Source of the DNA: Nitrospirota bacterium
Lineage (GTDB): Bacteria > Nitrospirota > Thermodesulfovibrionia > Thermodesulfovibrionales > UBA1546
NCBI GenBank assembly: GCA_021824065.1
Contig: JAKALU010000005.1
Span: 1 to 56,780 of the forward strand
Length of the DNA: 56,780 bases
Direction of reading: 5' to 3'
Part shown: in pieces, positions 1 through 56,780 of the stretch
Layout of the letters: each line of letters begins with the position of its first letter
Position numbering within the stretch: the first letter of the stretch is position 1
Translations under genes and position numbers: made by a program
Notes under the pieces: model-generated
Database searches by the model: none
The model's input: only the letters and a program-made list of their open reading frames with translations
What the model was told of the DNA's origin: nothing

Positions 1-595
1 CATCAGCTTCCTCTGACGGTCGCCTTCCCACATCCCCGCTCAATCTCGTTGCTGTCTCATCAGGATTTACAGAGCATCTTTTAAGGCGCGGATACTCAAG
101 GCTGAGTCCCTGCGTGAATCCCCTGACTCCGAATTTTGAGGCACAGTATGAAACCATCTCTGAGTAAGCCTCTTTGCCTGCTGCGCTTGCGATATTGATA
201 ATCCCCTTCCTGACATAAGGAAGAAATGCATGTGTCATCTTAACAAGCCCCTCGAGGTTTGTCCTTATCTGATTCTCTATCTCCCTGACCAATTGTTTTT
301 TAAAAAGAGAGAACACTCCGATACCGGCATTATTGATGAGGAAATCTATTTTCCCGAATCTTTTCCTCACTTTCATTAATGCAGAGGCAATGCTCCTGTT
401 ATCCATGACATTGAGATTAAGAAGCAGGGTATCAGCAGCCCCCAGTTTTTTGCATTTTCTCTCTGCGCTCTGTCCCCTTGTTTTTCCCCTGTAATATGTG
501 AGCACAACCTTTGCGCCTTCAGATGCGAACCTGTATGCCGTCTCCCTTCCTATGCCAGAGCTCGAGCCTGTTATGAGAACAACCTGGTTTTTCAT
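1..595 (-). CDS. SDR-family short-chain dehydrogenase (3' end missing)
   Basis: Reads from an ATG at 595 leftward to the window edge without a stop, about 198 codons. The N-terminus MKNQVVLITGSSSGIGRE is the TGxxxGIG NAD(P)-binding motif of classical short-chain dehydrogenases. INNAG follows near residue 90, and SAAGKEAYSEMVSYCASKFG gives the Ser and YxxxK catalytic residues. The terminal PDETAT fits the substrate loop region. Only the last 40-60 residues of a usual 240-260 aa protein should be missing. Substrate cannot be named; family members reduce ketones or acyl-ACP intermediates in the cytoplasm. No neighbour on this strand helps define its role. Confidence 0.9.
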   Translation of the reverse strand, partial: MKNQVVLITGSSSGIGRETAYRFASEGAKVVLTYYRGKTRGQSAERKCKKLGAADTLLLNLNVMDNRSIASALMKVRKRFGKIDFLINNAGIGVFSLFKKQLVREIENQIRTNLEGLVKMTHAFLPYVRKGIINIASAAGKEAYSEMVSYCASKFGVRGFTQGLSLEYPRLKRCSVNPDETATRLSGDVGRRPSEEAD

Positions 596-1010
596 TTTAA
601 CCTCCCTTTTCCTACCAATATTCAGAGTCTATCACAACTTTTACTCTTTGACACTTTGATGCTCTGATACCTTGACACTCTTTTTCGCCTTCCGCTCTTC
701 CGTGCTACGGACTTTGGCACTTTCTTGCTATAGAACTGTGGACTTTTTAAATGCTATAATGCGGGGGAAATGAGGGTAGATGGGCGTTGATTTGGATTAG
801 TGATATTGCAAGACCTGACCCCGTCCCTTCACGTCTTCCAGTTCTTTTTAATCAAAATTCCTTCTCCCCGCCCGCGATAGAGCAAAAGTTCCACAGTCCG
901 TAGAGTCATAGAGCAGGCAAGTAAGCAAGTAAGCAAGCACAGAGCCTTTCTATTCTTGACATTCCTCATCCGCTCCTGCTATTGTAATACAAAGTAATAC
1001 CACAAAGGAG
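596..1010. other. Gene-free gap made of short word repeats
   Basis: No credible coding frame. The stretch 640-745 is built from repeated words such as CTTTGACACTTTGATGCTCTG, and 886-905 carries the inverted form of the CTACGGACT / CTGTGGACTTTT words at 712-745. At 917-940 there is a short tandem GCAAGTAA run. Similar low-complexity word arrays recur elsewhere in the window (4150-4210, 11031-11063, 22421-22503, 47455-47530, 55380-55440). The right end carries the promoter of the toxin-antitoxin pair. Confidence 0.6.
956..1000 (+). promoter_or_regulatory. Promoter and direct-repeat operator of TA pair 1
   Basis: TTGACA (956-961) and TATTGT (980-985) are separated by 18 bases and make a plausible sigma-70 promoter. 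GTAATAC occurs twice, at 984-990 and 994-1000, one helical turn apart, overlapping and following the -10. Such a tandem site directly upstream of an RHH antitoxin is the expected position for autorepression. This is by eye only. Confidence 0.5.
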
Positions 1011-1019
1011 GTGGCGATT

Positions 1020-1265
1020 ATGCCGTCAAGGCAAAGGGTTGTTATGACATTGTCTGTTCCGCCGGATACAGCCAGAGAATACAGAAAACTTGCAAAGGCA
1101 AAAGGCGAGACCATAAGCCAGCTTTTTAGAGAGGTTTTTACATTTTATAAAGAAGAAAAACTCAGAGAAGAATTCTTTGAACTTCAGAGATACGGCGCTA
1201 AAAAGGCCAGGGAGCTAAAGCTTACCGAAAAAGACATAGAGAAACTGATATTTGAAGGTCGGTAG
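1020..1265 (+). CDS. Ribbon-helix-helix antitoxin
   Basis: 81-residue protein beginning MPSRQRVVMTLSVPPDTARE. The pattern of a short beta strand followed by two helices (AREYRKLAKAKGETISQLFREVF) is that of MetJ/Arc/CopG-type DNA-binding antitoxins. A charged C-terminal tail would wrap the toxin. A GTG at 1011 is in frame, but AAGGAGGT at 1005-1012 ends 7 bases before ATG 1020, which decides for the ATG. The stop overlaps the toxin start by one base (TAGTG), giving translational coupling. It probably neutralises the PIN toxin and represses its own promoter at the GTAATAC repeats. Confidence 0.82.
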   Translation: MPSRQRVVMTLSVPPDTAREYRKLAKAKGETISQLFREVFTFYKEEKLREEFFELQRYGAKKARELKLTEKDIEKLIFEGR

Positions 1266-1669
1266 TGCTGAAGGTTGTATTCGATACAAATGTCTACATC
1301 TCCGCTTTTATATCTCCCGGCAGCAGGGCTGAAGACGCATATCTTCTGGCTGTTGACGGTAAGATTAAGCTTTATACATCCGTTGCAATTCTAACGGAAA
1401 CCGCAAAGAAGCTCAGGGAAAAATTTTTGTGGGATGATGTTAAAATTACCGCTGCTCTTAAACAAATCAGCAAGGTTGCAACTGTTTTAAAGCCTGTCAA
1501 CAGACTGAATGTACTCTCCGATGCTCCTGACAACAGAGTCCTTGAATGCGCTAAAGAGGCCGGCGCTTACCTCATTGTCACGGGAGATAAGCATCTTCTT
1601 GATTTGAAACAATACGAAGGCATAGGCATTACACGAATCGCGGGATTTTTATATTCTTTTAAAATATGA
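1265..1669 (+). CDS. PIN-domain toxin, putative-toxin COG1569 type
   Basis: 134 aa with GTG start overlapping the antitoxin stop. PIN-fold acidic residues are in place: VVFDTNVYIS near residue 7, LTET near 45, DAPDNRVLECA near 87-91, and TGDKHLLDL near 107. These coordinate Mg/Mn in RNases of this fold. The D-x-P-D-N-R-V-L-E-C pattern matches the putative toxin-antitoxin PIN subgroup rather than classical VapC. Expected activity is cleavage of RNA when released from the RHH partner. Followed after 7 bases by the convergent dehydrogenase gene. Confidence 0.85.
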   Translation: MLKVVFDTNVYISAFISPGSRAEDAYLLAVDGKIKLYTSVAILTETAKKLREKFLWDDVKITAALKQISKVATVLKPVNRLNVLSDAPDNRVLECAKEAGAYLIVTGDKHLLDLKQYEGIGITRIAGFLYSFKI

Positions 1670-1676
1670 AGAATGA

Positions 1677-2723
1677 TTAATCGAACACAATCACACTCTT
1701 CAATGAATCCTTTGCCTCTGCTGTAAGTCTGAATGCCTCGGCGGTTTTCTCTATCGGAAACCTGTGAGTGACAAGTTTTTCTGCTCTAACAATCCCTTGT
1801 TCTATCAGTTCAAGCGCATCAGCAGTGTCCGTAGGCCCGCAGGAATAGCTTGTGATTATATTTATATCCTTAAAGTAAAGCTCATTCGGGTTAATCGAAA
1901 GAGTTTCGCCGGGTTTTGCAGGCGTAAAAAACAAGACTTTTCCTCCTGCGCCTACAGAAGCTATGCCCTGCTTCATGGCCTCAGCACTGTTCGGGCCGAC
2001 TATGACAACATCAGCCATTTCACCTCTGGTTAAATCTTTGAAGGCTTCAATCAATTTGCTTTTTGAAGCATCAATAACTTCATCTGCACCAAACTCTTTT
2101 GCTTTTTGAAGCCTGAATGGAATCATATCAGCACCTATTATTTTTTCTGCTCCGTATTTTCTTGCAAGAAGGATGTTTATCTGTCCCATGACACCAAGCC
2201 CGATAACAAGGACAGTGTCACCGCGCCTGATATGAACCCTTTTCAAAGCCTTTACAACACATGCAGTTGGCTCTATCAATGTCCCATCTTCATAGCTTAA
2301 AGTGTCCGGAAGATTAAGGGTATCGTTTTCAAGATTTATCTGAGGAATGAGTATATATTCTGAAACACCGCCAGGTATTATTTTTGTCTCTCTCCATGTC
2401 TCGCACTGTACATAATCTCCTCTTTTGCAGAACCTGCATGTAAAGCACGGAGCATGATGATGTGTAAATACCCGGTCACCTATCTTAAAATTTAGAATTT
2501 CGAATTTAGAATTTAGAATTTCACTGCCAAGTTCGACAATCTCACCTGCTGGTTCATGGCCTATAACCAGGGGCGCTTTTTTCTCTATGTACCAGGGCAT
2601 CACATCTCCCGAGCATATGCCGCATGCCTTTGTCTTAAGGAGGGCGTCTTTTGGCCCAATCTCAGGAATCGGGATGTCCTCGATTCTTATGTCGTTGAAG
2701 TTATAAAGTTTAGCGACCTTCAC
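1677..2723 (-). CDS. Zinc-dependent medium-chain dehydrogenase
   Basis: 348 aa of the MDR/threonine-dehydrogenase-like family. Catalytic zinc site: CGIC near 34-37 and GHEPAGE near 55-61. Structural zinc site: Cys93, 96, 99 and 107 (CFTCRFCKRGDYVQC). Rossmann motif VLVIGLGVMGQ in the second half. The enzyme should oxidise a sugar alcohol or other secondary alcohol with NAD(P); the substrate is not evident. Residues about 66-80 (GSEILNSKFEILNFK) are longer than expected between the GHE and GDRV motifs, and the DNA there is an AAATTTAGAATTT-type repeat, so the gene appears to have absorbed a dispersed repeat in frame. Last gene of the minus-strand series, 53 bases after the TolC-like gene. Confidence 0.88.
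   Translation of the reverse strand: MKVAKLYNFNDIRIEDIPIPEIGPKDALLKTKACGICSGDVMPWYIEKKAPLVIGHEPAGEIVELGSEILNSKFEILNFKIGDRVFTHHHAPCFTCRFCKRGDYVQCETWRETKIIPGGVSEYILIPQINLENDTLNLPDTLSYEDGTLIEPTACVVKALKRVHIRRGDTVLVIGLGVMGQINILLARKYGAEKIIGADMIPFRLQKAKEFGADEVIDASKSKLIEAFKDLTRGEMADVVIVGPNSAEAMKQGIASVGAGGKVLFFTPAKPGETLSINPNELYFKDINIITSYSCGPTDTADALELIEQGIVRAEKLVTHRFPIEKTAEAFRLTAEAKDSLKSVIVFD
2488..2522. repeat. AATTTAGAATTT-type repeat inside the dehydrogenase gene
   Basis: Three adjacent copies of a TTTAGAATTTC word lie inside the coding sequence and encode EILNSKFEILNFK. The same word family forms the intergenic spacer at 47776-47885. Frame is preserved. Confidence 0.6.
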
Positions 2724-2776
2724 TGGTAAAGCACCTTAAGTAGCATAAGATGAATACTGATTTTCATTTTTTTGAA

Positions 2777-4321
2777 TTAAGGTAATGACTGTACCAAAGT
2801 CCCCTTTACTTTCTCCAGTTCAACAATTGCCTTTGCATAATCAACTGAGGCCTTTTTTTCAGAGGATAATGCCTTTGCATACTCCTCCTGAAACTTAAGC
2901 ACATCATTCATTGTTGCCATGCCAACTCTGAACCTGCTATCCTCTGCTTCAAGTCTCTTTTCTGATGCAATCCTTGTTTTCATTGTTGCTGTAATTGATT
3001 CTGAGGCAAGCCAGAGCGACCTCCATGCCTCTCTAACCTCGGTTGTTATTCTCTGTTCAAGGGTTTTAAAGTTTATATCTGCCTTCTCTTCATCGTATCT
3101 TGCCTTTAGCATATTCCCTTTTGCGCTTCTGTTCCCAATAGGTATGCTTAAAGACAGACCTGCTTGCCATGAATAGTACTTCCCGGAACCAAGTTTATCT
3201 ACTGTATCATTATAGTTGCCATTCAAGCCGTTCAATCCTGTGGAGACAACGACACTGATATCCGGCAATAGCTGGTTTTCGTAGAATTTACGGAGAATCT
3301 CTTTGTTCTTTTTGTTTATGGATGCCTGGCGAATATCTTTTCTCTCGGACACGGCTGTATTTAAAACAGATTCGAGGGATGGTAGTTCCGATGGTCGAGG
3401 CGGCCTTTCCACAGGCGATATCTCCTTATTCCATTCTTTCATGTTCATTATATTCCTCAACTTATCTTCTGCATCGGATATAAGTTTCTTAGCTCTTAAT
3501 AAAGCCTCTTCTCTTAATGCGACTTCTGCCTCAGCTTTGTATAGCTCAACAGGTGCGAGAAAACCTGTTTCAACCCTTGCCTTTGCCTCATCAAAAAGAT
3601 TCTTTGCAAGCCTCAAAGAAATTTCTGCAACCTCAAGCTCATCCCTCGCAGAAACGAGATCCCAATATGTCTTTGATGTGTCAGCAATGACCTGACTGGC
3701 CCTATCGTCCAACCCGAGTCGTGATATTTCAAGAGTATTCTTTGCAACACTCAAGTTGCTCTCCTGTATGCTCTTCCCGAATCCCTTTAGAAGTGGCTGT
3801 GTTGCTGTCAATGTGAGCTCGGATGTGTAATAAGGATTAAGAGTAAGATAAGGTGAATTTCCCCTGAAACGCTCGTTTGTCCATTTAAGTTCATAAGTTG
3901 TGCCTGTATTAATCTTACCTCCAAGTGCGGCCTCTGAAGTAAGTGTGCGTTCTTCCGTCCCCATTAATTCAGATGCCGTGGGGCTTTTCTTATATGCCTC
4001 GTTCATCTGCAGTTCAAGATTAGGATCAAACTCGCCTTCTCTCACTTTTATATCTGCCTCTGCTATTTTCGGATTTAACCGTTCTTCTGCCAGTGACAGG
4101 TTTTCTTTGAGGGCTGTGTTAATTGCCTCGCTGAGGGTAAGTTCGAGTTTCTCGACAGCAGAAGCATGAGAAGAGCAGAAGAGCAGAAGAGCAGAAGTGC
4201 AGAAGAACAAGAGTAGCTTCCGAACTTTTGAACTATTTTTTAATGTGAGATAACCCGAAAAGATTATAAGCATCCCGCCGATAATCGAATTCTCTCCATG
4301 CAATTCATTCAGGAATATCAT
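2777..4321 (-). CDS. TolC-like outer membrane efflux protein
   Basis: Outer-membrane efflux (OEP) family with two long alpha-helical hairpin repeats (roughly residues 60-280 and 300-510), for example LTLSEAINTALKENLSLAEE and the second-repeat IRQASINKKNKEIL. Such proteins form trimeric periplasm-spanning channels for RND, MFS or ABC exporters or type I secretion; no inner-membrane partner is adjacent. The signal peptide appears to be KVRK followed by LLLFFCTSALLLFCSSHASA. It is preceded in the same open frame by a relic of an EamA transporter, so ATG 4321 belongs to the relic. ATG 4273 is the next possibility and no good ribosome site is visible. The true start is therefore uncertain. Confidence 0.85.
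   Translation of the reverse strand: MIFLNELHGENSIIGGMLIIFSGYLTLKNSSKVRKLLLFFCTSALLLFCSSHASAVEKLELTLSEAINTALKENLSLAEERLNPKIAEADIKVREGEFDPNLELQMNEAYKKSPTASELMGTEERTLTSEAALGGKINTGTTYELKWTNERFRGNSPYLTLNPYYTSELTLTATQPLLKGFGKSIQESNLSVAKNTLEISRLGLDDRASQVIADTSKTYWDLVSARDELEVAEISLRLAKNLFDEAKARVETGFLAPVELYKAEAEVALREEALLRAKKLISDAEDKLRNIMNMKEWNKEISPVERPPRPSELPSLESVLNTAVSERKDIRQASINKKNKEILRKFYENQLLPDISVVVSTGLNGLNGNYNDTVDKLGSGKYYSWQAGLSLSIPIGNRSAKGNMLKARYDEEKADINFKTLEQRITTEVREAWRSLWLASESITATMKTRIASEKRLEAEDSRFRVGMATMNDVLKFQEEYAKALSSEKKASVDYAKAIVELEKVKGTLVQSLP
4150..4212. repeat. AGAGCAGAAG tandem word repeat encoding the TolC-like signal peptide
   Basis: On the plus strand the words AGAGCAGAAG and AGTGCAGAAG repeat four to five times. 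Read on the minus strand they encode the hydrophobic core of the TolC-like protein's signal peptide. Confidence 0.65.
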
Positions 4322-4366
4322 ACCGAAAATTATAGCACTAACTGGTTCGAGATAGCCAAGAACAGA
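4238..4366 (-). pseudogene. EamA transporter 3' relic
   Basis: The minus-strand frame SVLGYLEPVSAIIFGMIFLN and onward to SGYLTLK matches the last 43 residues before the tail of the intact EamA protein at 10193-11023 at 36 of 43 positions. DNA similarity is also clear but diverged, so this is an old paralogue fragment, not a recent copy. The match begins directly after the otsB stop codon and runs without a stop into the TolC-like gene. The homologous stretch in the intact gene is 10211-10339, in the same orientation, so the four-gene trehalose/MscS block is bracketed by direct repeats. Confidence 0.8.
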
Positions 4367-4370
4367 AATT

Positions 4371-5180
4371 TTATGTTTTTCCTATTGCCAGAATTTGTTC
4401 CAGCAGGCTTGAAATTTCCCTGTGGCCTTTAAGATGATAAGCTGCGAAAGTCTTTTTTGATTTCCCGACCCGTATGGTAATGCCTCTTCTACGAAGCGCC
4501 TTAAAAGCTGTCTCATCCGTTTGGTCATCACCTACATATATAGGCAAACATTTACCTTTCAATCTTTGCAAAATCAAGAGTGCAGCTTTGCCTTTATCCC
4601 ACAATATATCTGGCACCAATTCTAAAACCTTCTTGCCTTTAATTACAGCCGATAAGTTTTTCTTTAAGAATTCATCAACAGTACTATAAAAAATCTTTTT
4701 TACAAGCGGTATATCCGCAGCCTTAACAGAGCGGTAATGGAGGCTCAAGGTAAATTTTTTGTCCTCAAGCCATGCGCCATCTATATCTCCGATCTTGTTT
4801 TTAAGTTTTCGCTTTGCATAATTTATGACTGGTCTTGACTGTATTGCTTTTGGGTGGGTATATCTAATGTCAGGACCTGAGATGTCTAAACCGTGGTTTC
4901 CGCCATAATATATCTCTTTGATTCCAACTCTCTTCGTAATATCAGACAATGCTCTTCCACTTAAAATAAACAGGTAACAATGCTTTGCTTCTGCCAATAA
5001 TCGCAATTGATTTTTCACTTCATCTGACAGAAAACATTGCTTGGGATCTCTCTGGATAGGCACTAATGTGCCATCATAATCTAAAAATAATGCAACCTTT
5101 CTATTAACCCTTAAAAAACTGGATAAATAGTCTTTGCTAAAGAAGTAATATGGCGGAGAGACCCTATCTTGTTTTTCCAT
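4371..5180 (-). CDS. otsB: Trehalose-6-phosphate phosphatase
   Basis: 269 aa, normal for OtsB. HAD motif I LFLDYDGTLVPI has the nucleophile Asp34 and general acid Asp36. ILSGR and the motif IV stretch GDDQTDETAF near the C-terminus complete the HAD active site, and YYGGNHGLDI is the family cap signature. It dephosphorylates trehalose-6-phosphate to trehalose in the cytoplasm. The ATG lies inside the 3' end of the synthase gene (17-base overlap), so the two should be translationally coupled. Its stop codon directly abuts the EamA relic. Confidence 0.95.
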   Translation of the reverse strand: MEKQDRVSPPYYFFSKDYLSSFLRVNRKVALFLDYDGTLVPIQRDPKQCFLSDEVKNQLRLLAEAKHCYLFILSGRALSDITKRVGIKEIYYGGNHGLDISGPDIRYTHPKAIQSRPVINYAKRKLKNKIGDIDGAWLEDKKFTLSLHYRSVKAADIPLVKKIFYSTVDEFLKKNLSAVIKGKKVLELVPDILWDKGKAALLILQRLKGKCLPIYVGDDQTDETAFKALRRRGITIRVGKSKKTFAAYHLKGHREISSLLEQILAIGKT

Positions 5181-7431
5181 TTAACGTTTCAGATGGTCTT
5201 AACCTTGCCAGTGCGGCAATCAAATCTCCTGCCCAACTATAGATATTGTGTTCTTTAACTATAGTGCGCATTCTCTTCGTCCGTTTTGACCTCTCATGGG
5301 GTTCCATGTTGAGCGAGAGATGGATAGCGTCTGCCATTTCCTCTATATCATAAGGATTTACAATAACCGCATCCTTAAGCTCGCGGGAAGCACCTGTAAA
5401 CTGACTAAGAATCAATACCCCATCTTCATCCCCGCGAGACGCAATAAACTCTTTTGCAACAAGATTCATTCCATCGTGAAGGGATGTGACCATGCAGATG
5501 TCTGCTATTTTATAAAAACGGTATATCTCTTCATGACTGTGATGTGCTTTAAGAAATACAATGGGCTTCCATCCCTTAGTCTGAAAACGCCAGTTGACCT
5601 TATCCACTATCTCTTCTGCTTCTGTCATCAAATCACGATACCGTTTAATATGTGTTCGGCTTGGCGCACCAAGTTCGATGAAGGTAAACTCACCAACAAA
5701 CTCTGGATATTTTTCAAGAAATCTCTCGATTGCTCTGAAACGTTCAGGAATGCCCTTTGTATAGTCAATACGGTCAACACCCACTCCGATATATTTTGCA
5801 TATAAGTCTATCTCTTTAAGCATGGTTTCCTTGAGTTCATTTTTGCCCTGATTTGAAGTAATCTCATCTGAAAAGCCTTCAAAACTCACACTGATAGGAA
5901 ATGGCTTTACTATAGTTGTGTGTCCACCCCGTTCAATCGAGAATTGTTCCCAGTCGATCCTTGATTCTAAAAATCTATCAACAGTGTCTAAGAAATTATT
6001 GCAGAAAAACTGTATATGAAAGCCCATAAGGTCTGCTCCAAGCATTCCGATAAGTATTTCCTGGCGCCAGGGGCAGATACCAAAGGATTCGGGGTTAGGC
6101 CATGGTATATGCCAGAAGAGTGCAACCCTTGCGTCGGGACGCTTCTGTTTAATCAACAAAGGAAGAAGGGCGAGGTGATAGTCCTGAATCAAAACTAAAG
6201 GCGATTCTTCATCAGCAATCTCTTTTAACAATGCCTCAGCAAATTTTTCATTTACCTTCTGATAATGAACCCAGTCTTCTAAGCGAAATATGGGACGGGT
6301 GTGAGTGATATGACATAGCGGCCAGAGCCCTTCATTAGAAAAGCCATAATAGTAACCATCTTCTTCCTCTCTGGTAAGCCATATCCTCTTAAGTGTATAT
6401 GCAGGCTCCTCATGGGGGACACGAACTTTATCGTTGTTATCTACTATCTCACGGTCTCCGTCTCCGCCTCCATGGGCAATCCAGATGCCATCACATATCC
6501 TCATCACCGGATCAAGCGCAGTAACAAGTCCGCCGGCAGGAACAATGCATTTAATATTACGCCCCTCTTTCACATGCATGTAGGGTTCTCTGTTAGAAAT
6601 CAGAAACAACTTTTTGCCGCCAAGCTCAGCGCGCATATACTCTTTAAGACGATTCGCTGTCCAGAGGGATTCTGCCTGAAGGCGCAACTTTGCTTCTTCG
6701 TCTGCTCTTGCACGAGCCATTGACAGGCTTTTAGCCAGATGCGTTACCTCTGAAATCAAAGGGGCAAGCACATCTCCTCTTGGGGAAACTACAGGTTGGC
6801 TTATCTTCCCCTTTTCCATACGCAATTCCCTCATCCACTCTGCAATTCGGGCAATAGGGCCTGTGATGCTCCATCTGATTACTAAGAGGGTAATCACAAC
6901 GATCAGTATCGCTAATGTAAAAAAGCGGAGGAGATTATGCGTCCATATTTCATTAAGCCTTACATCTATGTATGAAGCATCATGGAAAAGCACCAGCGTC
7001 CCCGTGAAATTATCTTCTTCTAAAGAAGGAAGGGCATAGAGAAATGTTTCTTTACTATCAATGCGCATGAAGCTGCCGGCAGGTTGTTTTTCTGCAATAG
7101 ATTTCACTGCAAGAGGCAATGGCTGGGGAATTTTTGGTTTGAGATCTGATGTTAATGCTAAAACATTTCCCTGCTGGTCGTAGACAGCCACGCCTTTTAA
7201 CCTTTCACGGTTTCCAAATCGTTCTACGAGACGATTTAATTTTATAAGCGAGTTAGACTGCACTAATGGGTTTACTGATTCCTGAAGACTTTCTGCCAGA
7301 ACAAGAGTTCTTCTTTCCAGTTCATTCACAAGACGGATCTTTTCGCTTCGAACCTGATAGAATGAAAAAACAACAGCCACAAGGGCTATTACAAATAATA
7401 GAGAAACTATAAGGCGGATTGTGATTTTCAT
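5164..7431 (-). CDS. otsA: Membrane-anchored trehalose-6-phosphate synthase with HAMP domain
   Basis: 755 aa against about 470 for ordinary OtsA. Residues 5-25 form TM1, 26-165 an extracytoplasmic segment, 168-187 TM2, then a HAMP-like linker to about 245. A full GT20 domain runs from about 272 to 745. GT20 residues are present: SNREP, GFSNEGLWPL, IQDYHL, FWHIPWP, DRIDYTKGIPERFRA (UDP-glucose Arg/Lys) and LHDGMNLVAKE. It should make trehalose-6-phosphate from nucleotide-glucose and glucose-6-phosphate. The N-terminus has the architecture of a chemoreceptor or histidine-kinase sensor, so activity may be gated by an envelope signal; that is inference. It sits between otsB and treT, next to an MscS channel, which supports an osmotic role. 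Confidence 0.92.
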   Translation of the reverse strand: MKITIRLIVSLLFVIALVAVVFSFYQVRSEKIRLVNELERRTLVLAESLQESVNPLVQSNSLIKLNRLVERFGNRERLKGVAVYDQQGNVLALTSDLKPKIPQPLPLAVKSIAEKQPAGSFMRIDSKETFLYALPSLEEDNFTGTLVLFHDASYIDVRLNEIWTHNLLRFFTLAILIVVITLLVIRWSITGPIARIAEWMRELRMEKGKISQPVVSPRGDVLAPLISEVTHLAKSLSMARARADEEAKLRLQAESLWTANRLKEYMRAELGGKKLFLISNREPYMHVKEGRNIKCIVPAGGLVTALDPVMRICDGIWIAHGGGDGDREIVDNNDKVRVPHEEPAYTLKRIWLTREEEDGYYYGFSNEGLWPLCHITHTRPIFRLEDWVHYQKVNEKFAEALLKEIADEESPLVLIQDYHLALLPLLIKQKRPDARVALFWHIPWPNPESFGICPWRQEILIGMLGADLMGFHIQFFCNNFLDTVDRFLESRIDWEQFSIERGGHTTIVKPFPISVSFEGFSDEITSNQGKNELKETMLKEIDLYAKYIGVGVDRIDYTKGIPERFRAIERFLEKYPEFVGEFTFIELGAPSRTHIKRYRDLMTEAEEIVDKVNWRFQTKGWKPIVFLKAHHSHEEIYRFYKIADICMVTSLHDGMNLVAKEFIASRGDEDGVLILSQFTGASRELKDAVIVNPYDIEEMADAIHLSLNMEPHERSKRTKRMRTIVKEHNIYSWAGDLIAALARLRPSETLNGKTR

Positions 7432-7527
7432 GCTAAAACTCTATCATACTCCTCTCTCTATTTTTCCATTTTATACTAAGCCTATAATCTTTATTTAATT
7501 TTAGCTATAGCCGCTGTATCTAATTTA

Positions 7528-8775
7528 TCACAAGTAAATCGAATCAGAAGGATAATATAGCGAAATAAAAAGGAGCAGGTAGTCTTTGAGGTGGCGTGTT
7601 ATTAAAAAGTTTTGTCTTACATGTTCCCGTGCATTTTTACCGAGCCATGCAGCATATTCCTTGTTGCTGAGGAGTCTTTTTACTGCATACGCAGCCCCTT
7701 CAACACTATGGCAGAGCAAGCCCGTAAGTTTATCCTTGACCTGAAGCTGAATTCCTCCTACAGCAGAGGCTACAACAGGTTTCCCTTTCCACAGGGCTTC
7801 AGTTACAGTAAGTCCAAAACCTTCTTTTATTGATTTTTGCAAAATTACAGTAGCTGCTTGCTGCAGGGCATTGATCTCTATGTCACTTTCCGGAGGAATG
7901 AGCAATATGTGTATATCAGGGTTACCAGATGCCCGTTCCCTTACCTCTTTTAACACCTTTTCGGATTCAGGGTCATCAGTTGCTGTGCCTCCTGCCAGAA
8001 TAAGCTGGCAGTCTATACTCTTTCTTACCATCTCAAATGCCTGTATCACGCCAAGGGGATCCTTCAGATAATCAAACCGCGAAATCTGGGCAATAATAGG
8101 TTTGTCTCTATCCAGATCATATTTGCTCAACACAGAATCAATAACCTCTGGTGGGAGTTCTTTGTTTTTGTCACTCAGAGGGTCTATAGACGGAGAAATC
8201 ATAAATTGGCGGACAGGCAACTGCTGTGTAAAGTTAGGGGCTGAGAAAATAGCGGCGTCATATTCTATTACAAAATTCCGTAAAAAATCCCAAACTCTCT
8301 TATCAGGATTAGACACATCAATGTGGCACCGCCATATCCATTTCCCTTCAAGCTCTTTTTTCTTGGCTATCAGAGCTACAGGCTGAGGGTCATGAATAAA
8401 GAAAATGTCTCCCTGAAACCTTAATCCCTCGATATTCTTTTTATTCACTTCTAAGAATAGAGAGAAATCTTCTGAGGAGATATCTTCCTTTCTGCCGTGA
8501 AGCGCATTATGAAATTTTTTTGTTACATCAAAGAAATCTTTATGCCCCTTGATGGTTGTCCACTGAGCATCAACCCCGAGCTGATTCAATAAAGGCACCA
8601 TGCGCGTAAGTATCTCAGCCACACCCCCACCTGTGAATGTTGAATTTATATTCTGTATGATTTTTCCTGATAACCGCTCGGCAAGTGCCCTGAGTTCTTC
8701 AATGGTGCTTCTTCCTACAATAGGCACATAGTCCTGTATTTTAGCCTTTGGATGGTGAAATATCGCTTTTTCCAA
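7528..8775 (-). CDS. treT: Trehalose glycosyltransferring synthase, TreT-like GT4
   Basis: About 415 aa. INSTFTGGGVAEILTRMVPL is the characteristic N-terminal glycine-rich donor loop of TreT. The GT4 nucleotide-sugar motif appears as QKSIKEGFGLTVTEALWKGK, and RFDYLKDP and HDPQP fit the family. TreT joins ADP/UDP-glucose and glucose directly to trehalose (reversible). An in-frame TTG at 8805 extends the frame into mscS. However, TAGGAG, overlapping the mscS stop, lies 6-7 bases upstream of a TTG at 8775, which I prefer. Together with otsAB this gives the cell two independent trehalose routes in one operon. Confidence 0.88.
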   Translation of the reverse strand: MEKAIFHHPKAKIQDYVPIVGRSTIEELRALAERLSGKIIQNINSTFTGGGVAEILTRMVPLLNQLGVDAQWTTIKGHKDFFDVTKKFHNALHGRKEDISSEDFSLFLEVNKKNIEGLRFQGDIFFIHDPQPVALIAKKKELEGKWIWRCHIDVSNPDKRVWDFLRNFVIEYDAAIFSAPNFTQQLPVRQFMISPSIDPLSDKNKELPPEVIDSVLSKYDLDRDKPIIAQISRFDYLKDPLGVIQAFEMVRKSIDCQLILAGGTATDDPESEKVLKEVRERASGNPDIHILLIPPESDIEINALQQAATVILQKSIKEGFGLTVTEALWKGKPVVASAVGGIQLQVKDKLTGLLCHSVEGAAYAVKRLLSNKEYAAWLGKNAREHVRQNFLITRHLKDYLLLFISLYYPSDSIYL

Positions 8776-8785
8776 ATCGGTTCTC

Positions 8786-10165
8786 CTACTTAATACGTTC
8801 TTCAATAAGTTGAATTATTATAGACCTCAAGTCTTCTATCGTATAGTTATAAGGGTCAAGTGCGGCGATCTTATCAGATAGTTCTCTTTCATCGAGACTA
8901 TCCTGAAACCAGATAGAAAAGTCATTAACTCCTCTATGCAGTCTTAACCTTGACTCAAAGATATGAAAGTAAAGAGAATTAATACTCACCTTACGAAGAG
9001 CTTCCACAAATTCCCTTAAGTCATGGGCAATATAGGGAGTAGTCAAAACTACACTTACAGATTTAATAAAATGGAATTCCCTTCCTTCAAACGCTGACCG
9101 CCCATCCCCCCTTGTTGACAGCGCGTCATTGATAACAGCCATGATTCTTTCTCTGAGTTCGCCGATTGTAGAGAATTCAAAGGTATCTATATTGGATAGC
9201 TTCTCTGCAAGAATCTCATCACCGATGACATCGCTGACCCACAATGCAAACTCATTGGCTGGCTGAGGGGTGAGATATTGATATTCTTCTATAAAACTGT
9301 GAGTATGGTAATAAACTACCGAGTCAGGAACATCTTTTAATATATTAACAAGCTCTGATAGATTTTTTGCCTTAAGTCCTGTCAGTTCTTTTATATGCAG
9401 CCGTGTATAAAAACGGAATGGTTGTGTCGCCTTCTTAAGAGGCTCTCTGTAAGCGGTGACTGTAGTTTTTGTAAACTTACTGTTCGGCACAAGGATGATT
9501 TTATCATCAGGAGCCTTAATCTGAATATTCCTCCATGTTATATCAGAAACATAACCTTCCTCACCTGATTCAAGTTTGATATAATTGCCTACCTTGATTA
9601 GGTCACCAAAAATCAATTGAAATCCAGAGAAAATATTAAGTATTTCATTACGAGAAGCCAGAACAGCTACTAATAATCCTATGGTCAACACCAGAACTAA
9701 CGGCGTAGTAGGCACTACCCAGATGTCAAGCAATATCAATACTCCTGCAACAACAAAGGTAATCCTCACTGCATTGATTATCAGAGATGTTGGAAAGGTA
9801 AAAGGTGCTTTTATCTTCTGTAGATAGAATTGAAGTAATTTTACAGCAAGACTGGCAACTGTCCAGATTAAAGAGATAATGAAAATACTCCCCAGGATTT
9901 TTCCGGTTAATGCCTTGCCATTCAACGATAATGTTGAGACTTGGATAGCTGTATAAGCGCCTAATATGAGACACCATTGAAAAAATGGAGTCCTGACTGT
10001 CTGAAGGAGTATCTCACTTCCTTCCCACTTAGTCTTAACAAACAATCCATCAAGATAATTGTAGAGTGTTCTCCTTGCCCAGATGGCAACCACAAAGAAA
10101 GCCAAAAAGACAATAGCCGGCACTGTTATTGAGAGCCAATTTTCATTTAACCATTCAATAATCAT
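8786..10165 (-). CDS. MscS-type mechanosensitive channel with DUF5752-like C-terminal domain
   Basis: 459 aa. The N-terminal part has about five membrane segments (residues 10-30, 58-78, 90-112, 128-148, 152-172). The MscS pore helix and beta domain follow, with ASRNEILNIFSGFQLIFGD, VGNYIKLESGEEGYVSDITW and VPNSKF. From about 245 on there is an additional soluble region with two related halves: ELTGLKAKNLSELV...VVYYHTHSF...NEFALWVSD, and VLTTPYIAHDLREFV...SLYFHIFES...NDFSIWFQD. From memory this resembles DUF5752, which I associate with trehalose synthase genes; a profile search would confirm. The channel would release solutes on hypo-osmotic shock, and the cytoplasmic domain could couple it to trehalose synthesis. 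Confidence 0.85.
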   Translation of the reverse strand: MIIEWLNENWLSITVPAIVFLAFFVVAIWARRTLYNYLDGLFVKTKWEGSEILLQTVRTPFFQWCLILGAYTAIQVSTLSLNGKALTGKILGSIFIISLIWTVASLAVKLLQFYLQKIKAPFTFPTSLIINAVRITFVVAGVLILLDIWVVPTTPLVLVLTIGLLVAVLASRNEILNIFSGFQLIFGDLIKVGNYIKLESGEEGYVSDITWRNIQIKAPDDKIILVPNSKFTKTTVTAYREPLKKATQPFRFYTRLHIKELTGLKAKNLSELVNILKDVPDSVVYYHTHSFIEEYQYLTPQPANEFALWVSDVIGDEILAEKLSNIDTFEFSTIGELRERIMAVINDALSTRGDGRSAFEGREFHFIKSVSVVLTTPYIAHDLREFVEALRKVSINSLYFHIFESRLRLHRGVNDFSIWFQDSLDERELSDKIAALDPYNYTIEDLRSIIIQLIEERIK

Positions 10166-10192
10166 AATTTATGGACAGACGCTAAATAGTCA

Positions 10193-11023
10193 CTAAAAAG
10201 ATCGCTCTGGCTTTAATGTTAGATAACCAGAAAAGAGTATCAGTATTCCTCCTATAATCGAGTTTATTCCTGGTAATTCATTTAAGAATATCATACTAAA
10301 AATTATAGCACTAACAGGCTCGAAATAGCCAAGGACAGCAGTTCTGTTAGCAGTAACCTTTTGTACCCCTTTATAGTATAAAATAGGTGCAATTGTTGAA
10401 TGAACGATGCCCATTACCAGAAAACTCCAGAGCGCATGTAAAGGAAACTCTCTTACAAATGGGGCAAGTATGATTGCTATGACAGAGTTTGCAAAAAAGT
10501 TCATGACAAGGGGATTAAAGTCTTTGGAGTAGATCCTTAAAAATATTACAATCGCTGCATATGTAAAACCCGAGAAAATGCCGGCAATTATCCCCGCAGC
10601 ATGGCCTTCTTTAACTGTGAATCCATCGAGCATGATCCAGAGTCCTGCCGAGGCTATAACAACCACAGCAATGATTTTTTTTGTAATAGGTTCTTTTAGA
10701 AAAAAAGGTGCAAGAAATGCAACAATAACAGGCGCTGTGTAATGTGTGAGAACTGCATTTGCTATTGTGGTGTATCTGAAGGCGTAGAAATAGGTGAATG
10801 TATTTAAAAAAGAAATAATGCCGAGAAACACGGGATACCTGAGCTTTTTGAGATCAGGGATATCTTTTCTGTAATTCTTATGAGATAAGATTATCCCCTG
10901 GACGATCAGAGCCACTATTACTGCATAAAAGATAAGGATGTGTATAGGAACTCCTGATAATCTTACAACAATACCAAGAGAGCTCCAGAGAAATATGGCA
11001 GATAATATATAAAGGGAAGCCAT
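10193..11023 (-). CDS. EamA/DMT-superfamily transporter
   Basis: 276 aa and about ten hydrophobic helices in two EamA repeats (roughly 1-135 and 145-272). Family features include LWSSLGIVVRL at the start and VLGYFEPVSAIIFSMIFLNE at the end of the second repeat. Members export amino acids, purines or other small metabolites; the substrate is unknown. First gene of the minus-strand block leading to mscS, treT and otsAB, with a 27-base gap to mscS. The last quarter is homologous to the relic at 4238-4366. Confidence 0.9.
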   Translation of the reverse strand: MASLYILSAIFLWSSLGIVVRLSGVPIHILIFYAVIVALIVQGIILSHKNYRKDIPDLKKLRYPVFLGIISFLNTFTYFYAFRYTTIANAVLTHYTAPVIVAFLAPFFLKEPITKKIIAVVVIASAGLWIMLDGFTVKEGHAAGIIAGIFSGFTYAAIVIFLRIYSKDFNPLVMNFFANSVIAIILAPFVREFPLHALWSFLVMGIVHSTIAPILYYKGVQKVTANRTAVLGYFEPVSAIIFSMIFLNELPGINSIIGGILILFSGYLTLKPERSF

Positions 11024-11030
11024 TAGAAGA

Positions 11031-11063
11031 CAGTAGTAAGCAGTAAGTAGTTAGTAGTCAGTG
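11031..11063. repeat. GTAGTTAGTAGTCAGTGAC word repeat
   Basis: The spacer between the NAPRTase and EamA genes consists of AGTAAGCAGTAAGTAGTTAG-type words, the same style as 33410-33436, 47455-47530 and 55380-55440. No gene or promoter is evident in it. Confidence 0.45.
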
Positions 11064-11072
11064 ACATATTCG

Positions 11073-12233
11073 TTATTCTAAAGAGAGTTCCTTTACGTTT
11101 TTTAAAACTGATTCCCTTAGTTTAGCAGCGGTCTCTGTTTTAATAAGCTGTTTGCCATTATCCAGAACAGGTATGAGTATATCTTCGAATCTTTTTCCGC
11201 ATGAGCACGTGTGTTTCTCTTTATTATCTGGCACAATCTTTCTTCCTCCGCATTTAGGACATCTCAGCACCCTTTTACTTCCTGACCATTTCCCTCTTTT
11301 TGCATGGGGCTTGCCTTCAACCTCCATTATATCCATGGCGTAGTCAACAACAGGCGCATTGCTTATTGAGGTGCCGATGCCGTAAGCATCAACAACCGGG
11401 TTTAACACAGGAAGGTCTTCCTCTTTTATCCCGCCGCTTACATAGAGCCTGACATGCTTGAATCCTCGGAGGTCGAGTTCCCATCTGACTTCTTCCAAAA
11501 TCCTGTAGAAATTCCCTCTTCTCGATGACGGCGTGTCGAGCCTTATAGCAAAAAGCCTTTTCCCCATAGCCTCAGCAACATTTAATGCCTCGAATTTCTC
11601 ATCGAGGAAAGTGTCAATAAGCGCAACTCTCTTGAATTTTGGCTCGAGCACTTCATCATATGCCTTAATTGCATCAACTGTTGAGCCCATGCAGATTATC
11701 AATGCGTGGGGCATTGTGCCCATTGGGTCTTCGCCTATTATCTCGCCTGATTTTATGACTGCAACGCCATCACATCCGCCGATATATGCATTCCTTTCAA
11801 TCATAGGCGCAAGAATAGGGTGCATCCTCCTTGCACCAAAGCTGATGACCGGTCTGCCTTCAGCGAGTTTTTTAAACCGTGCTGTCTTTGTTGCAATCCC
11901 TGATGCCTGGCATATCAGTCCGAGCATTGCGGTTTCATAAACACAGAAGTCCTGATACCTGCCTTCTACTTCCATGACAGGCTCAAATGGATAAAAAACC
12001 GTCCCCTCTTTCATTGCCCGAACCTTGATCCTAAGATGTTTCATGAGATAAATTGCCTCTTCAAGACCTGCAAATATTGCCCATGGCCAGTTGTCGGGAA
12101 GACTCTTTGCAATAAATTCAGCCTTGACAACAGGATTTATTTTTTTCGCCTTTAGGATTCTTAGAGTTCTCTCAAAATAAACATCTGTAATCTTGCCTTT
12201 GATGATGTCTTTCGGGTCTGCTGTATGGAACAT
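11073..12233 (-). CDS. Nicotinate phosphoribosyltransferase, archaeal-like with zinc ribbon
   Basis: 386 aa. Family signatures: SFGARRMHP (phosphate/PRPP loop), IGGCDGVAVIKSG, DPMGTMPHALI, RLDTPSSRRGN, and VSGGIKEEDLP with GIGTSISNAPVVD. It converts nicotinate and PRPP to nicotinate mononucleotide for NAD salvage. The C-terminal CPKCGG...CSCGKRF pair forms a zinc knuckle as in archaeal homologues; shorter bacterial forms lack it. GGAGG lies 6-7 bases before ATG 12233. The gene is separated from its neighbours by a repeat spacer on one side and a divergent TA promoter on the other. Confidence 0.92.
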   Translation of the reverse strand: MFHTADPKDIIKGKITDVYFERTLRILKAKKINPVVKAEFIAKSLPDNWPWAIFAGLEEAIYLMKHLRIKVRAMKEGTVFYPFEPVMEVEGRYQDFCVYETAMLGLICQASGIATKTARFKKLAEGRPVISFGARRMHPILAPMIERNAYIGGCDGVAVIKSGEIIGEDPMGTMPHALIICMGSTVDAIKAYDEVLEPKFKRVALIDTFLDEKFEALNVAEAMGKRLFAIRLDTPSSRRGNFYRILEEVRWELDLRGFKHVRLYVSGGIKEEDLPVLNPVVDAYGIGTSISNAPVVDYAMDIMEVEGKPHAKRGKWSGSKRVLRCPKCGGRKIVPDNKEKHTCSCGKRFEDILIPVLDNGKQLIKTETAAKLRESVLKNVKELSLE

Positions 12234-12315
12234 GTTGTCCTCCGTTTGATAGCTAACATTTTACCATAAAGAAGCTTGTAAGATAATTATATATAAGATA
12301 TCATTGCAAAAACCT

Positions 12316-12352
12316 TTGACATATTGCAATGCAATGCATTACAATATATTGC
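12316..12352 (+). promoter_or_regulatory. Promoter/operator of VapBC-type pair
   Basis: TTGACA (12316-12321), an 18-base spacer, then TACAAT (12340-12345). The spacer and flanks are made of overlapping palindromes (ATTGCAAT, TGCAATGCATTACA, and TGCA at the right end), the usual arrangement for RHH antitoxin autorepression. Confidence 0.55.
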
Positions 12353-12382
12353 AGTTAGTAGAAATTTAGCCGGAGGTGTGAA

Positions 12383-12640
12383 ATGCAATCCCAGTTAACG
12401 ATCAGATTGTCCGAAGATATTGAAAAAGGAATATCGAACTATGCAAAGAGGCTCCGCCTTAAGCGCTCCGATATTGTGAGAATGGCTTTGGAGAGATTTT
12501 TGAGGGAAGGGCAGATAAGGGAGGAAATCAGCCCGTATGAAAAGGTTAGTAATCTTATCGGTGTGGTTGAAAGCGGCGTTTCTGATCTTGGGCGGGCACA
12601 CAGAAAACATCTGTTAAAGCGGATTAAGAAACATGCGTAG
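12383..12640 (+). CDS. CopG-type ribbon-helix-helix antitoxin
   Basis: 85 aa. QLTIRLSEDIEKGISNYAKR followed by LKRSDIVRMALERFL is a clear RHH DNA-binding unit; the charged C-terminal part should bind the toxin. GGAGGTG lies 6 bases before the ATG. It overlaps the downstream PIN gene by 8 bases. Expected to repress the promoter at 12316-12352 and to neutralise the toxin. Confidence 0.88.
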   Translation: MQSQLTIRLSEDIEKGISNYAKRLRLKRSDIVRMALERFLREGQIREEISPYEKVSNLIGVVESGVSDLGRAHRKHLLKRIKKHA

Positions 12641-13046
12641 TCTGCTCCTGGATACCGGAGCATTCGTAGCTCTTCTTGATAGAAGCGAGAACAGCCACCA
12701 GTCTTGTGTGGTTTTTTTCAGTACTTATAAGGGCGAGGTTTATACGACCGAACCTGTACTTACAGAAACACTCTACCTGCTCGGTCCTTCGATAAAAGCA
12801 GAGAGAGCCTGTATTGATTTTATCCTAAAGGGAGGTGCTACCCTTGTTCCACAGTCGGCAGCAAGTCTTTCAAGGGCTATTGCGTTGATGGAAAAATACA
12901 AGGATGTGCCGATGGATTTTGCCGACGCTACGCTTGTTACGCTCGCAGAGGAGGCGGATGTGGATGAGGTTTTTACGCTGGATTTAAGAGGATTTAATTC
13001 GTATCGTATCCACGGGAAAAGACATTTCAAAATCTGGCCGAAATGA
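12633..13046 (+). CDS. vapC: VapC-type PIN-domain toxin
   Basis: 137 aa. LLLDTGAFVALLD near residue 6, TEPVLTETLYLL near 43, MDFADATLVTLAEE near 94-98, and VFTLDLRGF near 115 carry the four conserved acidic residues of the PIN RNase site. VapC toxins cut tRNA or rRNA. Start overlaps the antitoxin end, the usual VapBC arrangement. It ends 43 bases before the convergent NTF2-like gene. Confidence 0.9.
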   Translation: MRSLLLDTGAFVALLDRSENSHQSCVVFFSTYKGEVYTTEPVLTETLYLLGPSIKAERACIDFILKGGATLVPQSAASLSRAIALMEKYKDVPMDFADATLVTLAEEADVDEVFTLDLRGFNSYRIHGKRHFKIWPK

Positions 13047-13089
13047 GGGATAACGATATCCGTTGCAAAAGAAGCCCGCTTTTTTTATC

Positions 13090-13557
13090 TTATTTTTTGC
13101 TTTTAACAGCCGATTGATATTGAGCAAGCAATTCAGGTTCATCAATCGAACCATGATGATGAACCTGCCGCCATTGCCCATCAATCAACCTGTAAATTCT
13201 GGTTGTCCGAATTGCCAGATTAATCACGGTTTCGCCAATGCGAAATTCCCCTCGCTCCCTGCCGACTGCATAAAAAATATTCCTTGCTTCATGAACGGTA
13301 TAATCGTAGAATTCAACGTAGACTTTGGCAGTACCTTTAAAGATACGTTCATATACAGATTGAATTTCTTGCCATCCGCGTTTAATCCCGCCCAGTGGAT
13401 TATCCATAACAATTTCGTCTGTTTGAGCCCAGTTCTTCGACATCTTGCCCAAATCGCGGCTGTTAAAGGCATCGTAAAATTCAACTAAGGCTTGAAGGGG
13501 ATCTGATAATCCCTTTCTATCTTCTCGACCTGTGATAGGTGTCTGTTCCGGCATCAT
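13090..13557 (-). CDS. SnoaL/NTF2-like protein (DUF4440 style)
   Basis: 155 aa. A cone-fold pattern is visible: DPLQALVEFYDAFNSRDLGK, then DEIVMDNPLGGIKRGWQEIQ, VYVEFYDYTVHEARNIFYAVGRE, and a terminal RIYRLIDGQWRQVHHHGSID. Such ketosteroid-isomerase-like proteins bind small ligands or act on them; no catalytic residue can be assigned and the substrate is unknown. It lies at the left end of the run of small minus-strand genes separated by attC-like sites, so it may be a cassette gene. Confidence 0.75.
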   Translation of the reverse strand: MMPEQTPITGREDRKGLSDPLQALVEFYDAFNSRDLGKMSKNWAQTDEIVMDNPLGGIKRGWQEIQSVYERIFKGTAKVYVEFYDYTVHEARNIFYAVGRERGEFRIGETVINLAIRTTRIYRLIDGQWRQVHHHGSIDEPELLAQYQSAVKSKK

Positions 13558-13595
13558 TCTTTAATGCTTTCCTTAGTTTTTCTTAAAGACATGTC

Positions 13596-13663
13596 GCGTA
13601 TCTTTCAAGGCTAAAAGAAGTGCGTTAGCGTTTGCATATCAATCTTTTAGCCTGTTGTTAAAC
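13596..13663. other. Degenerate attC-like site C
   Basis: AGGCTAAAAGA (13608-13618) and TCTTTTAGCCT (13643-13653) are a perfect 11-bp dyad. GTTAAAC (13657-13663) matches the GTTRRRY core three bases beyond it. The opposite end, GCGTATC, matches RYYYAAC at only 5 of 7 positions. Position between two small genes fits an attC site, but the left box is poor. Confidence 0.4.
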
Positions 13664-13682
13664 GCCGTGTAGACGTTTTAAT

Positions 13683-14339
13683 CAACCGCCCATTTTTCAT
13701 CATGATCTTAAGATAACAATGGGACTTACAATACCTATTGATTTCCCGTCAGACTCTTTAAAACTGTGAATATACCAGAGCAACTCAACTGGTTCTTCAA
13801 AATCCATTTCCCTTTGAAAAATCGGCCTATAAAGCGATGAAAGATAATCTTCAGTTATAAGAAGTTGAGATTTAATATTTTCAAAATAAAACTCTGGTTC
13901 TCGAAACGTTCGAATATTTAATCTTTCAAAATTCATTTGAGGGCTTATATAAAGAGTATTCCTTAATTTTCCTTTTATCCATAACCTCTTTTTTAACATT
14001 TTTTTAAGTTCGTCGCCATTACTAATTTCATGATATTGCTGCTTTAGCTTTGGGAGGATAATTTTCAAAAGATGACTATCACTAATTTCATATGTTTTTG
14101 AGACTCCCCCTTGCACATCTGTACCAGCGACTATAACATTTGCTTTGATTCCACCTGATATCTGCTGGACTTCTATTTTTGGACGTCCTTTCAAGCTGGT
14201 AAAACTACTGAAAAGTTCTGTCAATTGTTCGGGGTCTAAGTAAATGATTGATTCAGGAAAAGAATCAAATTCTCCTGGAATTAGTTCTTCTACATTTTTA
14301 AGTAACCAGTCTAAGTTCATAAAATTAAATGGGCGGTTG
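13683..14339. repeat. 12-bp inverted repeat bracketing the 206-aa gene
   Basis: CAACCGCCCATT at 13683-13694 and its exact complement AATGGGCGGTTG at 14328-14339 lie just outside the two ends of the 13700-14320 gene. Significance unknown. Confidence 0.55.
13700..14320 (-). CDS. Hypothetical protein, possible DUF6414-like
   Basis: 206 aa, no signal peptide or membrane segment. The stretch IIYLDPEQLTELFSSFTSLK near residue 24, followed by a beta-rich region (IEVQQISGGIKANVIVAGTD), faintly recalls DUF6414 proteins; that is a memory-based guess. AT-richer than the surrounding biosynthetic genes and with no obvious ribosome site, as is common for transferred cassette genes. It lies between two attC-like sites (13596-13663 and 14380-14444). 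Function unknown. Confidence 0.65.
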   Translation of the reverse strand: MNLDWLLKNVEELIPGEFDSFPESIIYLDPEQLTELFSSFTSLKGRPKIEVQQISGGIKANVIVAGTDVQGGVSKTYEISDSHLLKIILPKLKQQYHEISNGDELKKMLKKRLWIKGKLRNTLYISPQMNFERLNIRTFREPEFYFENIKSQLLITEDYLSSLYRPIFQREMDFEEPVELLWYIHSFKESDGKSIGIVSPIVILRS

Positions 14340-14379
14340 CTATATTCATAATTGCCGTCATTCTAAAGTCTGCATAAGC

Positions 14380-14444
14380 GTTTAACGTTTCCAGCACAAA
14401 TGAAGCCAGCGCAGATTTTAAGTGGCGTTTGTGCTGTGTTATGT
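14380..14444. other. attC-like site A
   Basis: GTTTAAC (14380-14386) matches RYYYAAC and GTTATGT (14438-14444) is one base off GTTRRRY. Between them CAGCACAAA and TTTGTGCTG form a perfect 9-bp inner dyad, extended by AGCC/GGC with extra unpaired bases on the left arm. The 65-base length is typical of integron attC sites. It starts 12 bases after the stop of the 113-aa gene on the minus strand. Confidence 0.65.
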
Positions 14445-14456
14445 GAAGCTTTAGAA

Positions 14457-14798
14457 TCACTTTTCGCCCATAAATTTAAATGCATACAAGTATAACGCAA
14501 TATAAATTGGTATAACAAACAAGAAACCTATTAAAGAAATTATTTCAAAATTTCCACCTCTTGCTCTTGGTTCAATAACAAGGTTATAAGAAAAATCCCA
14601 AACAATAAAAATTGGAAAGTATGCTTTCCAAAAAGATCTATTGAAAAGCTTTTTTCTGTATCCATACAAAAACAAGCCAGCCAATGCTCCGCTGCTAATT
14701 AACAAATCAACAGCATCCCATATCCCGCCAAAACCTTCGGAAATATACCCCAGAATTAATATCATGATAAAAACCCAAAAATAGATTTTCCAAAACAT
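14457..14798 (-). CDS. Small four-helix membrane protein, unknown
   Basis: 113 aa and mostly hydrophobic, with helices at about 4-19, 30-46, 57-75 and 85-108 separated by short charged loops (YRKKLFNRSF, EPRARGGNFE). No recognisable family. AGGA lies about 11 bases before the ATG. The gene lies between attC-like sites A and B with short distances to each (12 bases after the stop, about 27 bases before the start), exactly the layout of an integron cassette. Function unknown. Confidence 0.7.
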   Translation of the reverse strand: MFWKIYFWVFIMILILGYISEGFGGIWDAVDLLISSGALAGLFLYGYRKKLFNRSFWKAYFPIFIVWDFSYNLVIEPRARGGNFEIISLIGFLFVIPIYIALYLYAFKFMGEK

Positions 14799-14825
14799 AA
14801 TTATTCGATTCCTATTCTAAATGTT

Positions 14826-14939
14826 GCCTAACGTTTGCGCACGGGTGATGTTTGACGGCTGGCGCGATGCTTGTCTTTACAAGACTCGTGACAGGCGGCA
14901 AATGGGAAGATACTATGAACGCCTGTGCGCTTGTTATGT
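14826..14939. other. attC-like site B (long form)
   Basis: GCCTAAC (14826-14832) and GTTATGT (14933-14939) are the outer boxes; GCGCACGGG (14837-14845) pairs with CCTGTGCGC (14922-14930). An inner hairpin GTCTT-TAC-AAGAC sits near the centre. The 114-base length and layered dyad match long attC sites. The complement of GCCTAAC is GTTAGGC, a textbook core site. Confidence 0.68.
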
Positions 14940-14964
14940 GGAGTGTGGTGCGTGTATTCTTTTT

Positions 14965-15192
14965 TTAAGCAAATTCAACAACAGAAACTGAGCGCTTAAC
15001 TGCAAAACTCTTTTTATGTAACTTAATACGCTCAATTTCATGAAGTGTCTCTGCCTCAAGATAACTTTCTCCACAGTGTGGACAGGTAACGATAGGGACA
15101 TTTTCAATGACAAAAATATCCTTACCCTTGCCATACGTCCTTGCAACCCTACGGATACGAGCACCTTCTTTTCCACAAGTGTCACATATCAT
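14965..15192 (-). CDS. YgiT-type zinc-finger antitoxin (MqsA-like N-terminus)
   Basis: 75 aa if started at ATG 15192, where AGGGG lies 5 bases upstream; longer in-frame starts at 15216 and 15228 have no ribosome site. MICDTCGKEGA and VTCPHCGESYLE supply the CxxC...CxxC zinc site of YgiT/MqsA antitoxins. The C-terminal helix-turn-helix of full MqsA is absent, as in many DUF4258 partners. It should bind and block the product of the upstream gene. Confidence 0.82.
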   Translation of the reverse strand: MICDTCGKEGARIRRVARTYGKGKDIFVIENVPIVTCPHCGESYLEAETLHEIERIKLHKKSFAVKRSVSVVEFA

Positions 15193-15217
15193 TTTTACCC
15201 CTGTTCTCATACTCATA

Positions 15218-15499
15218 TTATGGCACATACACAGTTATAATAACTAACTTGCCTGTTGGGCTTATTTTGGCAACAACTTCAACTTCGCTGCCGGAAATAG
15301 ATTTGCCATTTATTCGATATTTCCACTCAGCAGCAACTTTGTCTTTCTGCCTCTCCAGAATCTTTCCTGTTAGAATACAGCGTTCAACGTCAAAGACAGT
15401 CAAACAGTCATCATTCATCTCCTCTTCAGCATGAATTGACATGATGTATTCCAACCTACGAATTTTATCACGCATTTCTTTCAAAATGCGGTCAAACAT
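15218..15499 (-). CDS. DUF4258-family toxin
   Basis: 93 aa. YIMSIHAEEEMNDDCLTVFDVERCILTGKILE and RINGKSISGSEVEVVAKISPTGKLVIITVYVP match the DUF4258 pattern: a His in the first helix, then a strand-rich half ending in ITVY. This is a small RelE/MqsR-like fold found beside YgiT antitoxins. GAGGGAG lies 4-5 bases before the ATG. Expected to be an mRNA interferase; catalytic residues are not certain. Confidence 0.8.
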   Translation of the reverse strand: MFDRILKEMRDKIRRLEYIMSIHAEEEMNDDCLTVFDVERCILTGKILERQKDKVAAEWKYRINGKSISGSEVEVVAKISPTGKLVIITVYVP

Positions 15500-15538
15500 T
15501 TACTCCCTCTCATTTGTTGTTTTTTTCTCACGCACCCT

Positions 15539-15618
15539 ATTATCACATAACTACTTACATCCGCAATTATTGCGTATACACCGCCAAAATGGAGGGATAG
15601 ACGCAATGCGTATATCCC
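15539..15618 (-). promoter_or_regulatory. Promoter and palindromic operators of the DUF4258/YgiT pair
   Basis: On the minus strand TTGCGG (15566-15561), a 16-base spacer and GATAAT (15544-15539) form a promoter. The -35 lies in the palindrome CGCAAT-T-ATTGCG (15562-15574). A second palindrome, GGGATA...TATCCC around ACGCAATGCGT (15594-15618), repeats the CGCAAT and GCGTATA words. Together they look like paired operator sites. Confidence 0.5.
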
Positions 15619-15762
15619 AACTCTGGATGAAACCTCAGAGTTTCCATCCCCTGCTATCTGTAAGATTCTACTAAACAGATTATTTAACTGTCAAAACAAA
15701 AAGTTGCTCAATCCCCTCTTTATAATTGACAAAGTTTTGCATTTCTTTTATGTTTAATAACC
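15619..15762 (+). promoter_or_regulatory. lipA promoter preceded by alternative hairpins
   Basis: AACTCTG/CAGAGTT and GGATGAAAC/GTTTCCATCC (about 15619-15650) can form two mutually exclusive hairpins. Further right TTGACA (15726-15731), a 17-base spacer and TATGTT (15749-15754) form a promoter whose start point would fall at or just before the lipA ATG at 15763. Confidence 0.4.
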
Positions 15763-16632
15763 ATGCGTCTGCCAGAGTGGATAAAGGTAAAGAGCTATAT
15801 CGAAGACCCGCTGAGGCGGGCAGGGCTTCATGATACAAAGAGTATTCTGAGAAACTATGGGCTCTCGACTGTCTGCGAAGAGGCGCGTTGTCCGAATAAG
15901 GGAGAATGTTTTTCAAAACCGACTGCAACCTTTATGATACTTGGCTCTGCGTGCACAAGGAATTGTAGTTTTTGTGCTGTAGAATCTTCTAAACCAAAGC
16001 CTCTGGATGATGATGAACCAGAAAGGGTTGCGATGGCAGCAAAAGAGATGGGATTGAAATATGTTGTGATAACCTCTGTTACGAGGGATGACCTAAGAGA
16101 TGGAGGAGCTCCACATTTTGCTAAGACAGTTCTGGCAGTGAGAAAGCATCTTCCTGGTGCAAAGATAGAGGTGCTGACCCCTGATTTTAAAGGTGATTAC
16201 AATGCGCTTAAAACAGTTCTTGATTCAAGACCTGATGTCTTTAACCATAATGTCGAGACCGTGCCACGGCTTTATCCGTATGTCAGGCCTCAGGCAGATT
16301 ATGCTACTTCCCTGAATGTATTGATAACTGCAAAAACCACAGCGCCTGACATAACAACAAAATCAGGACTGATGCTCGGACTCGGAGAGACCTTTAATGA
16401 GGTTGTTGGTGTATTGAAGAATCTAAAAGAAGTTGGTTGTGACACTGTCACAATAGGCCAGTATCTCAGGCCGTCTAAGCGGAATTTGCCTGTCAGAGAA
16501 TATGTGAGACCCGAAATATTTGATGAATATAAAGAGATCGCCCTTAATTTAGGGTTTAAATACGCAGCTTCAGCACCATTGGTAAGAAGTTCAATGAATG
16601 CAGAGGAGATGTATGGGAGGAATAATGTTTGA
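15763..16632 (+). CDS. lipA: Lipoyl synthase
   Basis: 289 aa. Both iron-sulfur clusters are visible: the auxiliary cluster Cys38, 43 and 49 ([12 protein letters not shown]), and the radical-SAM Cys64, 68 and 71 (CTRNCSFC). The C-terminal RSSMNAEE supplies the conserved serine ligand. It inserts two sulfurs into octanoyl groups on lipoyl-domain proteins. No Shine-Dalgarno is seen and the promoter -10 ends 8 bases before the ATG, suggesting a leaderless mRNA. The 3' end overlaps the aminotransferase start by 8 bases. No lipB or lipM lies alongside. Confidence 0.96.
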
Positions 16633-17803
16633 GTTTAACAGGATTAAGAGGCTTCCACCATATGTGTTTGCAATAGTTAATGCCCTTAAGATGGAGGCAA
16701 GGAAAAAAGGCGAGGATGTAATCGACCTTGGCATGGGCAATCCTGACATGCCTGCGCCAAAGCACGTTATTGATAAACTCTGCGAGGCTGCAAAGAACCC
16801 TAAAAACCACAGGTATTCTGCATCAAAGGGAATTACGCAATTGAGGATGGCAATATGCGAATGGTATAAAAGAAGATTTGATGTTGATTTAGACCCTGAA
16901 AGCGAGGCAGTTGTAACTATTGGTTCAAAAGAGGGGCTTTCACATCTTGCCCTTGCCACTATTCAGCCCGGGGATGTTGTTATGACCCCAACGCCTGCAT
17001 ATCCAATACATCCTTACAGTGTGATAATCTCAGGGGGTGAGGTTACAAGCATTCCAATAGGTCCCGGAATCGATTTTTTTGAAGAGATGGAAAAGGCATT
17101 TAAAAAGACATGGCCAAGACCAAAGATGCTTATAATCAATTTCCCACATAATCCTACAACACAGGTTGTGGAAGGACTGGATTTCTTTAAGAAGGTTGTG
17201 GATTTTGCAAAAGAGAATAATATTATAGTTATCCACGACTTTGCCTATGCAGACCTTGTTTTTGATGATTATAAGGCGCCGAGCTTTCTTCAGGTTCCGG
17301 GTGCCAAGGATGTCGGAGTGGAGTTTTTCTCTTTGACAAAGAGCTATTCAATGGCAGGGTGGAGGGTTGGTTTCTGTGTTGGGAACAAAGATGTTGTAGG
17401 CGCATTGATAAAAATAAAAAGCTACCTTGACTATGGAATGTTCCAGCCCATACAGATTGCGAGTATCGTTGCTCTGAGAGGGCCCCAGGAATGTGTTGAG
17501 GAGTTTAGAAAGATATACGAGTCAAGACGTAATGAGTTAATGAAAGGTCTCCATAAGGCAGGATGGAAAGTAGACCCGCCAAAGGCAACTATGTTCGTCT
17601 GGGCAGAAATCCCTGAGCAGTTTAAAAAAATGGGCTCGCTCGAATTTGCAAAGTTACTTATTAAAGAAGGTGGTGTTGCAGTATCTCCTGGCATTGGTTT
17701 TGGAGAAGGTGGCGACGAGTTTGTAAGATTTGCCCTTGTTGAGAATGAACACAGGATAAAGCAGGCTGTGAAAGGCATTAAGAAGGTGCTCAGCAGAGGT
17801 TAG
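16625..17803 (+). CDS. Class I aminotransferase, AlaC-like
   Basis: 392 aa. [30 protein letters not shown] and [15 protein letters not shown] contain the substrate and PLP residues, with the Schiff-base Lys in SLTKS. It resembles the AlaC/YfdZ branch of fold-type I aminotransferases (alanine or related 2-oxo acid amination). The same type of gene often precedes homoserine dehydrogenase, as here. Start: GGGAGG lies 4-5 bases before ATG 16625; an upstream in-frame ATG at 16598 lies inside lipA and lacks a ribosome site. Confidence 0.9.
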
Positions 17804-17821
17804 AAATTGTGACTGTATGTC

Positions 17822-17915
17822 ATTCCGAACTTGTTTCGGAATCTCAAATTACGGATGGAAAATAAGCATGCTGAAATCGAAGACCCTGAACTTGATTCAG
17901 GCATGCTTCAGCATG
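17822..17915. repeat. Two REP-like palindromes between alaC-like gene and hom
   Basis: ATTCCGAA (17822-17829) with TTCGGAAT (17835-17842) form one hairpin. CATGCTGAA (17867-17875) with TTCAGCATG (17907-17915) enclose a second CCTGAA/TTCAGG hairpin. The sequence style matches dispersed repeats common in environmental bacterial genomes. Confidence 0.6.
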
Positions 17916-17932
17916 ACAATATAGGAGTTTAA

Positions 17933-19279
17933 GTGGGAAAAGATAAAATTTCTGTCGGCATCATAGGTTTCGGCACCGTCGGAACAGGCACAGCCCGGAT
18001 TCTTATTGAGAACAGGGATATACTTTCTCAGAGGACGGGCTTTAACATAAACCTCAAGAGGGTTGCAGATATTGACATAAAAACAGACAGGGGAGTAAAG
18101 CTTTCTGAAGGCACATTAATAAATAACGCAAAGGAAATATTAAATGACCCTGAGATCGATATCGTTGTTGAACTTATAGGGGGCATTCATCCTGCAAAAG
18201 ATTTTATACTTCAGGCCATAAGGAATAAAAAACATGTAATAACTGCAAATAAGGCGCTACTTGCAACAGAGGGCAACGAGATATTTGCCGAGGCAGAGAA
18301 ATACGGTGTAGAAATAGGGTTTGAGGCATCAGTTGCAGGCGGTATCCCTATAATTAAGGTTATAAGAGAAGGGCTCATTGCTAACAGGATTATGGCGGTC
18401 TACGGGATAATAAACGGGACATCGAATTACATCCTCACGAAGATGACCGATGATAAGGTTGAGTTTTCAGACGCGCTTAAAGAAGCGCAGCGTCTTGGAT
18501 ATGCAGAGGCTGACCCCACATATGATATAGAGGGAATAGATTCAGCACATAAACTTGCAATCCTGGCGTCTCTGGCTTATAACATACCTTTATCTTTTGA
18601 TGCTATCTATAAAGAAGGGATAACAAAACTTACATCTCAGGATATTGAATTCGCAGGAGAATTGGGCTATAAGATAAAGCTTCTCGCTATTGCAAAGGCA
18701 ACCCCCCCAGTCCCCCCCTTAGTAAGGGGGGGAGAATGGGGGGGTGAGGTGGAACTCAGGGTTCACCCTACAATGGTTCCGAAGGATTATCTCATATCAA
18801 AGGTTGACGGGGTTTTCAATGCAATCTACGTTCACGGCGATGCAGTTGGAGATACACTTTATTATGGAAGAGGCGCAGGCGATATGCCAACCGGTAGTTC
18901 GATAGTTAGCGACATTGTTGACATAGCAAGGGATATCAATAAAGATACGACAGGTAGAATCCCGGGCATCAGAAGTGTAAAAGGTGCGGAATCAAAGATA
19001 AAGAACATAGAGGATATAGAAGCAATGTATTATTTCAGGTTCTCTGCTTTTGACAGACCAGGCGTGCTTTCAAGAATATCCGGTGTATTGGGAAACTACA
19101 ACATAAGCATTGCCTCTGTTATTCAGAAGGGTAGAAAGGTTGGAGAGGCAGTCCCTCTCATTGTTCTCACACATAGAGCAAAAGAGAGGGACGTTATTAA
19201 GGCAGTAGCAGAGATTGATAAACTTCCAGTCGTAGCAGACAAAACACTTTATATAAGAGTTGAGGGAAAAGAGGAATAA
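17933..19279 (+). CDS. hom: Homoserine dehydrogenase
   Basis: 448 aa. The N-terminal NAD(P) motif is VGIIGFGTVGTGTA; TANKALLATEG, GGIPIIKVIREGL, INGTSNYILTKM and GYAEADPTYDIEGIDSAHKL are the catalytic-domain signatures. A C-terminal ACT domain (FDRPGVLSRISGVLGNYNIS) suggests threonine feedback. It reduces aspartate semialdehyde to homoserine. The start is GTG 17933 with TAGGAG about 8 bases upstream. Residues about 257-271 (TPPVPPLVRGGEWGG) are encoded by a 45-base palindromic repeat inserted in frame just before ELRVHPTMVP. Confidence 0.95.
   Translation: MGKDKISVGIIGFGTVGTGTARILIENRDILSQRTGFNINLKRVADIDIKTDRGVKLSEGTLINNAKEILNDPEIDIVVELIGGIHPAKDFILQAIRNKKHVITANKALLATEGNEIFAEAEKYGVEIGFEASVAGGIPIIKVIREGLIANRIMAVYGIINGTSNYILTKMTDDKVEFSDALKEAQRLGYAEADPTYDIEGIDSAHKLAILASLAYNIPLSFDAIYKEGITKLTSQDIEFAGELGYKIKLLAIAKATPPVPPLVRGGEWGGEVELRVHPTMVPKDYLISKVDGVFNAIYVHGDAVGDTLYYGRGAGDMPTGSSIVSDIVDIARDINKDTTGRIPGIRSVKGAESKIKNIEDIEAMYYFRFSAFDRPGVLSRISGVLGNYNISIASVIQKGRKVGEAVPLIVLTHRAKERDVIKAVAEIDKLPVVADKTLYIRVEGKEE
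18701..18745. repeat. 45-bp nested palindrome inserted in frame in hom
   Basis: ACCCCCCC (18701-18708) pairs with GGGGGGGT (18738-18745), and CCCCCCCTT (18712-18720) pairs with AAGGGGGGG (18724-18732). The 45-base length is exactly 15 codons. A similar G/C-run palindrome occupies 29805-29850 between genes. Confidence 0.8.
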
Positions 19280-19308
19280 GAAAAGCAATCTATTTTTAAT
19301 GAGTCCTT

Positions 19309-19776
19309 TTAAAAAAGCTTTGCCCCTTTTTCTATATCTTCGGTCTTTATTATCAGATTTTCATTTACAATACTGTTCTTAAGCAGAATAGGGCTGCAGT
19401 CTTTGTTTTCCCATACCTCGTCAGCAAGCCTGAACTTCAGGCTGCATTCATTGCATATGAGGTCTGTCCCTTCAACGCGATAGCCCTTTTTCTTTTTGTA
19501 ACATATATAACAGGCATCAAAATATGTGGATAAATCCCCTCTGCCGTCTGTTCTTACAAAAAAGTTTATGCGCTTGCCTGATTTTTTATAGGTGAAAAAA
19601 TGGACCTTTCCGTCGTTAATTTCTTTGATCGGTATCGTTATTATTCCGTCTTTAGGAGTGACTATCTTATGTTCTTTTGGCAGATTGCTGCAGCCGCAGA
19701 ATATTGCCAGAAAAGATAGCAAAAGCGAATAAAAGAAGATTCTTCTAAAATAAAAGCCTGTTTGTGTCTTTCTCAT
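19309..19776 (-). CDS. DUF2318-family lipoprotein
   Basis: 155 aa. A hydrophobic signal segment (residues 12-27) ends LAIFCGCSN, a likely lipoprotein cleavage site. The mature part has HFFTYKKSGKRINFFV, then DACYICYKKKKGY and LICNECSLKFRL, plus a later Cys, the metal-binding pattern of DUF2318. DUF2318 proteins commonly accompany FTR1/P19 iron uptake systems and FtsX-type permeases with a Cys-Cys motif; such permeases occur at 35713 and 39749 here. Convergent with hom. Exact function is not known. Confidence 0.8.
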   Translation of the reverse strand: MRKTQTGFYFRRIFFYSLLLSFLAIFCGCSNLPKEHKIVTPKDGIITIPIKEINDGKVHFFTYKKSGKRINFFVRTDGRGDLSTYFDACYICYKKKKGYRVEGTDLICNECSLKFRLADEVWENKDCSPILLKNSIVNENLIIKTEDIEKGAKLF

Positions 19777-19837
19777 TGTTATAAAATATTATAACAGACT
19801 GCTGTTTTCAAAAAACTCTTATCATGGAGACATAGAG

Positions 19838-20062
19838 ATGGGTGAAGATTGGATTGAGGTTTTTGTCACTTATGACCTTATGGAAGCAGAGATGATAAAA
19901 GACCTGCTTGAAAGCGGAGGTATATCCGTTGTTCTCAGGTCTTCAAAGGTGAGTCCCTACCCTGTAAATATCGGGAAGATGGGGGAGATTAAGATATTGG
20001 TCAAAGCAGGAGATAAAGAGACAGCAGAGAGGGTTATAAGAGGGGAAGAGGATAAGGAATAA
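19838..20062 (+). CDS. DUF2007-domain protein (putative signal transducing)
   Basis: 74 aa. VFVTYDLMEAEMIKDLLESGGISVVLRSS followed by KILVKAGDKETAERVI is the DUF2007 pattern, a small ferredoxin-like alpha/beta domain with unknown ligand. The start matches the family (W-I-E-V-F). It stands alone between the DUF2318 lipoprotein and the glutamate synthase operon. Confidence 0.85.
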   Translation: MGEDWIEVFVTYDLMEAEMIKDLLESGGISVVLRSSKVSPYPVNIGKMGEIKILVKAGDKETAERVIRGEEDKE

Positions 20063-20094
20063 TCTTCAATGTCCCTGCTGAATGCATTTTTTGA

Positions 20095-22521
20095 CTAAAC
20101 GTTCTCCACCATTTCCCACACGCCGCAGGGGCAGATGCCAGCGCAGAAACCGCAGCCGATACAGAGGTTATCATCAACAACATATTCGTATGAGCCGTCA
20201 GGATGTTCAACCCTGCTTATAGCGCCCCAGTAGCATGTTGCCTCACACATGTGGCAGTCTCTGCATGTTGCGCATGACATGCACCTTTCAGCCTCTTTTT
20301 CAGGTGTGAAATCGCCTTTGCAGACATCATAGTATTCTGTCCTGATTCTCTCATAAGGTATAACCTGTTTTATCTCAGGCCAGCGAGGTGCGTGCATTAA
20401 TTGATAATGGATTGTATCTGCAGCAATCCTCCCCTGGCCAATGGCATGCGTTACAAGCCCTGGCTTTGTTGCATCACCTATTGCAAATACCTTCACATCA
20501 GATGTCTGTCCAATATCATTAACAACTATCCATCCCTTTTCTGTATGTACGCTTGGCGGCAGGAAATCAAGTATCGGTACTTCGCCTACGGAAATTACCA
20601 CAAGGTCAGCATCAAGGAATGTGCTGTCTGTGAAATAAATTTTCTTTTCTTTTTTATCGTATTTTTCTGTGAATTTAGGCCAGAGTATCTCTGTGCCTTT
20701 TGTCTTTGCTATCTCCATCTCTTTGCCAAATGCTGCTGGTTTTTGAATGTCAACAGCTATTACAGATTTAGCTCCGCAATTAAATGCCTGCGAGGCAACA
20801 TCCATCCCAACATTACCAGCGCCTATGACAACAATATTCTTGCCTTTCAATTCTGGAAGGTCTCCAAAATTAATGCCTTTAAGGAATTCTATTGCTGAGA
20901 CAGTGTCTTCAGAGCCGGGAAATTTAATTGCCCTTGGCTTATGTGCACCGCATGCAACAACAGCTATCTCATGGTTTTTGTAAATCTCCTCAAATTTCTT
21001 CTGGTCTATCTTTGCTTTTAACTGTACATTCACACCAATCTCAGCAAACCTTGAAAGTTCTTTTTCCAGTATCTCATGAGGCAGGCGCTCCCTCGGAATG
21101 CAGAGCTCGACCTTTCCGCCGAGTTTATCTGCTGCCTCGTATAGGTCAACAGTGTGCCCTTTTAATGCGAGCTGCCACGCAGCGCTTAACCCAGCAGGGC
21201 CTCCGCCAATAACACCGATCGTATGCCCCGTTGGCTTTTCTCTTTTCGGTGCTGGTAAATCCAGAGCAAGGCTTCCGAGTTTGTCTATCCGCAGAGGCGT
21301 ATCAACCTGCCCCCTTGTGCAACTCTGCATGCAGAGGTTAGGGCATATCTGTCCGCATACTGTTGCTGGCAAAGGGCTGTATTGTAATACAAGTTCCAAA
21401 GCCTCATGTAGTTTCCCCTGTCTTATTAATGACGCCCTCTTATGAGAAGGAATATGAGTGGGGCATGCATAAGCGCATGGCGGTGCATACTTCTCATTTA
21501 CCCAGATTGGCTTATTCCGTTTATCCCTTCCCGTTGTAATATATGGCAATAATGTCAGTTCGTGGTCCAGATATTCTGCGAATATACCGCCCTGCCCAAC
21601 CTCTTTTTCCCATACGCTTTTTCTGAAATCTGTGGTGGGCATCTTGAACCACTTTCGTGTCCTTTTCTCCTGAGGTGTATATGCTATTAACTTTTTCCAG
21701 TCGTCGGAAGAGCGTGTAAGCTCTTTGTAATATGACATCCGGTCGATTGCTTCGAGAAATGGTTTCATATTTTCTTTGAGCCATTCCCAGTCCTGAGGGG
21801 TTAAGTCAACGAGCTTTACATCTCTTTCGCTATATCCCTTTATCGGACCCCTTAAGTATATTGTTCCGCCTACCATCCCAACGCATGGACGGTAGCCGAG
21901 TATGTTTTGGGGATTTCTTGGGTTTACACCGCAAACAACAGCAATTCCCCCCGCCTTGAACTCTGCAAATGAGTCACCAACGTCCCTGAAATACCACGAT
22001 TGCGGAGGATCAAAACGGGGATTATGTTTTGTCATCGTGTCGCATCTCGCGCCTCCGCTTCCCTGAACATAAAGGACTCCCTGCGCAGCTGCATTAAAGG
22101 CTCCATTTGTTATGTCCCCTAAAACAGTTATTTTTGCACCGCAGTTTAGCCAGCCCACATCGTCAGAGACGCTTCCTTTAACAATAATTTCTGTGCCGAA
22201 CATCCCCATGCTTCCGAGTCTCTGACCAACAGGGCCTTCAACAGTTATCTTTATTGTTTCACCGCGGGGCCAGATGCGACCGCCGATACCATGCTGTCCG
22301 TCAGCAACTATATACAACTCTCTTGCACCATCCTGAACTGCCTGCTGGATTTGTTCTTCGAGGATACGGGAGGGAACACGTTTACCGTTCTCATTACCGT
22401 ATATAGTGACGACATTAAGTGAAGAGTTAAGAGTTGAAAGTGAAGAGTCTAAGGAGACATTTTTCTTCTTTTTTAACTTTTCACTTTTCACTTTTAACTT
22501 TTTGTTCTTCTTAGCACGCAT
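20095..22521 (-). CDS. Glutamate synthase GXGXG domain fused to GltD-like oxidoreductase and ferredoxin
   Basis: 808 aa. Residues about 35-280 are the GXGXG beta-helix normally at the C-terminus of GltB (GQHGIGGRIWPRGE, NCGAKITVLGDI, GMVGGTIYLRG). About 345-430 is the GltD Fe-S domain (CAYACPTHIP, CGQICPNLCMQSC). Then come FAD (IGVIGGGPAGLSAAWQLAL) and NAD (NIVVIGAGNVGMDVASQA) folds, and a C-terminal 2x[4Fe-4S] region (CATCRDCHMCEATC, CIGCGFCAGICPCG). It should deliver electrons from NAD(P)H to the FMN subunit encoded just upstream. Residues 9-35 are Lys/Ser-rich and encoded by a word repeat. The start overlaps the upstream gene by 11 bases. Confidence 0.9.
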   Translation of the reverse strand: MRAKKNKKLKVKSEKLKKKKNVSLDSSLSTLNSSLNVVTIYGNENGKRVPSRILEEQIQQAVQDGARELYIVADGQHGIGGRIWPRGETIKITVEGPVGQRLGSMGMFGTEIIVKGSVSDDVGWLNCGAKITVLGDITNGAFNAAAQGVLYVQGSGGARCDTMTKHNPRFDPPQSWYFRDVGDSFAEFKAGGIAVVCGVNPRNPQNILGYRPCVGMVGGTIYLRGPIKGYSERDVKLVDLTPQDWEWLKENMKPFLEAIDRMSYYKELTRSSDDWKKLIAYTPQEKRTRKWFKMPTTDFRKSVWEKEVGQGGIFAEYLDHELTLLPYITTGRDKRNKPIWVNEKYAPPCAYACPTHIPSHKRASLIRQGKLHEALELVLQYSPLPATVCGQICPNLCMQSCTRGQVDTPLRIDKLGSLALDLPAPKREKPTGHTIGVIGGGPAGLSAAWQLALKGHTVDLYEAADKLGGKVELCIPRERLPHEILEKELSRFAEIGVNVQLKAKIDQKKFEEIYKNHEIAVVACGAHKPRAIKFPGSEDTVSAIEFLKGINFGDLPELKGKNIVVIGAGNVGMDVASQAFNCGAKSVIAVDIQKPAAFGKEMEIAKTKGTEILWPKFTEKYDKKEKKIYFTDSTFLDADLVVISVGEVPILDFLPPSVHTEKGWIVVNDIGQTSDVKVFAIGDATKPGLVTHAIGQGRIAADTIHYQLMHAPRWPEIKQVIPYERIRTEYYDVCKGDFTPEKEAERCMSCATCRDCHMCEATCYWGAISRVEHPDGSYEYVVDDNLCIGCGFCAGICPCGVWEMVENV
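22421..22503. repeat. Word-repeat dyad in the N-terminal codons of the glutamate synthase subunit
   Basis: GAAGAGTTAAGAGTTGAAAG at the left and TTTTAACTTTTCACTTTTCA at the right are opposite-strand versions of the same word family. They encode the low-complexity segment running from KLKVKSEK to STLNSSLN. Confidence 0.6.
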
Positions 22522-24178
22522 AACTAATCTCTAACCTCTCTGCCATTGCCTTATCATCTATGCTCAATCCATCGGACATACCTATTGGAAGTTCTGTGCT
22601 TCTTCCCATAGGTGCAAATATTTTTCTGAGTTCCACATCAGCTGCCTTGAAGACCTCAACCACACGCTCTGCAACCCTGTCAGAATCAAGTCTTCTGTAT
22701 AATTTTGGATCCTGTGTTGTTATGCCTCTCGGACACTTACCCGTGTTACAGAGATTGCAGCGATTGTATTCGTCTCCAAAACAATCCGCTGTTGCCTGCA
22801 TTATATATTTCCCTATGGAAACAGCAGATGCTCCGAGCATTATAAGGGCTGCTGCATTTGCAGCTAAGTTTCCTTTTTTAGCAATGCCTCCTGCTGCAAT
22901 CAGAGGAAGTTCGTTCTGTTTCCCCTGCTTGACAAGGTCAAGGTAACACTCCCTTAAGTTTGATGCTATCGGGTGCCCCATCTTATCCATGGATACATTG
23001 TATGCTGCGCCTGTTCCTCCGTCCTCGCCATCTATTGAAAGCGCTGCTGCATAAGGATTCCTTGCAAGGTTATTTAAAACAGCACGTGCTGTCTTTGTGC
23101 CTGAGATCTTTGGATAGACAGGCACTCTGAAACCCCATGCCATTGACATTGACTGAATCATCTTTGCCACTGCCTCTTCAATTGAGTATTTTGTCTGGTG
23201 AGTTGGAGGTGATGCCAGGTCAACAAACTGTGGCACGCCGCGAATGTTCGCAATAAGTTTTAAAACCTTCTGTGCCATTAATAGTCCGCCATCACCTGGT
23301 TTTGCACCCTGACCATACTTAATCTCGATTGCAGCAGGGGCTTCTACCATGTAGGGCAGGGCGTGTATTATCTCATCCCATCCAAAATAACCTGATGCAA
23401 TCTGTATGATAAAATACTTCAGGTATTTTGATTTCAGAAGCCTCGGAGGCATTCCTCCTTCGCCAGAGCACATCACAACCGGTATTCTTTCCACCTCATT
23501 AAGATATGCCACACCCATAGCAAGTCCTTCCCACATCGGAGGCGATAAAGCTCCTACAGACATGCTACCGATCATTATTGGGTATATTTCGCGCACAGGA
23601 GGTATAAATTTACCGTTTACATTGTCAACAACCAATCCGCCATCTGTTATTTTTAATGGAAGCTCTTCTGGCGGTAAAATCCTTCCAAGCAAAGTCCTTA
23701 CTCTGAACTCATGTCTTCCTGCATCAAGTGCAGGGTCAGTGAGCATTGAAATCCTTGTGAATTTAAGCCTGTCAAGAGTTGAGATTGCCGGGTCATTTCT
23801 CCTTCCACCTCTTTTGTATCCTTCACCGCCTTTATTTTTGTAATGCAGGAATTTATTCTGGGGATTAAATTCAGGCTCTATCGCCTCATTAGGACATACC
23901 AATGTGCATGTGCCGCATCCGGTGCAATAGCGTTCCATATCTGTGACCTGTTCAACCACATGAGTGATATTTCTCACAGCAGTTGGTGTGGGCACAGGAC
24001 CTTCAGACTTTACAAACCTCTGAACCTTAACAGTCGGCTCAATAGCCTTAACAGGACAGACAGCAGTGCATCTGCCGCATCTCTTGCACCTGTCATCCCT
24101 CCAGCGGATTATATATGGAAACTCCCTTAATGAGAGTTGATAATTATGGTCTAACCTTATCCCTTGAGCTGGTTCCAT
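22511..24178 (-). CDS. gltB2: Glutamate synthase FMN-binding central subunit with N-terminal ferredoxin domain
   Basis: 555 aa. Two [4Fe-4S] motifs open the protein (CKRCGRCTAVCPVKAIEP and CTGCGTCTLVCPNEAIEP). The FMN barrel of glutamate synthase follows: GSMSVGALSPPMWEGLA, IEIKYGQGAKPGDGG, SIDGEDGGTGAAYN and LIAAGGIAKKGN. CNLCNTGKCPRG gives the 3Fe-4S cysteines. This is the archaeal-type, stand-alone catalytic subunit converting 2-oxoglutarate plus ammonia (from the amidotransferase partner) to glutamate. It overlaps the amidotransferase gene by 22 bases and the reductase gene by 11, so all three are coupled. Confidence 0.93.
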   Translation of the reverse strand: MEPAQGIRLDHNYQLSLREFPYIIRWRDDRCKRCGRCTAVCPVKAIEPTVKVQRFVKSEGPVPTPTAVRNITHVVEQVTDMERYCTGCGTCTLVCPNEAIEPEFNPQNKFLHYKNKGGEGYKRGGRRNDPAISTLDRLKFTRISMLTDPALDAGRHEFRVRTLLGRILPPEELPLKITDGGLVVDNVNGKFIPPVREIYPIMIGSMSVGALSPPMWEGLAMGVAYLNEVERIPVVMCSGEGGMPPRLLKSKYLKYFIIQIASGYFGWDEIIHALPYMVEAPAAIEIKYGQGAKPGDGGLLMAQKVLKLIANIRGVPQFVDLASPPTHQTKYSIEEAVAKMIQSMSMAWGFRVPVYPKISGTKTARAVLNNLARNPYAAALSIDGEDGGTGAAYNVSMDKMGHPIASNLRECYLDLVKQGKQNELPLIAAGGIAKKGNLAANAAALIMLGASAVSIGKYIMQATADCFGDEYNRCNLCNTGKCPRGITTQDPKLYRRLDSDRVAERVVEVFKAADVELRKIFAPMGRSTELPIGMSDGLSIDDKAMAERLEISYAC

Positions 24179-25266
24179 ACCTTTACCCCCTCTGCCTGAG
24201 AAGAGACAATCACCATGTCGTATTTCATCGGGAAGATGTCTTTCGACTTATCTCTTTTCGGGATTGCGCTGTCCAGACCGCATTCTTCAGACATTAATGC
24301 ATATTTACCTTTTACCCCGCCTACAACACCAGGTCGCAGCTTTTTGGAATCATGGAGCATAAAACATGCGCCGTCAGGGGTATATCCTATGACAACGTTA
24401 GGTCCATCAATACAGAGCGGCCTCAATGACTGTTTGATTAGCCTTAATGCATCGCTGTCTTTTCTTTGTTCTATCTCTGAAGGTTTCAGCGGTGTAATGA
24501 CATCTTTATAATAAGTTAATGGAAACCCCAATTGTCTTACAGTGTAGTGAAGTATGTGTGTGAATGTCTCGCTATCACTGTTATAGCCCATGTAGCCGGG
24601 AAAACCTCTGGACATGAGAAATTCCCTTATAGGAACGAACGCTGTATTTTCGCCGTTTGTCATAGAGCAAAAGCCCTGGATGAAAAATGGATGACATGCA
24701 TAAAGATAGATCTGGTAATTGGTGTTCTGCCTGCCCTGTGCAAATATAACCTTTGCTTTAAGCCCGTTTCTGTCAAGACCAAAAAATTCTCCAAGCTGAA
24801 GGGGGTCACCAACCTCTTTAAGTGTTATTACATCAGGGTAAAATGAAAACACAAATATTGATTCATCAGGCTCGCCGATTTTTCTGAGCGCAAGACGGGT
24901 GTTCATAAGAAGGTCTTCTTTTTCGTGCATGGGTTTATTTCTATAGTGCGCAGGATAGTCATAAACCCTTGCAAAATAGTAGTCCCGGGGAATCACACCT
25001 TTAACTTTTTTTATCTTTGGTGTCCACACGTGTTTAAGTTTAAACCCGTGTTTATCCATAAACTCATCAAGCACCCCGATCCCTTCTTTAGAGCAGATGC
25101 CGGACATTACGGGGTATCCTTTAAATTCCTCAAATTCTCCGCCGAGGTCTTTAAGTGTGAGGCCAAGACCTGAGCCATCATGCCCTTCCTTCATTGTCTC
25201 GAGAGCAAGGATGTTCTCCATTGGTGAGAAGTATTTATTAGATGTTATAGCAGCAAGTCTGCACAT
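24157..25266 (-). CDS. gltB1: Glutamate synthase class II glutamine amidotransferase subunit
   Basis: 369 aa. The protein starts MCRLAAITS, so Cys2 is the N-terminal nucleophile after Met removal. HDGSGLGLTLKD, RVYDYPAHYRNKP and MTNGENTAF, with MGYNSDSETF, fit the Ntn glutaminase fold in its stand-alone archaeal form. It hydrolyses glutamine and should channel ammonia to the FMN subunit encoded next. First gene of the operon behind a promoter with operator and attenuator at 25315-25427. Confidence 0.92.
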   Translation of the reverse strand: MCRLAAITSNKYFSPMENILALETMKEGHDGSGLGLTLKDLGGEFEEFKGYPVMSGICSKEGIGVLDEFMDKHGFKLKHVWTPKIKKVKGVIPRDYYFARVYDYPAHYRNKPMHEKEDLLMNTRLALRKIGEPDESIFVFSFYPDVITLKEVGDPLQLGEFFGLDRNGLKAKVIFAQGRQNTNYQIYLYACHPFFIQGFCSMTNGENTAFVPIREFLMSRGFPGYMGYNSDSETFTHILHYTVRQLGFPLTYYKDVITPLKPSEIEQRKDSDALRLIKQSLRPLCIDGPNVVIGYTPDGACFMLHDSKKLRPGVVGGVKGKYALMSEECGLDSAIPKRDKSKDIFPMKYDMVIVSSQAEGVKVWNQLKG

Positions 25267-25314
25267 TTTGTCTGCCTCTTATTTCTAATTATATCCCTCA
25301 ACTTGTTTTCAGGC

Positions 25315-25427
25315 AAAAAAAGCGTCTCTGCCACTCTTGCATATACGTATGACAGCAGACGCTAATTTTCAACGGTAACCGTTTGCCGTTCATTTTTATT
25401 CTATAAATTAAGGGGCTTTTTTGTCAA
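25315..25427 (-). promoter_or_regulatory. Promoter, palindromic operator and leader attenuator of glutamate synthase
   Basis: Minus strand: TTGACA (25427-25422), an 18-base spacer, TAGAAT (25403-25398). Just downstream lies AACGGTAACCGTT with a further half site TTGCCGTT (25371-25390), an obvious operator at the start point. Then AGCGTCTGC (25363-25355) can pair with GCAGAGACGCT (25331-25321), followed by a run of T (25320-25315). That is an intrinsic-terminator hairpin inside the leader, about 50 bases before the ATG. Confidence 0.62.
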
Positions 25428-25454
25428 CTTAATTAGGCATAAGTGAGGCTTGAT

Positions 25455-26648
25455 TTAAATATATTTTTCGACTATAAATGCAGCGAAATCCATAGAACTT
25501 GTAAAACCTGGTGAGATCGTGTTGAGAATGTGAATGCTGTTGCTGTCTTTTATAACGATAAAATCCATAACAAGCTCTTTTTTCTTCCAATCAATTAGCT
25601 GAGGTCTTATGCCAACTTTATCGGAGGGTAATATATCCTCAGGTTTTAAATCTTTTACCAGCGCATGTGCATCCTCAAAGAAGAATTTAGAAAAATACTT
25701 TTTTAGCTCTATAAGTGCAGTATTTCTAAACCTTCGATTCACTGCAAACAGCAGCGCATCCCTGAATAGAATATCAAAGACCTCTCTGTCTATCCCCTCA
25801 AGTGCTCCATAATTTTCCCTTCCAAAGGCAGGGATTGCGGTAGGACCCAGATACACCTCGCCATTTATGTTCTTTGTGAAATGAACACCTAAGAAGGGGT
25901 TTCTTATATCAGGGACTGGATAAATGTTCCCTTTTACGAGAGATGATTTTTCATCGTTTAATTTTTTATATGTGCCTTTAAAAGGGATTAGTTTATAGTT
26001 CGATCCAACACTAAAAAGATGTGCTATTTTGTCGCTATGAGCACCCGAAGCATTTATGAAAGTATTGAACTTTATGTTTTTATTTGATGCTATTACTGTA
26101 TCGCTTCCCTTTACACCTTTAAACTCTGTGCTGGTAAGGATTTTAACCTTTTCTGATGAGATAAGGTCGTTATAGAGGCTTTTTAATACTGCCTTTGGGT
26201 CAACTATGGCAGTGTAATGTGAATATAAAGCCATTAGATGGGTTTTTGCATTCGGCTCTATTTCCCGAAGCTGTTTTTCATCTATCAATTCAACCTTAGC
26301 TCCATTTTTTAAAGCCCTGTTGTGCAACTCTCTCAGTGTCTCTAATTCCCCTTCATTTTTTGTAACAATTACCTTGCCTGATTCCAATAATGGAAGATTT
26401 TTTTCTTTGCAGTACTGTTTCATCAGAAAATTTCCATTTAGACATGATTTAGCCCTCAGACTGTCAGGCGAATAATAAATGCCGGCATGCAGAACACCGC
26501 TGTTTCTTCCAGAGGCGTGTTTGCCTAAATTATCTTCCTTCTCAATTATTACTATGTTTTCGCATCCTCGTTTGAGCAGCTCCCGTGCAATTGTAAGGCC
26601 TATTATTCCACTGCCACAGATTAAAAAATCAGCCTCATAAAATTCCAT
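25455..26648 (-). CDS. lhgO: L-2-hydroxyglutarate oxidase family FAD protein
   Basis: 397 aa. The FAD motif FLICGSGIIGLTIARELLKR opens the chain. GKHASGRNSGVLHAGIYYSP and AIVDPKAV are LhgO/DAO-type signatures, LGVHFTKNINGEVYLGPTAIP is the family substrate-side stretch, and VGIRPQLID and SPGFTSSM close it. Expected to oxidise L-2-hydroxyglutarate to 2-oxoglutarate with electrons to a quinone. Its place between two glutamate synthase loci suggests a role in the 2-oxoglutarate supply. Divergent from the XRE-cupin regulator. Confidence 0.9.
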   Translation of the reverse strand: MEFYEADFLICGSGIIGLTIARELLKRGCENIVIIEKEDNLGKHASGRNSGVLHAGIYYSPDSLRAKSCLNGNFLMKQYCKEKNLPLLESGKVIVTKNEGELETLRELHNRALKNGAKVELIDEKQLREIEPNAKTHLMALYSHYTAIVDPKAVLKSLYNDLISSEKVKILTSTEFKGVKGSDTVIASNKNIKFNTFINASGAHSDKIAHLFSVGSNYKLIPFKGTYKKLNDEKSSLVKGNIYPVPDIRNPFLGVHFTKNINGEVYLGPTAIPAFGRENYGALEGIDREVFDILFRDALLFAVNRRFRNTALIELKKYFSKFFFEDAHALVKDLKPEDILPSDKVGIRPQLIDWKKKELVMDFIVIKDSNSIHILNTISPGFTSSMDFAAFIVEKYI

Positions 26649-26753
26649 ATCATCCCTCTGTTTCTTTTGAGCCTATTATAACATCCAAATGAACTGCCCT
26701 GCGACAGAAACCGCTGGATATCCTATAAGAATCAGGGGAAACGCTCGGCATCC

Positions 26754-26781
26754 TTGACAAAAAAAATCTATATCATTTAAA
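26754..26781 (+). promoter_or_regulatory. Promoter of the XRE-cupin regulator
   Basis: TTGACA (26754-26759), a 16-base spacer and TTTAAA (26776-26781). The ATG at 26786 follows within a few bases and no Shine-Dalgarno is visible, which suggests a leaderless transcript or the later ATG at 26816. Confidence 0.4.
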
Positions 26782-26785
26782 GTGT

Positions 26786-28072
26786 ATGACAATAGGCAAC
26801 CGTTTACCATCTAAAATGAGCAAAATATCTTCTGGCATAAGCAGTCTTGATAGTCTTATTGATTCATTATACATAGGTGACAATGTTGTCTGGGAAGTTG
26901 ATGCAGGGACGGCCTATGATGTATTTATACAGAATTTTGTCAGGCAATCGTTTGATGATTCTCAGAAAGTAATTTATGTAAGCTTTAACCGTTCTCCACA
27001 GACCATTCTGAATGAGCTAAGCAAATTTTTATCTCCGGATCACTTCATACTCATTGATTGTTTTACTTCAGGGAAGGGTAAAAATGATAGCACCTTCCTG
27101 AGATTTTATGAGAATACCAAAGACATAAATGCTGTCAGGATTAACAAACCTAAAGATATAGAGCAATTTACGCAGACACTTAATTCTATAGAGGACAGTT
27201 TTTCCCCTGGTGTAAGGTATGTCTTTGACAGTCTGACAGGGATGCAGGATCTCTGGGGCAATGAAGGCGACACGTATAAGTTTTTCACATATATGTGTCC
27301 GAGGCTGTATGACCTCGGGACGGTTGCTTACTGGCTTTTAGAAAAGGATGCGCACAGCCAGAGCTTCAAAGCAAATTTAAGGCATATAACCCAGGTTGTT
27401 TTTGATTTATATAAGAGGAGAGATAAGCTGTATATAAAGGCATTGAAGCTGAATAACAGGCAGGATAGGGAGGCGTTCAAGCCGCATCTTTATGAGATTG
27501 ACGGCAGAGATGTAATTATCACATTCCCCAAGCGCGAACCAGCAGGTGATATCGGAAGCAGGATAAGAGAAATAAGGACAAGACTTAGCATCAGCCAGAA
27601 GGAACTTGCTGATAAGGTTGATCTTACACCGAGTTTTATATCACAACTTGAAAGTAATCAGATAAGTCCGTCCCTTAGCTCTTTCTTGCAGATATGTAAT
27701 GCCCTTGATGTTAATCCCGGTCAATTTTTAGGAGATAAGAAAGTGGGTATGACATCATGGCTTTTTAGAAAGGAGATGGTTTTCTCAAGTCCTGCATCTT
27801 TAGAAGATGGAATAAAGATGTATAACATAACTATTGACGAAAGACTGTCTGCAGGGATAGTTATCTTTCCGCCCGGCACTACATTAAACAGGCACTTCAT
27901 CTATCACAAAACACCGGAATTTATTCACATTCTAAAGGGAGAACTTTTTGTAACAGTAGAAGACAGAATGGAAAGGCTGAGAACCGGTGACAGTGTTTAT
28001 CTAAAAGAATTTTTTCCATCTCAGTGGTGGAATGAAGGAGGTGAGGAGGCAGAAATACTTGTCGTATGGTGA
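26786..28072 (+). CDS. Three-domain regulator: degenerate KaiC/RAD55-like domain, XRE HTH, cupin
   Basis: 428 aa. Residues 11-235 follow the KaiC/RAD55 layout (ISSGISSLDSLI, KVIYVSFNRSP, GVRYVFDSLTGMQDLW), but the Walker A position reads GDNVVWEVDAGTAYD with no GKT/S, so ATP binding is doubtful. Residues about 255-312 are an XRE helix-turn-helix (IREIRTRLSISQKELADKVDLTPSFISQLE). The rest is a cupin (FPPGTTLNRHFIYHKTPEFIHILKGEL) that may sense a small molecule. It lies between lhgO and an FMN glutamate synthase gene, so nitrogen or 2-oxoglutarate metabolism is the likely target; that is inference. Confidence 0.85.
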   Translation: MTIGNRLPSKMSKISSGISSLDSLIDSLYIGDNVVWEVDAGTAYDVFIQNFVRQSFDDSQKVIYVSFNRSPQTILNELSKFLSPDHFILIDCFTSGKGKNDSTFLRFYENTKDINAVRINKPKDIEQFTQTLNSIEDSFSPGVRYVFDSLTGMQDLWGNEGDTYKFFTYMCPRLYDLGTVAYWLLEKDAHSQSFKANLRHITQVVFDLYKRRDKLYIKALKLNNRQDREAFKPHLYEIDGRDVIITFPKREPAGDIGSRIREIRTRLSISQKELADKVDLTPSFISQLESNQISPSLSSFLQICNALDVNPGQFLGDKKVGMTSWLFRKEMVFSSPASLEDGIKMYNITIDERLSAGIVIFPPGTTLNRHFIYHKTPEFIHILKGELFVTVEDRMERLRTGDSVYLKEFFPSQWWNEGGEEAEILVVW

Positions 28073-28106
28073 AAAGTTTTATTGACATTAAACGTTAATC
28101 TGGCAG

Positions 28107-28128
28107 AAAATACCATCGGTATTTTTTT
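28107..28128 (+). terminator. Rho-independent terminator after the regulator gene
   Basis: AAAATACC-ATC-GGTATTTT followed by TTT, 35 bases after the regulator stop. A second dyad, AATACTTAAT/ATTAAGTATT (about 28145-28177), lies between it and the next gene. Confidence 0.6.
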
Positions 28129-28197
28129 GCCCTTTTGGGTAATAAATACTTAATCAATGCCCAAAAGAATTAAGTATTGCTTTATTTGGAGGTTAAG

Positions 28198-29775
28198 ATG
28201 CACAGAGGTCAACCAAATGCAAGTTCAGCAACAGGAACAAAAAACAGGGTTCAGGATCCGGCACCATCATCTGGTATATGCGCTGTTTGTCTTGATGGGT
28301 GCCCAGGGCCATGCGAGGTTGGGAAGTCTTCCTATAGAGGAAGAGAAGTTCTCTATCCAATGCCGTTCGGGAAAATTACTGCAGGTGCAACAAAAAAATA
28401 CCCTGTGGATTATTCGCACATTAATATTCAGGGTACATGTGTTGGCGCTGTTGGAGTTGAGGCTGATTCTGACAAGGCGTTATTCCCCAAGGTATCGACT
28501 GAGGTGGAACTCGGTGGTAACAAGAACAAGGTTAAACTTAGCCTGCCTGTTTTTACAGGTGCATTGGGCTCAACTGATATTGCAAAGGATAACTGGGAAG
28601 GTCTTGCTGTCGGTGCTGCTATTTCAGGGATTATGGTTGTGATAGGTGAGAATGTTGTTGGAATGGACCCGAATGCAGAGTTCAAAAATGGCAGGGTAGT
28701 GAAGTCCCCCGAATTGGAAAGAAGGGTCAAATCTTTTAAGGAATGGCACAATGCATATGGTGAGATAATACTGCAGCAGAATGTTGAGGATACAAGGCTC
28801 GGTTCTGCAGAGTATGCAGTTGAAAAACTTGGTGTTAACTGCATAGAACTCAAGTGGGGTCAGGGCGCAAAGAACATTGGCGGCGAAGTGAAGTTAAAAA
28901 CGCTTGAGAGAGCACAGGAACTGAAAAAAAGAGGTTATATTGTGCTGCCAGATCCAGAGGATCCAACAGTACTGAAAGGATTCAAAGAAGGTGAATTTAA
29001 AGAATTCGAGAGACATTCAAGGCTCGGCATGGTCGAGTATGACGGGTTTATGAAAGCTGTTAAGCATTATAGAAATGCAGGAGCAAAGTTCGTTTCTTTG
29101 AAAACAGGCGCTTACAGGATATCTGACCTTGCAAGGGCTATAAAATTTTCTTCTGATGCTGAGATCGATCTCCTGACAATAGATGGCGCTGGAGGAGGCA
29201 CAGGTATGAGCCCATGGAGAATGATGATGGAATGGGGAATCCCAACAATCTATCTCCAGGCATTAGCGTATAAATTCGCTTCCCAGTTAAAGGCAAAGGG
29301 CAAATATGTGCCTGACCTTGCAATTGCTGGCGGTTTCTCCCTCGAAGACCATATATTCAAAGCACTGGCGCTGGGTGCGCCATTCTTCAAAGCAGTCTGC
29401 ATGGGAAGGTCACTTATGATTCCTGCGTTTGTTGGCAAAAACATCCAGAGATGGATTAAGGAAGATAAGTTAGCCCCGGAAATCAAGAAGTACGGTGATA
29501 CAGTCGAAAAAATATTCATAACCACAGAAACCCTGAAAGCAAAATATGGCAAAGATTTCAAGAAACTGCCTACAGGGGCTGTTGCAATGTACACATTTGC
29601 TGACAGGCTTAAGCTTGGACTTCAGCAGCTTATGGCTGGAGCAAGAAAATTTTCTGTCAAGTACATTGACAGAAATGACATTGTCAGCCTCACAAAAGAA
29701 TGCGCAGATGTAACAGGGATTCCTTATGTGATGGAATCAGACATGAAAGAGGCTGAGAGGATATTGTTAGGGTAG
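28198..29775 (+). CDS. FMN-binding glutamate synthase family protein (stand-alone)
   Basis: 525 aa. FMN-barrel motifs: TGALGSTDIAKDNWEGLAVG, IELKWGQGAKNIGGE, TIDGAGGGTGMSPW and AIAGGFSLEDHI. An N-terminal cysteine cluster (CAVCLDGCPGPC) could carry an Fe-S centre but is not a standard ferredoxin motif. No amidotransferase or GXGXG domain is attached, unlike the operon at 20095-25266, so it may make glutamate from free ammonia or act on another substrate. GGAGG (28188-28192) precedes ATG 28198; a TTG at 28177 is in frame but unsupported. Followed by nrpR-like, glnK and glnA genes. Confidence 0.85.
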   Translation: MHRGQPNASSATGTKNRVQDPAPSSGICAVCLDGCPGPCEVGKSSYRGREVLYPMPFGKITAGATKKYPVDYSHINIQGTCVGAVGVEADSDKALFPKVSTEVELGGNKNKVKLSLPVFTGALGSTDIAKDNWEGLAVGAAISGIMVVIGENVVGMDPNAEFKNGRVVKSPELERRVKSFKEWHNAYGEIILQQNVEDTRLGSAEYAVEKLGVNCIELKWGQGAKNIGGEVKLKTLERAQELKKRGYIVLPDPEDPTVLKGFKEGEFKEFERHSRLGMVEYDGFMKAVKHYRNAGAKFVSLKTGAYRISDLARAIKFSSDAEIDLLTIDGAGGGTGMSPWRMMMEWGIPTIYLQALAYKFASQLKAKGKYVPDLAIAGGFSLEDHIFKALALGAPFFKAVCMGRSLMIPAFVGKNIQRWIKEDKLAPEIKKYGDTVEKIFITTETLKAKYGKDFKKLPTGAVAMYTFADRLKLGLQQLMAGARKFSVKYIDRNDIVSLTKECADVTGIPYVMESDMKEAERILLG

Positions 29776-29804
29776 GAAGAAGATTTAAAACACAAAAAAT
29801 ATTA

Positions 29805-29850
29805 CACCCTCCCCCAATCCCCTCCCATCAAGGGAGGGGAGGGTGAGGGG
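29805..29850. repeat. G/C-run palindrome before nrpR-like gene
   Basis: CCCCTCCC (29819-29826) pairs with GGGAGGGG (29832-29839), and ACCCTC (29805-29810) with GAGGGT (29839-29844). The architecture is nested like the insertion in hom at 18701-18745. Confidence 0.7.
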
Positions 29851-29868
29851 ATTAAGGGCGAAAATTTT

Positions 29869-31192
<1,324 letters not shown>

Positions 31193-31193
<1 letters not shown>

Positions 31194-32518
31194 TGAAGAC
31201 AACAAAGGTATTGGAAAAGGCAAAAAAAGATAAGGTGATTTTTATAAACCTTCAGTTTACAGACATGCTGGGCTGTCTGAAGGAAGTAACTGCGCCTGTT
31301 CAAAATCTCCCTGACATAATGAAATACGGTGCATGGTTTGATGGTTCTTCTGTAGAGGGATTTGCAAGGATTCATGAAAGCGACCTTTATCTCAAGCCTG
31401 ATCCGGATACCTATGCAATTATTCCATGGTTGAGTTCTCCGGATGGAAATACAGCAAGGCTCATATGTGATATTTACATGCCTGACGGCAGCCCGTTTGA
31501 AGGAGATCCAAGGTTTATTTTAAAGAAGACTCTAAAAAAGGCTTCTGATATGGGTTTTGAATATGATGTAGGGCCTGAGCTTGAATTTTTCCTGTTTAGA
31601 AACGGTGCCGAGAAACTTACACCTATGGACAGCGGCGGTTATTTTGACCTTGCCAGCGATGAGGCGCATACCATAACAAGGGAGATAACAACTTCCCTTG
31701 AAATGTTTGGAATAGATGTTGAGGCATCACATCATGAGGTTGCACCAGGCCAATGCGAGATAGATTTTAAATATGGAGATGCCCTTAAAACTGCTGATAG
31801 GCTTTTAACATTGAGGGTAACTGTAAAGGCTATTGCACAGAGACATGGATTAAGGGCGTCTTTTATGCCCAAGCCGGTTATGGGCATGGCTGGTTCTGGC
31901 ATGCATGTCCATCAGAGCCTTTTTAACATTAAAACAAAAAAGAATGCATTTTATGACCGCAGTGATAAGTATAAGCTTTCAAAGACTGCATATAATTTTA
32001 TTTCAGGGCAACTCCACAACATAAAGGGAATGACAGCAGTTTTGTGCCCTACAGTTAATTCATATAAAAGGCTTGTAACAGGATTCGAGGCGCCTGTATA
32101 TATCTCATGGGCAAGGATAAACAGGTCAGCCCTTATAAGGGTTCCCCACTGGTTTGAGGATAAACCAAACTCAGCGCGGATAGAACTGAGATGTCCTGAC
32201 CCTGCATGCAATCCATATTTGGCATTTGCTGTGATGCTGGCAGCAGGGCTTGACGGCATTAAGAAAAACCTGAAATTGTCAGAACCTGTAGAGGAAAATC
32301 TGTATAAATTCGATGAAGAAAGACTCGCATCAATGAACATAGATACTCTCCCATCATCTTTGTATGAGTCAATAAATGAGCTTAAAAATAATAAGCTGAT
32401 ACAGGATGCGCTGGGGAAACACCTGTACAAAAGGTATATTCACATAAAGACAAAAGAATGGAATGAATTCAAGATGCAGGTGACAGAATGGGAGAGAGAG
32501 AAGTATCTGGATATATAA
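31193..32518 (+). CDS. glnA: Glutamine synthetase type I
   Basis: 441 aa. The metal and substrate motifs are present: KYGAWFDGSSVEGFARI, VGPELEFFLFR, EASHHEVAPGQCEIDF, MAGSGMHVHQSL, RINRSALIRVPHW and ARIELRCPDPACNPYLA. At 441 residues it is the shorter GSI-alpha type, and I do not see the NLYDLPPE adenylylation site, so control is probably by P-II or feedback, not adenylylation. Translation is coupled to glnK. The last 19 codons are present a second time at 33206-33265, beyond the HigBA module. Confidence 0.96.
32459..32514 (+). repeat. Direct repeat copy 1: 3' end of glnA
   Basis: 56 bases identical at 55 positions to 33206-33261. The one difference is a synonymous GAA/GAG Glu codon. Both copies run into a stop codon, but the stops differ (TAA here, TGA there). 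Confidence 0.93.
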
Positions 32519-32544
32519 TAAAGTATTTGGCTGATGCTGTTATT

Positions 32545-32850
32545 TCATGCAACCTTTGAGTATTCTTTTACTTCTTTTTCGAGCCGTTCACCGAGTTCCT
32601 CTGCCGTAACATCAAGGTCATACTGAGACTGCAACCCGAGCCAGAACTCTGAGGATGTTCCAAAGAACCTTGCCAGTCTGAGGGCAGTATCTGCCGTAAT
32701 CTTTCTTTTTCCGAGGATTATCTCGTTTATCCTCCGGGGAGGTACGCCTATATTCAGGGCAAGCCTGTTCTGGCTCAAACCCATAGGCTTAAGAAATTCC
32801 TCGAGAAGAACTTCGCCGGGGTGTACGGGTTTTAATCTTTTCTTTTTCAT
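32545..32850 (-). CDS. higA: HigA-family antitoxin
   Basis: 101 aa XRE-type protein. HPGEVLLEEFLKPMGLSQNRLA, VPPRRINEIILGKRKITADTALRLARFFGTSSEFWLGLQ is the HigA/VapI signature almost word for word. It binds the HigB toxin and the shared promoter. Located 10 bases after the toxin gene, in the toxin-first order typical of HigBA. The block lies between the two glnA 3' copies. Confidence 0.94.
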   Translation of the reverse strand: MKKKRLKPVHPGEVLLEEFLKPMGLSQNRLALNIGVPPRRINEIILGKRKITADTALRLARFFGTSSEFWLGLQSQYDLDVTAEELGERLEKEVKEYSKVA

Positions 32851-32860
32851 GTCTCACTCC

Positions 32861-33142
32861 TTAATGGTAATCTGTTATTTCGACATAGTACGCATCGCTA
32901 CCTTTCCAGATAAAACAGATGCGCCATTGGTCATTAATCCTTATGCTATACTGTCCTGCACGATTGCCAGCCAGCTTCTCAAGTCTATTCGCTGGAGGAA
33001 TTCTTAAGTCATTGATGCTCTGAGCATTGTTGATCATTCTTAATTTCCTCAATGCAATCTGCTGTATATCGCTCGGTAATTTTCTTGACCCTTCTCTGTG
33101 ATATATCTTCTCAGTCTCGCTATCCCGAAACGATTTGATCAT
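32861..33142 (-). CDS. higB: HigB-family toxin
   Basis: 93 aa RelE/ParE-fold mRNA interferase. MIKSFRDSETEKIYHREGSRKLP, ALRKLRMINNAQSINDLRIPPANRLEKL and YSIRINDQWRICFIW match HigB closely; these cleave mRNA on the ribosome. The -10 of its promoter ends only six bases before the ATG, with no ribosome site, so its mRNA is probably leaderless. Confidence 0.93.
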   Translation of the reverse strand: MIKSFRDSETEKIYHREGSRKLPSDIQQIALRKLRMINNAQSINDLRIPPANRLEKLAGNRAGQYSIRINDQWRICFIWKGSDAYYVEITDYH

Positions 33143-33147
33143 TGTAC

Positions 33148-33176
33148 AGTATATAACGCATCGCGTTAAACGTCAA
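33148..33176 (-). promoter_or_regulatory. higBA promoter with inverted-repeat operator
   Basis: Minus strand: TTGACG (33176-33171), 17-base spacer, TATACT (33153-33148). The spacer holds the palindrome TAACGC-ATC-GCGTTA (33154-33168), positioned for HigA repression. Confidence 0.65.
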
Positions 33177-33202
33177 GGATTATAATTTTGGGAGGGTAGG
33201 AT

Positions 33203-33265
33203 ATGTGGAATGAATTCAAGATGCAGGTGACAGAGTGGGAGAGAGAGAAGTATCTGGATATTTGA
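33203..33265 (+). CDS. Possible 20-codon ORF formed by the second glnA 3' copy
   Basis: ATG 33203 with GGAGGGTAGG just upstream opens a frame that encodes Met followed by the same last 19 residues as GlnA (WNEFKMQVTEWEREKYLDI), ending at TGA. It could be a gene relic, an attachment-site remnant or a translated micropeptide; the sequence alone does not decide. Confidence 0.35.
   Translation: MWNEFKMQVTEWEREKYLDI
33206..33261 (+). repeat. Direct repeat copy 2: 3' end of glnA beyond higBA
   Basis: See copy 1 at 32459-32514. The two copies flank about 690 bases that contain only higBA and its promoter. Confidence 0.93.
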
Positions 33266-33471
33266 TTATTCCGTTTCCAATCTAACGCCTAAACTCATGG
33301 TGCTATTTCTGTCACATCCGGCCTGCTTTGAGATTGCTTCGGTCAAATCAACCTCTTAGCAATGACGCAAAACAAAAGAGGCAGGGGACTGCCTCCTTTA
33401 AGACTCTTGACTAACAGCTAAAAACTGAAAACTGGTTTAAAGACCAACTGGTCTCAGCACCCCCAGGGGTT
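33266..33471. other. Gap after glnA repeat, with minus-strand terminator
   Basis: No coding frame of note. GAGGCAG-GGGA-CTGCCTC (33378-33395) reads on the minus strand as a hairpin followed by TTTTGTTTT and should terminate the zinc-ribbon gene. A TAACAGCTAAAAACTGAAAAC word repeat lies at 33412-33436. Confidence 0.5.
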
Positions 33472-33666
33472 TCAGCCACCGCCGCCTCCATAAAGCAGGC
33501 TGTGGATTTCAGAAGGACTCAGCGGACCAGACAGCTTCAACTGTTTTTCTCCACAGCCGGGACACGCTTCTTTCTGTATATCAACAGCATTATCTATCAT
33601 TGTTGCATATTGGCTTCCGCATTGCTGGCATATGCATCTGTTGTACGACATTGTACTTGTTTTCAT
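33472..33666 (-). CDS. Small zinc-ribbon protein
   Basis: 64 aa from ATG 33666, where GGAGGTGATT lies about 10 bases upstream; an ATG at 33705 is in frame but lies before that ribosome site. CICQQCGSQY and ACPGCGEKQLKL form a CxxC...CxxC zinc ribbon of FmdB-like size. SGPLSPSEIHSLLYGGGGG is an unusual glycine tail. Function unknown; possibly a regulator or metal-binding adaptor. Confidence 0.72.
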   Translation of the reverse strand: MKTSTMSYNRCICQQCGSQYATMIDNAVDIQKEACPGCGEKQLKLSGPLSPSEIHSLLYGGGGG

Positions 33667-33821
33667 AGTTGTCCAATCACCTCCGATGGAATGATATTGT
33701 TGCATTGTTTATTGATTATATCACAAATAACTTCTGCATGTCACTATAATTTTTCATTTATCTGTTTTCTTGTTAAGAGATTTTATTGCATCGTGTAATA
33801 AAAAACTTGTATGCTGATGCT

Positions 33822-34241
33822 ATGCCGATATTCGTAGTCCATGAGCATCATGCCAGACACCTCCATTTTGATTTCAGGCTGGAGATGGAAGGCGTCCTTA
33901 AATCATGGGCAGTGCCAAAAGGGCCGTCTATGAACCCTGAGGAAAAGAGACTTGCTGTCATGGTGGAAGACCATACCCTCGAATACGGCACGTTCGAAGG
34001 GGCAATACCCGAGGGGCAATACGGAGCCGGACGGGTCGTTATATGGGATAAGGGTACATATGATCTTATAGGAGGAGGCATGGCTGAAGGAAAGATCGAG
34101 TTTTTATTGAAGGGGAGAAAATTGCGAGGGATATTCGTGCTTACAAAGATGAAAGGTAAAGAAAAGAAGTGGCTTCTAATAAAAAAGAAGGATGAATACG
34201 CAGACCCTTTCTTTAGACTGAAGACCGTTCTGATTTTATGA
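33822..34241 (+). CDS. Stand-alone LigD-type 3'-phosphoesterase
   Basis: 139 aa from ATG 33822; the in-frame ATG 33786 only adds residues outside the domain. [31 protein letters not shown] carries the conserved His/Asp/Glu residues of the phosphoesterase (PE) module. [23 protein letters not shown] and VIWDKGTYD follow, and [14 protein letters not shown] ends the fold. In bacterial non-homologous end joining this module trims 3' ends; here it is separate from any ligase or polymerase domain, and no ku or ligD is nearby. Confidence 0.92.
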
Positions 34242-34295
34242 ACAGTCCTGTCTAAATGTGGAACACTATAGATAACCTGAATTTTTAAATTGAAG

Positions 34296-34323
34296 TTGAC
34301 AGTAAAATGTATTTAGGTATATT
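34296..34323 (+). promoter_or_regulatory. Promoter of propeller-cytochrome gene 1
   Basis: TTGACA (34296-34301), 16-base spacer, TATATT (34318-34323). The upstream TTTTTAAATTGAAG resembles TTTAAACTTCAGG and CTCAAACATCAGG before the TTGACA boxes at 38382 and 41655. About 145 bases of leader follow, with a GGGGAGGTGAGG motif near 34377. Confidence 0.5.
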
Positions 34324-34468
34324 TTTAAAAAGATAGATCTGATATTAAGAAATAAAAAGATCGATTAAATGCATAGGGGAGGTGAGGAAAAGTAAGGTTT
34401 TAGTGAGTATACTGCGTAGTTAATATCTTCTAAAAAATTAAAAACAAAAAAAGGACGGGGAGAAAAAA

Positions 34469-35620
34469 ATGAAGAAAAGTTTTACGGTTATTTTGCTTCT
34501 GGTATTAGCCGCAATTAGCTATATAGTATTCAGTGGAGTCCCGGGTTACGGAGGGGCTACAGCTCCAGGTTATGGGGGTTCAACATCGACTGCTGCGTCT
34601 GCAGAAAAGGCAGTAGCGGTAGAAGCAAAAGAGATAAAGGCAGCCAAGGAACCAAAATTTAACGCTATTGCTTATATAGCAGGACACGGCGGTCATCTGG
34701 CAGTTATTGACCTCAGGACTATGAAGGCCCCGGTGGACATGGAAAAGGGCAGGATTGTTCTTACAGAAGCTGGCTCTGAGATGGAAGGCAAGATTGCCGG
34801 CATGAGCTTTGAAGAGGTTAAGAAGGCTGGCGGTTCTCACGGTCAAGCGCTCATAAAACAGAAGGGTAAAAAGGTTTTGGTTGCCGGTACATTGGCTGGC
34901 AATGTCTATAAGGTTGATCTCAGCACAGGGAAAAAGGAAGGACCCTTTAAGGTAGGAGAGAAGTTCTGCGGCGCTATAGTCGGCCCTGATGGCAATATTT
35001 ACCTTGAGGATATGGCAGACGGTCATATATACATTTGGGATGCAAACAAGTTGAAGACTGTAGACAAGATGCCTGTAGGCAAAGCGCTATGCGGTATCCA
35101 ATGGACTAAAGGTGCTAAGAAAGCATACATTACCGATATGCCTGTGGGTGTAGTTTACGTCTATGACTGGAAGACTAAGAAAAAGATAAAGGAAATCAGC
35201 AGCCCTGAGATGACATTTATTCACCAGGCCAGAATGACCCCTGATGGGAAATATCTCTGGGTAAGCGCTCCAAATGAGTTTGACCCAGGGCTTAAACCAG
35301 GCACACACAAGAGCCAGGTCATTATTATTGACACCGCCAAAGATGAGATCGTTAAACGTATAATTCTACCTGATAATGTAAGACCTCACGACTTTGCATT
35401 TACCAAAGACGGTAAATATGCTTTCCTTTCATCCAGGACATATGGGGATGACAGCACACTAAACATAATGGATATGAAAAACTACAATATTGTAGGGAAA
35501 GTGTCAGCATGCGCTGAATGCCATAAGGCTGCAGGAGTAACGGTCAAAGTCGATAAAGGCTCACCACTTCTTTGCGGTATAGAGGTTGATTGGAGTCCAG
35601 CAAAGGTGGCTAAGAAGTAA
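34469..35620 (+). CDS. Secreted beta-propeller protein with one C-terminal CXXCH heme site (copy 1)
   Basis: 383 aa. A signal peptide (residues 1-22) is followed by a Gly/Ala-rich linker (GYGGATAPGYGGST) and a YVTN/cytochrome d1-like propeller with repeats such as NAIAYIAGHGGHLAVIDLRT, GKKVLVAGTLAGNVYKVDLS, GAKKAYITDMPVGVVYVYD, GKYLWVSAPNEFDPG and GKYAFLSSRTYGDDSTLNIM. CAECHK near 348 is a single c-heme motif. It should act in the periplasm or be surface-anchored. Weakly similar to the protein at 38530 (AGHGGH near the N-terminus, CXXCH and LLCGI/ILCGL at the C-terminus). It has its own terminator and precedes an ABC permease. Confidence 0.8.
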   Translation: MKKSFTVILLLVLAAISYIVFSGVPGYGGATAPGYGGSTSTAASAEKAVAVEAKEIKAAKEPKFNAIAYIAGHGGHLAVIDLRTMKAPVDMEKGRIVLTEAGSEMEGKIAGMSFEEVKKAGGSHGQALIKQKGKKVLVAGTLAGNVYKVDLSTGKKEGPFKVGEKFCGAIVGPDGNIYLEDMADGHIYIWDANKLKTVDKMPVGKALCGIQWTKGAKKAYITDMPVGVVYVYDWKTKKKIKEISSPEMTFIHQARMTPDGKYLWVSAPNEFDPGLKPGTHKSQVIIIDTAKDEIVKRIILPDNVRPHDFAFTKDGKYAFLSSRTYGDDSTLNIMDMKNYNIVGKVSACAECHKAAGVTVKVDKGSPLLCGIEVDWSPAKVAKK

Positions 35621-35640
35621 ATTTAAAACTCTGAACTTAA

Positions 35641-35674
35641 GGGCTGGAGAATGTAAAGTTTTCCAGCCCTTTTT
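35641..35674 (+). terminator. Rho-independent terminator
   Basis: GGGCTGGA (35641-35648) pairs with TCCAGCCC (35662-35669), followed by five T. It lies 20 bases after the propeller gene stop. Confidence 0.85.
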
Positions 35675-35712
35675 ATGTCAATAGACATTACTATTGTATA
35701 ATTAACTATATA

Positions 35713-36918
35713 ATGAAAAAGATAAAAATCTTCAGCCTTGCCGTAAGAAACCTGAGAAGAAAATTCGTCCGTACATTTGTATTACTTCTGGTAGTTGCAG
35801 TAGTTACCGGCACATTGCTCAGTGCGACTATTTTCATAACCGGGATGAAGAATGCCATGAAGATTGGCACCTATCGACTTGGTGCAGATGTGCTTGTAGT
35901 ACCCGAGAAAAATGAATCTCAGGCAAAAGCAGCGCTGCTTGCTGGTGAGCCAACAAGCTTTTATATGGATAGGGATGTCCTTGAAAAAGTAAAAAAGATT
36001 GAAGGGGTAAAAAAGGCGTCTCCGCAGCTTTTTCTCAAACCATCGTCTTTCACCTGTTGTTTTAATGTAGATGTTTTTCTTGTGGCCTTTGAACCTAAGA
36101 CAGATTTTACAATAACTCCGTGGCTTGAAAAAAATCTTAAGAAACCTCTTGCAGGCAATGAGATTATAACAGGCAGGGAAATACCAGTTGTTGTAGGGGA
36201 TACAATCCCATTTTTTGGAGCACCCTTTAACGTTGTTGGCACTATGGAACCTACAGGCATGAAATTTTTTGACCAGACGGTTTTTATGACTATGGACGCA
36301 GCATATACCATGGCTGAAAACTCAAAGACTAAGTCAATGCAGCCAATCGATATAGCTAAGGATAAGATTTCAGCAGTGCTGGTTCAGGTTCAGGAAGGCT
36401 ATACCCCTGAAAGGGTTGCTATAAGAATAGAACATGATATTGAGGGGATTAAGGCGATCGCATCAGACGAGGTTATAAGTACGGTGCGAAGACAATTGAA
36501 CGGACTGCTGAGGGGGATACTCGCAATAAGCGCTGTATTATGGATACTGGCTCTTTTAATGATGGGTTTTGCATTCTATATGATTGTTAATGAGAGACAG
36601 AGGGAACTCGGTCTGCTAAGAGCGATGGGAGCGAAAAAGGGACATATTTTCAGCCTGATAATAACAGAGGCTGTCATGATATCTTTTATAGGCGGTGTTA
36701 TCGGATTAATAAGCGGTTATATGCTTTTGCTTACGTTTAAAAGTCTTATACTCCACAGCCTGAAATTACCATACCTTTTACCTCCTGTAATGGTTCTTAT
36801 TGAACTTCTGTCCGGTGCAATTATATTCTCTATGCTTACAGGGCTTCTATCATCCCTGTTGCCTGCTGTCTCTGCAAGCAAGATGGAGCCGTATGAAGCA
36901 ATTAGAAAAGGAGAATAA
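35713..36918 (+). CDS. FtsX/MacB-like ABC permease with Cys-Cys motif (module 1)
   Basis: 401 aa. TM1 is at about 20-40, then an extracytoplasmic domain, and three C-terminal TMs at about 275-300, 325-345 and 362-388. RLGADVLVVPEKNES, SFYMDRDVLEKVKKIEGVKKASPQL and SFTCCFNVDVFLVAFEP are shared with the permease at 39749; the Cys-Cys pair is in the outer domain. ERQRELGLLRAMGAKKGHI is the FtsX-family cytoplasmic coupling segment. The type recalls the Cys-Cys permeases beside FTR1/P19 iron systems. Likely an exporter or a mechanotransmission complex with the ATPase at 37617; substrate unknown. Confidence 0.88.
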   Translation: MKKIKIFSLAVRNLRRKFVRTFVLLLVVAVVTGTLLSATIFITGMKNAMKIGTYRLGADVLVVPEKNESQAKAALLAGEPTSFYMDRDVLEKVKKIEGVKKASPQLFLKPSSFTCCFNVDVFLVAFEPKTDFTITPWLEKNLKKPLAGNEIITGREIPVVVGDTIPFFGAPFNVVGTMEPTGMKFFDQTVFMTMDAAYTMAENSKTKSMQPIDIAKDKISAVLVQVQEGYTPERVAIRIEHDIEGIKAIASDEVISTVRRQLNGLLRGILAISAVLWILALLMMGFAFYMIVNERQRELGLLRAMGAKKGHIFSLIITEAVMISFIGGVIGLISGYMLLLTFKSLILHSLKLPYLLPPVMVLIELLSGAIIFSMLTGLLSSLLPAVSASKMEPYEAIRKGE

Positions 36919-36928
36919 GGGAGGAGAA

Positions 36929-37570
36929 ATGAAAATAGGTAATTTAATGATGACTATAAGGCTATGTATACCGGGTATGCTGATTATTGTTTTGCTATCA
37001 GTTATTTCATGCAAGAAGGAACAACCTATTCCAGAAAAAAGGCCGGTTCAGGCTATAAATCCATATTCAAGCGATTCTGTTTTTGCTGAAGTGAAAGAGA
37101 AATTACAAAAAAATCCCGATGATGTGGATGCACTATATCATCTTGCCGACCTGTATGACCGTAACGGGCAATATGCCGAAGCCATAGATGCATATAAAAA
37201 AGTGATAAAATTAAAGCCCGATATGGGATATGCATATTTTAAAATGGGCACAGCATATGATCGTCTCAATCAGCCTGCGGAGGCAATAAATGCGTTAAAG
37301 AAGGCTATAAAATATATGCCCAACTATGCAGCGTCATACAATAATCTTGGTATAGCTTACGGCAAGCTTAATAGATTTAATGAAGAAATAGCAGCTCTGA
37401 AAAAGGCGATAAAACTAAGGCCGACATATTCATCAGCCAGATATAATTTAGGTATCACATATTTAAAGACAGGGAATAAAAAGGCTTCTATGCAGGAATA
37501 TGAATCCTTAAAGAATTTTGACGAAGGCGCTGCAGAGGCTTTATTAAAAGAGATAAAAAGTGCTTCATAA
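36929..37570 (+). CDS. TPR-repeat lipoprotein
   Basis: 213 aa from ATG 36929 with GGGAGGAG 3-4 bases upstream. The signal peptide ends LLSVISC, a lipobox with Cys28. Four to five TPR units follow (DALYHLADLYDRNGQYAEAI, GYAYFKMGTAYDRLNQPAEA, AASYNNLGIAYGKLNRFNEE, SARYNLGITYLKTGNKKA). It should be an envelope scaffold for the permease or propeller protein; module 2 lacks an equivalent. The 3' end carries a 22-bp tandem duplication across the stop. Confidence 0.88.
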   Translation: MKIGNLMMTIRLCIPGMLIIVLLSVISCKKEQPIPEKRPVQAINPYSSDSVFAEVKEKLQKNPDDVDALYHLADLYDRNGQYAEAIDAYKKVIKLKPDMGYAYFKMGTAYDRLNQPAEAINALKKAIKYMPNYAASYNNLGIAYGKLNRFNEEIAALKKAIKLRPTYSSARYNLGITYLKTGNKKASMQEYESLKNFDEGAAEALLKEIKSAS

Positions 37571-37590
37571 AGAGATAAAAAGTGCTTCAT
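37547..37590 (+). repeat. Perfect 22-bp tandem duplication across a stop codon
   Basis: A 22-base unit occupies 37547-37568 and 37569-37590, identical in both. The first copy encodes the last residues KEIKSAS of the TPR protein; the second lies after the stop. Confidence 0.95.
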
Positions 37591-37616
37591 AAGGACTAAG
37601 CTAAAAAATATAGTAT

Positions 37617-38282
37617 ATGATTGAGATCAAAAATCTTATAAAAACTTACAACATAGGCGGGCAGACCATTAAGGCTGTGGATAATGTAAGTTTGATGATT
37701 GAAAAAGGAGATCTCGTATCAATAGTCGGACATTCTGGCAGCGGGAAGACCACACTCTTGAGTCTAATAGGGGGGTTGACAATGCCTGCTTCGGGCTCTG
37801 TCATAATTGACGGAATAGATATATGGTCTATGGGCGATGACAAGCTTTCTGAGTTCAGGAATAAAAAGATCAGCTTTATATACCAGTTTTCGAGCCTTAT
37901 TCCAACCCTGACAGTTCTTGAAAACGTGATGCTTCCAACTGCTTTTGGATCTCATGATGAAAATGCAGAAGAGTATGCAAAGAAACTTCTTGATACAGTT
38001 GGACTGAAAGATAAGATGACTTCATATCCCTCACAACTTTCAGGCGGGCAGCAAAGGAGGGTTGCTATTGCAAGGGCATTTATTAATAAACCCGAGATTA
38101 TCCTTGCTGACGAACCCACCGGAGACCTCGATGAGGAGACAGAAAAAGAAATCTTAAGCCTTTTTCACAGTATGAATAGAGAAAAAAATATAACTTTTGT
38201 TATCGTAACCCACGATAAGGAGATTGCAAACCAGGCCAAAAGGAAATTAAAAATGGGTAATGGTTCTATTAAAGAACTATAA
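37617..38282 (+). CDS. LolD/MacB-type ABC ATPase (module 1)
   Basis: 221 aa. Walker A VGHSGSGKTTLLSLIGG, Q-loop YQFSSLIPTLTVLENV, signature LSGGQQRRVAIARAF, Walker B EIILADEPTGDLD, and H-loop VTHDKEIA. It matches the FtsX-class partners of MacB/LolCDE systems. It should pair with the permease at 35713, with the TPR lipoprotein gene between them. 61% or so of positions look shared with the module 2 ATPase by eye. Confidence 0.93.
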   Translation: MIEIKNLIKTYNIGGQTIKAVDNVSLMIEKGDLVSIVGHSGSGKTTLLSLIGGLTMPASGSVIIDGIDIWSMGDDKLSEFRNKKISFIYQFSSLIPTLTVLENVMLPTAFGSHDENAEEYAKKLLDTVGLKDKMTSYPSQLSGGQQRRVAIARAFINKPEIILADEPTGDLDEETEKEILSLFHSMNREKNITFVIVTHDKEIANQAKRKLKMGNGSIKEL

Positions 38283-38296
38283 AGCTGCCTGCAAGT

Positions 38297-38335
38297 GAAG
38301 CTCTCCCCCCGACCGAAAGTCGGAGGGAGAGCTTC
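38297..38335 (+). terminator. Long hairpin after module 1
   Basis: A 17-bp stem with one mismatch (GAAGCTCTCCCCCCGAC with GTCGGAGGGAGAGCTTC, loop CGAAA), 14 bases after the ATPase stop. There is no T run, so termination efficiency is uncertain. Confidence 0.6.
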
Positions 38336-38381
38336 TGCTACCATCCATGTAAAATAGAAAGTCTAAACTTTAAACTTCAGG

Positions 38382-38409
38382 TTGACAAAGTTGGAATTGA
38401 TTATAAATA
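38382..38409 (+). promoter_or_regulatory. Promoter of propeller-cytochrome gene 2
   Basis: TTGACA (38382-38387), 16-base spacer, TAAATA (38404-38409), preceded by TTTAAACTTCAGG. The leader of about 115 bases contains AAAAGGAGGTGAT (about 38450) far upstream of the real ribosome site GGGGAGGAAG before the ATG. Confidence 0.5.
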
Positions 38410-38529
38410 CTATCCACAGAATATCTTTTATATCTTTGCGTAAATATAAAAGGAGGTGATATAGCAGGAAGCATTTGAGGGTTGTTTTTTGAAATTCTTA
38501 AAAAATAAAAGAAACGGGGAGGAAGTATA

Positions 38530-39666
38530 ATGAAAAAAGTTTTGGTATTGCTTTTTGCTGTATTGTTTGTCTGCGCAGGATACCTTGCCTTCACTACCAT
38601 TGATTCCAAGACACCCGCTGTTGTAGCTGCAAAAAAGACATATTCAGCCACTGTTTATGTAGCTGGACACGGTGGTCACTTTGCCAAGGCAGATGTGACT
38701 ATAGACCCAAATGACGCTGATAACCCGATAAAGATAAACAGTCTTGATAAGGTTGATATCGGGACAACAGCAACCCACAAAACCCATGATGCGCGTATAG
38801 ACGCCACTGACAGCAACATTCTATTCTGGTCAACATATGCGTTAGATGACAAAGGAAAGCAGCATGTGGGCAAGTCCGACCTGAAAACAGGCAAGGTTAT
38901 TACGGATATAGCGATGGATCCAGACCCAAGGGCTCCTGGAAAGACAGGACCGATTTACTGTGCATCAGGGCAGAGCAAAAAAGATTTTATGCCGGTATTT
39001 ATGGGTAGCGAGGCATATGTCGATGTATTTGATAAGAAAACAATGGAACATAAACACAGGGTGTTTATAAGCGACCTCGGCTATAAGCCTGGCACCTATC
39101 AGTTTTTGCATGGGATTAACTCCAATGATATGAAGAAATTCCTTCTCACCATAACTATGAAGGGTGAGGATGGGAAGATGAACGGGAAGCTGGACTTTGT
39201 AATGGTTGATCTCCCATCCCTTGAGAAGGGCAAATTCAAGGAGCTTGCAAGAAACACATTGAGCGGCGAACCTGGAAAGACCATCACCTTCAGACAGTAT
39301 TTCAGCAAGGATGATAAATTAATCTTTCAGTCAGCTGCAGACAGAGTCTGGGTAATGGATGCAGCCACCCTTAAGCTCGTAGATGAAAAAACGACAGGCG
39401 CTAATGGTCAGAACCATGATGTAATGCCAACCCCTGATGGTAAATATGCTCTCCTGACCCTTAGAACCACTACCGCAGCAGTTGGTGCGGATGGGAAGGC
39501 AATTGAGGGCAAAACCATCACAGATGGTACATTGATGCTCTATGATGCTGATGCCAAAAAACTCGTGGGCAAACCTACATCAACCTGTTTAGGATGTCAC
39601 CAAAACATGGCACTTGGTGATAAGAATGCGATTCTTTGCGGCTTAGACGCCAACTATAAAAAATAA
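38530..39666 (+). CDS. Secreted beta-propeller protein with one C-terminal CXXCH heme site (copy 2)
   Basis: 378 aa. Signal peptide residues 1-22, then TYSATVYVAGHGGHFAKADV. Propeller-like repeats include HDARIDATDSNILFWSTYAL, KLIFQSAADRVWVMDAATLK and GKYALLTLRTTTAAVGADGK. CLGCHQ near 353 is the single heme-c motif and ILCGLDANYKK the end. It is a diverged paralogue of the protein at 34469 with the same start/end landmarks. It has its own promoter and a strong terminator, and precedes permease/ATPase module 2. A periplasmic electron or ligand carrier is likely; the substrate is unknown. Confidence 0.8.
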   Translation: MKKVLVLLFAVLFVCAGYLAFTTIDSKTPAVVAAKKTYSATVYVAGHGGHFAKADVTIDPNDADNPIKINSLDKVDIGTTATHKTHDARIDATDSNILFWSTYALDDKGKQHVGKSDLKTGKVITDIAMDPDPRAPGKTGPIYCASGQSKKDFMPVFMGSEAYVDVFDKKTMEHKHRVFISDLGYKPGTYQFLHGINSNDMKKFLLTITMKGEDGKMNGKLDFVMVDLPSLEKGKFKELARNTLSGEPGKTITFRQYFSKDDKLIFQSAADRVWVMDAATLKLVDEKTTGANGQNHDVMPTPDGKYALLTLRTTTAAVGADGKAIEGKTITDGTLMLYDADAKKLVGKPTSTCLGCHQNMALGDKNAILCGLDANYKK

Positions 39667-39679
39667 CTGCTTTCTTTTT

Positions 39680-39723
39680 ATTCTTTCTATGCGGCTGACA
39701 AAGCCGCATAGAAAGAATTTCTT
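39680..39723 (+). terminator. Strong Rho-independent terminator
   Basis: A 17-bp perfect stem (ATTCTTTCTATGCGGCT with AGCCGCATAGAAAGAAT, loop GACAA) followed by TTCTT, 13 bases after the propeller gene stop. Confidence 0.85.
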
Positions 39724-39748
39724 ATAATCATTTATAATAAATTAAAAT

Positions 39749-40945
39749 ATGATGAAAAAATTCACGCTATTTTCACTTGCGCTTAAAAACCTCAAAAGGA
39801 AGCCTTTAAGAACAAGTATACTGGTCATCGCGATAGGACTATTGGTATCTGCTTTTGTATTTGCATTATCTTTTGTCAGGCGCGTTGACTCAAGTATCAA
39901 AATTACTTCTGAACGGCTCGGCGCTGACCTGCTTATAGTACCTACAGGATCGAGAGGGGCAGCAGAAGATGTCCTGCTCGAAAATGAGGTGAAGTCATTT
40001 TATATGGATAAAGGTATTGTAGAAAGGGTGAAGAAGATCAAAGGTGTAGACGAATTAACATACCAGACCTATCTTGTTACCATAACAGGTGCTTGCTGTG
40101 ATGTGCCTGAGTCTATAGTTATTGCATTTAACCAGGATACTGATTTCATTATTAAGCCCTGGCTTAATAAAAAGTTGGGCAGGAGGCTTCAAAAAGGTGA
40201 AGCTATTGTTGGCAGTGAGTCGGCTTTTAACATCAGGATAGGGCTCACAGAGGTGGATAGCGTCCTGTTCGGGAATATGTTTAAAATGGTTGGTGTTCTC
40301 GACAAAACAGGAACAGGGCTTGATAACGCCATATTCATCGATGATGAAAATATAGCTGATATAGTGAGGGGAGGCAAGGCGAATATAAAATCAGGGCAGA
40401 TATCCCTCATTTTTGCAAAGATCAAAAAAGGTCATGATCCTTACAAGGTTGCCGGCGAGATTGAGGATTCCATAATAGAAGTAGACGCAGTAGCAAGAAA
40501 GGATATCGGCAAGAATATAATAAATACACTGAGAGATATAAACCGGATATTCTCTATTACAGTGATACTTGCCTCCATACTCTCTGTATTTCTTGTCTGG
40601 GCTGTTTTTTCTGCAATTGCTAATGAGAGGGCAAAAGAAATTGGAATCATGAGGGCTATTGGTGCAAAGGAATACCATGTTGTAAGGCTTTTTTTTCTTG
40701 AGGTTTTGGTTATCGGCAGTATTGGAAGTATCATCGGCATTATCTCCGGGACTGTCCTTTCTTTATTGATGGCAAAGAGTTTCACCATTCTGAAAAATTT
40801 AGCTGCGGACTTAAACACCGTGGAGCGTGTTTTCATAGCTACATTAAGTTTCTTGATTGGAACAGTGGTCTGTGTTGCTGGAGCCCTTTCACCAATCCAG
40901 AGAATAAAAAAACTGGAACCACTTTTAGCAATAAAAGAGGAATAA
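39749..40945 (+). CDS. FtsX/MacB-like ABC permease with Cys-Cys motif (module 2)
   Basis: 398 aa with the same plan as the permease at 35713: TM1 at about 22-42; outer domain with RLGADLLIVPTGSRG, SFYMDKGIVERVKKIKGV and TGACCDVPESIVIAF; and three C-terminal TMs. ERAKEIGIMRAIGAKEYHV is the coupling segment. The Cys-Cys pair is conserved, implying a redox or metal/heme function in the outer domain. One base separates its stop from the ATPase start. Confidence 0.88.
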   Translation: MMKKFTLFSLALKNLKRKPLRTSILVIAIGLLVSAFVFALSFVRRVDSSIKITSERLGADLLIVPTGSRGAAEDVLLENEVKSFYMDKGIVERVKKIKGVDELTYQTYLVTITGACCDVPESIVIAFNQDTDFIIKPWLNKKLGRRLQKGEAIVGSESAFNIRIGLTEVDSVLFGNMFKMVGVLDKTGTGLDNAIFIDDENIADIVRGGKANIKSGQISLIFAKIKKGHDPYKVAGEIEDSIIEVDAVARKDIGKNIINTLRDINRIFSITVILASILSVFLVWAVFSAIANERAKEIGIMRAIGAKEYHVVRLFFLEVLVIGSIGSIIGIISGTVLSLLMAKSFTILKNLAADLNTVERVFIATLSFLIGTVVCVAGALSPIQRIKKLEPLLAIKEE

Positions 40946-40946
40946 T

Positions 40947-41621
40947 TTGTCACAGATAGAGATTATAGACATTACTAAGATCTATTCGATAGATAGTTTG
41001 AATATCAATGCTGTTGATAATGTTTCATTAAGGGTGGAGAAGGGTGAGTTCTTGTCTATAGTAGGGCATTCAGGCTCTGGCAAGACGACCCTGATCTCTA
41101 TTATCGGGGGTATAATAAGACCTTCCTCAGGAAAGATACTGTTTGATGGAACAGATATCTTTTCTTTCAATGACGAAAAATTATCGGGATACAGGAGCGA
41201 GAAAATCGGTTTTATGTTTCAGTTCTCAAGCCTTTTGCCGATTCTTACTGCAAAGGAGAATGTCCTTCTCCCGTGTCTTTTCAGCCCGGCGAAGAGGTCA
41301 GATAATGAAAAAAAGGCAATAGAATATCTTAATATGGTAGGTCTGAGTGATAAGATAAATGCATATTCATCACACCTCTCGGGAGGGCAGCAGAGGAGGG
41401 TTGCCATTGCGCGTGCATTGATGAACGACCCAGAAGTCATACTCGCTGATGAGCCCACAGGCGACCTTGATGAAAAGACAGAGGCTGATATAATGAAGTT
41501 CTTTAAGATAATGAATGAAGAAAGGGATATAACCTTTATTATGGTTACTCATAATACAGAGCTTGCAAGGCAGACTAAACGACAGTTGAAAATGAGTAAT
41601 GGTTCGATTAAGGAATTATAA
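40947..41621 (+). CDS. LolD/MacB-type ABC ATPase (module 2)
   Basis: 224 aa with a TTG start directly after the permease stop. Walker A VGHSGSGKTTLISIIGG, Q-loop FQFSSLLPILTAKENV, signature LSGGQQRRVAIARAL, Walker B EVILADEPTGDLD, H-loop VTHNTELA. Closely related to the module 1 ATPase, down to the shared C-terminus NGSIKEL, supporting duplication of the whole module. Confidence 0.93.
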   Translation: MSQIEIIDITKIYSIDSLNINAVDNVSLRVEKGEFLSIVGHSGSGKTTLISIIGGIIRPSSGKILFDGTDIFSFNDEKLSGYRSEKIGFMFQFSSLLPILTAKENVLLPCLFSPAKRSDNEKKAIEYLNMVGLSDKINAYSSHLSGGQQRRVAIARALMNDPEVILADEPTGDLDEKTEADIMKFFKIMNEERDITFIMVTHNTELARQTKRQLKMSNGSIKEL

Positions 41622-41654
41622 GAACTCGATAGATTCTAAAGCTCAAACATCAGG

Positions 41655-41683
41655 TTGACATGCCTATACATTTCTGGTAATTT
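41655..41683 (+). promoter_or_regulatory. Promoter of the small membrane protein gene
   Basis: TTGACA (41655-41660), 17-base spacer, TAATTT (41678-41683), preceded by CTCAAACATCAGG like the promoter at 38382. The start point would coincide with the ATGATG at 41689-41694, so the mRNA is probably leaderless. Confidence 0.5.
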
Positions 41684-41688
41684 TCTAT

Positions 41689-41991
41689 ATGATGAGAATA
41701 AGACCGAAAGTTAAAAAGGTGCTTGCATTGACATTACTATTAGGTCTGTTACCTTGTCTTGTGTTTCTCTTTTATCTTACTCCTGCCAAGAAAATGGATT
41801 CTTGTTTTTCATTTATGTCTATCGATGTCTGCGGCAGTCACGATATTCAGTCAACGGCTGTTTCGTTTGCGATTGTGCCTTTTTGCATACTTTTTATATT
41901 CTTTCTGACAATAAGCCGTCTCTCAGAATTTCAAACCTTTCTATACCGGGCAGTTCTCGCTTATTCACTGGATAAGCCCCCTTTAATTTAA
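41689..41991 (+). CDS. Small two-helix membrane protein, unknown
   Basis: 100 aa (or 99 from the second ATG). Helices at about 10-30 and 57-77. The loop between them carries Cys residues (KKMDSCFSFMSIDVCGSHD), and one more Cys lies in each helix region. No family recognised. It lies between the ABC module and the five-heme cytochrome, so a role in envelope redox chemistry is possible. Confidence 0.6.
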   Translation: MMRIRPKVKKVLALTLLLGLLPCLVFLFYLTPAKKMDSCFSFMSIDVCGSHDIQSTAVSFAIVPFCILFIFFLTISRLSEFQTFLYRAVLAYSLDKPPLI

Positions 41992-42362
41992 AATCCGTTC
42001 TTTGTCTGCTGTAAATCTTACATCTGTATAAGTATCAGGAAGAGTTACATCTGTTTGTGTAAGGATGGCAGGCAAGGATTTCTCCCCGTTAAATGCCCTG
42101 CCTCGGTTTTCGGGGCAGGGACTTTCTGAACAATTGACTATTCAAAAATTATCCTTGATAAATTTAAAATTATAACTATAATTATGTATATAAATTTCAA
42201 TTATAAAGGGTTGTGGATTTTTCAAGACAGCTTTCTGGATTAAAAGAGCAAAGTTCCCCAGTTGTGTTTCCTTTCCGGGAACTGGAAAGGGAGGTGATGT
42301 CTATCGAGAGTCTGCGATAGTAGTTGTTCAATAGTTTTAAGAATTTAATAAAAGGAGGGTTT
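41992..42362 (+). other. Long leader of the five-heme cytochrome with several hairpins
   Basis: No gene of usual size. CCCTGCC/GGCAGGG (about 42096-42120) forms a stem without a T run. Further on, AGTTCCC (42252-42258) can pair with GGGAACT (42277-42283), while CCTTTCC (42270-42276) can pair with GGAAAGG (42284-42290); the two are mutually exclusive. GGAGGTG with ATG 42297 opens a seven-codon frame ending in a CTATCG/CGATAG hairpin. The real ribosome site AGGAGG is at about 42353. Confidence 0.4.
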
Positions 42363-43562
42363 ATGAGGTTTTTGAAATTGATTCTCATACTGCTTTTTAT
42401 GGCAGTCCCGCTTATAGCATCTGCGGAGAAAGCAAAGACGATTGATGAACTTGCCAAAATGTACGACTCATCAAGGTGTAAGGAATGCCATGAAAGTATT
42501 TACAAACAGTGGGAAAATTCTCATCATGCAAGGCCATTGATGGGTGTAAAAGGCGGCTTGATGCTGACACCCCTTGCTACAAAGGGTGCAACCGCTTTTT
42601 CTCCCGATGACCCTAAGAAGGCAACGATAAAGAATTTCCCGTGCTTTAAATGCCATCTCCCGCAGGCAATTACATCAGCAGAGGATTCGGTTGCAGTTGA
42701 GTTAGCCGAGGCGCTTCTTGCAAAAGATTCGACTAAAGTCGCTAAGCTTCAGATCACCTGTATTGTCTGTCACAATACAAAGGCGATTATTCACAAACGC
42801 GAATTAGGCGAGCCAAAGGCAGGCGTTCTTTACAGCTCAAAGGCAGTAGATTCTCACCCTGACGGGATATTCAAAAAAGTTGAAAAGAGCGCTATCATGA
42901 AGGATTCAGTATACTGCGGGCAGTGCCACGGCCTCGGCCCGAATCTCGAGTTTGACCAGGCATTCCAGTGCGCAAACCTTTATGGAAGCTATCTCCATTC
43001 CTACATACCTTCAGGCGCGTCACAGACATGTATGGACTGTCATATGCAGAAGGGTGATCATCTTATAGCCCCTAACTTTAATGACGATAAGGGAACATCA
43101 GAGCTTCTTGCAAAGGCAATCAGCCTCGATGTCCAGACTTTAGGATACGAATGGTTGCTAAAGGCAGGAACATATGTTCCTAAGGTCGTGGTTAATACGA
43201 AGATAACCACAACCGCTGGCCACAGAATCCCTGACGGCTGACCATCGCACAACAGAGTGGTCATGGTAGTGACCGCAAAGGCAGCAGATGGTAAAGAGTT
43301 GGGCAAAGTTGAAAAACACTATCACCCTCAGGCAACAAACTGCCGTGATACAAAGATGAGGTATGGTGCACAGTGGAAAGTTGCAAACCTGCGTGACACA
43401 AGCCTACAGCCTGCTCAGGCCAAAAAAGAGTCAATAGAATTTGATCTTCCAGCAGGCGTAAGAGAAGCAACTGTGACAGTTGATCTTTTCTACGAGAATG
43501 TCAATCCTGGTAATAAGTACTCAATACATTCGATAACAAGGAAAGTATCTCTCGACAGATAG
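42363..43562 (+). CDS. Five-heme cytochrome c, probable selenoprotein (in-frame TGA at codon 293)
   Basis: 399 residues if TGA 43239-43241 is read through. Signal peptide residues 1-21. CXXCH motifs at 39-43, 94-98, 133-137, 185-189 and 223-227; this is a multiheme c554-like fold. The TGA follows TTTAGHRIPDG, and 106 well-formed codons continue (PSHNRVVMVVTAKAADGKEL onward) to a TAG stop, 18 bases before a perfect terminator. A SECIS-like stem lies 15 bases after the TGA. Start: AGGAGG 6-7 bases before ATG 42363. It should sit in the periplasm as an electron carrier or reductase. Alternatives: nonsense-mutated pseudogene, or a sequencing error. Confidence 0.78.
43239..43276 (+). promoter_or_regulatory. 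TGA codon and SECIS-like hairpin
   Basis: GTGGTCA (43257-43263) pairs with TGACCGC (43270-43276) over seven pairs including one G-U, with a six-base loop TGGTAG that has G at its second position. Stem starts 15 bases after the TGA and the loop 22 bases after, inside the spacing known for bacterial SECIS elements. TGACCA/TGGTCA across the codon gives an alternative outer pairing. Confidence 0.6.
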
Positions 43563-43580
43563 ATCTGATTTGCTGTGGAA

Positions 43581-43618
43581 ATGCTGTGCCTGCATTATGC
43601 AGGCACAGCATTTATTTT
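43581..43618 (+). terminator. Perfect terminator after the selenocytochrome gene
   Basis: ATGCTGTGCCTGCAT and ATGCAGGCACAGCAT are exact complements separated by one base, followed by TTATTTT. Its place after the second half of the gene supports a single transcription unit. Confidence 0.9.
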
Positions 43619-43780
43619 GAATTAATCCGCCTTTGTTGCCAAATATTTAGGCTTAATTTATATCTTTATATAGCGTGGCAATTATCTCTTGACTATTTAT
43701 TATTTTTTGTGCTAAAAAAAGACGCTTAATATCAGGGGATAAATTAAGAAGTATTTGACTAAATAATGCAGGAGGGGAAG

Positions 43781-44053
43781 ATGGGAAAGAAAGTTGCAGT
43801 GCTCATTAGGAATAATCAGGATGAAGGATTCAGAATGTCTGTCGGTCTTACGCTTGCTGACGATGAAGTGAACGTGTTTCTCATGGACAAAAAACTTGAA
43901 TCAGGCGAAAATATCGACCTCAATGTTGAGACCCTTGGCGATTTGGATGTTAAGCTGTTTTCCAATAATCCTGAAAATAGTAAATTTCAGCAGATGAATA
44001 CCGAAGAGATTGGCAAGGCATTAGCAAATTATGATGCTGTAATCACATATTGA
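43781..44053 (+). CDS. DsrE-like small protein
   Basis: 90 aa from ATG 43781, with AGGAGGGG directly upstream (the GTG/ATG at 43766 is not supported). KKVAVLIRNNQDEGFRMSVGLTLADDEVNVFLMDKKL matches the start of the DsrE/TusD fold, and ALANYDAVITY ends it. No obvious cysteine is present, so it is unlikely to carry persulfide itself. It lies upstream of a TusA-like gene, suggesting a link to sulfur handling. Confidence 0.7.
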   Translation: MGKKVAVLIRNNQDEGFRMSVGLTLADDEVNVFLMDKKLESGENIDLNVETLGDLDVKLFSNNPENSKFQQMNTEEIGKALANYDAVITY

Positions 44054-44071
44054 TATATACATAAAGTTATA

Positions 44072-44103
44072 ATGGCGGAGATTTATGTCTCCGCCATAGT
44101 TTT
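44072..44103 (+). terminator. Rho-independent terminator
   Basis: ATGGCGGAGA (44072-44081) pairs with TCTCCGCCAT (44088-44097), followed by AGTTTT, 19 bases after the DsrE-like gene. Confidence 0.75.
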
Positions 44104-44240
44104 AGTTCCCTGCCATTTAGTAGGAGACTTTCTCTAAAAGCGGAATTCTTAAGCAATATCATAGCGATATTTACCAGGTGGATTTTGCTGTGGAAGATAT
44201 TATAAACTTTAAATATAAAGCACCGGGGAGCTGTTAAAAA

Positions 44241-44489
44241 ATGGAAGAAGATATTAAGCCTGATAAGAAGATAAACATAAAAGGCCTTGTGTGTCCTTAT
44301 ACATTTGTGAAGGCAAAGCTTGCAGTCGAGGATATGGAGGTCGGACAGGTTATCGAGATTTTGCTCGACTATGAGGAGGCATCAAGGAGCATACCAAAAT
44401 CAATGGAAGATCATGGGCAGAAGGTCCTGAAAGTAGAAAAGATAAATGACACAGATTGGATATTGCTTATCAGGAAAGAGAAGGAATAA
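44241..44489 (+). CDS. TusA-family sulfur carrier
   Basis: 82 aa. INIKGLVCPYTFVKAKLAVEDMEVGQ contains the CPxT/P-like active-site Cys of SirA/TusA, followed by VIEILLDYEEASRSIPKSMEDHGQ and a final strand. TusA proteins relay persulfide sulfur; here the next gene is an E1-like adenylyltransferase, so it may supply sulfur to the MoaD-like carrier at 47175. 34 bases separate the two genes. Confidence 0.9.
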   Translation: MEEDIKPDKKINIKGLVCPYTFVKAKLAVEDMEVGQVIEILLDYEEASRSIPKSMEDHGQKVLKVEKINDTDWILLIRKEKE

Positions 44490-44523
44490 GCCTGTCTAAT
44501 ATTATCAGGATGGGGGTAATGAT

Positions 44524-45324
44524 ATGGAGTTTACAGAAGACCAGTTACAAAGATATAGTCGTCATATAATACTGCCGGAGGTTGGCGGTAAAGGCCAGAG
44601 AAAATTGCTGCATGCAAAGGTTTTTATTGTCGGTGCAGGTGGTCTTGGATGCCCTGTGGGATACTATCTTGCTGCTGCTGGTGTTGGCACCATTGGAATG
44701 GTAGACAACGACACAGTTGAGTTGAGCAATCTTCAGAGGCAGATAGCTCACAGCACTAAGACCCTTGGCATACACAAGGTTGACTCTGCAAAGGCGACCT
44801 TTGAAGCCTTGAACCCTGATATTAAGGTGGTAGGCATAAAAGACCGGATTTCAAAGGATAATATTAAGGATTTGATAAAAAACTATGATATTGTGGTGGA
44901 TGGCAGTGATAATTTCCCGACAAGGTATCTTGTAAATGATGCATGCGTGATGCTCAAAAAGCCCCTTGTCAGCGGTGCGATTTTGAAATTTGAAGGGCAG
45001 GTCACAACCATTCTTCCCGGCGAAGGTCATTGCTATAGATGTCTCTTTGAGGAAATGCCCCCCCCGGGCCTTGTGCCTTCTTGCCAGGAGGCAGGTGTAA
45101 TTGGAGCTATACCTGGTGTTGTTGGTTCCCTTCAGGCCATTGAGGTTGTCAAACTGATACTTGGGAAGGGTGATGTCTTAAAGAATACCCTTTTGATATA
45201 CGATGCCTTAAAGACAACATTCCGGCGCGTTAAAGTGCCTAAGAATCCGCATTGTCCTGTATGCGGAGATAATCCGACTATTACAGAATTGCGGGATTAC
45301 GATGCAGAGTACTGTAGAATTTAA
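44524..45324 (+). CDS. ThiF/MoeB-type adenylyltransferase (E1-like)
   Basis: 266 aa. YSRHIILPEVGGKGQRKL, VFIVGAGGLGCPVGYYLAAAG, DNDTVELSNLQRQ (ATP-binding Arg), DGSDNFPTRYLVNDAC and VPSCQEAGVIGAIPGVVGS match MoeB/HesA. Zinc pairs are CYRC and CPVC. It adenylates the C-terminal Gly of a ubiquitin-like sulfur carrier, here most likely the product at 47175. There is no rhodanese domain, so sulfur must come from another protein such as the adjacent TusA. Confidence 0.93.
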   Translation: MEFTEDQLQRYSRHIILPEVGGKGQRKLLHAKVFIVGAGGLGCPVGYYLAAAGVGTIGMVDNDTVELSNLQRQIAHSTKTLGIHKVDSAKATFEALNPDIKVVGIKDRISKDNIKDLIKNYDIVVDGSDNFPTRYLVNDACVMLKKPLVSGAILKFEGQVTTILPGEGHCYRCLFEEMPPPGLVPSCQEAGVIGAIPGVVGSLQAIEVVKLILGKGDVLKNTLLIYDALKTTFRRVKVPKNPHCPVCGDNPTITELRDYDAEYCRI

Positions 45325-45344
45325 TTGCTTTACTTAAGCACTAA

Positions 45345-45746
45345 ATGAACGAATTAATCATTCCTCAACAAATCCTCGAAGATATGCTTGTCTACTGCAA
45401 GGGTATGTATCCAAACGAGGCGTGTGGTATTCTTGCAGGGAGGAACAATGAAGCTTTAAAGATTTATAAAATGACCAATATTGAAAATTCTCCTGTAAGT
45501 TATATGATGGATTCGATGGAGCAATTTAAGACTATGAAGGATATGCGTGAAAATAATCTATCCATGCTGGCAATCTTTCATTCCCATCCATCCTCAGCAG
45601 CATACCCCTCGCAGAAGGATTTAAGCCTTGTTTTTTACGAGGATTCTGTTTATGTTATTGTGAGCCTGATAGAAAAAGAACCGATTGCGAAGGGTTTTTT
45701 GATAAGAGAAGGAAGTATAAAAGAGATTGATATCATTGTGAGATAG
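45345..45746 (+). CDS. JAMM/MPN+ metallopeptidase (Mec+/HcyD-like)
   Basis: 133 aa. YPNEACGILAG supplies the catalytic Glu, and IFHSHPSSAAYPSQKDLSL is the HxH...S..D zinc motif of JAMM peptidases. In the CysO/CysM and HcyS systems such enzymes trim extra residues from a carrier protein or release the new amino acid from it. The carrier at 47175 ends GG-ARQ and so would need this trimming. 20 bases downstream of the E1 gene. Confidence 0.92.
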   Translation: MNELIIPQQILEDMLVYCKGMYPNEACGILAGRNNEALKIYKMTNIENSPVSYMMDSMEQFKTMKDMRENNLSMLAIFHSHPSSAAYPSQKDLSLVFYEDSVYVIVSLIEKEPIAKGFLIREGSIKEIDIIVR

Positions 45747-45936
45747 GCCAAGGACGATACCAAAGTTCAGTTGTAAAGATTTCAGTAAATCTGCATGGAG
45801 AGGGCAAATCAGTCCTGCTTTTATGGTGTTAGCTGTCAATCCCTTTAATTTTATATTCAATTTGGAGTAGAATATACCTTACTTTTTCTAAAGGTTTCCA
45901 GCATAGTTTTTTCACTGGATTAAACAGGAGGTGTTT
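45747..45936 (+). other. Gap before threonine synthase
   Basis: 190 bases with no coding frame. TAGAAT at about 45868 with TTTAAT 18 bases upstream could be a weak promoter. GGAGG precedes ATG 45937. No clear terminator seen. Confidence 0.3.
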
Positions 45937-47175
45937 ATGGGATATGTAAGTGGTCTTAAGTGCAGAGAGTGCGGCAGGGAATATCCTGTTGATCCCATAT
46001 ATGTCTGCGAATTCTGTTTCGGACCATTAGAGGTTGTCTATGACTACAAAAAAATAAAGCGTGTATTGACAAGAAAGAACATAGAGAAGAGGGAGAATAA
46101 TCTCTGGAGGTATAAGGAGCTTCTGCCCATAGATGGAGAGCCGCAGGTAGGCTTGAACTCAGGGTTTACACCTCTTATAAAGGCCGATAACCTTGCAGGC
46201 GAACTCGGGATTAAGGAATTATATATAAAGGACGATACTGTCGCCCATCCAACCCTCTCATTTAAAGACAGGGTTGTGGCAGTCGCACTAACAAAAGCAA
46301 AAGAGTTCGGGTTTGATACAGTTGCATGCGCTTCTACTGGTAACCTGGCCCATTCTGTGTCTGCCCACGGAGCTAAAGCAGGTTTTAAGAGATTTGTTTT
46401 TATCCCCGCAACACTTGAGCCGAGCAAGATTGTCGCATCCCTTGTGTATGAGCCAAATCTGATTGCTGTTGACGGGAACTACGACGAGGTTAACAGACTC
46501 TGCAGCGAGATAGCCAATAAATATAAATGGGCATTTGTGAACATAAATATAAGACCCTTCTACGCAGAAGGTTCAAAGACACAGGGATTTGAGATTATAG
46601 AGCAGTTAGGGTGGAAAGCGCCTGATAATGTTGTTGTGCCGTGTGCCAGCGGTTCACTCTTAACAAAGGTATGGAAGTCATTTAAAGAATTTAAAAAAAT
46701 AGGGATATTGAAGAAGCTTGATACAAAGGTCTTTGCTGCACAGGCAACAGGCTGCTCTCCGATATCTCTTGCAATAAAGCAAGGTACAGATGTAATAAGG
46801 CCTGTGAAGCCAAATACTGTTGCAAAATCCCTTGCAATTGGCAATCCCGCAGATGGATTTTATGCTATTCAAGCTGTAAAGGAAAGCAGAGGATACGGTG
46901 AAGATGTTTCAGATGAGGAAATAATTGAGGGAATAAAAATGCTTGCAAGGGCCGAGGGTATTTTTGCAGAGACCGCAGGTGGTGTTACACTTGCCTGCAC
47001 GAAGAGGCTTATCGAAACAGGGAAGATAGGAAGGGATGAAACAACAGTTATATGCATTACTGGCAATGGGCTTAAAACACAGGAGGCATTGGATGGGCAT
47101 ACAGCGGCACCGCATTACATAAAACCAAATCTCGCATCTTTTGAAGAGGTGCTGAAAAAGATAGGAGGTAAATGA
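45937..47175 (+). CDS. thrC: Threonine synthase, long form with N-terminal zinc ribbon
   Basis: 412 aa. The N-terminal CRECGREYPVD and CEFCFGPLEVVYD form a zinc ribbon. PLP fold-type II features: HPTLSFKDRVVAVAL (Schiff-base Lys), ACASTGNLAHSVSAHG, VVPCASGSLLTKVW and CITGNGLKT. It converts O-phosphohomoserine to threonine. AGGAGG lies 6 bases before ATG 45937; a GTG two codons earlier is unsupported. A second synthase gene follows at 47888, and the sulfur-carrier gene overlaps this one by one base, so this copy might instead use thiocarboxylate as nucleophile; that is hypothesis. Confidence 0.9.
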   Translation: MGYVSGLKCRECGREYPVDPIYVCEFCFGPLEVVYDYKKIKRVLTRKNIEKRENNLWRYKELLPIDGEPQVGLNSGFTPLIKADNLAGELGIKELYIKDDTVAHPTLSFKDRVVAVALTKAKEFGFDTVACASTGNLAHSVSAHGAKAGFKRFVFIPATLEPSKIVASLVYEPNLIAVDGNYDEVNRLCSEIANKYKWAFVNINIRPFYAEGSKTQGFEIIEQLGWKAPDNVVVPCASGSLLTKVWKSFKEFKKIGILKKLDTKVFAAQATGCSPISLAIKQGTDVIRPVKPNTVAKSLAIGNPADGFYAIQAVKESRGYGEDVSDEEIIEGIKMLARAEGIFAETAGGVTLACTKRLIETGKIGRDETTVICITGNGLKTQEALDGHTAAPHYIKPNLASFEEVLKKIGGK

Positions 47176-47456
47176 TGGCAGTAAAGGTAAGGATTCCGAC
47201 ACCGCTGCAGAGATTAACGCAAGGGAAAGAAGAAGTTGATGGTGTGTCAGGCACCATAATGGAACTTGTCACAGACCTTGATAAAAGATTTCCAGGTATA
47301 GGTGAGAGGATATCCGAGGGGGGTAAGGTAAGGAGGTTTGTTAATATTTATGTTAACGAAGAGGACATAAGGTTTCTTAAGGCAGAGGATACGATTGTCA
47401 AGGATGGCGATGAGGTTTCCATAGTCCCTGCAATTGCAGGAGGGGCACGGCAGTGA
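47175..47456 (+). CDS. MoaD/ThiS-like sulfur carrier ending GG-ARQ
   Basis: 93 aa. KVRIPTPLQRLTQGKEEVD, TIMELVTDLDKRFPGI and DTIVKDGDEVSIVPAIAGGARQ are a ubiquitin-like MoaD/CysO fold. The usual C-terminal Gly-Gly is followed by ARQ, so the protein cannot be adenylated until trimmed; CysO/QbsE/HcyS-type carriers share this feature and use a JAMM protease, present at 45345. ATG 47175 is favoured over ATG 47172 because GGAGG then has a six-base spacing. The first base overlaps the upstream stop. Confidence 0.92.
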   Translation: MAVKVRIPTPLQRLTQGKEEVDGVSGTIMELVTDLDKRFPGIGERISEGGKVRRFVNIYVNEEDIRFLKAEDTIVKDGDEVSIVPAIAGGARQ

Positions 47457-47530
47457 ATAGTAGTTAGTGAACAGTAAATATAGAAATTTAAAACTATTCG
47501 CTGACGACTGTTCACTATTCACTAAACAAG
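47455..47530. repeat. TAGTTAGTGAACAGT word repeat
   Basis: The spacer between carrier and NIL genes is made of GTTAGTGAACAGTAAAT and GACTGTTCACTATTCACTA, which are partly complementary to each other and belong to the same word family as 55380-55440. Confidence 0.55.
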
Positions 47531-47538
47531 GAGGATTT

Positions 47539-47775
47539 ATGAAGAAGCGTGTTAAATTGACCTTCCCTCAGCGTTTAATCAAAGAGCCTGTTATATTTAC
47601 AATGGCTAAGAAGTATGATGTGATGCCTAATATCAGGAGGGCAAGGGTAACAGAAACGGTAGGAGAAATGGTTCTTGAACTCGAAGGAACAGAAGAAAAT
47701 CTTGAAAAAGGTATAAAGTCCCTGAGAGAGCAGGGTGTAGAAGTTGAACTTGTAGAAGGAGACATCATAGAGTAA
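47539..47775 (+). CDS. NIL-domain protein
   Basis: 78 aa from ATG 47539, with AGGAGG 5-6 bases upstream. VKLTFPQRLIKEPVIFTMAKKYDVMPNIRRARVTETVGEMVLELEG followed by NLEKGIKSLREQGVEVE is the NIL domain also found at the C-terminus of MetN and fused to ferredoxins in sulfide-dependent homocysteine synthesis systems of methanogens. Alone here, it may bind methionine or assist sulfur transfer. Sits inside the sulfur/threonine gene series. Confidence 0.88.
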   Translation: MKKRVKLTFPQRLIKEPVIFTMAKKYDVMPNIRRARVTETVGEMVLELEGTEENLEKGIKSLREQGVEVELVEGDIIE

Positions 47776-47885
47776 AATTCTGAATTCGAAATTCTAAGTC
47801 CTAAATGTTTGTGGAATTTGAACTTGTTTAGAATTTAGATATTAGATATTAGGATTTGAGATTATAATTTCTGATTCAAGGAGAG
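47776..47885. repeat. AATTCTAAATTC-type repeat spacer
   Basis: AATTCTGAATTCGAAATTCTAAG, TTTAGAATTTAGATATTAGA and similar words fill the gap. Same family as the insertion inside the dehydrogenase gene at 2488-2522. Confidence 0.55.
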
Positions 47886-47887
47886 TT

Positions 47888-48976
47888 ATGGAAATAGGAG
47901 AGTGTAATAGTTCAAAAACTTCGTGGAGAGGAATAATTGAGGAATACCGAGAATTCCTTCCAGTCAGCAGTGACTCACCTGTTGTAACGCTTAGGGAAGG
48001 AAATACTCCACTAATAAAGGCGACGAACCTGAAAAGGAAGGGCATCGACCTCGAGGTCTATTTTAAATTCGAGGGCGCTAACCCAACAGGCTCTTTCAAA
48101 GACAGGGGCATGACGCTTGCCTTATCAAAGGCTGTTGAGGCGAGGTCAAAGGCAGTGATATGCGCATCAACAGGCAATACATCTGCGTCTGCTGCAGCTT
48201 TTGCAGCAAGGGCGGGTATAAAGGCAATAGTACTTATCCCTCAGGGAAAGATTGCTCTCGGCAAACTTGCTCAGGCACTCGTTCATGGTGCATATGTGAT
48301 TCAGGTAGAAGGCAATTTTGATGAGGCATTGAACATAGTTAAAGCACTTGTTGAAAGATATCCGATAACACTCGTGAACTCTATAAATCCATTTAGATTG
48401 GAAGGCCAGAAAACAGCTGCCTTTGAAGTCTGTGACCAACTTGGCTTTGTACCGAAATACCATGCGCTCCCTGTTGGTAATGCAGGGAATATTACTGCAT
48501 ACTGGAAAGGTTACAGGGAGTATCACAGTAGTGGAAAGATTTCATCGTTACCGATTATGCTGGGGTTTCAGGCAGCAGGTGCTGCACCGATTGTCAAAGG
48601 GCACCCAATAGAAAGACCTGAGACAATAGCAACTGCCATAAGAATCGGCAATCCAGCGAGCTGGAAAGGAGCAGTTGCGGCAAGGGATGAATCAGGCGGA
48701 AAGATTGAGGCTGTGACAGATGAAGAGATACTGAAAGCTTACAGCCTTATTGCATCAGTAGAAGGTATATTCTGTGAACCTGCATCTGCCGCATCATTGG
48801 CAGGTGTGATAAAGTTATATAAAGAAGGATATTTAAAAACAGGAGATACTGTTGTATGTACGCTTACAGGCCACGGGCTTAAAGACCCTGATACAGTATT
48901 CAGGGTGACAAAAGAACCGATGAAGGTTAAAGCAGAAATTGGAGAGGTAGAGAAGGCGTTAGAGGGAATAATATGA
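47888..48976 (+). CDS. thrC: Threonine synthase, short form
   Basis: 362 aa, close to Thermus/Bacillus Thr[35 protein letters not shown] (Schiff-base Lys), [35 protein letters not shown] and [12 protein letters not shown] are diagnostic. No zinc ribbon. It lies directly upstream of an ApgM-type gene often annotated as a homoserine kinase analogue, then aspartokinase, so this is the better candidate for the true threonine synthase. Confidence 0.93.
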
Positions 48977-49061
48977 GTGATGCAAAAATCAAAAGTCAAA
49001 ACGCAAAATTGCGGGGGAATTATTGTTTAATTTTGAAATTTGCAGTTGGATGGGATTAGCT

Positions 49062-50279
49062 GTGAAGTATATAGTTATTATAGGCGACGGAATGGCTGAC
49101 AGGCCTTTAAAAGAGCTTGGTGGAAAGACCTCTCTGCAGGCAGCATTTACTCCAAATATGGATAAGCTTGCTTATGAAGGAACAATAGGCAGGGTAAGAA
49201 CAGTGCCAGAAGGTCTTTATCCAGGCTCTGATGTTGCCAATCTGAGCATACTCGGTTATGACCCGAAGAAGTTTTATACTGGAAGGGCTCCACTTGAGGC
49301 GGCAAGCATAGGTGTTGACCTTAAGGATGATGATATTGCTTACAGATGTAATCTTGTTACCCTTAAATTTAATAAAGATAAGACAATTGCAATAATGGAG
49401 GACTACAGCAGTGGCCATATTTCAACAGAAGAAGCAGGCATACTTATAAAAGATGTAGATAAGGAGCTCAGCACCCCTGCGATAAAATTTTATAATGGTG
49501 TAAGTTACAGACATTTAATGGTCTGGTCTGGTGGCGAACCAGATGTAGAATGTGCTCCACCGCATGACATAATAGGAAAAGAGATATCTGATTATCTGCC
49601 TGTTGGTTCCGGAGAAGAAGTGCTCAGAGGATTAATGTTAGATTCAGTCGATATTCTCGAGAGCCATGAAATAAATAAAGAACGCATAAGCCAGGGTAAA
49701 AACCCTGCAAATAGTATATGGCTCTGGGGACAGGGCAAAAAGCCAAGGCTATCAAAATTTAAAGAAAAATATTCTATTGATGGTGCGATGGTTTCCGCAG
49801 TAGACCTTACCAAAGGGCTTGGCATTTACGCAGGTTTTGAAATACTGCAGGTACCGGGCGTTACAGGGTGGCTCGACACAAACTATGTCGGAAAGGCAGA
49901 GGCATCATTGAAGGCGCTCGAAAGAGTTGATTTTGTATATATTCATGTAGAGGCGCCTGACGAAGCAGGACATTCTGGAAATTATAAGGATAAGATTAAG
50001 GCAATAGAGGATTTTGATGCGCTTGTTGTTGGTACTGTTATGAGGGGCATCAGACCGTTTGAAGAATGTAGGATTTTATTGATGCCTGATCACCCGACGC
50101 CGATAGAGGTCAGGACTCATACAGATGAGCCTGTGCCATTTGTTATTTTTGACAATGGACATAAGAGGAAGAATGAAGGTGCTGCTTTTGATGAGTCAAT
50201 TTTACAACGAAAAGACATAGTGATTATCGAGGAAGGATATAAACTGATGGATTATTTTATAAAGGGAGTTTTAGGCTAA
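49062..50279 (+). CDS. ApgM-type cofactor-independent phosphoglycerate mutase / homoserine kinase analogue
   Basis: About 405 aa. Start [36 protein letters not shown] (metal-binding Ser), [16 protein letters not shown] and [21 protein letters not shown] are ApgM signatures. This alkaline-phosphatase-superfamily enzyme is annotated in several genomes as a functional analogue of homoserine kinase when thrB is absent; position between thrC and lysC supports that here. Start is uncertain: GTG 49062 gives the standard N-terminus, ATG 49050 adds four residues. Stop overlaps lysC (TAATG). Confidence 0.88.
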
Positions 50280-51505
50280 TGCTCATTGTTCAAAAGTACG
50301 GCGGGACATCTGTTGCGAATGTTGAAAGGATAAAGGCTGTCGCAGAGCGTGTTGTAAAGACTGCAAAGCAGGGGCATAAGGTTGTGGTTGTTGTCTCTGC
50401 CATGTCAGGAGAGACAGACAAGTTGATAAACCTTGCCCATCAGGTATCAGCAAGTCCCAGCGAAAGAGAGATGGATCTGCTCCTTTCTTCAGGAGAGCGG
50501 GTTACAAGTGCTCTCACAGCAATGGCTATAGAGGAACTCGGCTGTAAGGCAATGGCATTTACAGGAAGGCAGATGGGAATAATAACAGACGCTGTTCATA
50601 CAAAGGCAAGGATAGAGAAGATAACAGGTGAGAGGGCAAAGAAGGCTCTGGAAGAAAATTATATTATTGTTGTCGCAGGGTTTCAGGGGATAACAGAAGG
50701 CGAGGCCGATGTAACCACGCTTGGAAGAGGAGGCTCTGACCTTTCAGCAGTTGCTATAGCATCAGCATTGGATGCAGATTTATGTGAGATTTATACTGAT
50801 GTTGACGGAGTTTATACCACAGATCCTAATATAGTGCCAGAGGCAAGAAAACTCGATAAAATCTCCTATGAGGAAATGCTCGAGTTTGCAAGCCTCGGGG
50901 CAAAGGTACTTCAGACACGATCTGTGGAATTTGCCATGAAATACAATGTCCCGACTGTTGTGAGGTCAAGCTTTAATGATAATCCAGGAACCCTTGTTGT
51001 GAAGGAGGATAAGGACATGGAAAATGTTGTTGTATCAGGAGTTGCCTATGATAAAAATCAGGTGAAATTGACCATCATGTCTGTCCCTGATAAGCCAGGG
51101 ATTGCAGCAAAGATATTCAATGCCATTGCAAATGCAAATGTTGTTGTTGATATGATTGTCCAGAACATAAGCAGTGATGGAAAGGCTACTGATATATCAT
51201 TCACAGTTCCAAAGACAGACAGTAAAAGGGCATTGAAGATAACAGAAGACGTTGCAAAGGAACTCGGTGCAAAGGGCGTTACAACGAGAGAAGACATTGC
51301 AAAGATATCAATTGTCGGTGTTGGAATGAGAACACATTCAGGAGTTGCGGCGAAGATGTTTGAGACCCTTGCAAAGCACGGAGTTAACATAATGATGATA
51401 AGCACGTCAGAGATAAAGGTCTCATGCGTGATTGATTCAAAATACACAGAGCTTGCAGTCAGGGTGCTGCATGACACATTCGGATTAGCAGGAGGTAAGG
51501 TCTGA
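50279..51505 (+). CDS. lysC: Aspartate kinase
   Basis: 408 aa. [45 protein letters not shown] and [22 protein letters not shown] form the kinase domain. Two C-terminal ACT domains ([19 protein letters not shown] and [19 protein letters not shown]) carry lysine/threonine feedback. It makes aspartyl phosphate, first step to Lys, Thr and Met. Overlaps the upstream stop and the cysM start, so translation of the three genes is coupled. Homoserine dehydrogenase is separate at 17933. Confidence 0.97.
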
Positions 51506-52413
51506 TGGGCATACTCGATTGCATAGGAAACACGCCTATTGTAAAACTGGATAAGATAAATCCAAATCCAAAGGTGAGGCTTTATGCCAAGCTTGAAGGA
51601 AATAATCCAGGAGGTTCTGTAAAAGACAGGATTGCATATTATATGGTTCAGGCTGCCGAGGAATCAGGCCGGCTGAAGAATGGTTCAATAATTTTAGAGG
51701 CAACCTCAGGCAATACAGGGATTGGACTGGCAATGGTAGGAAGTGCCAAGGGGTACAGGGTTAAGCTCGTGATGCCCGAATGCGTGAGCCTTGAAAGGAG
51801 AAAGGTTCTTGAGGCATTCGGAGCTGAACTTGTTTTAAGTCCTGGAAATGAAGGCACAGACGGCGCAATAAGGCTTGCGCATAAGATTTATGACGAAAAT
51901 AAAAACGGATATTTTATGCCGAACCAGTTTGATAATGAGGCGAATAGTAAGGCACATTATGAAACAACAGGAAAAGAAGTGATGGAGCAAACAAAAGGCG
52001 AGGTCAGTGTCTTTGTTGGAGGTATGGGAACAACCGGGACTCTCATGGGTGCTGGAAGAAGGCTTAAAGAATATAACAGCAATATTACGATAGTTGGGGT
52101 TGAGCCGTTGCTGGGTCACAGGATACAGGGTCTTAAAAACATGAAGGAATCCATTGTGCCGAAAATATTTAATCCCTCAGCCCTCGATGAAAAGCTGAAT
52201 GTAAATGATGACGACGCATTTAATACAACCAGGCGCCTTGCTGTGGAAGAAGGTCTTTTTGTTGGCATGAGCAGCGGTGCTGCAATGTGGGCAGCGATGA
52301 AAAAGGCTAAAGAGATGAAGGATGGGACGCTTGTTGTGATTCTTCCTGACAGGGGAGACAGATATCTGAGCACTGCGCTATTTACTTCTGTCTGCGCAAA
52401 GTGCCCGCCGTAA
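51505..52413 (+). CDS. cysM: Cysteine synthase B (CysM-like)
   Basis: 302 aa. LEGNNPGGSVKDRIAYYMV (Schiff-base Lys), LEATSGNTGIGLAM, VGGMGTTGTLMGAGRRLKE and GMSSGAAMWAAM are OASS motifs. The stretch PLLGHRIQGLKNMKESIVP resembles the O-phosphoserine-using CysM of actinobacteria more than CysK. Together with the E1, JAMM and GG-ARQ carrier genes it would complete cysteine synthesis from a protein thiocarboxylate. Translationally coupled to lysC (TGATG). Confidence 0.92.
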   Translation: MGILDCIGNTPIVKLDKINPNPKVRLYAKLEGNNPGGSVKDRIAYYMVQAAEESGRLKNGSIILEATSGNTGIGLAMVGSAKGYRVKLVMPECVSLERRKVLEAFGAELVLSPGNEGTDGAIRLAHKIYDENKNGYFMPNQFDNEANSKAHYETTGKEVMEQTKGEVSVFVGGMGTTGTLMGAGRRLKEYNSNITIVGVEPLLGHRIQGLKNMKESIVPKIFNPSALDEKLNVNDDDAFNTTRRLAVEEGLFVGMSSGAAMWAAMKKAKEMKDGTLVVILPDRGDRYLSTALFTSVCAKCPP

Positions 52414-52597
52414 ATCGATATTCAGGCAAAGCGTTTTGTTTCTTTAGACAGGTGTTCTTTATCCACATCCTGAGAAGTGATGTGTAGCTCAAACCTTTGA
52501 GTTCAGCAATCTTTTCAACTGATTTAATATCATCAGGATCAAGCCTTATTGCGACAGTCTTTCTGGGTTTTTTAATAGATCTTATTTCACAGCACTG
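52382..52597 (-). pseudogene. Relic of an RHH antitoxin (BrnA/CopG-like), no start codon
   Basis: The minus-strand frame encodes IKKPRKTVAIRLDPDDIKSV then EKIAELKGLSYTSLLRMWIK, a convincing ribbon-helix-helix, and ends at a TAA inside the cysM 3' end. Back to the upstream stop at 52598-52600 there is no ATG, GTG or TTG, and no toxin gene accompanies it. It is probably a decayed antitoxin; an ATT or other rare start cannot be excluded. Confidence 0.65.
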
Positions 52598-52694
52598 TCA
52601 ATGGGATTTTAAAGGTAAAAAGAGAGATTGCCACATCCCGATAAGTTGAGGCTCGCAATGACAATCTATAAATAGAAAATGTTACGATATATCA

Positions 52695-53705
52695 ATGCAA
52701 TTTGTTGACTATACGAAGATTCATGTGAAGGCCGGAGATGGCGGAAGGGGGTGCGTCAGCTTCAGGAGGGAGAAGTATGTTCCTCGCGGCGGGCCTGATG
52801 GCGGTGACGGAGGAAGGGGGGGGCATATTATATTCAAGGCTACAAAAGAACTGAACACTCTCCTTGACCTCAGGTATCACCGCGAATACAAGACAAAAAA
52901 AGGTCAGCACGGCATGGGGAAAAAGATGCACGGCAAGAACGGTGAAGACAGGATTATACCAGTGCCTGTTGGAACTTTAATTAAGGATGCTGATACAGAA
53001 GATATCATATCAGACCTTGATAAAGAAGGGATGGAAGCTGTGATTGCAAAGGGTGGAAGAGGAGGGCTTGGCAATGCGCATTTTGCAACGCCGACAAGAC
53101 AGGCTCCAAGGTTTGCGCAGGGAGGAGAAGAAGGTGAAGAAAAAAACCTTATTATCGAGTTAAAGCTTCTCGCTGATGTTGGTTTAATAGGTCTTCCGAA
53201 TGCAGGCAAATCAACACTTATATCTGTGATATCTTCTGCAAGGCCAAAGATTGCTGATTATCCATTCACTACACTCACACCGAATCTTGGAGTCGTGAAA
53301 CTCGGAAATTACAGGAGTTTTGTTGTTGCAGACATCCCGGGTCTTATTGAAGGCGCACATAAAGGCGCAGGTCTTGGCTTCCAGTTTTTGCGACATGTTG
53401 AGCGAACATCAATGCTTTTACATCTTGTAGATGTCTCAGATATCTTAGAGAGCGACCCTGTTAAAGATTTTGAAAAGATAAACAAGGAACTTGAACTTTA
53501 CAGCCCAAAGCTTTTGGGAAAACCTCAAGCAGTTGTAGGAACAAAAACTGATATCGCAGGAGATAAAAAGAGGCTCGATAAACTTGAAAAATATTGCAAG
53601 GCAAACTCAATCGATTTCTTCCCGGTATCTGCAGTAACAGGAAGGGGCATTAAAAAACTCTTGTCTTATCTTGCTATCAGTGTGGTGAAAAGTGGAGATG
53701 CATAA
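52695..53705 (+). CDS. obg: Obg/CgtA GTPase
   Basis: 336 aa. The Obg fold (YTKIHVKAGDGGRGCVSFRRE, PRGGPDGGDGGRGGHI, HGKNGEDRIIPVPVGT) is followed by the G domain: G1 GLPNAGKSTL, G2 FTTLTPNLGVV, G3 DIPGLIEGAHKGAGLG, G4 TKTDI and G5 SAVTGRGI. Essential ribosome-assembly and stress GTPase in the cytoplasm. Its C-terminus ends soon after the G domain, lacking the optional OCT/TGS extension. No rplU-rpmA directly upstream. Confidence 0.97.
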   Translation: MQFVDYTKIHVKAGDGGRGCVSFRREKYVPRGGPDGGDGGRGGHIIFKATKELNTLLDLRYHREYKTKKGQHGMGKKMHGKNGEDRIIPVPVGTLIKDADTEDIISDLDKEGMEAVIAKGGRGGLGNAHFATPTRQAPRFAQGGEEGEEKNLIIELKLLADVGLIGLPNAGKSTLISVISSARPKIADYPFTTLTPNLGVVKLGNYRSFVVADIPGLIEGAHKGAGLGFQFLRHVERTSMLLHLVDVSDILESDPVKDFEKINKELELYSPKLLGKPQAVVGTKTDIAGDKKRLDKLEKYCKANSIDFFPVSAVTGRGIKKLLSYLAISVVKSGDA

Positions 53706-53777
53706 GACTAAATATATCCTTCCCTGATTTCCTGCAAAATCGTGCTAAACAGATTTCTGTTGTGATAAAGTATATAA

Positions 53778-55376
53778 ATGAAAACTGTGTCTATCAGCTT
53801 TTTACTGGGTTTTGCTCTGATACTAACCCTGATTTCCTGCACGCGTGAGCCTGAGGTCAAGAATCCAAATGCCATAACTATTGGCTCACTTGCGGATGCA
53901 AAAAGACTGCTGCCCTTGCTTGCCTCTGACAGCGCCTCAGGAGATATAAGCGGCTGGATTTTCAATGGCCTTACAAAATATGACAAAAATATAAAAGTTA
54001 CAGGTGACCTTGCAGAGTCATGGGATATCTCTCCTAATGGCCTCCAGATAATCTTCCATTTGAGAAAAGGTGTCCTCTGGCATGATGGTGTTGAGTTTAC
54101 AGCAGATGATGTTGTTTTCACTTATAACACAGTAATCGACCCAAAAGTACCAACTCCGTATAGCAGCATCTATGGCCCAGTCAAAGAGGTAGAGGCGCTT
54201 GATAAATACACAGTAAAAGTTACTTACAGCGAACCTTTTGCGCCTGCTCTGGAGTCATGGGGCATGGGAATAATACCCAGGCATATACTTGAAGGGAAGG
54301 ACATAAGTGCTGAGTACTACAATAGGAATCCAATAGGGACCGGGCCATATAAAATAAAAGAGTGGGTAACAGGTCAGAAGATAGTCCTTGAGGCTTATGG
54401 TAATTATTTTGAAGGAAGGCCAAAGATAGATAAATACATAGCAAGGGTTATCCCTGATACAGCAACTATGTTTCTTGAGCTCAAATTCGGGGGCATAGAT
54501 TTTATGGGGCTAACGCCTCCCCAGTATAAGCTCCAGGCAGATACAGAGTTCTTTAATAAATACTTTCAGAAATTCAAATACCCCTCTTTTGGATACACAT
54601 ATCTTGGCTATAACCTCCTTGACGCTAAGTTTAAAGATAAAAGGATAAGGCAGGCATTGACGTATGCAATAAACAAGAAAGATATCATAGAAGGAGTGCT
54701 CCTTGGTTATGGCACACCTTGCACAGGGCCGTTTCCGCCTGAATCATGGGCTTATAATCCTAATGCAAAAGACCTTGAATATAATCCTGAAAGGGCAAAA
54801 AAGCTTTTTGAAGATGCAGGTTGGGAAATAGGACAGAGCGGGTTGCTCGAAAAAGACGGAAAGCCGTTTTCATTTACTGTATTGGTGAATCAGGGAAATG
54901 AGGCAAGGCTCAAGACTGCACAGATAATAAAAGAGAACCTGAAAGCAATAGGCGTTGAGATGAATATTAAGGTACTGGAATGGCAGGCAATGCTCCATGA
55001 GTTTATAGATAAGAAGCGTTTCGAAGCAGTAATCATGGGATGGGCTTTGTCGAGAGACCCTGATATATATGACATCTGGCATTCTTCAAAGACAAAGGAG
55101 GGTGAGTTTAATTTTATCTCTTATAAGAATGAAGAGGTAGACAGATTATTGCTTGAAGGAAGACGCACTTTTGATATGGAAAAGCGAAAAAAGATTTATC
55201 ACAGAATTCATGCAATACTTTTAGACGAACAGCCATATACATTTTTATACGTCCCTGATGCCCTGCCTGTTCTTCATAAGAGGATTAAAGGTGTTGAGAA
55301 GGCGCCTCTCGGCATATGGTATGACTTTATCCACTGGCATGTGCCAAAGGATAAGGTGGAGTGGTACAGTCCATAA
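53778..55376 (+). CDS. Family 5 ABC solute-binding lipoprotein (DppA/OppA-like)
   Basis: 532 aa. Signal peptide ends LILTLISC, a lipobox with Cys21. The SBP_bac_5 signature is GLTKYDKNIKVTGDLAESWD, then FHLRKGVLWHDGVEFTADDVVFTY, with IGTGPYKIKEW and DKRIRQALTYAINKKDI. Expected to bind peptides, or nickel or sugar conjugates. No permease or ATPase genes follow; instead there is a repeat spacer and glnD, so its partners are elsewhere. Confidence 0.93.
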   Translation: MKTVSISFLLGFALILTLISCTREPEVKNPNAITIGSLADAKRLLPLLASDSASGDISGWIFNGLTKYDKNIKVTGDLAESWDISPNGLQIIFHLRKGVLWHDGVEFTADDVVFTYNTVIDPKVPTPYSSIYGPVKEVEALDKYTVKVTYSEPFAPALESWGMGIIPRHILEGKDISAEYYNRNPIGTGPYKIKEWVTGQKIVLEAYGNYFEGRPKIDKYIARVIPDTATMFLELKFGGIDFMGLTPPQYKLQADTEFFNKYFQKFKYPSFGYTYLGYNLLDAKFKDKRIRQALTYAINKKDIIEGVLLGYGTPCTGPFPPESWAYNPNAKDLEYNPERAKKLFEDAGWEIGQSGLLEKDGKPFSFTVLVNQGNEARLKTAQIIKENLKAIGVEMNIKVLEWQAMLHEFIDKKRFEAVIMGWALSRDPDIYDIWHSSKTKEGEFNFISYKNEEVDRLLLEGRRTFDMEKRKKIYHRIHAILLDEQPYTFLYVPDALPVLHKRIKGVEKAPLGIWYDFIHWHVPKDKVEWYSP

Positions 55377-55379
55377 AAA

Positions 55380-55440
55380 AGTTGTTAGTTGTCAGTTTTC
55401 AGGCTAACAACTGAAAACTAAAAACCAAAAACTGAAAAGA
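55380..55440. repeat. GTTAGTTGTCAGTTTTCAG word repeat
   Basis: GTTAGTTGTCAGTTTTCAG is followed by GCTAACAACTGAAAACTAAA, forming a long imperfect dyad between the solute-binding protein and glnD. It could serve as a transcript-end hairpin. Confidence 0.55.
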
Positions 55441-55446
55441 GAATGC

Positions 55447-56780
55447 ATGGACTTTTTGAAGGAGATTGAAGAGAATTTTGATAAATTAAGCGGCAGGCAA
55501 TTAGCTGCTTTTTATACCAAAAAGATAGACGATTTTCTCGCAGAACTCTTTAACTCTATAGACTCAAAAAACCCGATAACTCTTATCGCTGTTGGCGGAT
55601 ACGGCAGGGCAGAGCTTGCGCCTTTTTCTGATATTGACATTATGTTCTTTGCAAAGGATAAGACAGATGCAAAGAAGGTAGAGTCAGTGCTTTATAATCT
55701 CTGGGATACAGGGCTTACAATAGGACATTCTTTCAGGACCGCAGAAGACTGCATTGCAGAGGCAAATAAGGACCTGCGAACGCATACATCATTGCTCGAG
55801 GCAAGGTTTCTGGCAGGTGACAGAGAGCTATATGATTATTTTCTTGAAAAGGTCTATTCAGAGATCGCTTATAAAAAGCAGAGAAATTTCATAAGCAGCA
55901 AGTTAAAAGAGACGGAGAAAAGGCACAGGGATTATGGAGGTTCTGTATTTTTGCTTGAACCAAATGTCAAAGAAGGGCAGGGCGGTCTAAGAGATATACA
56001 CACAATGCTGTGGCTTTCAAAGGTTGCATTGAAGCTCGGAGACATCGAAGGACTTTCATCTGTGATCTCAAAACATGAATTTAAGAGATTGGTTAAGGCG
56101 TATGATTTTTTGCTAAAGGTGAGGTTTTGCCTGCATCTGATGAGTGGAAGAAAAAATGATATCCTCTCATTTAACACCCATGATTATGTTGCAAAAAAAC
56201 TGGGTTTTTATGATTCAAAGAAATTTCTTGGCTCGGAAAGATTCATGAGGTATTTTTATCTTAAGGCAAACGTAATAAAAGATACGACATCAATTGTGTC
56301 AGGAATCTGCAGCAGACAATGGACAATTCCGCGGGGAATAGATAGTCTGCTAAAGAGAAAGATTACAGACAACTTTTTTGTATATAGAAATGTAATTGTT
56401 CCGTCCAGAAAGGATTTATTTAAAACAGACCCTAATGGAATCATCGAGGCGTTTTATGTTTTTTCAAAAACAGGCAAGAACTTCAGTCATGGTTTAAAGA
56501 CAGAGATAAAGCACAGCCTGCTTTTATTGGGCAGGAAGGTAAGGAATTCCCATAAGGCTATATCATTTTTTATTGAAATTCTTAAAGATAAAAGAGTATA
56601 TGAAACCCTCAGGGAGATGAATGATACGGGAGTGCTCGGACGCTTTATTCCTGAGTTCGGGGCTTTGAGGTCATTGGTGATATACGAGCCTTATCACAGA
56701 TATACTGTTGATGAACATACGCTGCTCGCAATAAAGAATCTCGAACTTCTGACTACTACAAAATATAAAAACCTCGAGCA
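55447..56780 (+). CDS. glnD: PII uridylyltransferase GlnD (3' end missing)
   Basis: About 445 codons run open to the window edge. TLIAVGGYGRAELAPFSDIDIMFF is the nucleotidyltransferase motif (GG...DxD). GGLRDIHTMLWL and the GlnD-type helical domain follow, and PYHRYTVDEHTLLAI at the end begins the HD domain that removes UMP. The ACT repeats lie beyond the edge. It modifies Tyr51 of P-II (gene at 30852) in response to glutamine. Start ATG 55447; a weak AGAG lies upstream. N-terminus seems shorter than in enteric GlnD. Confidence 0.94.
   Translation, partial: MDFLKEIEENFDKLSGRQLAAFYTKKIDDFLAELFNSIDSKNPITLIAVGGYGRAELAPFSDIDIMFFAKDKTDAKKVESVLYNLWDTGLTIGHSFRTAEDCIAEANKDLRTHTSLLEARFLAGDRELYDYFLEKVYSEIAYKKQRNFISSKLKETEKRHRDYGGSVFLLEPNVKEGQGGLRDIHTMLWLSKVALKLGDIEGLSSVISKHEFKRLVKAYDFLLKVRFCLHLMSGRKNDILSFNTHDYVAKKLGFYDSKKFLGSERFMRYFYLKANVIKDTTSIVSGICSRQWTIPRGIDSLLKRKITDNFFVYRNVIVPSRKDLFKTDPNGIIEAFYVFSKTGKNFSHGLKTEIKHSLLLLGRKVRNSHKAISFFIEILKDKRVYETLREMNDTGVLGRFIPEFGALRSLVIYEPYHRYTVDEHTLLAIKNLELLTTTKYKNLE

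Follow-up and report, generated by a model that had tools for sequence, protein, structure and literature searches.

Results

The window, the 56,780-nucleotide stretch of Nitrospirota DNA analysed here, contains two neighboring units. Each pairs an exported 7-bladed propeller with an ABC transporter whose permease carries two adjacent cysteines (CC permease), and across genomes this pairing is far beyond chance. We favor, with about even confidence, the explanation that each unit encodes a periplasmic copper (possibly copper-heme c) redox propeller and, to build the metal site of this propeller, its own type VII ABC transporter. The explanation draws on gene content, co-conservation, fold prediction, ligand conservation and the copper and sulfur neighbors of homologous loci.

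The two units and their pairing across genomes

All genes named in the preliminary description were present: two units with a propeller (AGHGGH and CXXCH motifs), terminator, CC permease and ATPase, and a TPR lipoprotein in unit 1 (Table 1). The promoter that it assigned to each unit found weak backing. A TTGACA site lies 5' of unit 2, but promoter-like sites were near background (28 found vs. 20.2 +/- 4.4 expected) and none was found on the + strand 5' of unit 1. Unit 2 probably extends past 41621 to include a small exported protein and an ExtKL-type selenocytochrome, an order repeated in relatives. The small protein has a relative at the same place in locus L101 (E 2e-7 in one pairwise comparison), and the ExtKL-type cytochrome also lies 3' of unit 2 in L098, L100 and L101.

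Table 1. Features of the two units and of the genes 3' of unit 2.
Feature	Position (nucleotides of the window, or residues)	Strand	Basis or remark
P1, exported 7-bladed propeller, 383 aa	34469..35620	+	carries AGHGGH
P1 candidate pore ligands	H76, H124, C167, C208, H252, H307, CXXCH 348-352, C369		
GHGGH motif of P1 (within AGHGGH)	34682..34696	+	H76 invariant, 77/77
CAECH (CXXCH) of P1	35510..35524	+	invariant, 77/77
Intrinsic terminator directly 3' of P1	35639..35671	+	strong, 14-pair stem
CC1, type VII (MacB/FtsX-like) ABC permease, 401 aa	35713..36918	+	
Cys115-Cys116 of CC1	36055..36060	+	periplasmic core domain
TPR lipoprotein of unit 1, 213 aa	36929..37570	+	lipobox LSVISC
ATP1, LolD-like ABC ATPase, 221 aa	37617..38282	+	
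P2, exported 7-bladed propeller, 378 aa	38530..39666	+	carries AGHGGH
P2 candidate ligands	H50, H86, C144, H194, H296, CXXCH 353-357, C370		
CLGCH (CXXCH) of P2	39586..39600	+	invariant, 21/21
Intrinsic terminator directly 3' of P2	39680..39718	+	strong, 17-pair stem
CC2, type VII ABC permease, 398 aa	39749..40945	+	
Cys116-Cys117 of CC2	40094..40099	+	
ATP2, LolD-like ABC ATPase, 224 aa	40947..41621	+	TTG start
Small exported protein 3' of ATP2	41689..41991	+	DVC motif
ExtKL-type pentaheme selenocytochrome	42363..43562	+	in-frame UGA (Sec) at 43239-43241

Co-occurrence was surveyed in 245 genomes of Nitrospirota. The two propeller genes were accompanied by their own permease in 29/31 and 28/31 genomes (Fisher p 7e-27 and 2e-32), and the permease lay directly 3' of 55 of the 66 propeller genes, in most loci at a distance of 67-190 bp. 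The neighborhood check suggested earlier, for CC permeases beside CXXCH propellers, thus shows them together elsewhere, and the proposal of an envelope system with the propeller as partner of the CC permease is upheld by this conservation. The pairing recurs in many bacteria. In the Thermoleophilia CC loci, permease and ATPase occur without a recognised propeller nearby, the neighbors being regulators and other genes. We found no name or description of the pairing in the literature searched, a weak negative given that mostly non-subscription papers were covered.

Identity between units 1 and 2 is 25% for the propellers (161 aligned columns), 33% for the permeases and 59% for the ATPases. In the permease tree, the phylogeny that had been proposed for dating the duplication, CC1 and CC2 form separate old clades, each with orthologues from other families, and the units are therefore not recent duplicates. 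The tandem duplication described earlier stands insofar as two paralogous units lie side by side, but the identities and the separate clades rule out a recent event; judged from these sequences the units are old paralogues, "duplicated" only in a deep sense. Their adjacency may be old. A gene that we read as ligase D phosphoesterase-like lies 5' of P1 here and 5' of P1 or P2 in relatives. The two units are 1.1 Mb apart in the closed genome G014.

Candidate propeller ligands and comparison with NosZ and TcDH

Both propellers conserve roughly one His or Cys per blade. Among 77 P1 sequences, conservation was 100% for H76, H252 and CXXCH, 96% for C167 and C208, and 94% for H307 and C369; among 21 P2 sequences, H50, H86, C144, H194, H296, CXXCH and C370 were all at 100%, which makes CXXCH invariant in 98/98 propellers. 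Heme attachment is predicted from this motif. In the P1–P2 profile alignment (E 4e-29), H124/H86, C167/C144, C208/H194 and H307/H296 coincide. Two pore positions in P1 and one in P2 have Cys instead of His, and the metal site is therefore not necessarily copper. AlphaFold models of the two proteins (pLDDT 86.9 and 81.9) show the propeller fold and align with thiocyanate dehydrogenase (TcDH) and nitrous oxide reductase (NosZ) over 267-288 residues at Z about 19-22; many unrelated propellers reach equal Z, so the fold by itself is no proof.

P1 aligned with the NosZ profile over 334 columns (E 7.5e-6), with its H307 on NosZ H316, whose place among the invariant histidines we take to match that of H326 in P. 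stutzeri, a CuZ ligand. The alignment of P2 was poor (E 0.02). Membership in NosZ or L-NosZ is ruled out by family scores: neither propeller has a NosZ family match above cut-off in NCBIfam, and with the L-NosZ model (NF052460, cut-off 700) P1 scored 48.7 bits and P2 gave no match, whereas true L-NosZ proteins of the phylum reach up to 751. The NosZ model TIGR04246 had no match in the window genome. P1 and P2 nevertheless resemble NosZ (clades I/II) and L-NosZ (lactonase-type, clade III) in the 7-bladed periplasmic propeller, in pore His ligands (candidates in P1 and P2), in the NosL chaperone of homologous loci and in a dedicated ABC machine (NosDFY for NosZ). They differ in their length of ~380 aa lacking the C-terminal CuA domain, in having Cys among the pore residues and CXXCH, and in a MacB/FtsX-type permease; the chain ends soon after the propeller, and no cupredoxin family was matched there in family scans. 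The NosZ and L-NosZ loci inspected had no CC permease, which excludes it as a general NosZ partner.

The C-terminal profile of P1 matched TcDH (E 5e-8 to 2e-6) and also NosZ (E 1e-5). H307 falls on TcDH His482 (position counted by hand on the alignment), the one position among the 13 listed active-site residues of TcDH that could be aligned with some confidence. TcDH offers a parallel as a copper propeller of sulfur-cycle bacteria with ABC transporter subunits and copper genes alongside (PMC5328954, PMC6504805), and a possible role in copper acquisition has been suggested for the ABC subunits in its operons (PMC5328954). It differs in having a Tat signal; no twin arginine was found in the N-termini of P1 and P2 (MKKSFTVILLLVLAA and MKKVLVLLFAVLFV), which are also shorter proteins with an added CXXCH and C-terminal Cys.

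Neighbors of homologous loci

We counted near and far neighbors at 79 named CC-permease loci. Propellers were found near vs. far in 59 vs. 3, NosL in 22 vs. 0, PCuAC in 6 vs. 0, YedE in 18 vs. 0 and FtrD in 10 vs. 2. The recurring neighbors are the copper chaperones NosL and PCuAC, the sulfur transporter YedE, FtrD/DUF2318, DUF4418 and thioredoxins, with DsrE-like genes also present; a Pfam check on examples upheld the identities of NosL, PCuAC, FtrD, DUF4418 and YedE. At roughly half of the CC loci, no member of the five accessory families lies nearby. A Chloroflexi CC permease adjoins PCuAC and a protein resembling a CuA domain (sequence judged by eye).

The CuZ site of NosZ is served by NosL, a Cu(I) chaperone (PMC6530538). 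On its one closed contig G014 carries both modules and two NosL, and NosZ was not found there. The window genome has three NosL, all on contigs other than that of the units; PCuAC is absent from it, and no copper chaperone adjoins either unit in the window. Because both genomes have NosL and no NosZ, NosL serves a client other than NosZ.

The same copper and sulfur neighbors would fit a copper/thiol stress module without respiratory catalysis. Here the propeller, acting as sensor, chaperone or thiol oxidase, would clear Cu(I) or reactive sulfur and be kept in repair by the ABC machine. A copper-dependent thiol oxidase is known in SELENBP1 (PMC10362175), and the thioredoxin and DsrE-like neighbors point the same way. 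We consider this unlikely, since electron transfer is suggested by the conserved CXXCH and by the multiheme cytochromes nearby, and neither a copper regulator nor a P-type ATPase was seen among the constant neighbors in homologous loci.

Iron or heme acquisition, with the propeller as a periplasmic binding protein that bears heme and the CC transporter working like FetBCD of FetMP-FetABCDEF, is improbable in our judgment. The Campylobacter system combines an ABC transporter of two permeases with a DUF2318 protein and thioredoxins (PMC10783030, PMC6083913), and FetBCD is required under iron limitation (PMC10783030). FtrD/DUF2318 adjoins several unit 2-type relatives, so that this part of the link to FTR1/DUF2318 systems drawn in the preliminary description stands, and thioredoxins recur; the single FtrD of the window (19312-19776) lies ~15 kb from unit 1. 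In Geobacter, ExtKL, the type of cytochrome encoded downstream here, is under Fur control (PMC5877670). However, FTR1 (PF03239) had no match in the window genome, and its FetBC-like permease pair, next to a FetA-like protein on contig C13, is separate, has no CC and branches outside both the CC1 and the CC2 clade, which rules out an FTR1-type iron system. No importer is known among the type VII permeases. The enriched metal neighbors are copper chaperones, accompanied by a sulfur transporter, and the earlier suggestion of iron or heme handling is not borne out. P19 requires a copper site, according to the title of a work cited in PMC10783030, and the FtrD link therefore favors neither metal. 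No propeller is reported in Fet, and P1 and P2 are a full match to neither TcDH nor Fet.

The CC transporter

Both permeases matched Pfam FtsX and MacB_PCD above gathering score and both ATPases matched ABC_tran. The fold class of CC1 and CC2 is that of type VII ABC permeases (FtsX C-terminal domain and MacB-like periplasmic core domain). In both, the CC pair falls in the periplasmic MacB_PCD stretch, and adjacent cysteines are present in 126/126 related permeases. MacB, LolCDE, FtsEX and YbbAP-TesA share the FtsX and MacB_PCD topology and a LolD-like ATPase, and YbbAP-TesA is likewise paired with a periplasmic enzyme (PMC12646458); the Cys pair and the propeller partner set the CC systems apart. 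A link to anti-phage defense was rejected, the only PADLOC match of the permease being a CARF-LolE membrane model hit through the shared permease domain.

An ordinary lipoprotein or lipid transporter that stands beside a generic YVTN propeller by accident would account for the LolD-like ATPases (259.9 and 234 bits) and for the TPR protein being a lipoprotein. We hold it to be quite improbable: all Lol, Mac and FtsX models stayed under their cut-offs (LolD, curated cut-off 307.75; lolCE, 40.9 vs. 362 bits; MacB, 44.7 vs. 966; FtsX, 21.7-39.5 vs. 225-255), co-occurrence has p < 1e-26 with near-constant gene order, and the CC pair is invariant. A propeller for heme d1 or another tetrapyrrole (NirF/NirN-like) is barely credible. 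P1 exceeds the Pfam gathering score of Cytochrom_D1 (PF02239, 32.5 vs. 25.5 bits) and NirF is among the PDB matches, but P2 had no Cytochrom_D1 match in the Pfam scan and surface-layer and hydrazine-synthase propellers gave better PDB scores.

Discussion

In the copper propeller explanation, each unit would consist of a periplasmic metal propeller and the machinery for building or servicing the metal site of that propeller. What we infer here is the binding of copper, the attachment of heme, redox catalysis and the job of the transporter. Lacking a twin-arginine signal, the propeller would be exported by Sec and then fold into seven blades. The starts of its inner strands would present about one conserved His/Cys per blade, where NosZ and TcDH hold their copper clusters, and the CXXCH near the pore mouth would probably carry one heme c for electron exchange with periplasmic cytochromes. 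The CC permease and LolD-like ATPase, with the TPR lipoprotein in unit 1, would form a MacB/FtsX-class machine whose two periplasmic cysteines may bind Cu(I) or exchange disulfides. ATP-driven movement would load or repair the metal site, a job akin to that of NosL/NosDFY for NosZ. As old paralogues, units 1 and 2 would handle different propellers, and the substrate that we favor is a sulfur or selenium compound.

To our knowledge, enzymes whose propeller pore houses a copper cluster are few, and they include the sole known remover of nitrous oxide. We suggest only tentatively that P1 and P2 represent a further class of copper propeller oxidoreductase beside NosZ and TcDH, with heme c on the same chain, a mixed His/Cys pore and a metal center built by an unnamed CC-type type VII ABC machine that occurs in several phyla. 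A conserved new pair of propellers in sulfur-cycling anaerobes, each with its ABC machine, would indicate a periplasmic redox reaction not yet described. It would also make testable a general question, the job that type VII ABC transporters do next to metalloenzymes (TcDH, Fet), for which the invariant CC pair is a direct handle for mutation.

Gene content of the two units

The window (contig C176) belongs to a 2.73-Mb genome of 211 contigs, 96% complete, and its relatives within the named collection are Nitrospirota. Pfam identified both permeases as FtsX plus MacB_PCD proteins and likewise confirmed the ATPases and the TPR lipoprotein. The unit 1 propeller, P1, matched propeller families and exceeded the Cytochrom_D1 gathering score; the unit 2 propeller, P2, gave almost no Pfam match. 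A strong terminator lies directly 3' of each propeller gene, which suggests that propeller output may be larger than that of the transporter downstream.

Features of the window and of compared loci
Feature	Location	Strand	Description
Two units	34469-41621	+	
Unit 1		+	propeller P1, permease CC1, TPR lipoprotein, ATPase ATP1
Unit 2		+	propeller P2, permease CC2, ATPase ATP2
ExtKL-type pentaheme cytochrome	42363-43562		in-frame UGA at 43239-43241 read through
DUF2318/FtrD-like protein	19312-19776	-	76.7 bits; ~15 kb upstream of unit 1
Contig C144 set	L212 6855-10280		FtsX-type permease (nearest non-member of the CC family within the window genome), ATPase, small exported protein, thioredoxin
Contig C157 set	L219 3178-6895		NosL, FtsX-type permease without CC, ATPase, 333-aa membrane protein
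Chloroflexi locus	L183 7302-11206		PCuAC gene and 668-aa membrane protein (CuA-like Cys/His motif), then CC permease
Two-propeller, two-permease module	e.g. L154 10112-11242, L157 13830-14777		P1-CC1-ATPase, 566-aa CC permease, second divergent CXXCH propeller; several Thermodesulfobacteriota/Myxococcota loci

Association and age of the units

Of one set of 245 Nitrospirota genomes, 31 carried P1-type propellers, 39 carried CC1-type permeases and 29 carried both (Fisher p 7e-27); P2 was found in 31, CC2 in 29 and both in 28 (p 2e-32), the p-values treating these related genomes as independent. The permease was the next gene on the same strand after 55 of 66 propeller genes, mostly 70–190 bp away; several exceptions lie near contig ends, the comparisons being made partly on fragmented assemblies. 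A second collection, 80 named loci retrieved via the permease, takes in Thermodesulfobacteriota, Myxococcota and Pseudomonadota records; most of these loci also contain the propeller. The association exceeds chance, and the pairing described from the window alone recurs elsewhere. The adjacent cysteine pair (CC) in the periplasmic domain was kept in 126 of 126 permeases.

A quick tree with long outgroup branches split the window permeases between clade CC1 (SH-aLRT support 93), which covers several phyla, and clade CC2 (98), each clustering with orthologues from other families. Units 1 and 2 are therefore ancient paralogues; of the tandem duplication proposed in the preliminary description, the paralogy stands, but the event is old. 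The ExtKL-type cytochrome gene lies 3' of unit 2 in three other loci (L098, L100, L101), with a similarly split frame, and in L101 it is joined there by a gene related to that of the small exported protein (41689-41991 in the window). This shared synteny suggests that the gene neighbourhood is old as well. The UGA of the window gene is codon 306 (Sec306, counted in frame from 42324), and a strong stem-loop (z -3.98) follows immediately 3' in the RNA.

Propeller fold and candidate metal residues

AlphaFold models built from 13-sequence alignments predicted a propeller fold (mean pLDDT 81.9 for P1, 86.9 for P2), the CXXCH region being less certain (block means ~60–80). Structural search returned many propellers at similar Z, so function is not shown by fold alone; thiocyanate dehydrogenase (TcDH) and NosZ structures aligned over 267–288 residues (Z ~19–22). 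The conserved His/Cys residues of P1 (H76, H124, C167, C208, H252, H307 and CXXCH histidine 352) are spaced 48, 43, 41, 44, 55 and 45 residues apart, about one per blade, and in the model most sit where an inner strand begins. P1 and P2 aligned over their full lengths (E 4e-29), matching H124/H86, C167/C144, C208/H194, H307/H296 and CXXCH, with F254 of P2 at P1 H252; H307 fell on a histidine corresponding to a CuZ ligand in NosZ (E 7.5e-6) and on active-site His482 in TcDH. In repeats of this kind an alignment may be off by one blade.

Copper and sulfur neighbours

Common extra genes in homologous loci encode NosL, PCuAC, YedE, FtrD/DUF2318 and DUF4418 (Pfam-confirmed on examples), as well as thioredoxin-like or DsrE-like proteins. 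Within 4 kb of the permease there were 22 occurrences of NosL and 6 of PCuAC, and neither was found farther out in similar lengths of the same loci, although relatives share loci and the counts are not independent. NosL is known to serve NosZ as a Cu(I) chaperone (PMC6530538). Two NosL genes accompany both modules in the closed genome G014, and the window genome has three; no NosZ was found in either. This points to another copper client for NosL, with the propeller as the natural candidate. An alternative client in the window genome is possibly the NosL-ABC set of contig C157, with related sets in L221 and L222. No copper chaperone adjoins either unit in the window, so the copper evidence is by homology. 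True lactonase-type (clade III) NosZ genes above the curated cut-off occur in a few genomes of the phylum (L189, L190; genomes G002, G012).

Comparison with Fet iron systems

The preliminary description linked similar CC permeases to FTR1/P19/DUF2318 iron systems, known as FetMP-FetABCDEF (PMC10783030, PMC6083913). The presence of FtrD next to loci of the unit 2 type is a genuine point in common with Fet. FTR1 had no match in the window genome, and the FetBC-like permease pair on contig C13, encoded with an ATPase and a FetA-like protein, lacks CC and falls outside the CC clades. The FetA-like protein shares 28% identity over 220 residues with a DUF2318-bearing protein on contig C80. The DUF2318/FtrD-like gene of the window adjoins amino-acid genes and is not in a Fet cluster. 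Since P19 reportedly depends on a copper site of its own, according to the title of a reference cited in PMC10783030, the FtrD link gives iron no edge over copper.

Proposed mechanism

Conserved gene pairs, the invariant CC, fold prediction, conserved metal-type residues and copper/sulfur neighbours form the observed basis of a model in which the propeller would hold copper in its pore and heme c on its CXXCH. A type VII ABC machine would load or repair the propeller metal site, with the CC of its permease acting through Cu(I) binding or disulfide exchange. Electrons would go to cytochromes of the periplasm, for example ExtKL, whose gene cluster in Geobacter has been connected with selenite reduction (PMC5877670). 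Given the resemblance to TcDH, the neighbouring YedE and DsrE-like genes and ExtKL, we favour a sulfur or selenium compound as the propeller substrate.

Follow-up and report, generated by a model that had tools for sequence, protein, structure and literature searches.

An ExtKL-type pentaheme cytochrome c of Nitrospirota, very probably a selenoprotein, with natural cysteine forms and comparative evidence for its SECIS element

The ExtKL family of multiheme cytochromes was first predicted in a 2007 study, which sought a SECIS element for it without success and knew of no homologues devoid of selenocysteine (Sec) (PMC1914089). Its Geobacter representative, ExtKL of G. sulfurreducens (GSU2937-2936; PMC1914089, PMC5877670, PMC6148476), combines a pentaheme N-terminal part with a UGA that encodes Sec at the same motif as in the gene described here, and is located in an extHIJKLMNOPQS cluster. 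A role of this protein in selenite and tellurite reduction has only been suggested (PMC5877670), and the contribution of the entire extHIJKL cluster to metal reduction is only partial (PMC6148476). Structures have been solved for MccSep (PDB 9wt8, 9wta, 9wtb) and for its U325A mutant (9wt9, 9wtc); both the family and its Sec are thus already known. The short and long pentaheme cytochromes of cable bacteria (sPHC and lPHC) have been put in one group with ExtKL in a work that describes an extKL-like two-gene layout for one of them and makes no mention of selenocysteine (PMC11976967). In NCBIfam, the family corresponds to the equivalog NF040886, ‘multiheme c-type cytochrome (seleno)protein ExtKL’, a wording that suggests that cysteine (Cys) forms are already known to the curators.

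Our analyses show that a gene from a 56,780-nucleotide stretch of Nitrospirota DNA (hereafter, the window) belongs to this family and almost certainly encodes a selenoprotein. It runs on the plus strand, like all of its features described below, from an ATG at 42363 to a TAG at 43560-43562 and comprises 399 codons if its in-frame TGA is read as sense (42363..43562). This TGA (codon 293, 43239-43241), found in the context AGHRIPDG-UGA-PSHNR, is followed by 106 sense codons up to the TAG, as a previous sequence-only reading of the window had correctly reported. The predicted protein starts with a likely signal peptide, judged from its hydrophobic N-terminus (MRFLKLILILLFMAVPLIASA; 42363..42425), and contains five CXXCH heme-binding motifs, all within residues 39-227 and in invariant alignment columns: CKECH (residues 39-43, 42477..42491), CFKCH (94-98, 42642..42656), CIVCH (133-137, 42759..42773), CGQCH (185-189, 42915..42929), and CMDCH (223-227, 43029..43043). 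Invariant residues outside these motifs include His55, Cys203, His233 and, within the family motif AGHRIPDGU (43215..43241), His287, Asp291, and Sec/Cys293. The protein matches NF040886 with 447.7 bits (cut-off 250), its residues 18-397 covering positions 27-422 of the 423 in the profile, and so do all 43 relatives of our alignment A1; it shows the five CXXCH motifs and the Sec or Cys at the GHxxPDG(U/C) site that define ExtKL. Its nearest solved relatives are the MccSep structures 9wt8 and 9wt9 (E 9e-71 and 5e-71, respectively), homologous over residues 17-359 although MccSep is longer (450 versus 399 residues), and residue 293 aligns with Sec325 of 9wt8 and with Ala325 of the mutant 9wt9. 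The Geobacter precedent named by the sequence-only reading is the right one, with a different host, Nitrospirota instead of Geobacter.

Two other explanations of the TGA have to be weighed. Geobacter genomes were initially annotated with ExtK and ExtL as separate genes (PMC1914089, PMC6148476), and at the present locus a 101-codon ORF does exist from a GTG at 43257; the UGA might then be a true stop, with the second half starting alone. Likewise, the assembly behind the window is a draft in 211 contigs, in which a TGG, a TGC or a frameshift might have been misread as TGA, or the gene might be a pseudogene. Against separate genes, 15 relatives (9 + 6) carry a Cys codon exactly at the UGA position within a single unbroken frame, sequence conservation shows no break across the UGA, the stem that follows it is conserved at the synonymous level (see below), and full-length MccSep has been solved with its Sec. 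The alignment column for residue 293, which we inspected for Sec or Cys as the earlier reading had proposed, contains TGA (51), TGC (6), TGT (3) and no other codon. In a second clade, with the motif GHRIPDG(U/C)(L/M)W, Cys stands in six rows and Sec in nine, and in a maximum-likelihood tree of uncertain root the Cys rows make up two well-supported clades plus a distant, uncertain row (L100). An error or a pseudogene is at odds with the recurrence of this TGA in the order, where 38 genomes assembled separately have it, and in loci of Desulfobacterota, as well as with purifying selection that is as strong downstream of the UGA as upstream of it (in comparison with the relative G006, dN 0.094 and dS 1.97 before the UGA, dN 0.069 and dS 1.07 after it). 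We consider it very improbable that ExtK and ExtL are separate genes here, and an assembly error or pseudogene even more so, practically negligible. The single gene with Sec293 is the reading that we retain. Two differing UGA-containing extKL paralogues, one of each clade, occur in tandem in another genome (G050:C152:17609-20783; L012 and L050).

The hairpin found downstream of the UGA (43257..43276) is the same one that had been noticed from the sequence and taken for a SECIS element: it starts 15 nt past the UGA and pairs 43257-43263 with 43270-43276 in a stem of seven pairs, with a six-base UGGUAG loop (43264-43269) at a UGA-to-loop distance of 22 nt. In this single sequence its fold exceeds chance only modestly, with a z-score of -2.05 and 6 of 200 shuffles equally stable, and a z-score of about -0.6, without significance, against synonymous-codon shuffles. 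Since the latter comparison was mostly without significance among the relatives too, we relied on the comparative signal. In UGA genes, the stem codons are nearly frozen, V299 being GTG in 40/40 cases, V300 GTC in 45/47, L301 CTG in 30/31, V303 GTG in 48/51, and T304 ACC in 46/47; codons 299-304 are 90-100% codon-conserved in these genes, versus a gene median of 0.55. By contrast, the same positions vary freely in Cys genes, where the stem is not kept. The five inner pairs are present in 96-100% of UGA genes, the outermost pair in 78% and the loop-closing seventh pair in 39%, so the conserved core has about five to six pairs. Compensatory exchanges are found from G-C to A-U (L009 and L063), from C-G to G-C (L045), and from C-G to U-A (L072). 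Thus codon-frozen and covarying in UGA-containing relatives and lost in Cys genes, the hairpin bears out its assignment as a SECIS element. An Rfam scan of the region retrieved no SECIS family, with chance matches on the terminator hairpin only.

The genome of the window also possesses the machinery for Sec incorporation, which the earlier reading had wished to see checked (selA, selB, selC, selD). It encodes a complete SelB (contig C95, 381 bits), SelD (contig C97, G000:C97:61139-62059, 332 bits), and tRNA-Sec (contig C41, 69 bits; anticodon TCA according to ARAGORN), together with the first 189 residues of SelA, ended by the terminus of contig C204. SelD is itself a selenoprotein in this genome: its gene has a UGA at the canonical GUAGK site (AAGUAGK). 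Among 101 related genomes, 38 contain the UGA form of ExtKL and all 38 have SelB over the cut-off; in the seven genomes without SelB over the cut-off the UGA form is never found, and G090, which is among them, carries Cys forms. The family match, a position restricted to Sec or Cys, the SECIS comparison and the Sec machinery all support the proposal of a Sec-containing five-heme cytochrome c. We are highly confident that it is an exported ExtKL/MccSep protein whose UGA293 is read as Sec via SelB, tRNA-Sec, and the SECIS hairpin.

The neighbourhood of the gene differs from the Geobacter ext cluster, a location that NF040886 does not demand. None of the neighbouring proteins scanned around the gene matched ext families, and extHIJ and extMNOPQS neighbours are absent from this scanned stretch. 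A terminator-like hairpin of 16 pairs lies 3’ of the gene (43579..43613), in agreement with the terminator seen by the earlier reading, and argues that extKL closes its own transcription unit; upstream, there is a weakly indicated promoter-like site (42155..42182, 11/12 matches), such sites numbering 12 in the region versus 8.0 +/- 3.1 in shuffles. Further upstream, on the plus strand, are genes for a secreted-looking, beta-propeller-like protein of 378 aa with one CLGCH motif and no Pfam or NCBIfam family (38530..39666), an FtsX/MacB-type permease identified by Pfam PF02687 and synteny (39749..40945), and an ABC transporter ATPase recognised from sequence (40947..41621). The region contains two adjoining sets of this kind (34469-38282 and 38530-41621), each with a secreted beta-propeller-like protein, an FtsX/MacB permease and an ABC ATPase, the first with an additional TPR protein. 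Immediately upstream of extKL, such a propeller-like/permease/ATPase set is again present in several genera (G002, G059, G088, G050, G037, and L064, a contig of Nitrospira sp.), but not in G005, G011, G006, and G043. The set may be a partner of the selenocytochrome. More tentatively, and with a rather low probability, the Nitrospirota selenocytochrome would work outside an ext conduit with such other partners, namely a secreted heme-bearing or beta-propeller protein and a MacB/FtsX-type ABC transporter. If so, it may act as the last enzyme in a redox system of the periplasm, on a substrate other than that in Geobacter.

Downstream, a 91-95 aa protein without family (43766..44053, plus strand) is found near extKL also in G068, G059, and G004; a DsrE-like identity, proposed by eye, found no support in Pfam or NCBIfam. 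In G004, extKL is likewise followed by the small unnamed protein, TusA, and MoeB, in that order; these genes, too, might be partners. The region 44241-47775 contains a sulfur-carrier cluster (TusA, MoeB/ThiF, a JAB protease, a threonine synthase-like PLP enzyme, a ThiS/MoaD-like protein, and a NIL-domain protein) that we liken to sulfide-dependent amino-acid pathways. Elsewhere, a frame of 900 residues (L101/L105, G032:C60:38611-41310, minus strand) has ten CXXCH motifs and joins a cytochrome b561-like membrane part to a C-terminal module that resembles ExtKL and has a TGA in frame at GHSIPDGUPPRSR. It scores 109 bits against NF040886, below the cut-off of 250, its whole architecture was found in no other of 296 Nitrospirota genomes, and it is possibly a fused, membrane-bound selenocytochrome.

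In the AlphaFold model of the protein (mean pLDDT 88.8), the N-terminal heme domain is helical; a beta-sandwich-like part begins at residue 253, and the Sec motif lies within it. The nearest older fold retrieved by Foldseek is the penta-heme cytochrome c552 of Thermochromatium tepidum (5ze8, E 3.4e-15), a distant sequence match of related overall fold with 18% identity; 9wt8 is absent among the Foldseek matches listed (library to April 2026). We propose that electrons from the pentaheme domain reach an active site to which the C-terminal beta-sandwich contributes. There, Sec293, beside the invariant His287 and Asp291 and close to a heme, would be redox-active and might reduce a small oxidised substrate in the periplasm, for example a selenium or sulfur oxyanion. 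Alternatively, Sec293 could serve mainly to tune a heme, as its axial ligand or as a metal ligand, in a protein that solely transfers electrons. In favour of this, distant pentaheme relatives outside the family still keep five hemes with Met, Asn or Phe at the site (L098, L099, L102, and L103). Within the family, by contrast, Sec and Cys are interchangeable and no other residue occurs, an exchange that is usual for redox-active sites. The literature supports both sides: ExtKL-like proteins have been treated as electron carriers, but the same work counts the small pentaheme family with the cytochromes that possess a pentacoordinated heme, potentially a catalytic one (PMC11976967). In our opinion, a mere ligand function is unlikely, and the Sec is rather probably used catalytically than structurally or purely as a heme ligand. 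A periplasmic oxidoreductase with a redox-active Sec and hemes that supply its electrons is our best inference. Selenium or sulfur oxyanions as its substrate are conceivable, though they would not be our first expectation; the selenite idea rests on the Geobacter ext operon, and this operon is absent from the neighbours scanned around the present gene.

What is new is the presence of UGA-containing ExtKL across many genomes of Nitrospirota, probably of the order Thermodesulfovibrionales, the Cys homologues and the comparative evidence for a SECIS stem, both new with respect to the 2007 prediction (PMC1914089), and the distinct gene neighbourhood. One selenoprotein is confirmed where standard annotation would make two genes. 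The surprise for specialists is small; the value of the finding lies in this different neighbourhood, in the SECIS evidence and in the natural Sec/Cys pairs, and the Cys homologues together with the SECIS evidence allow the role of Sec to be tested through a comparison of natural Sec and Cys forms.
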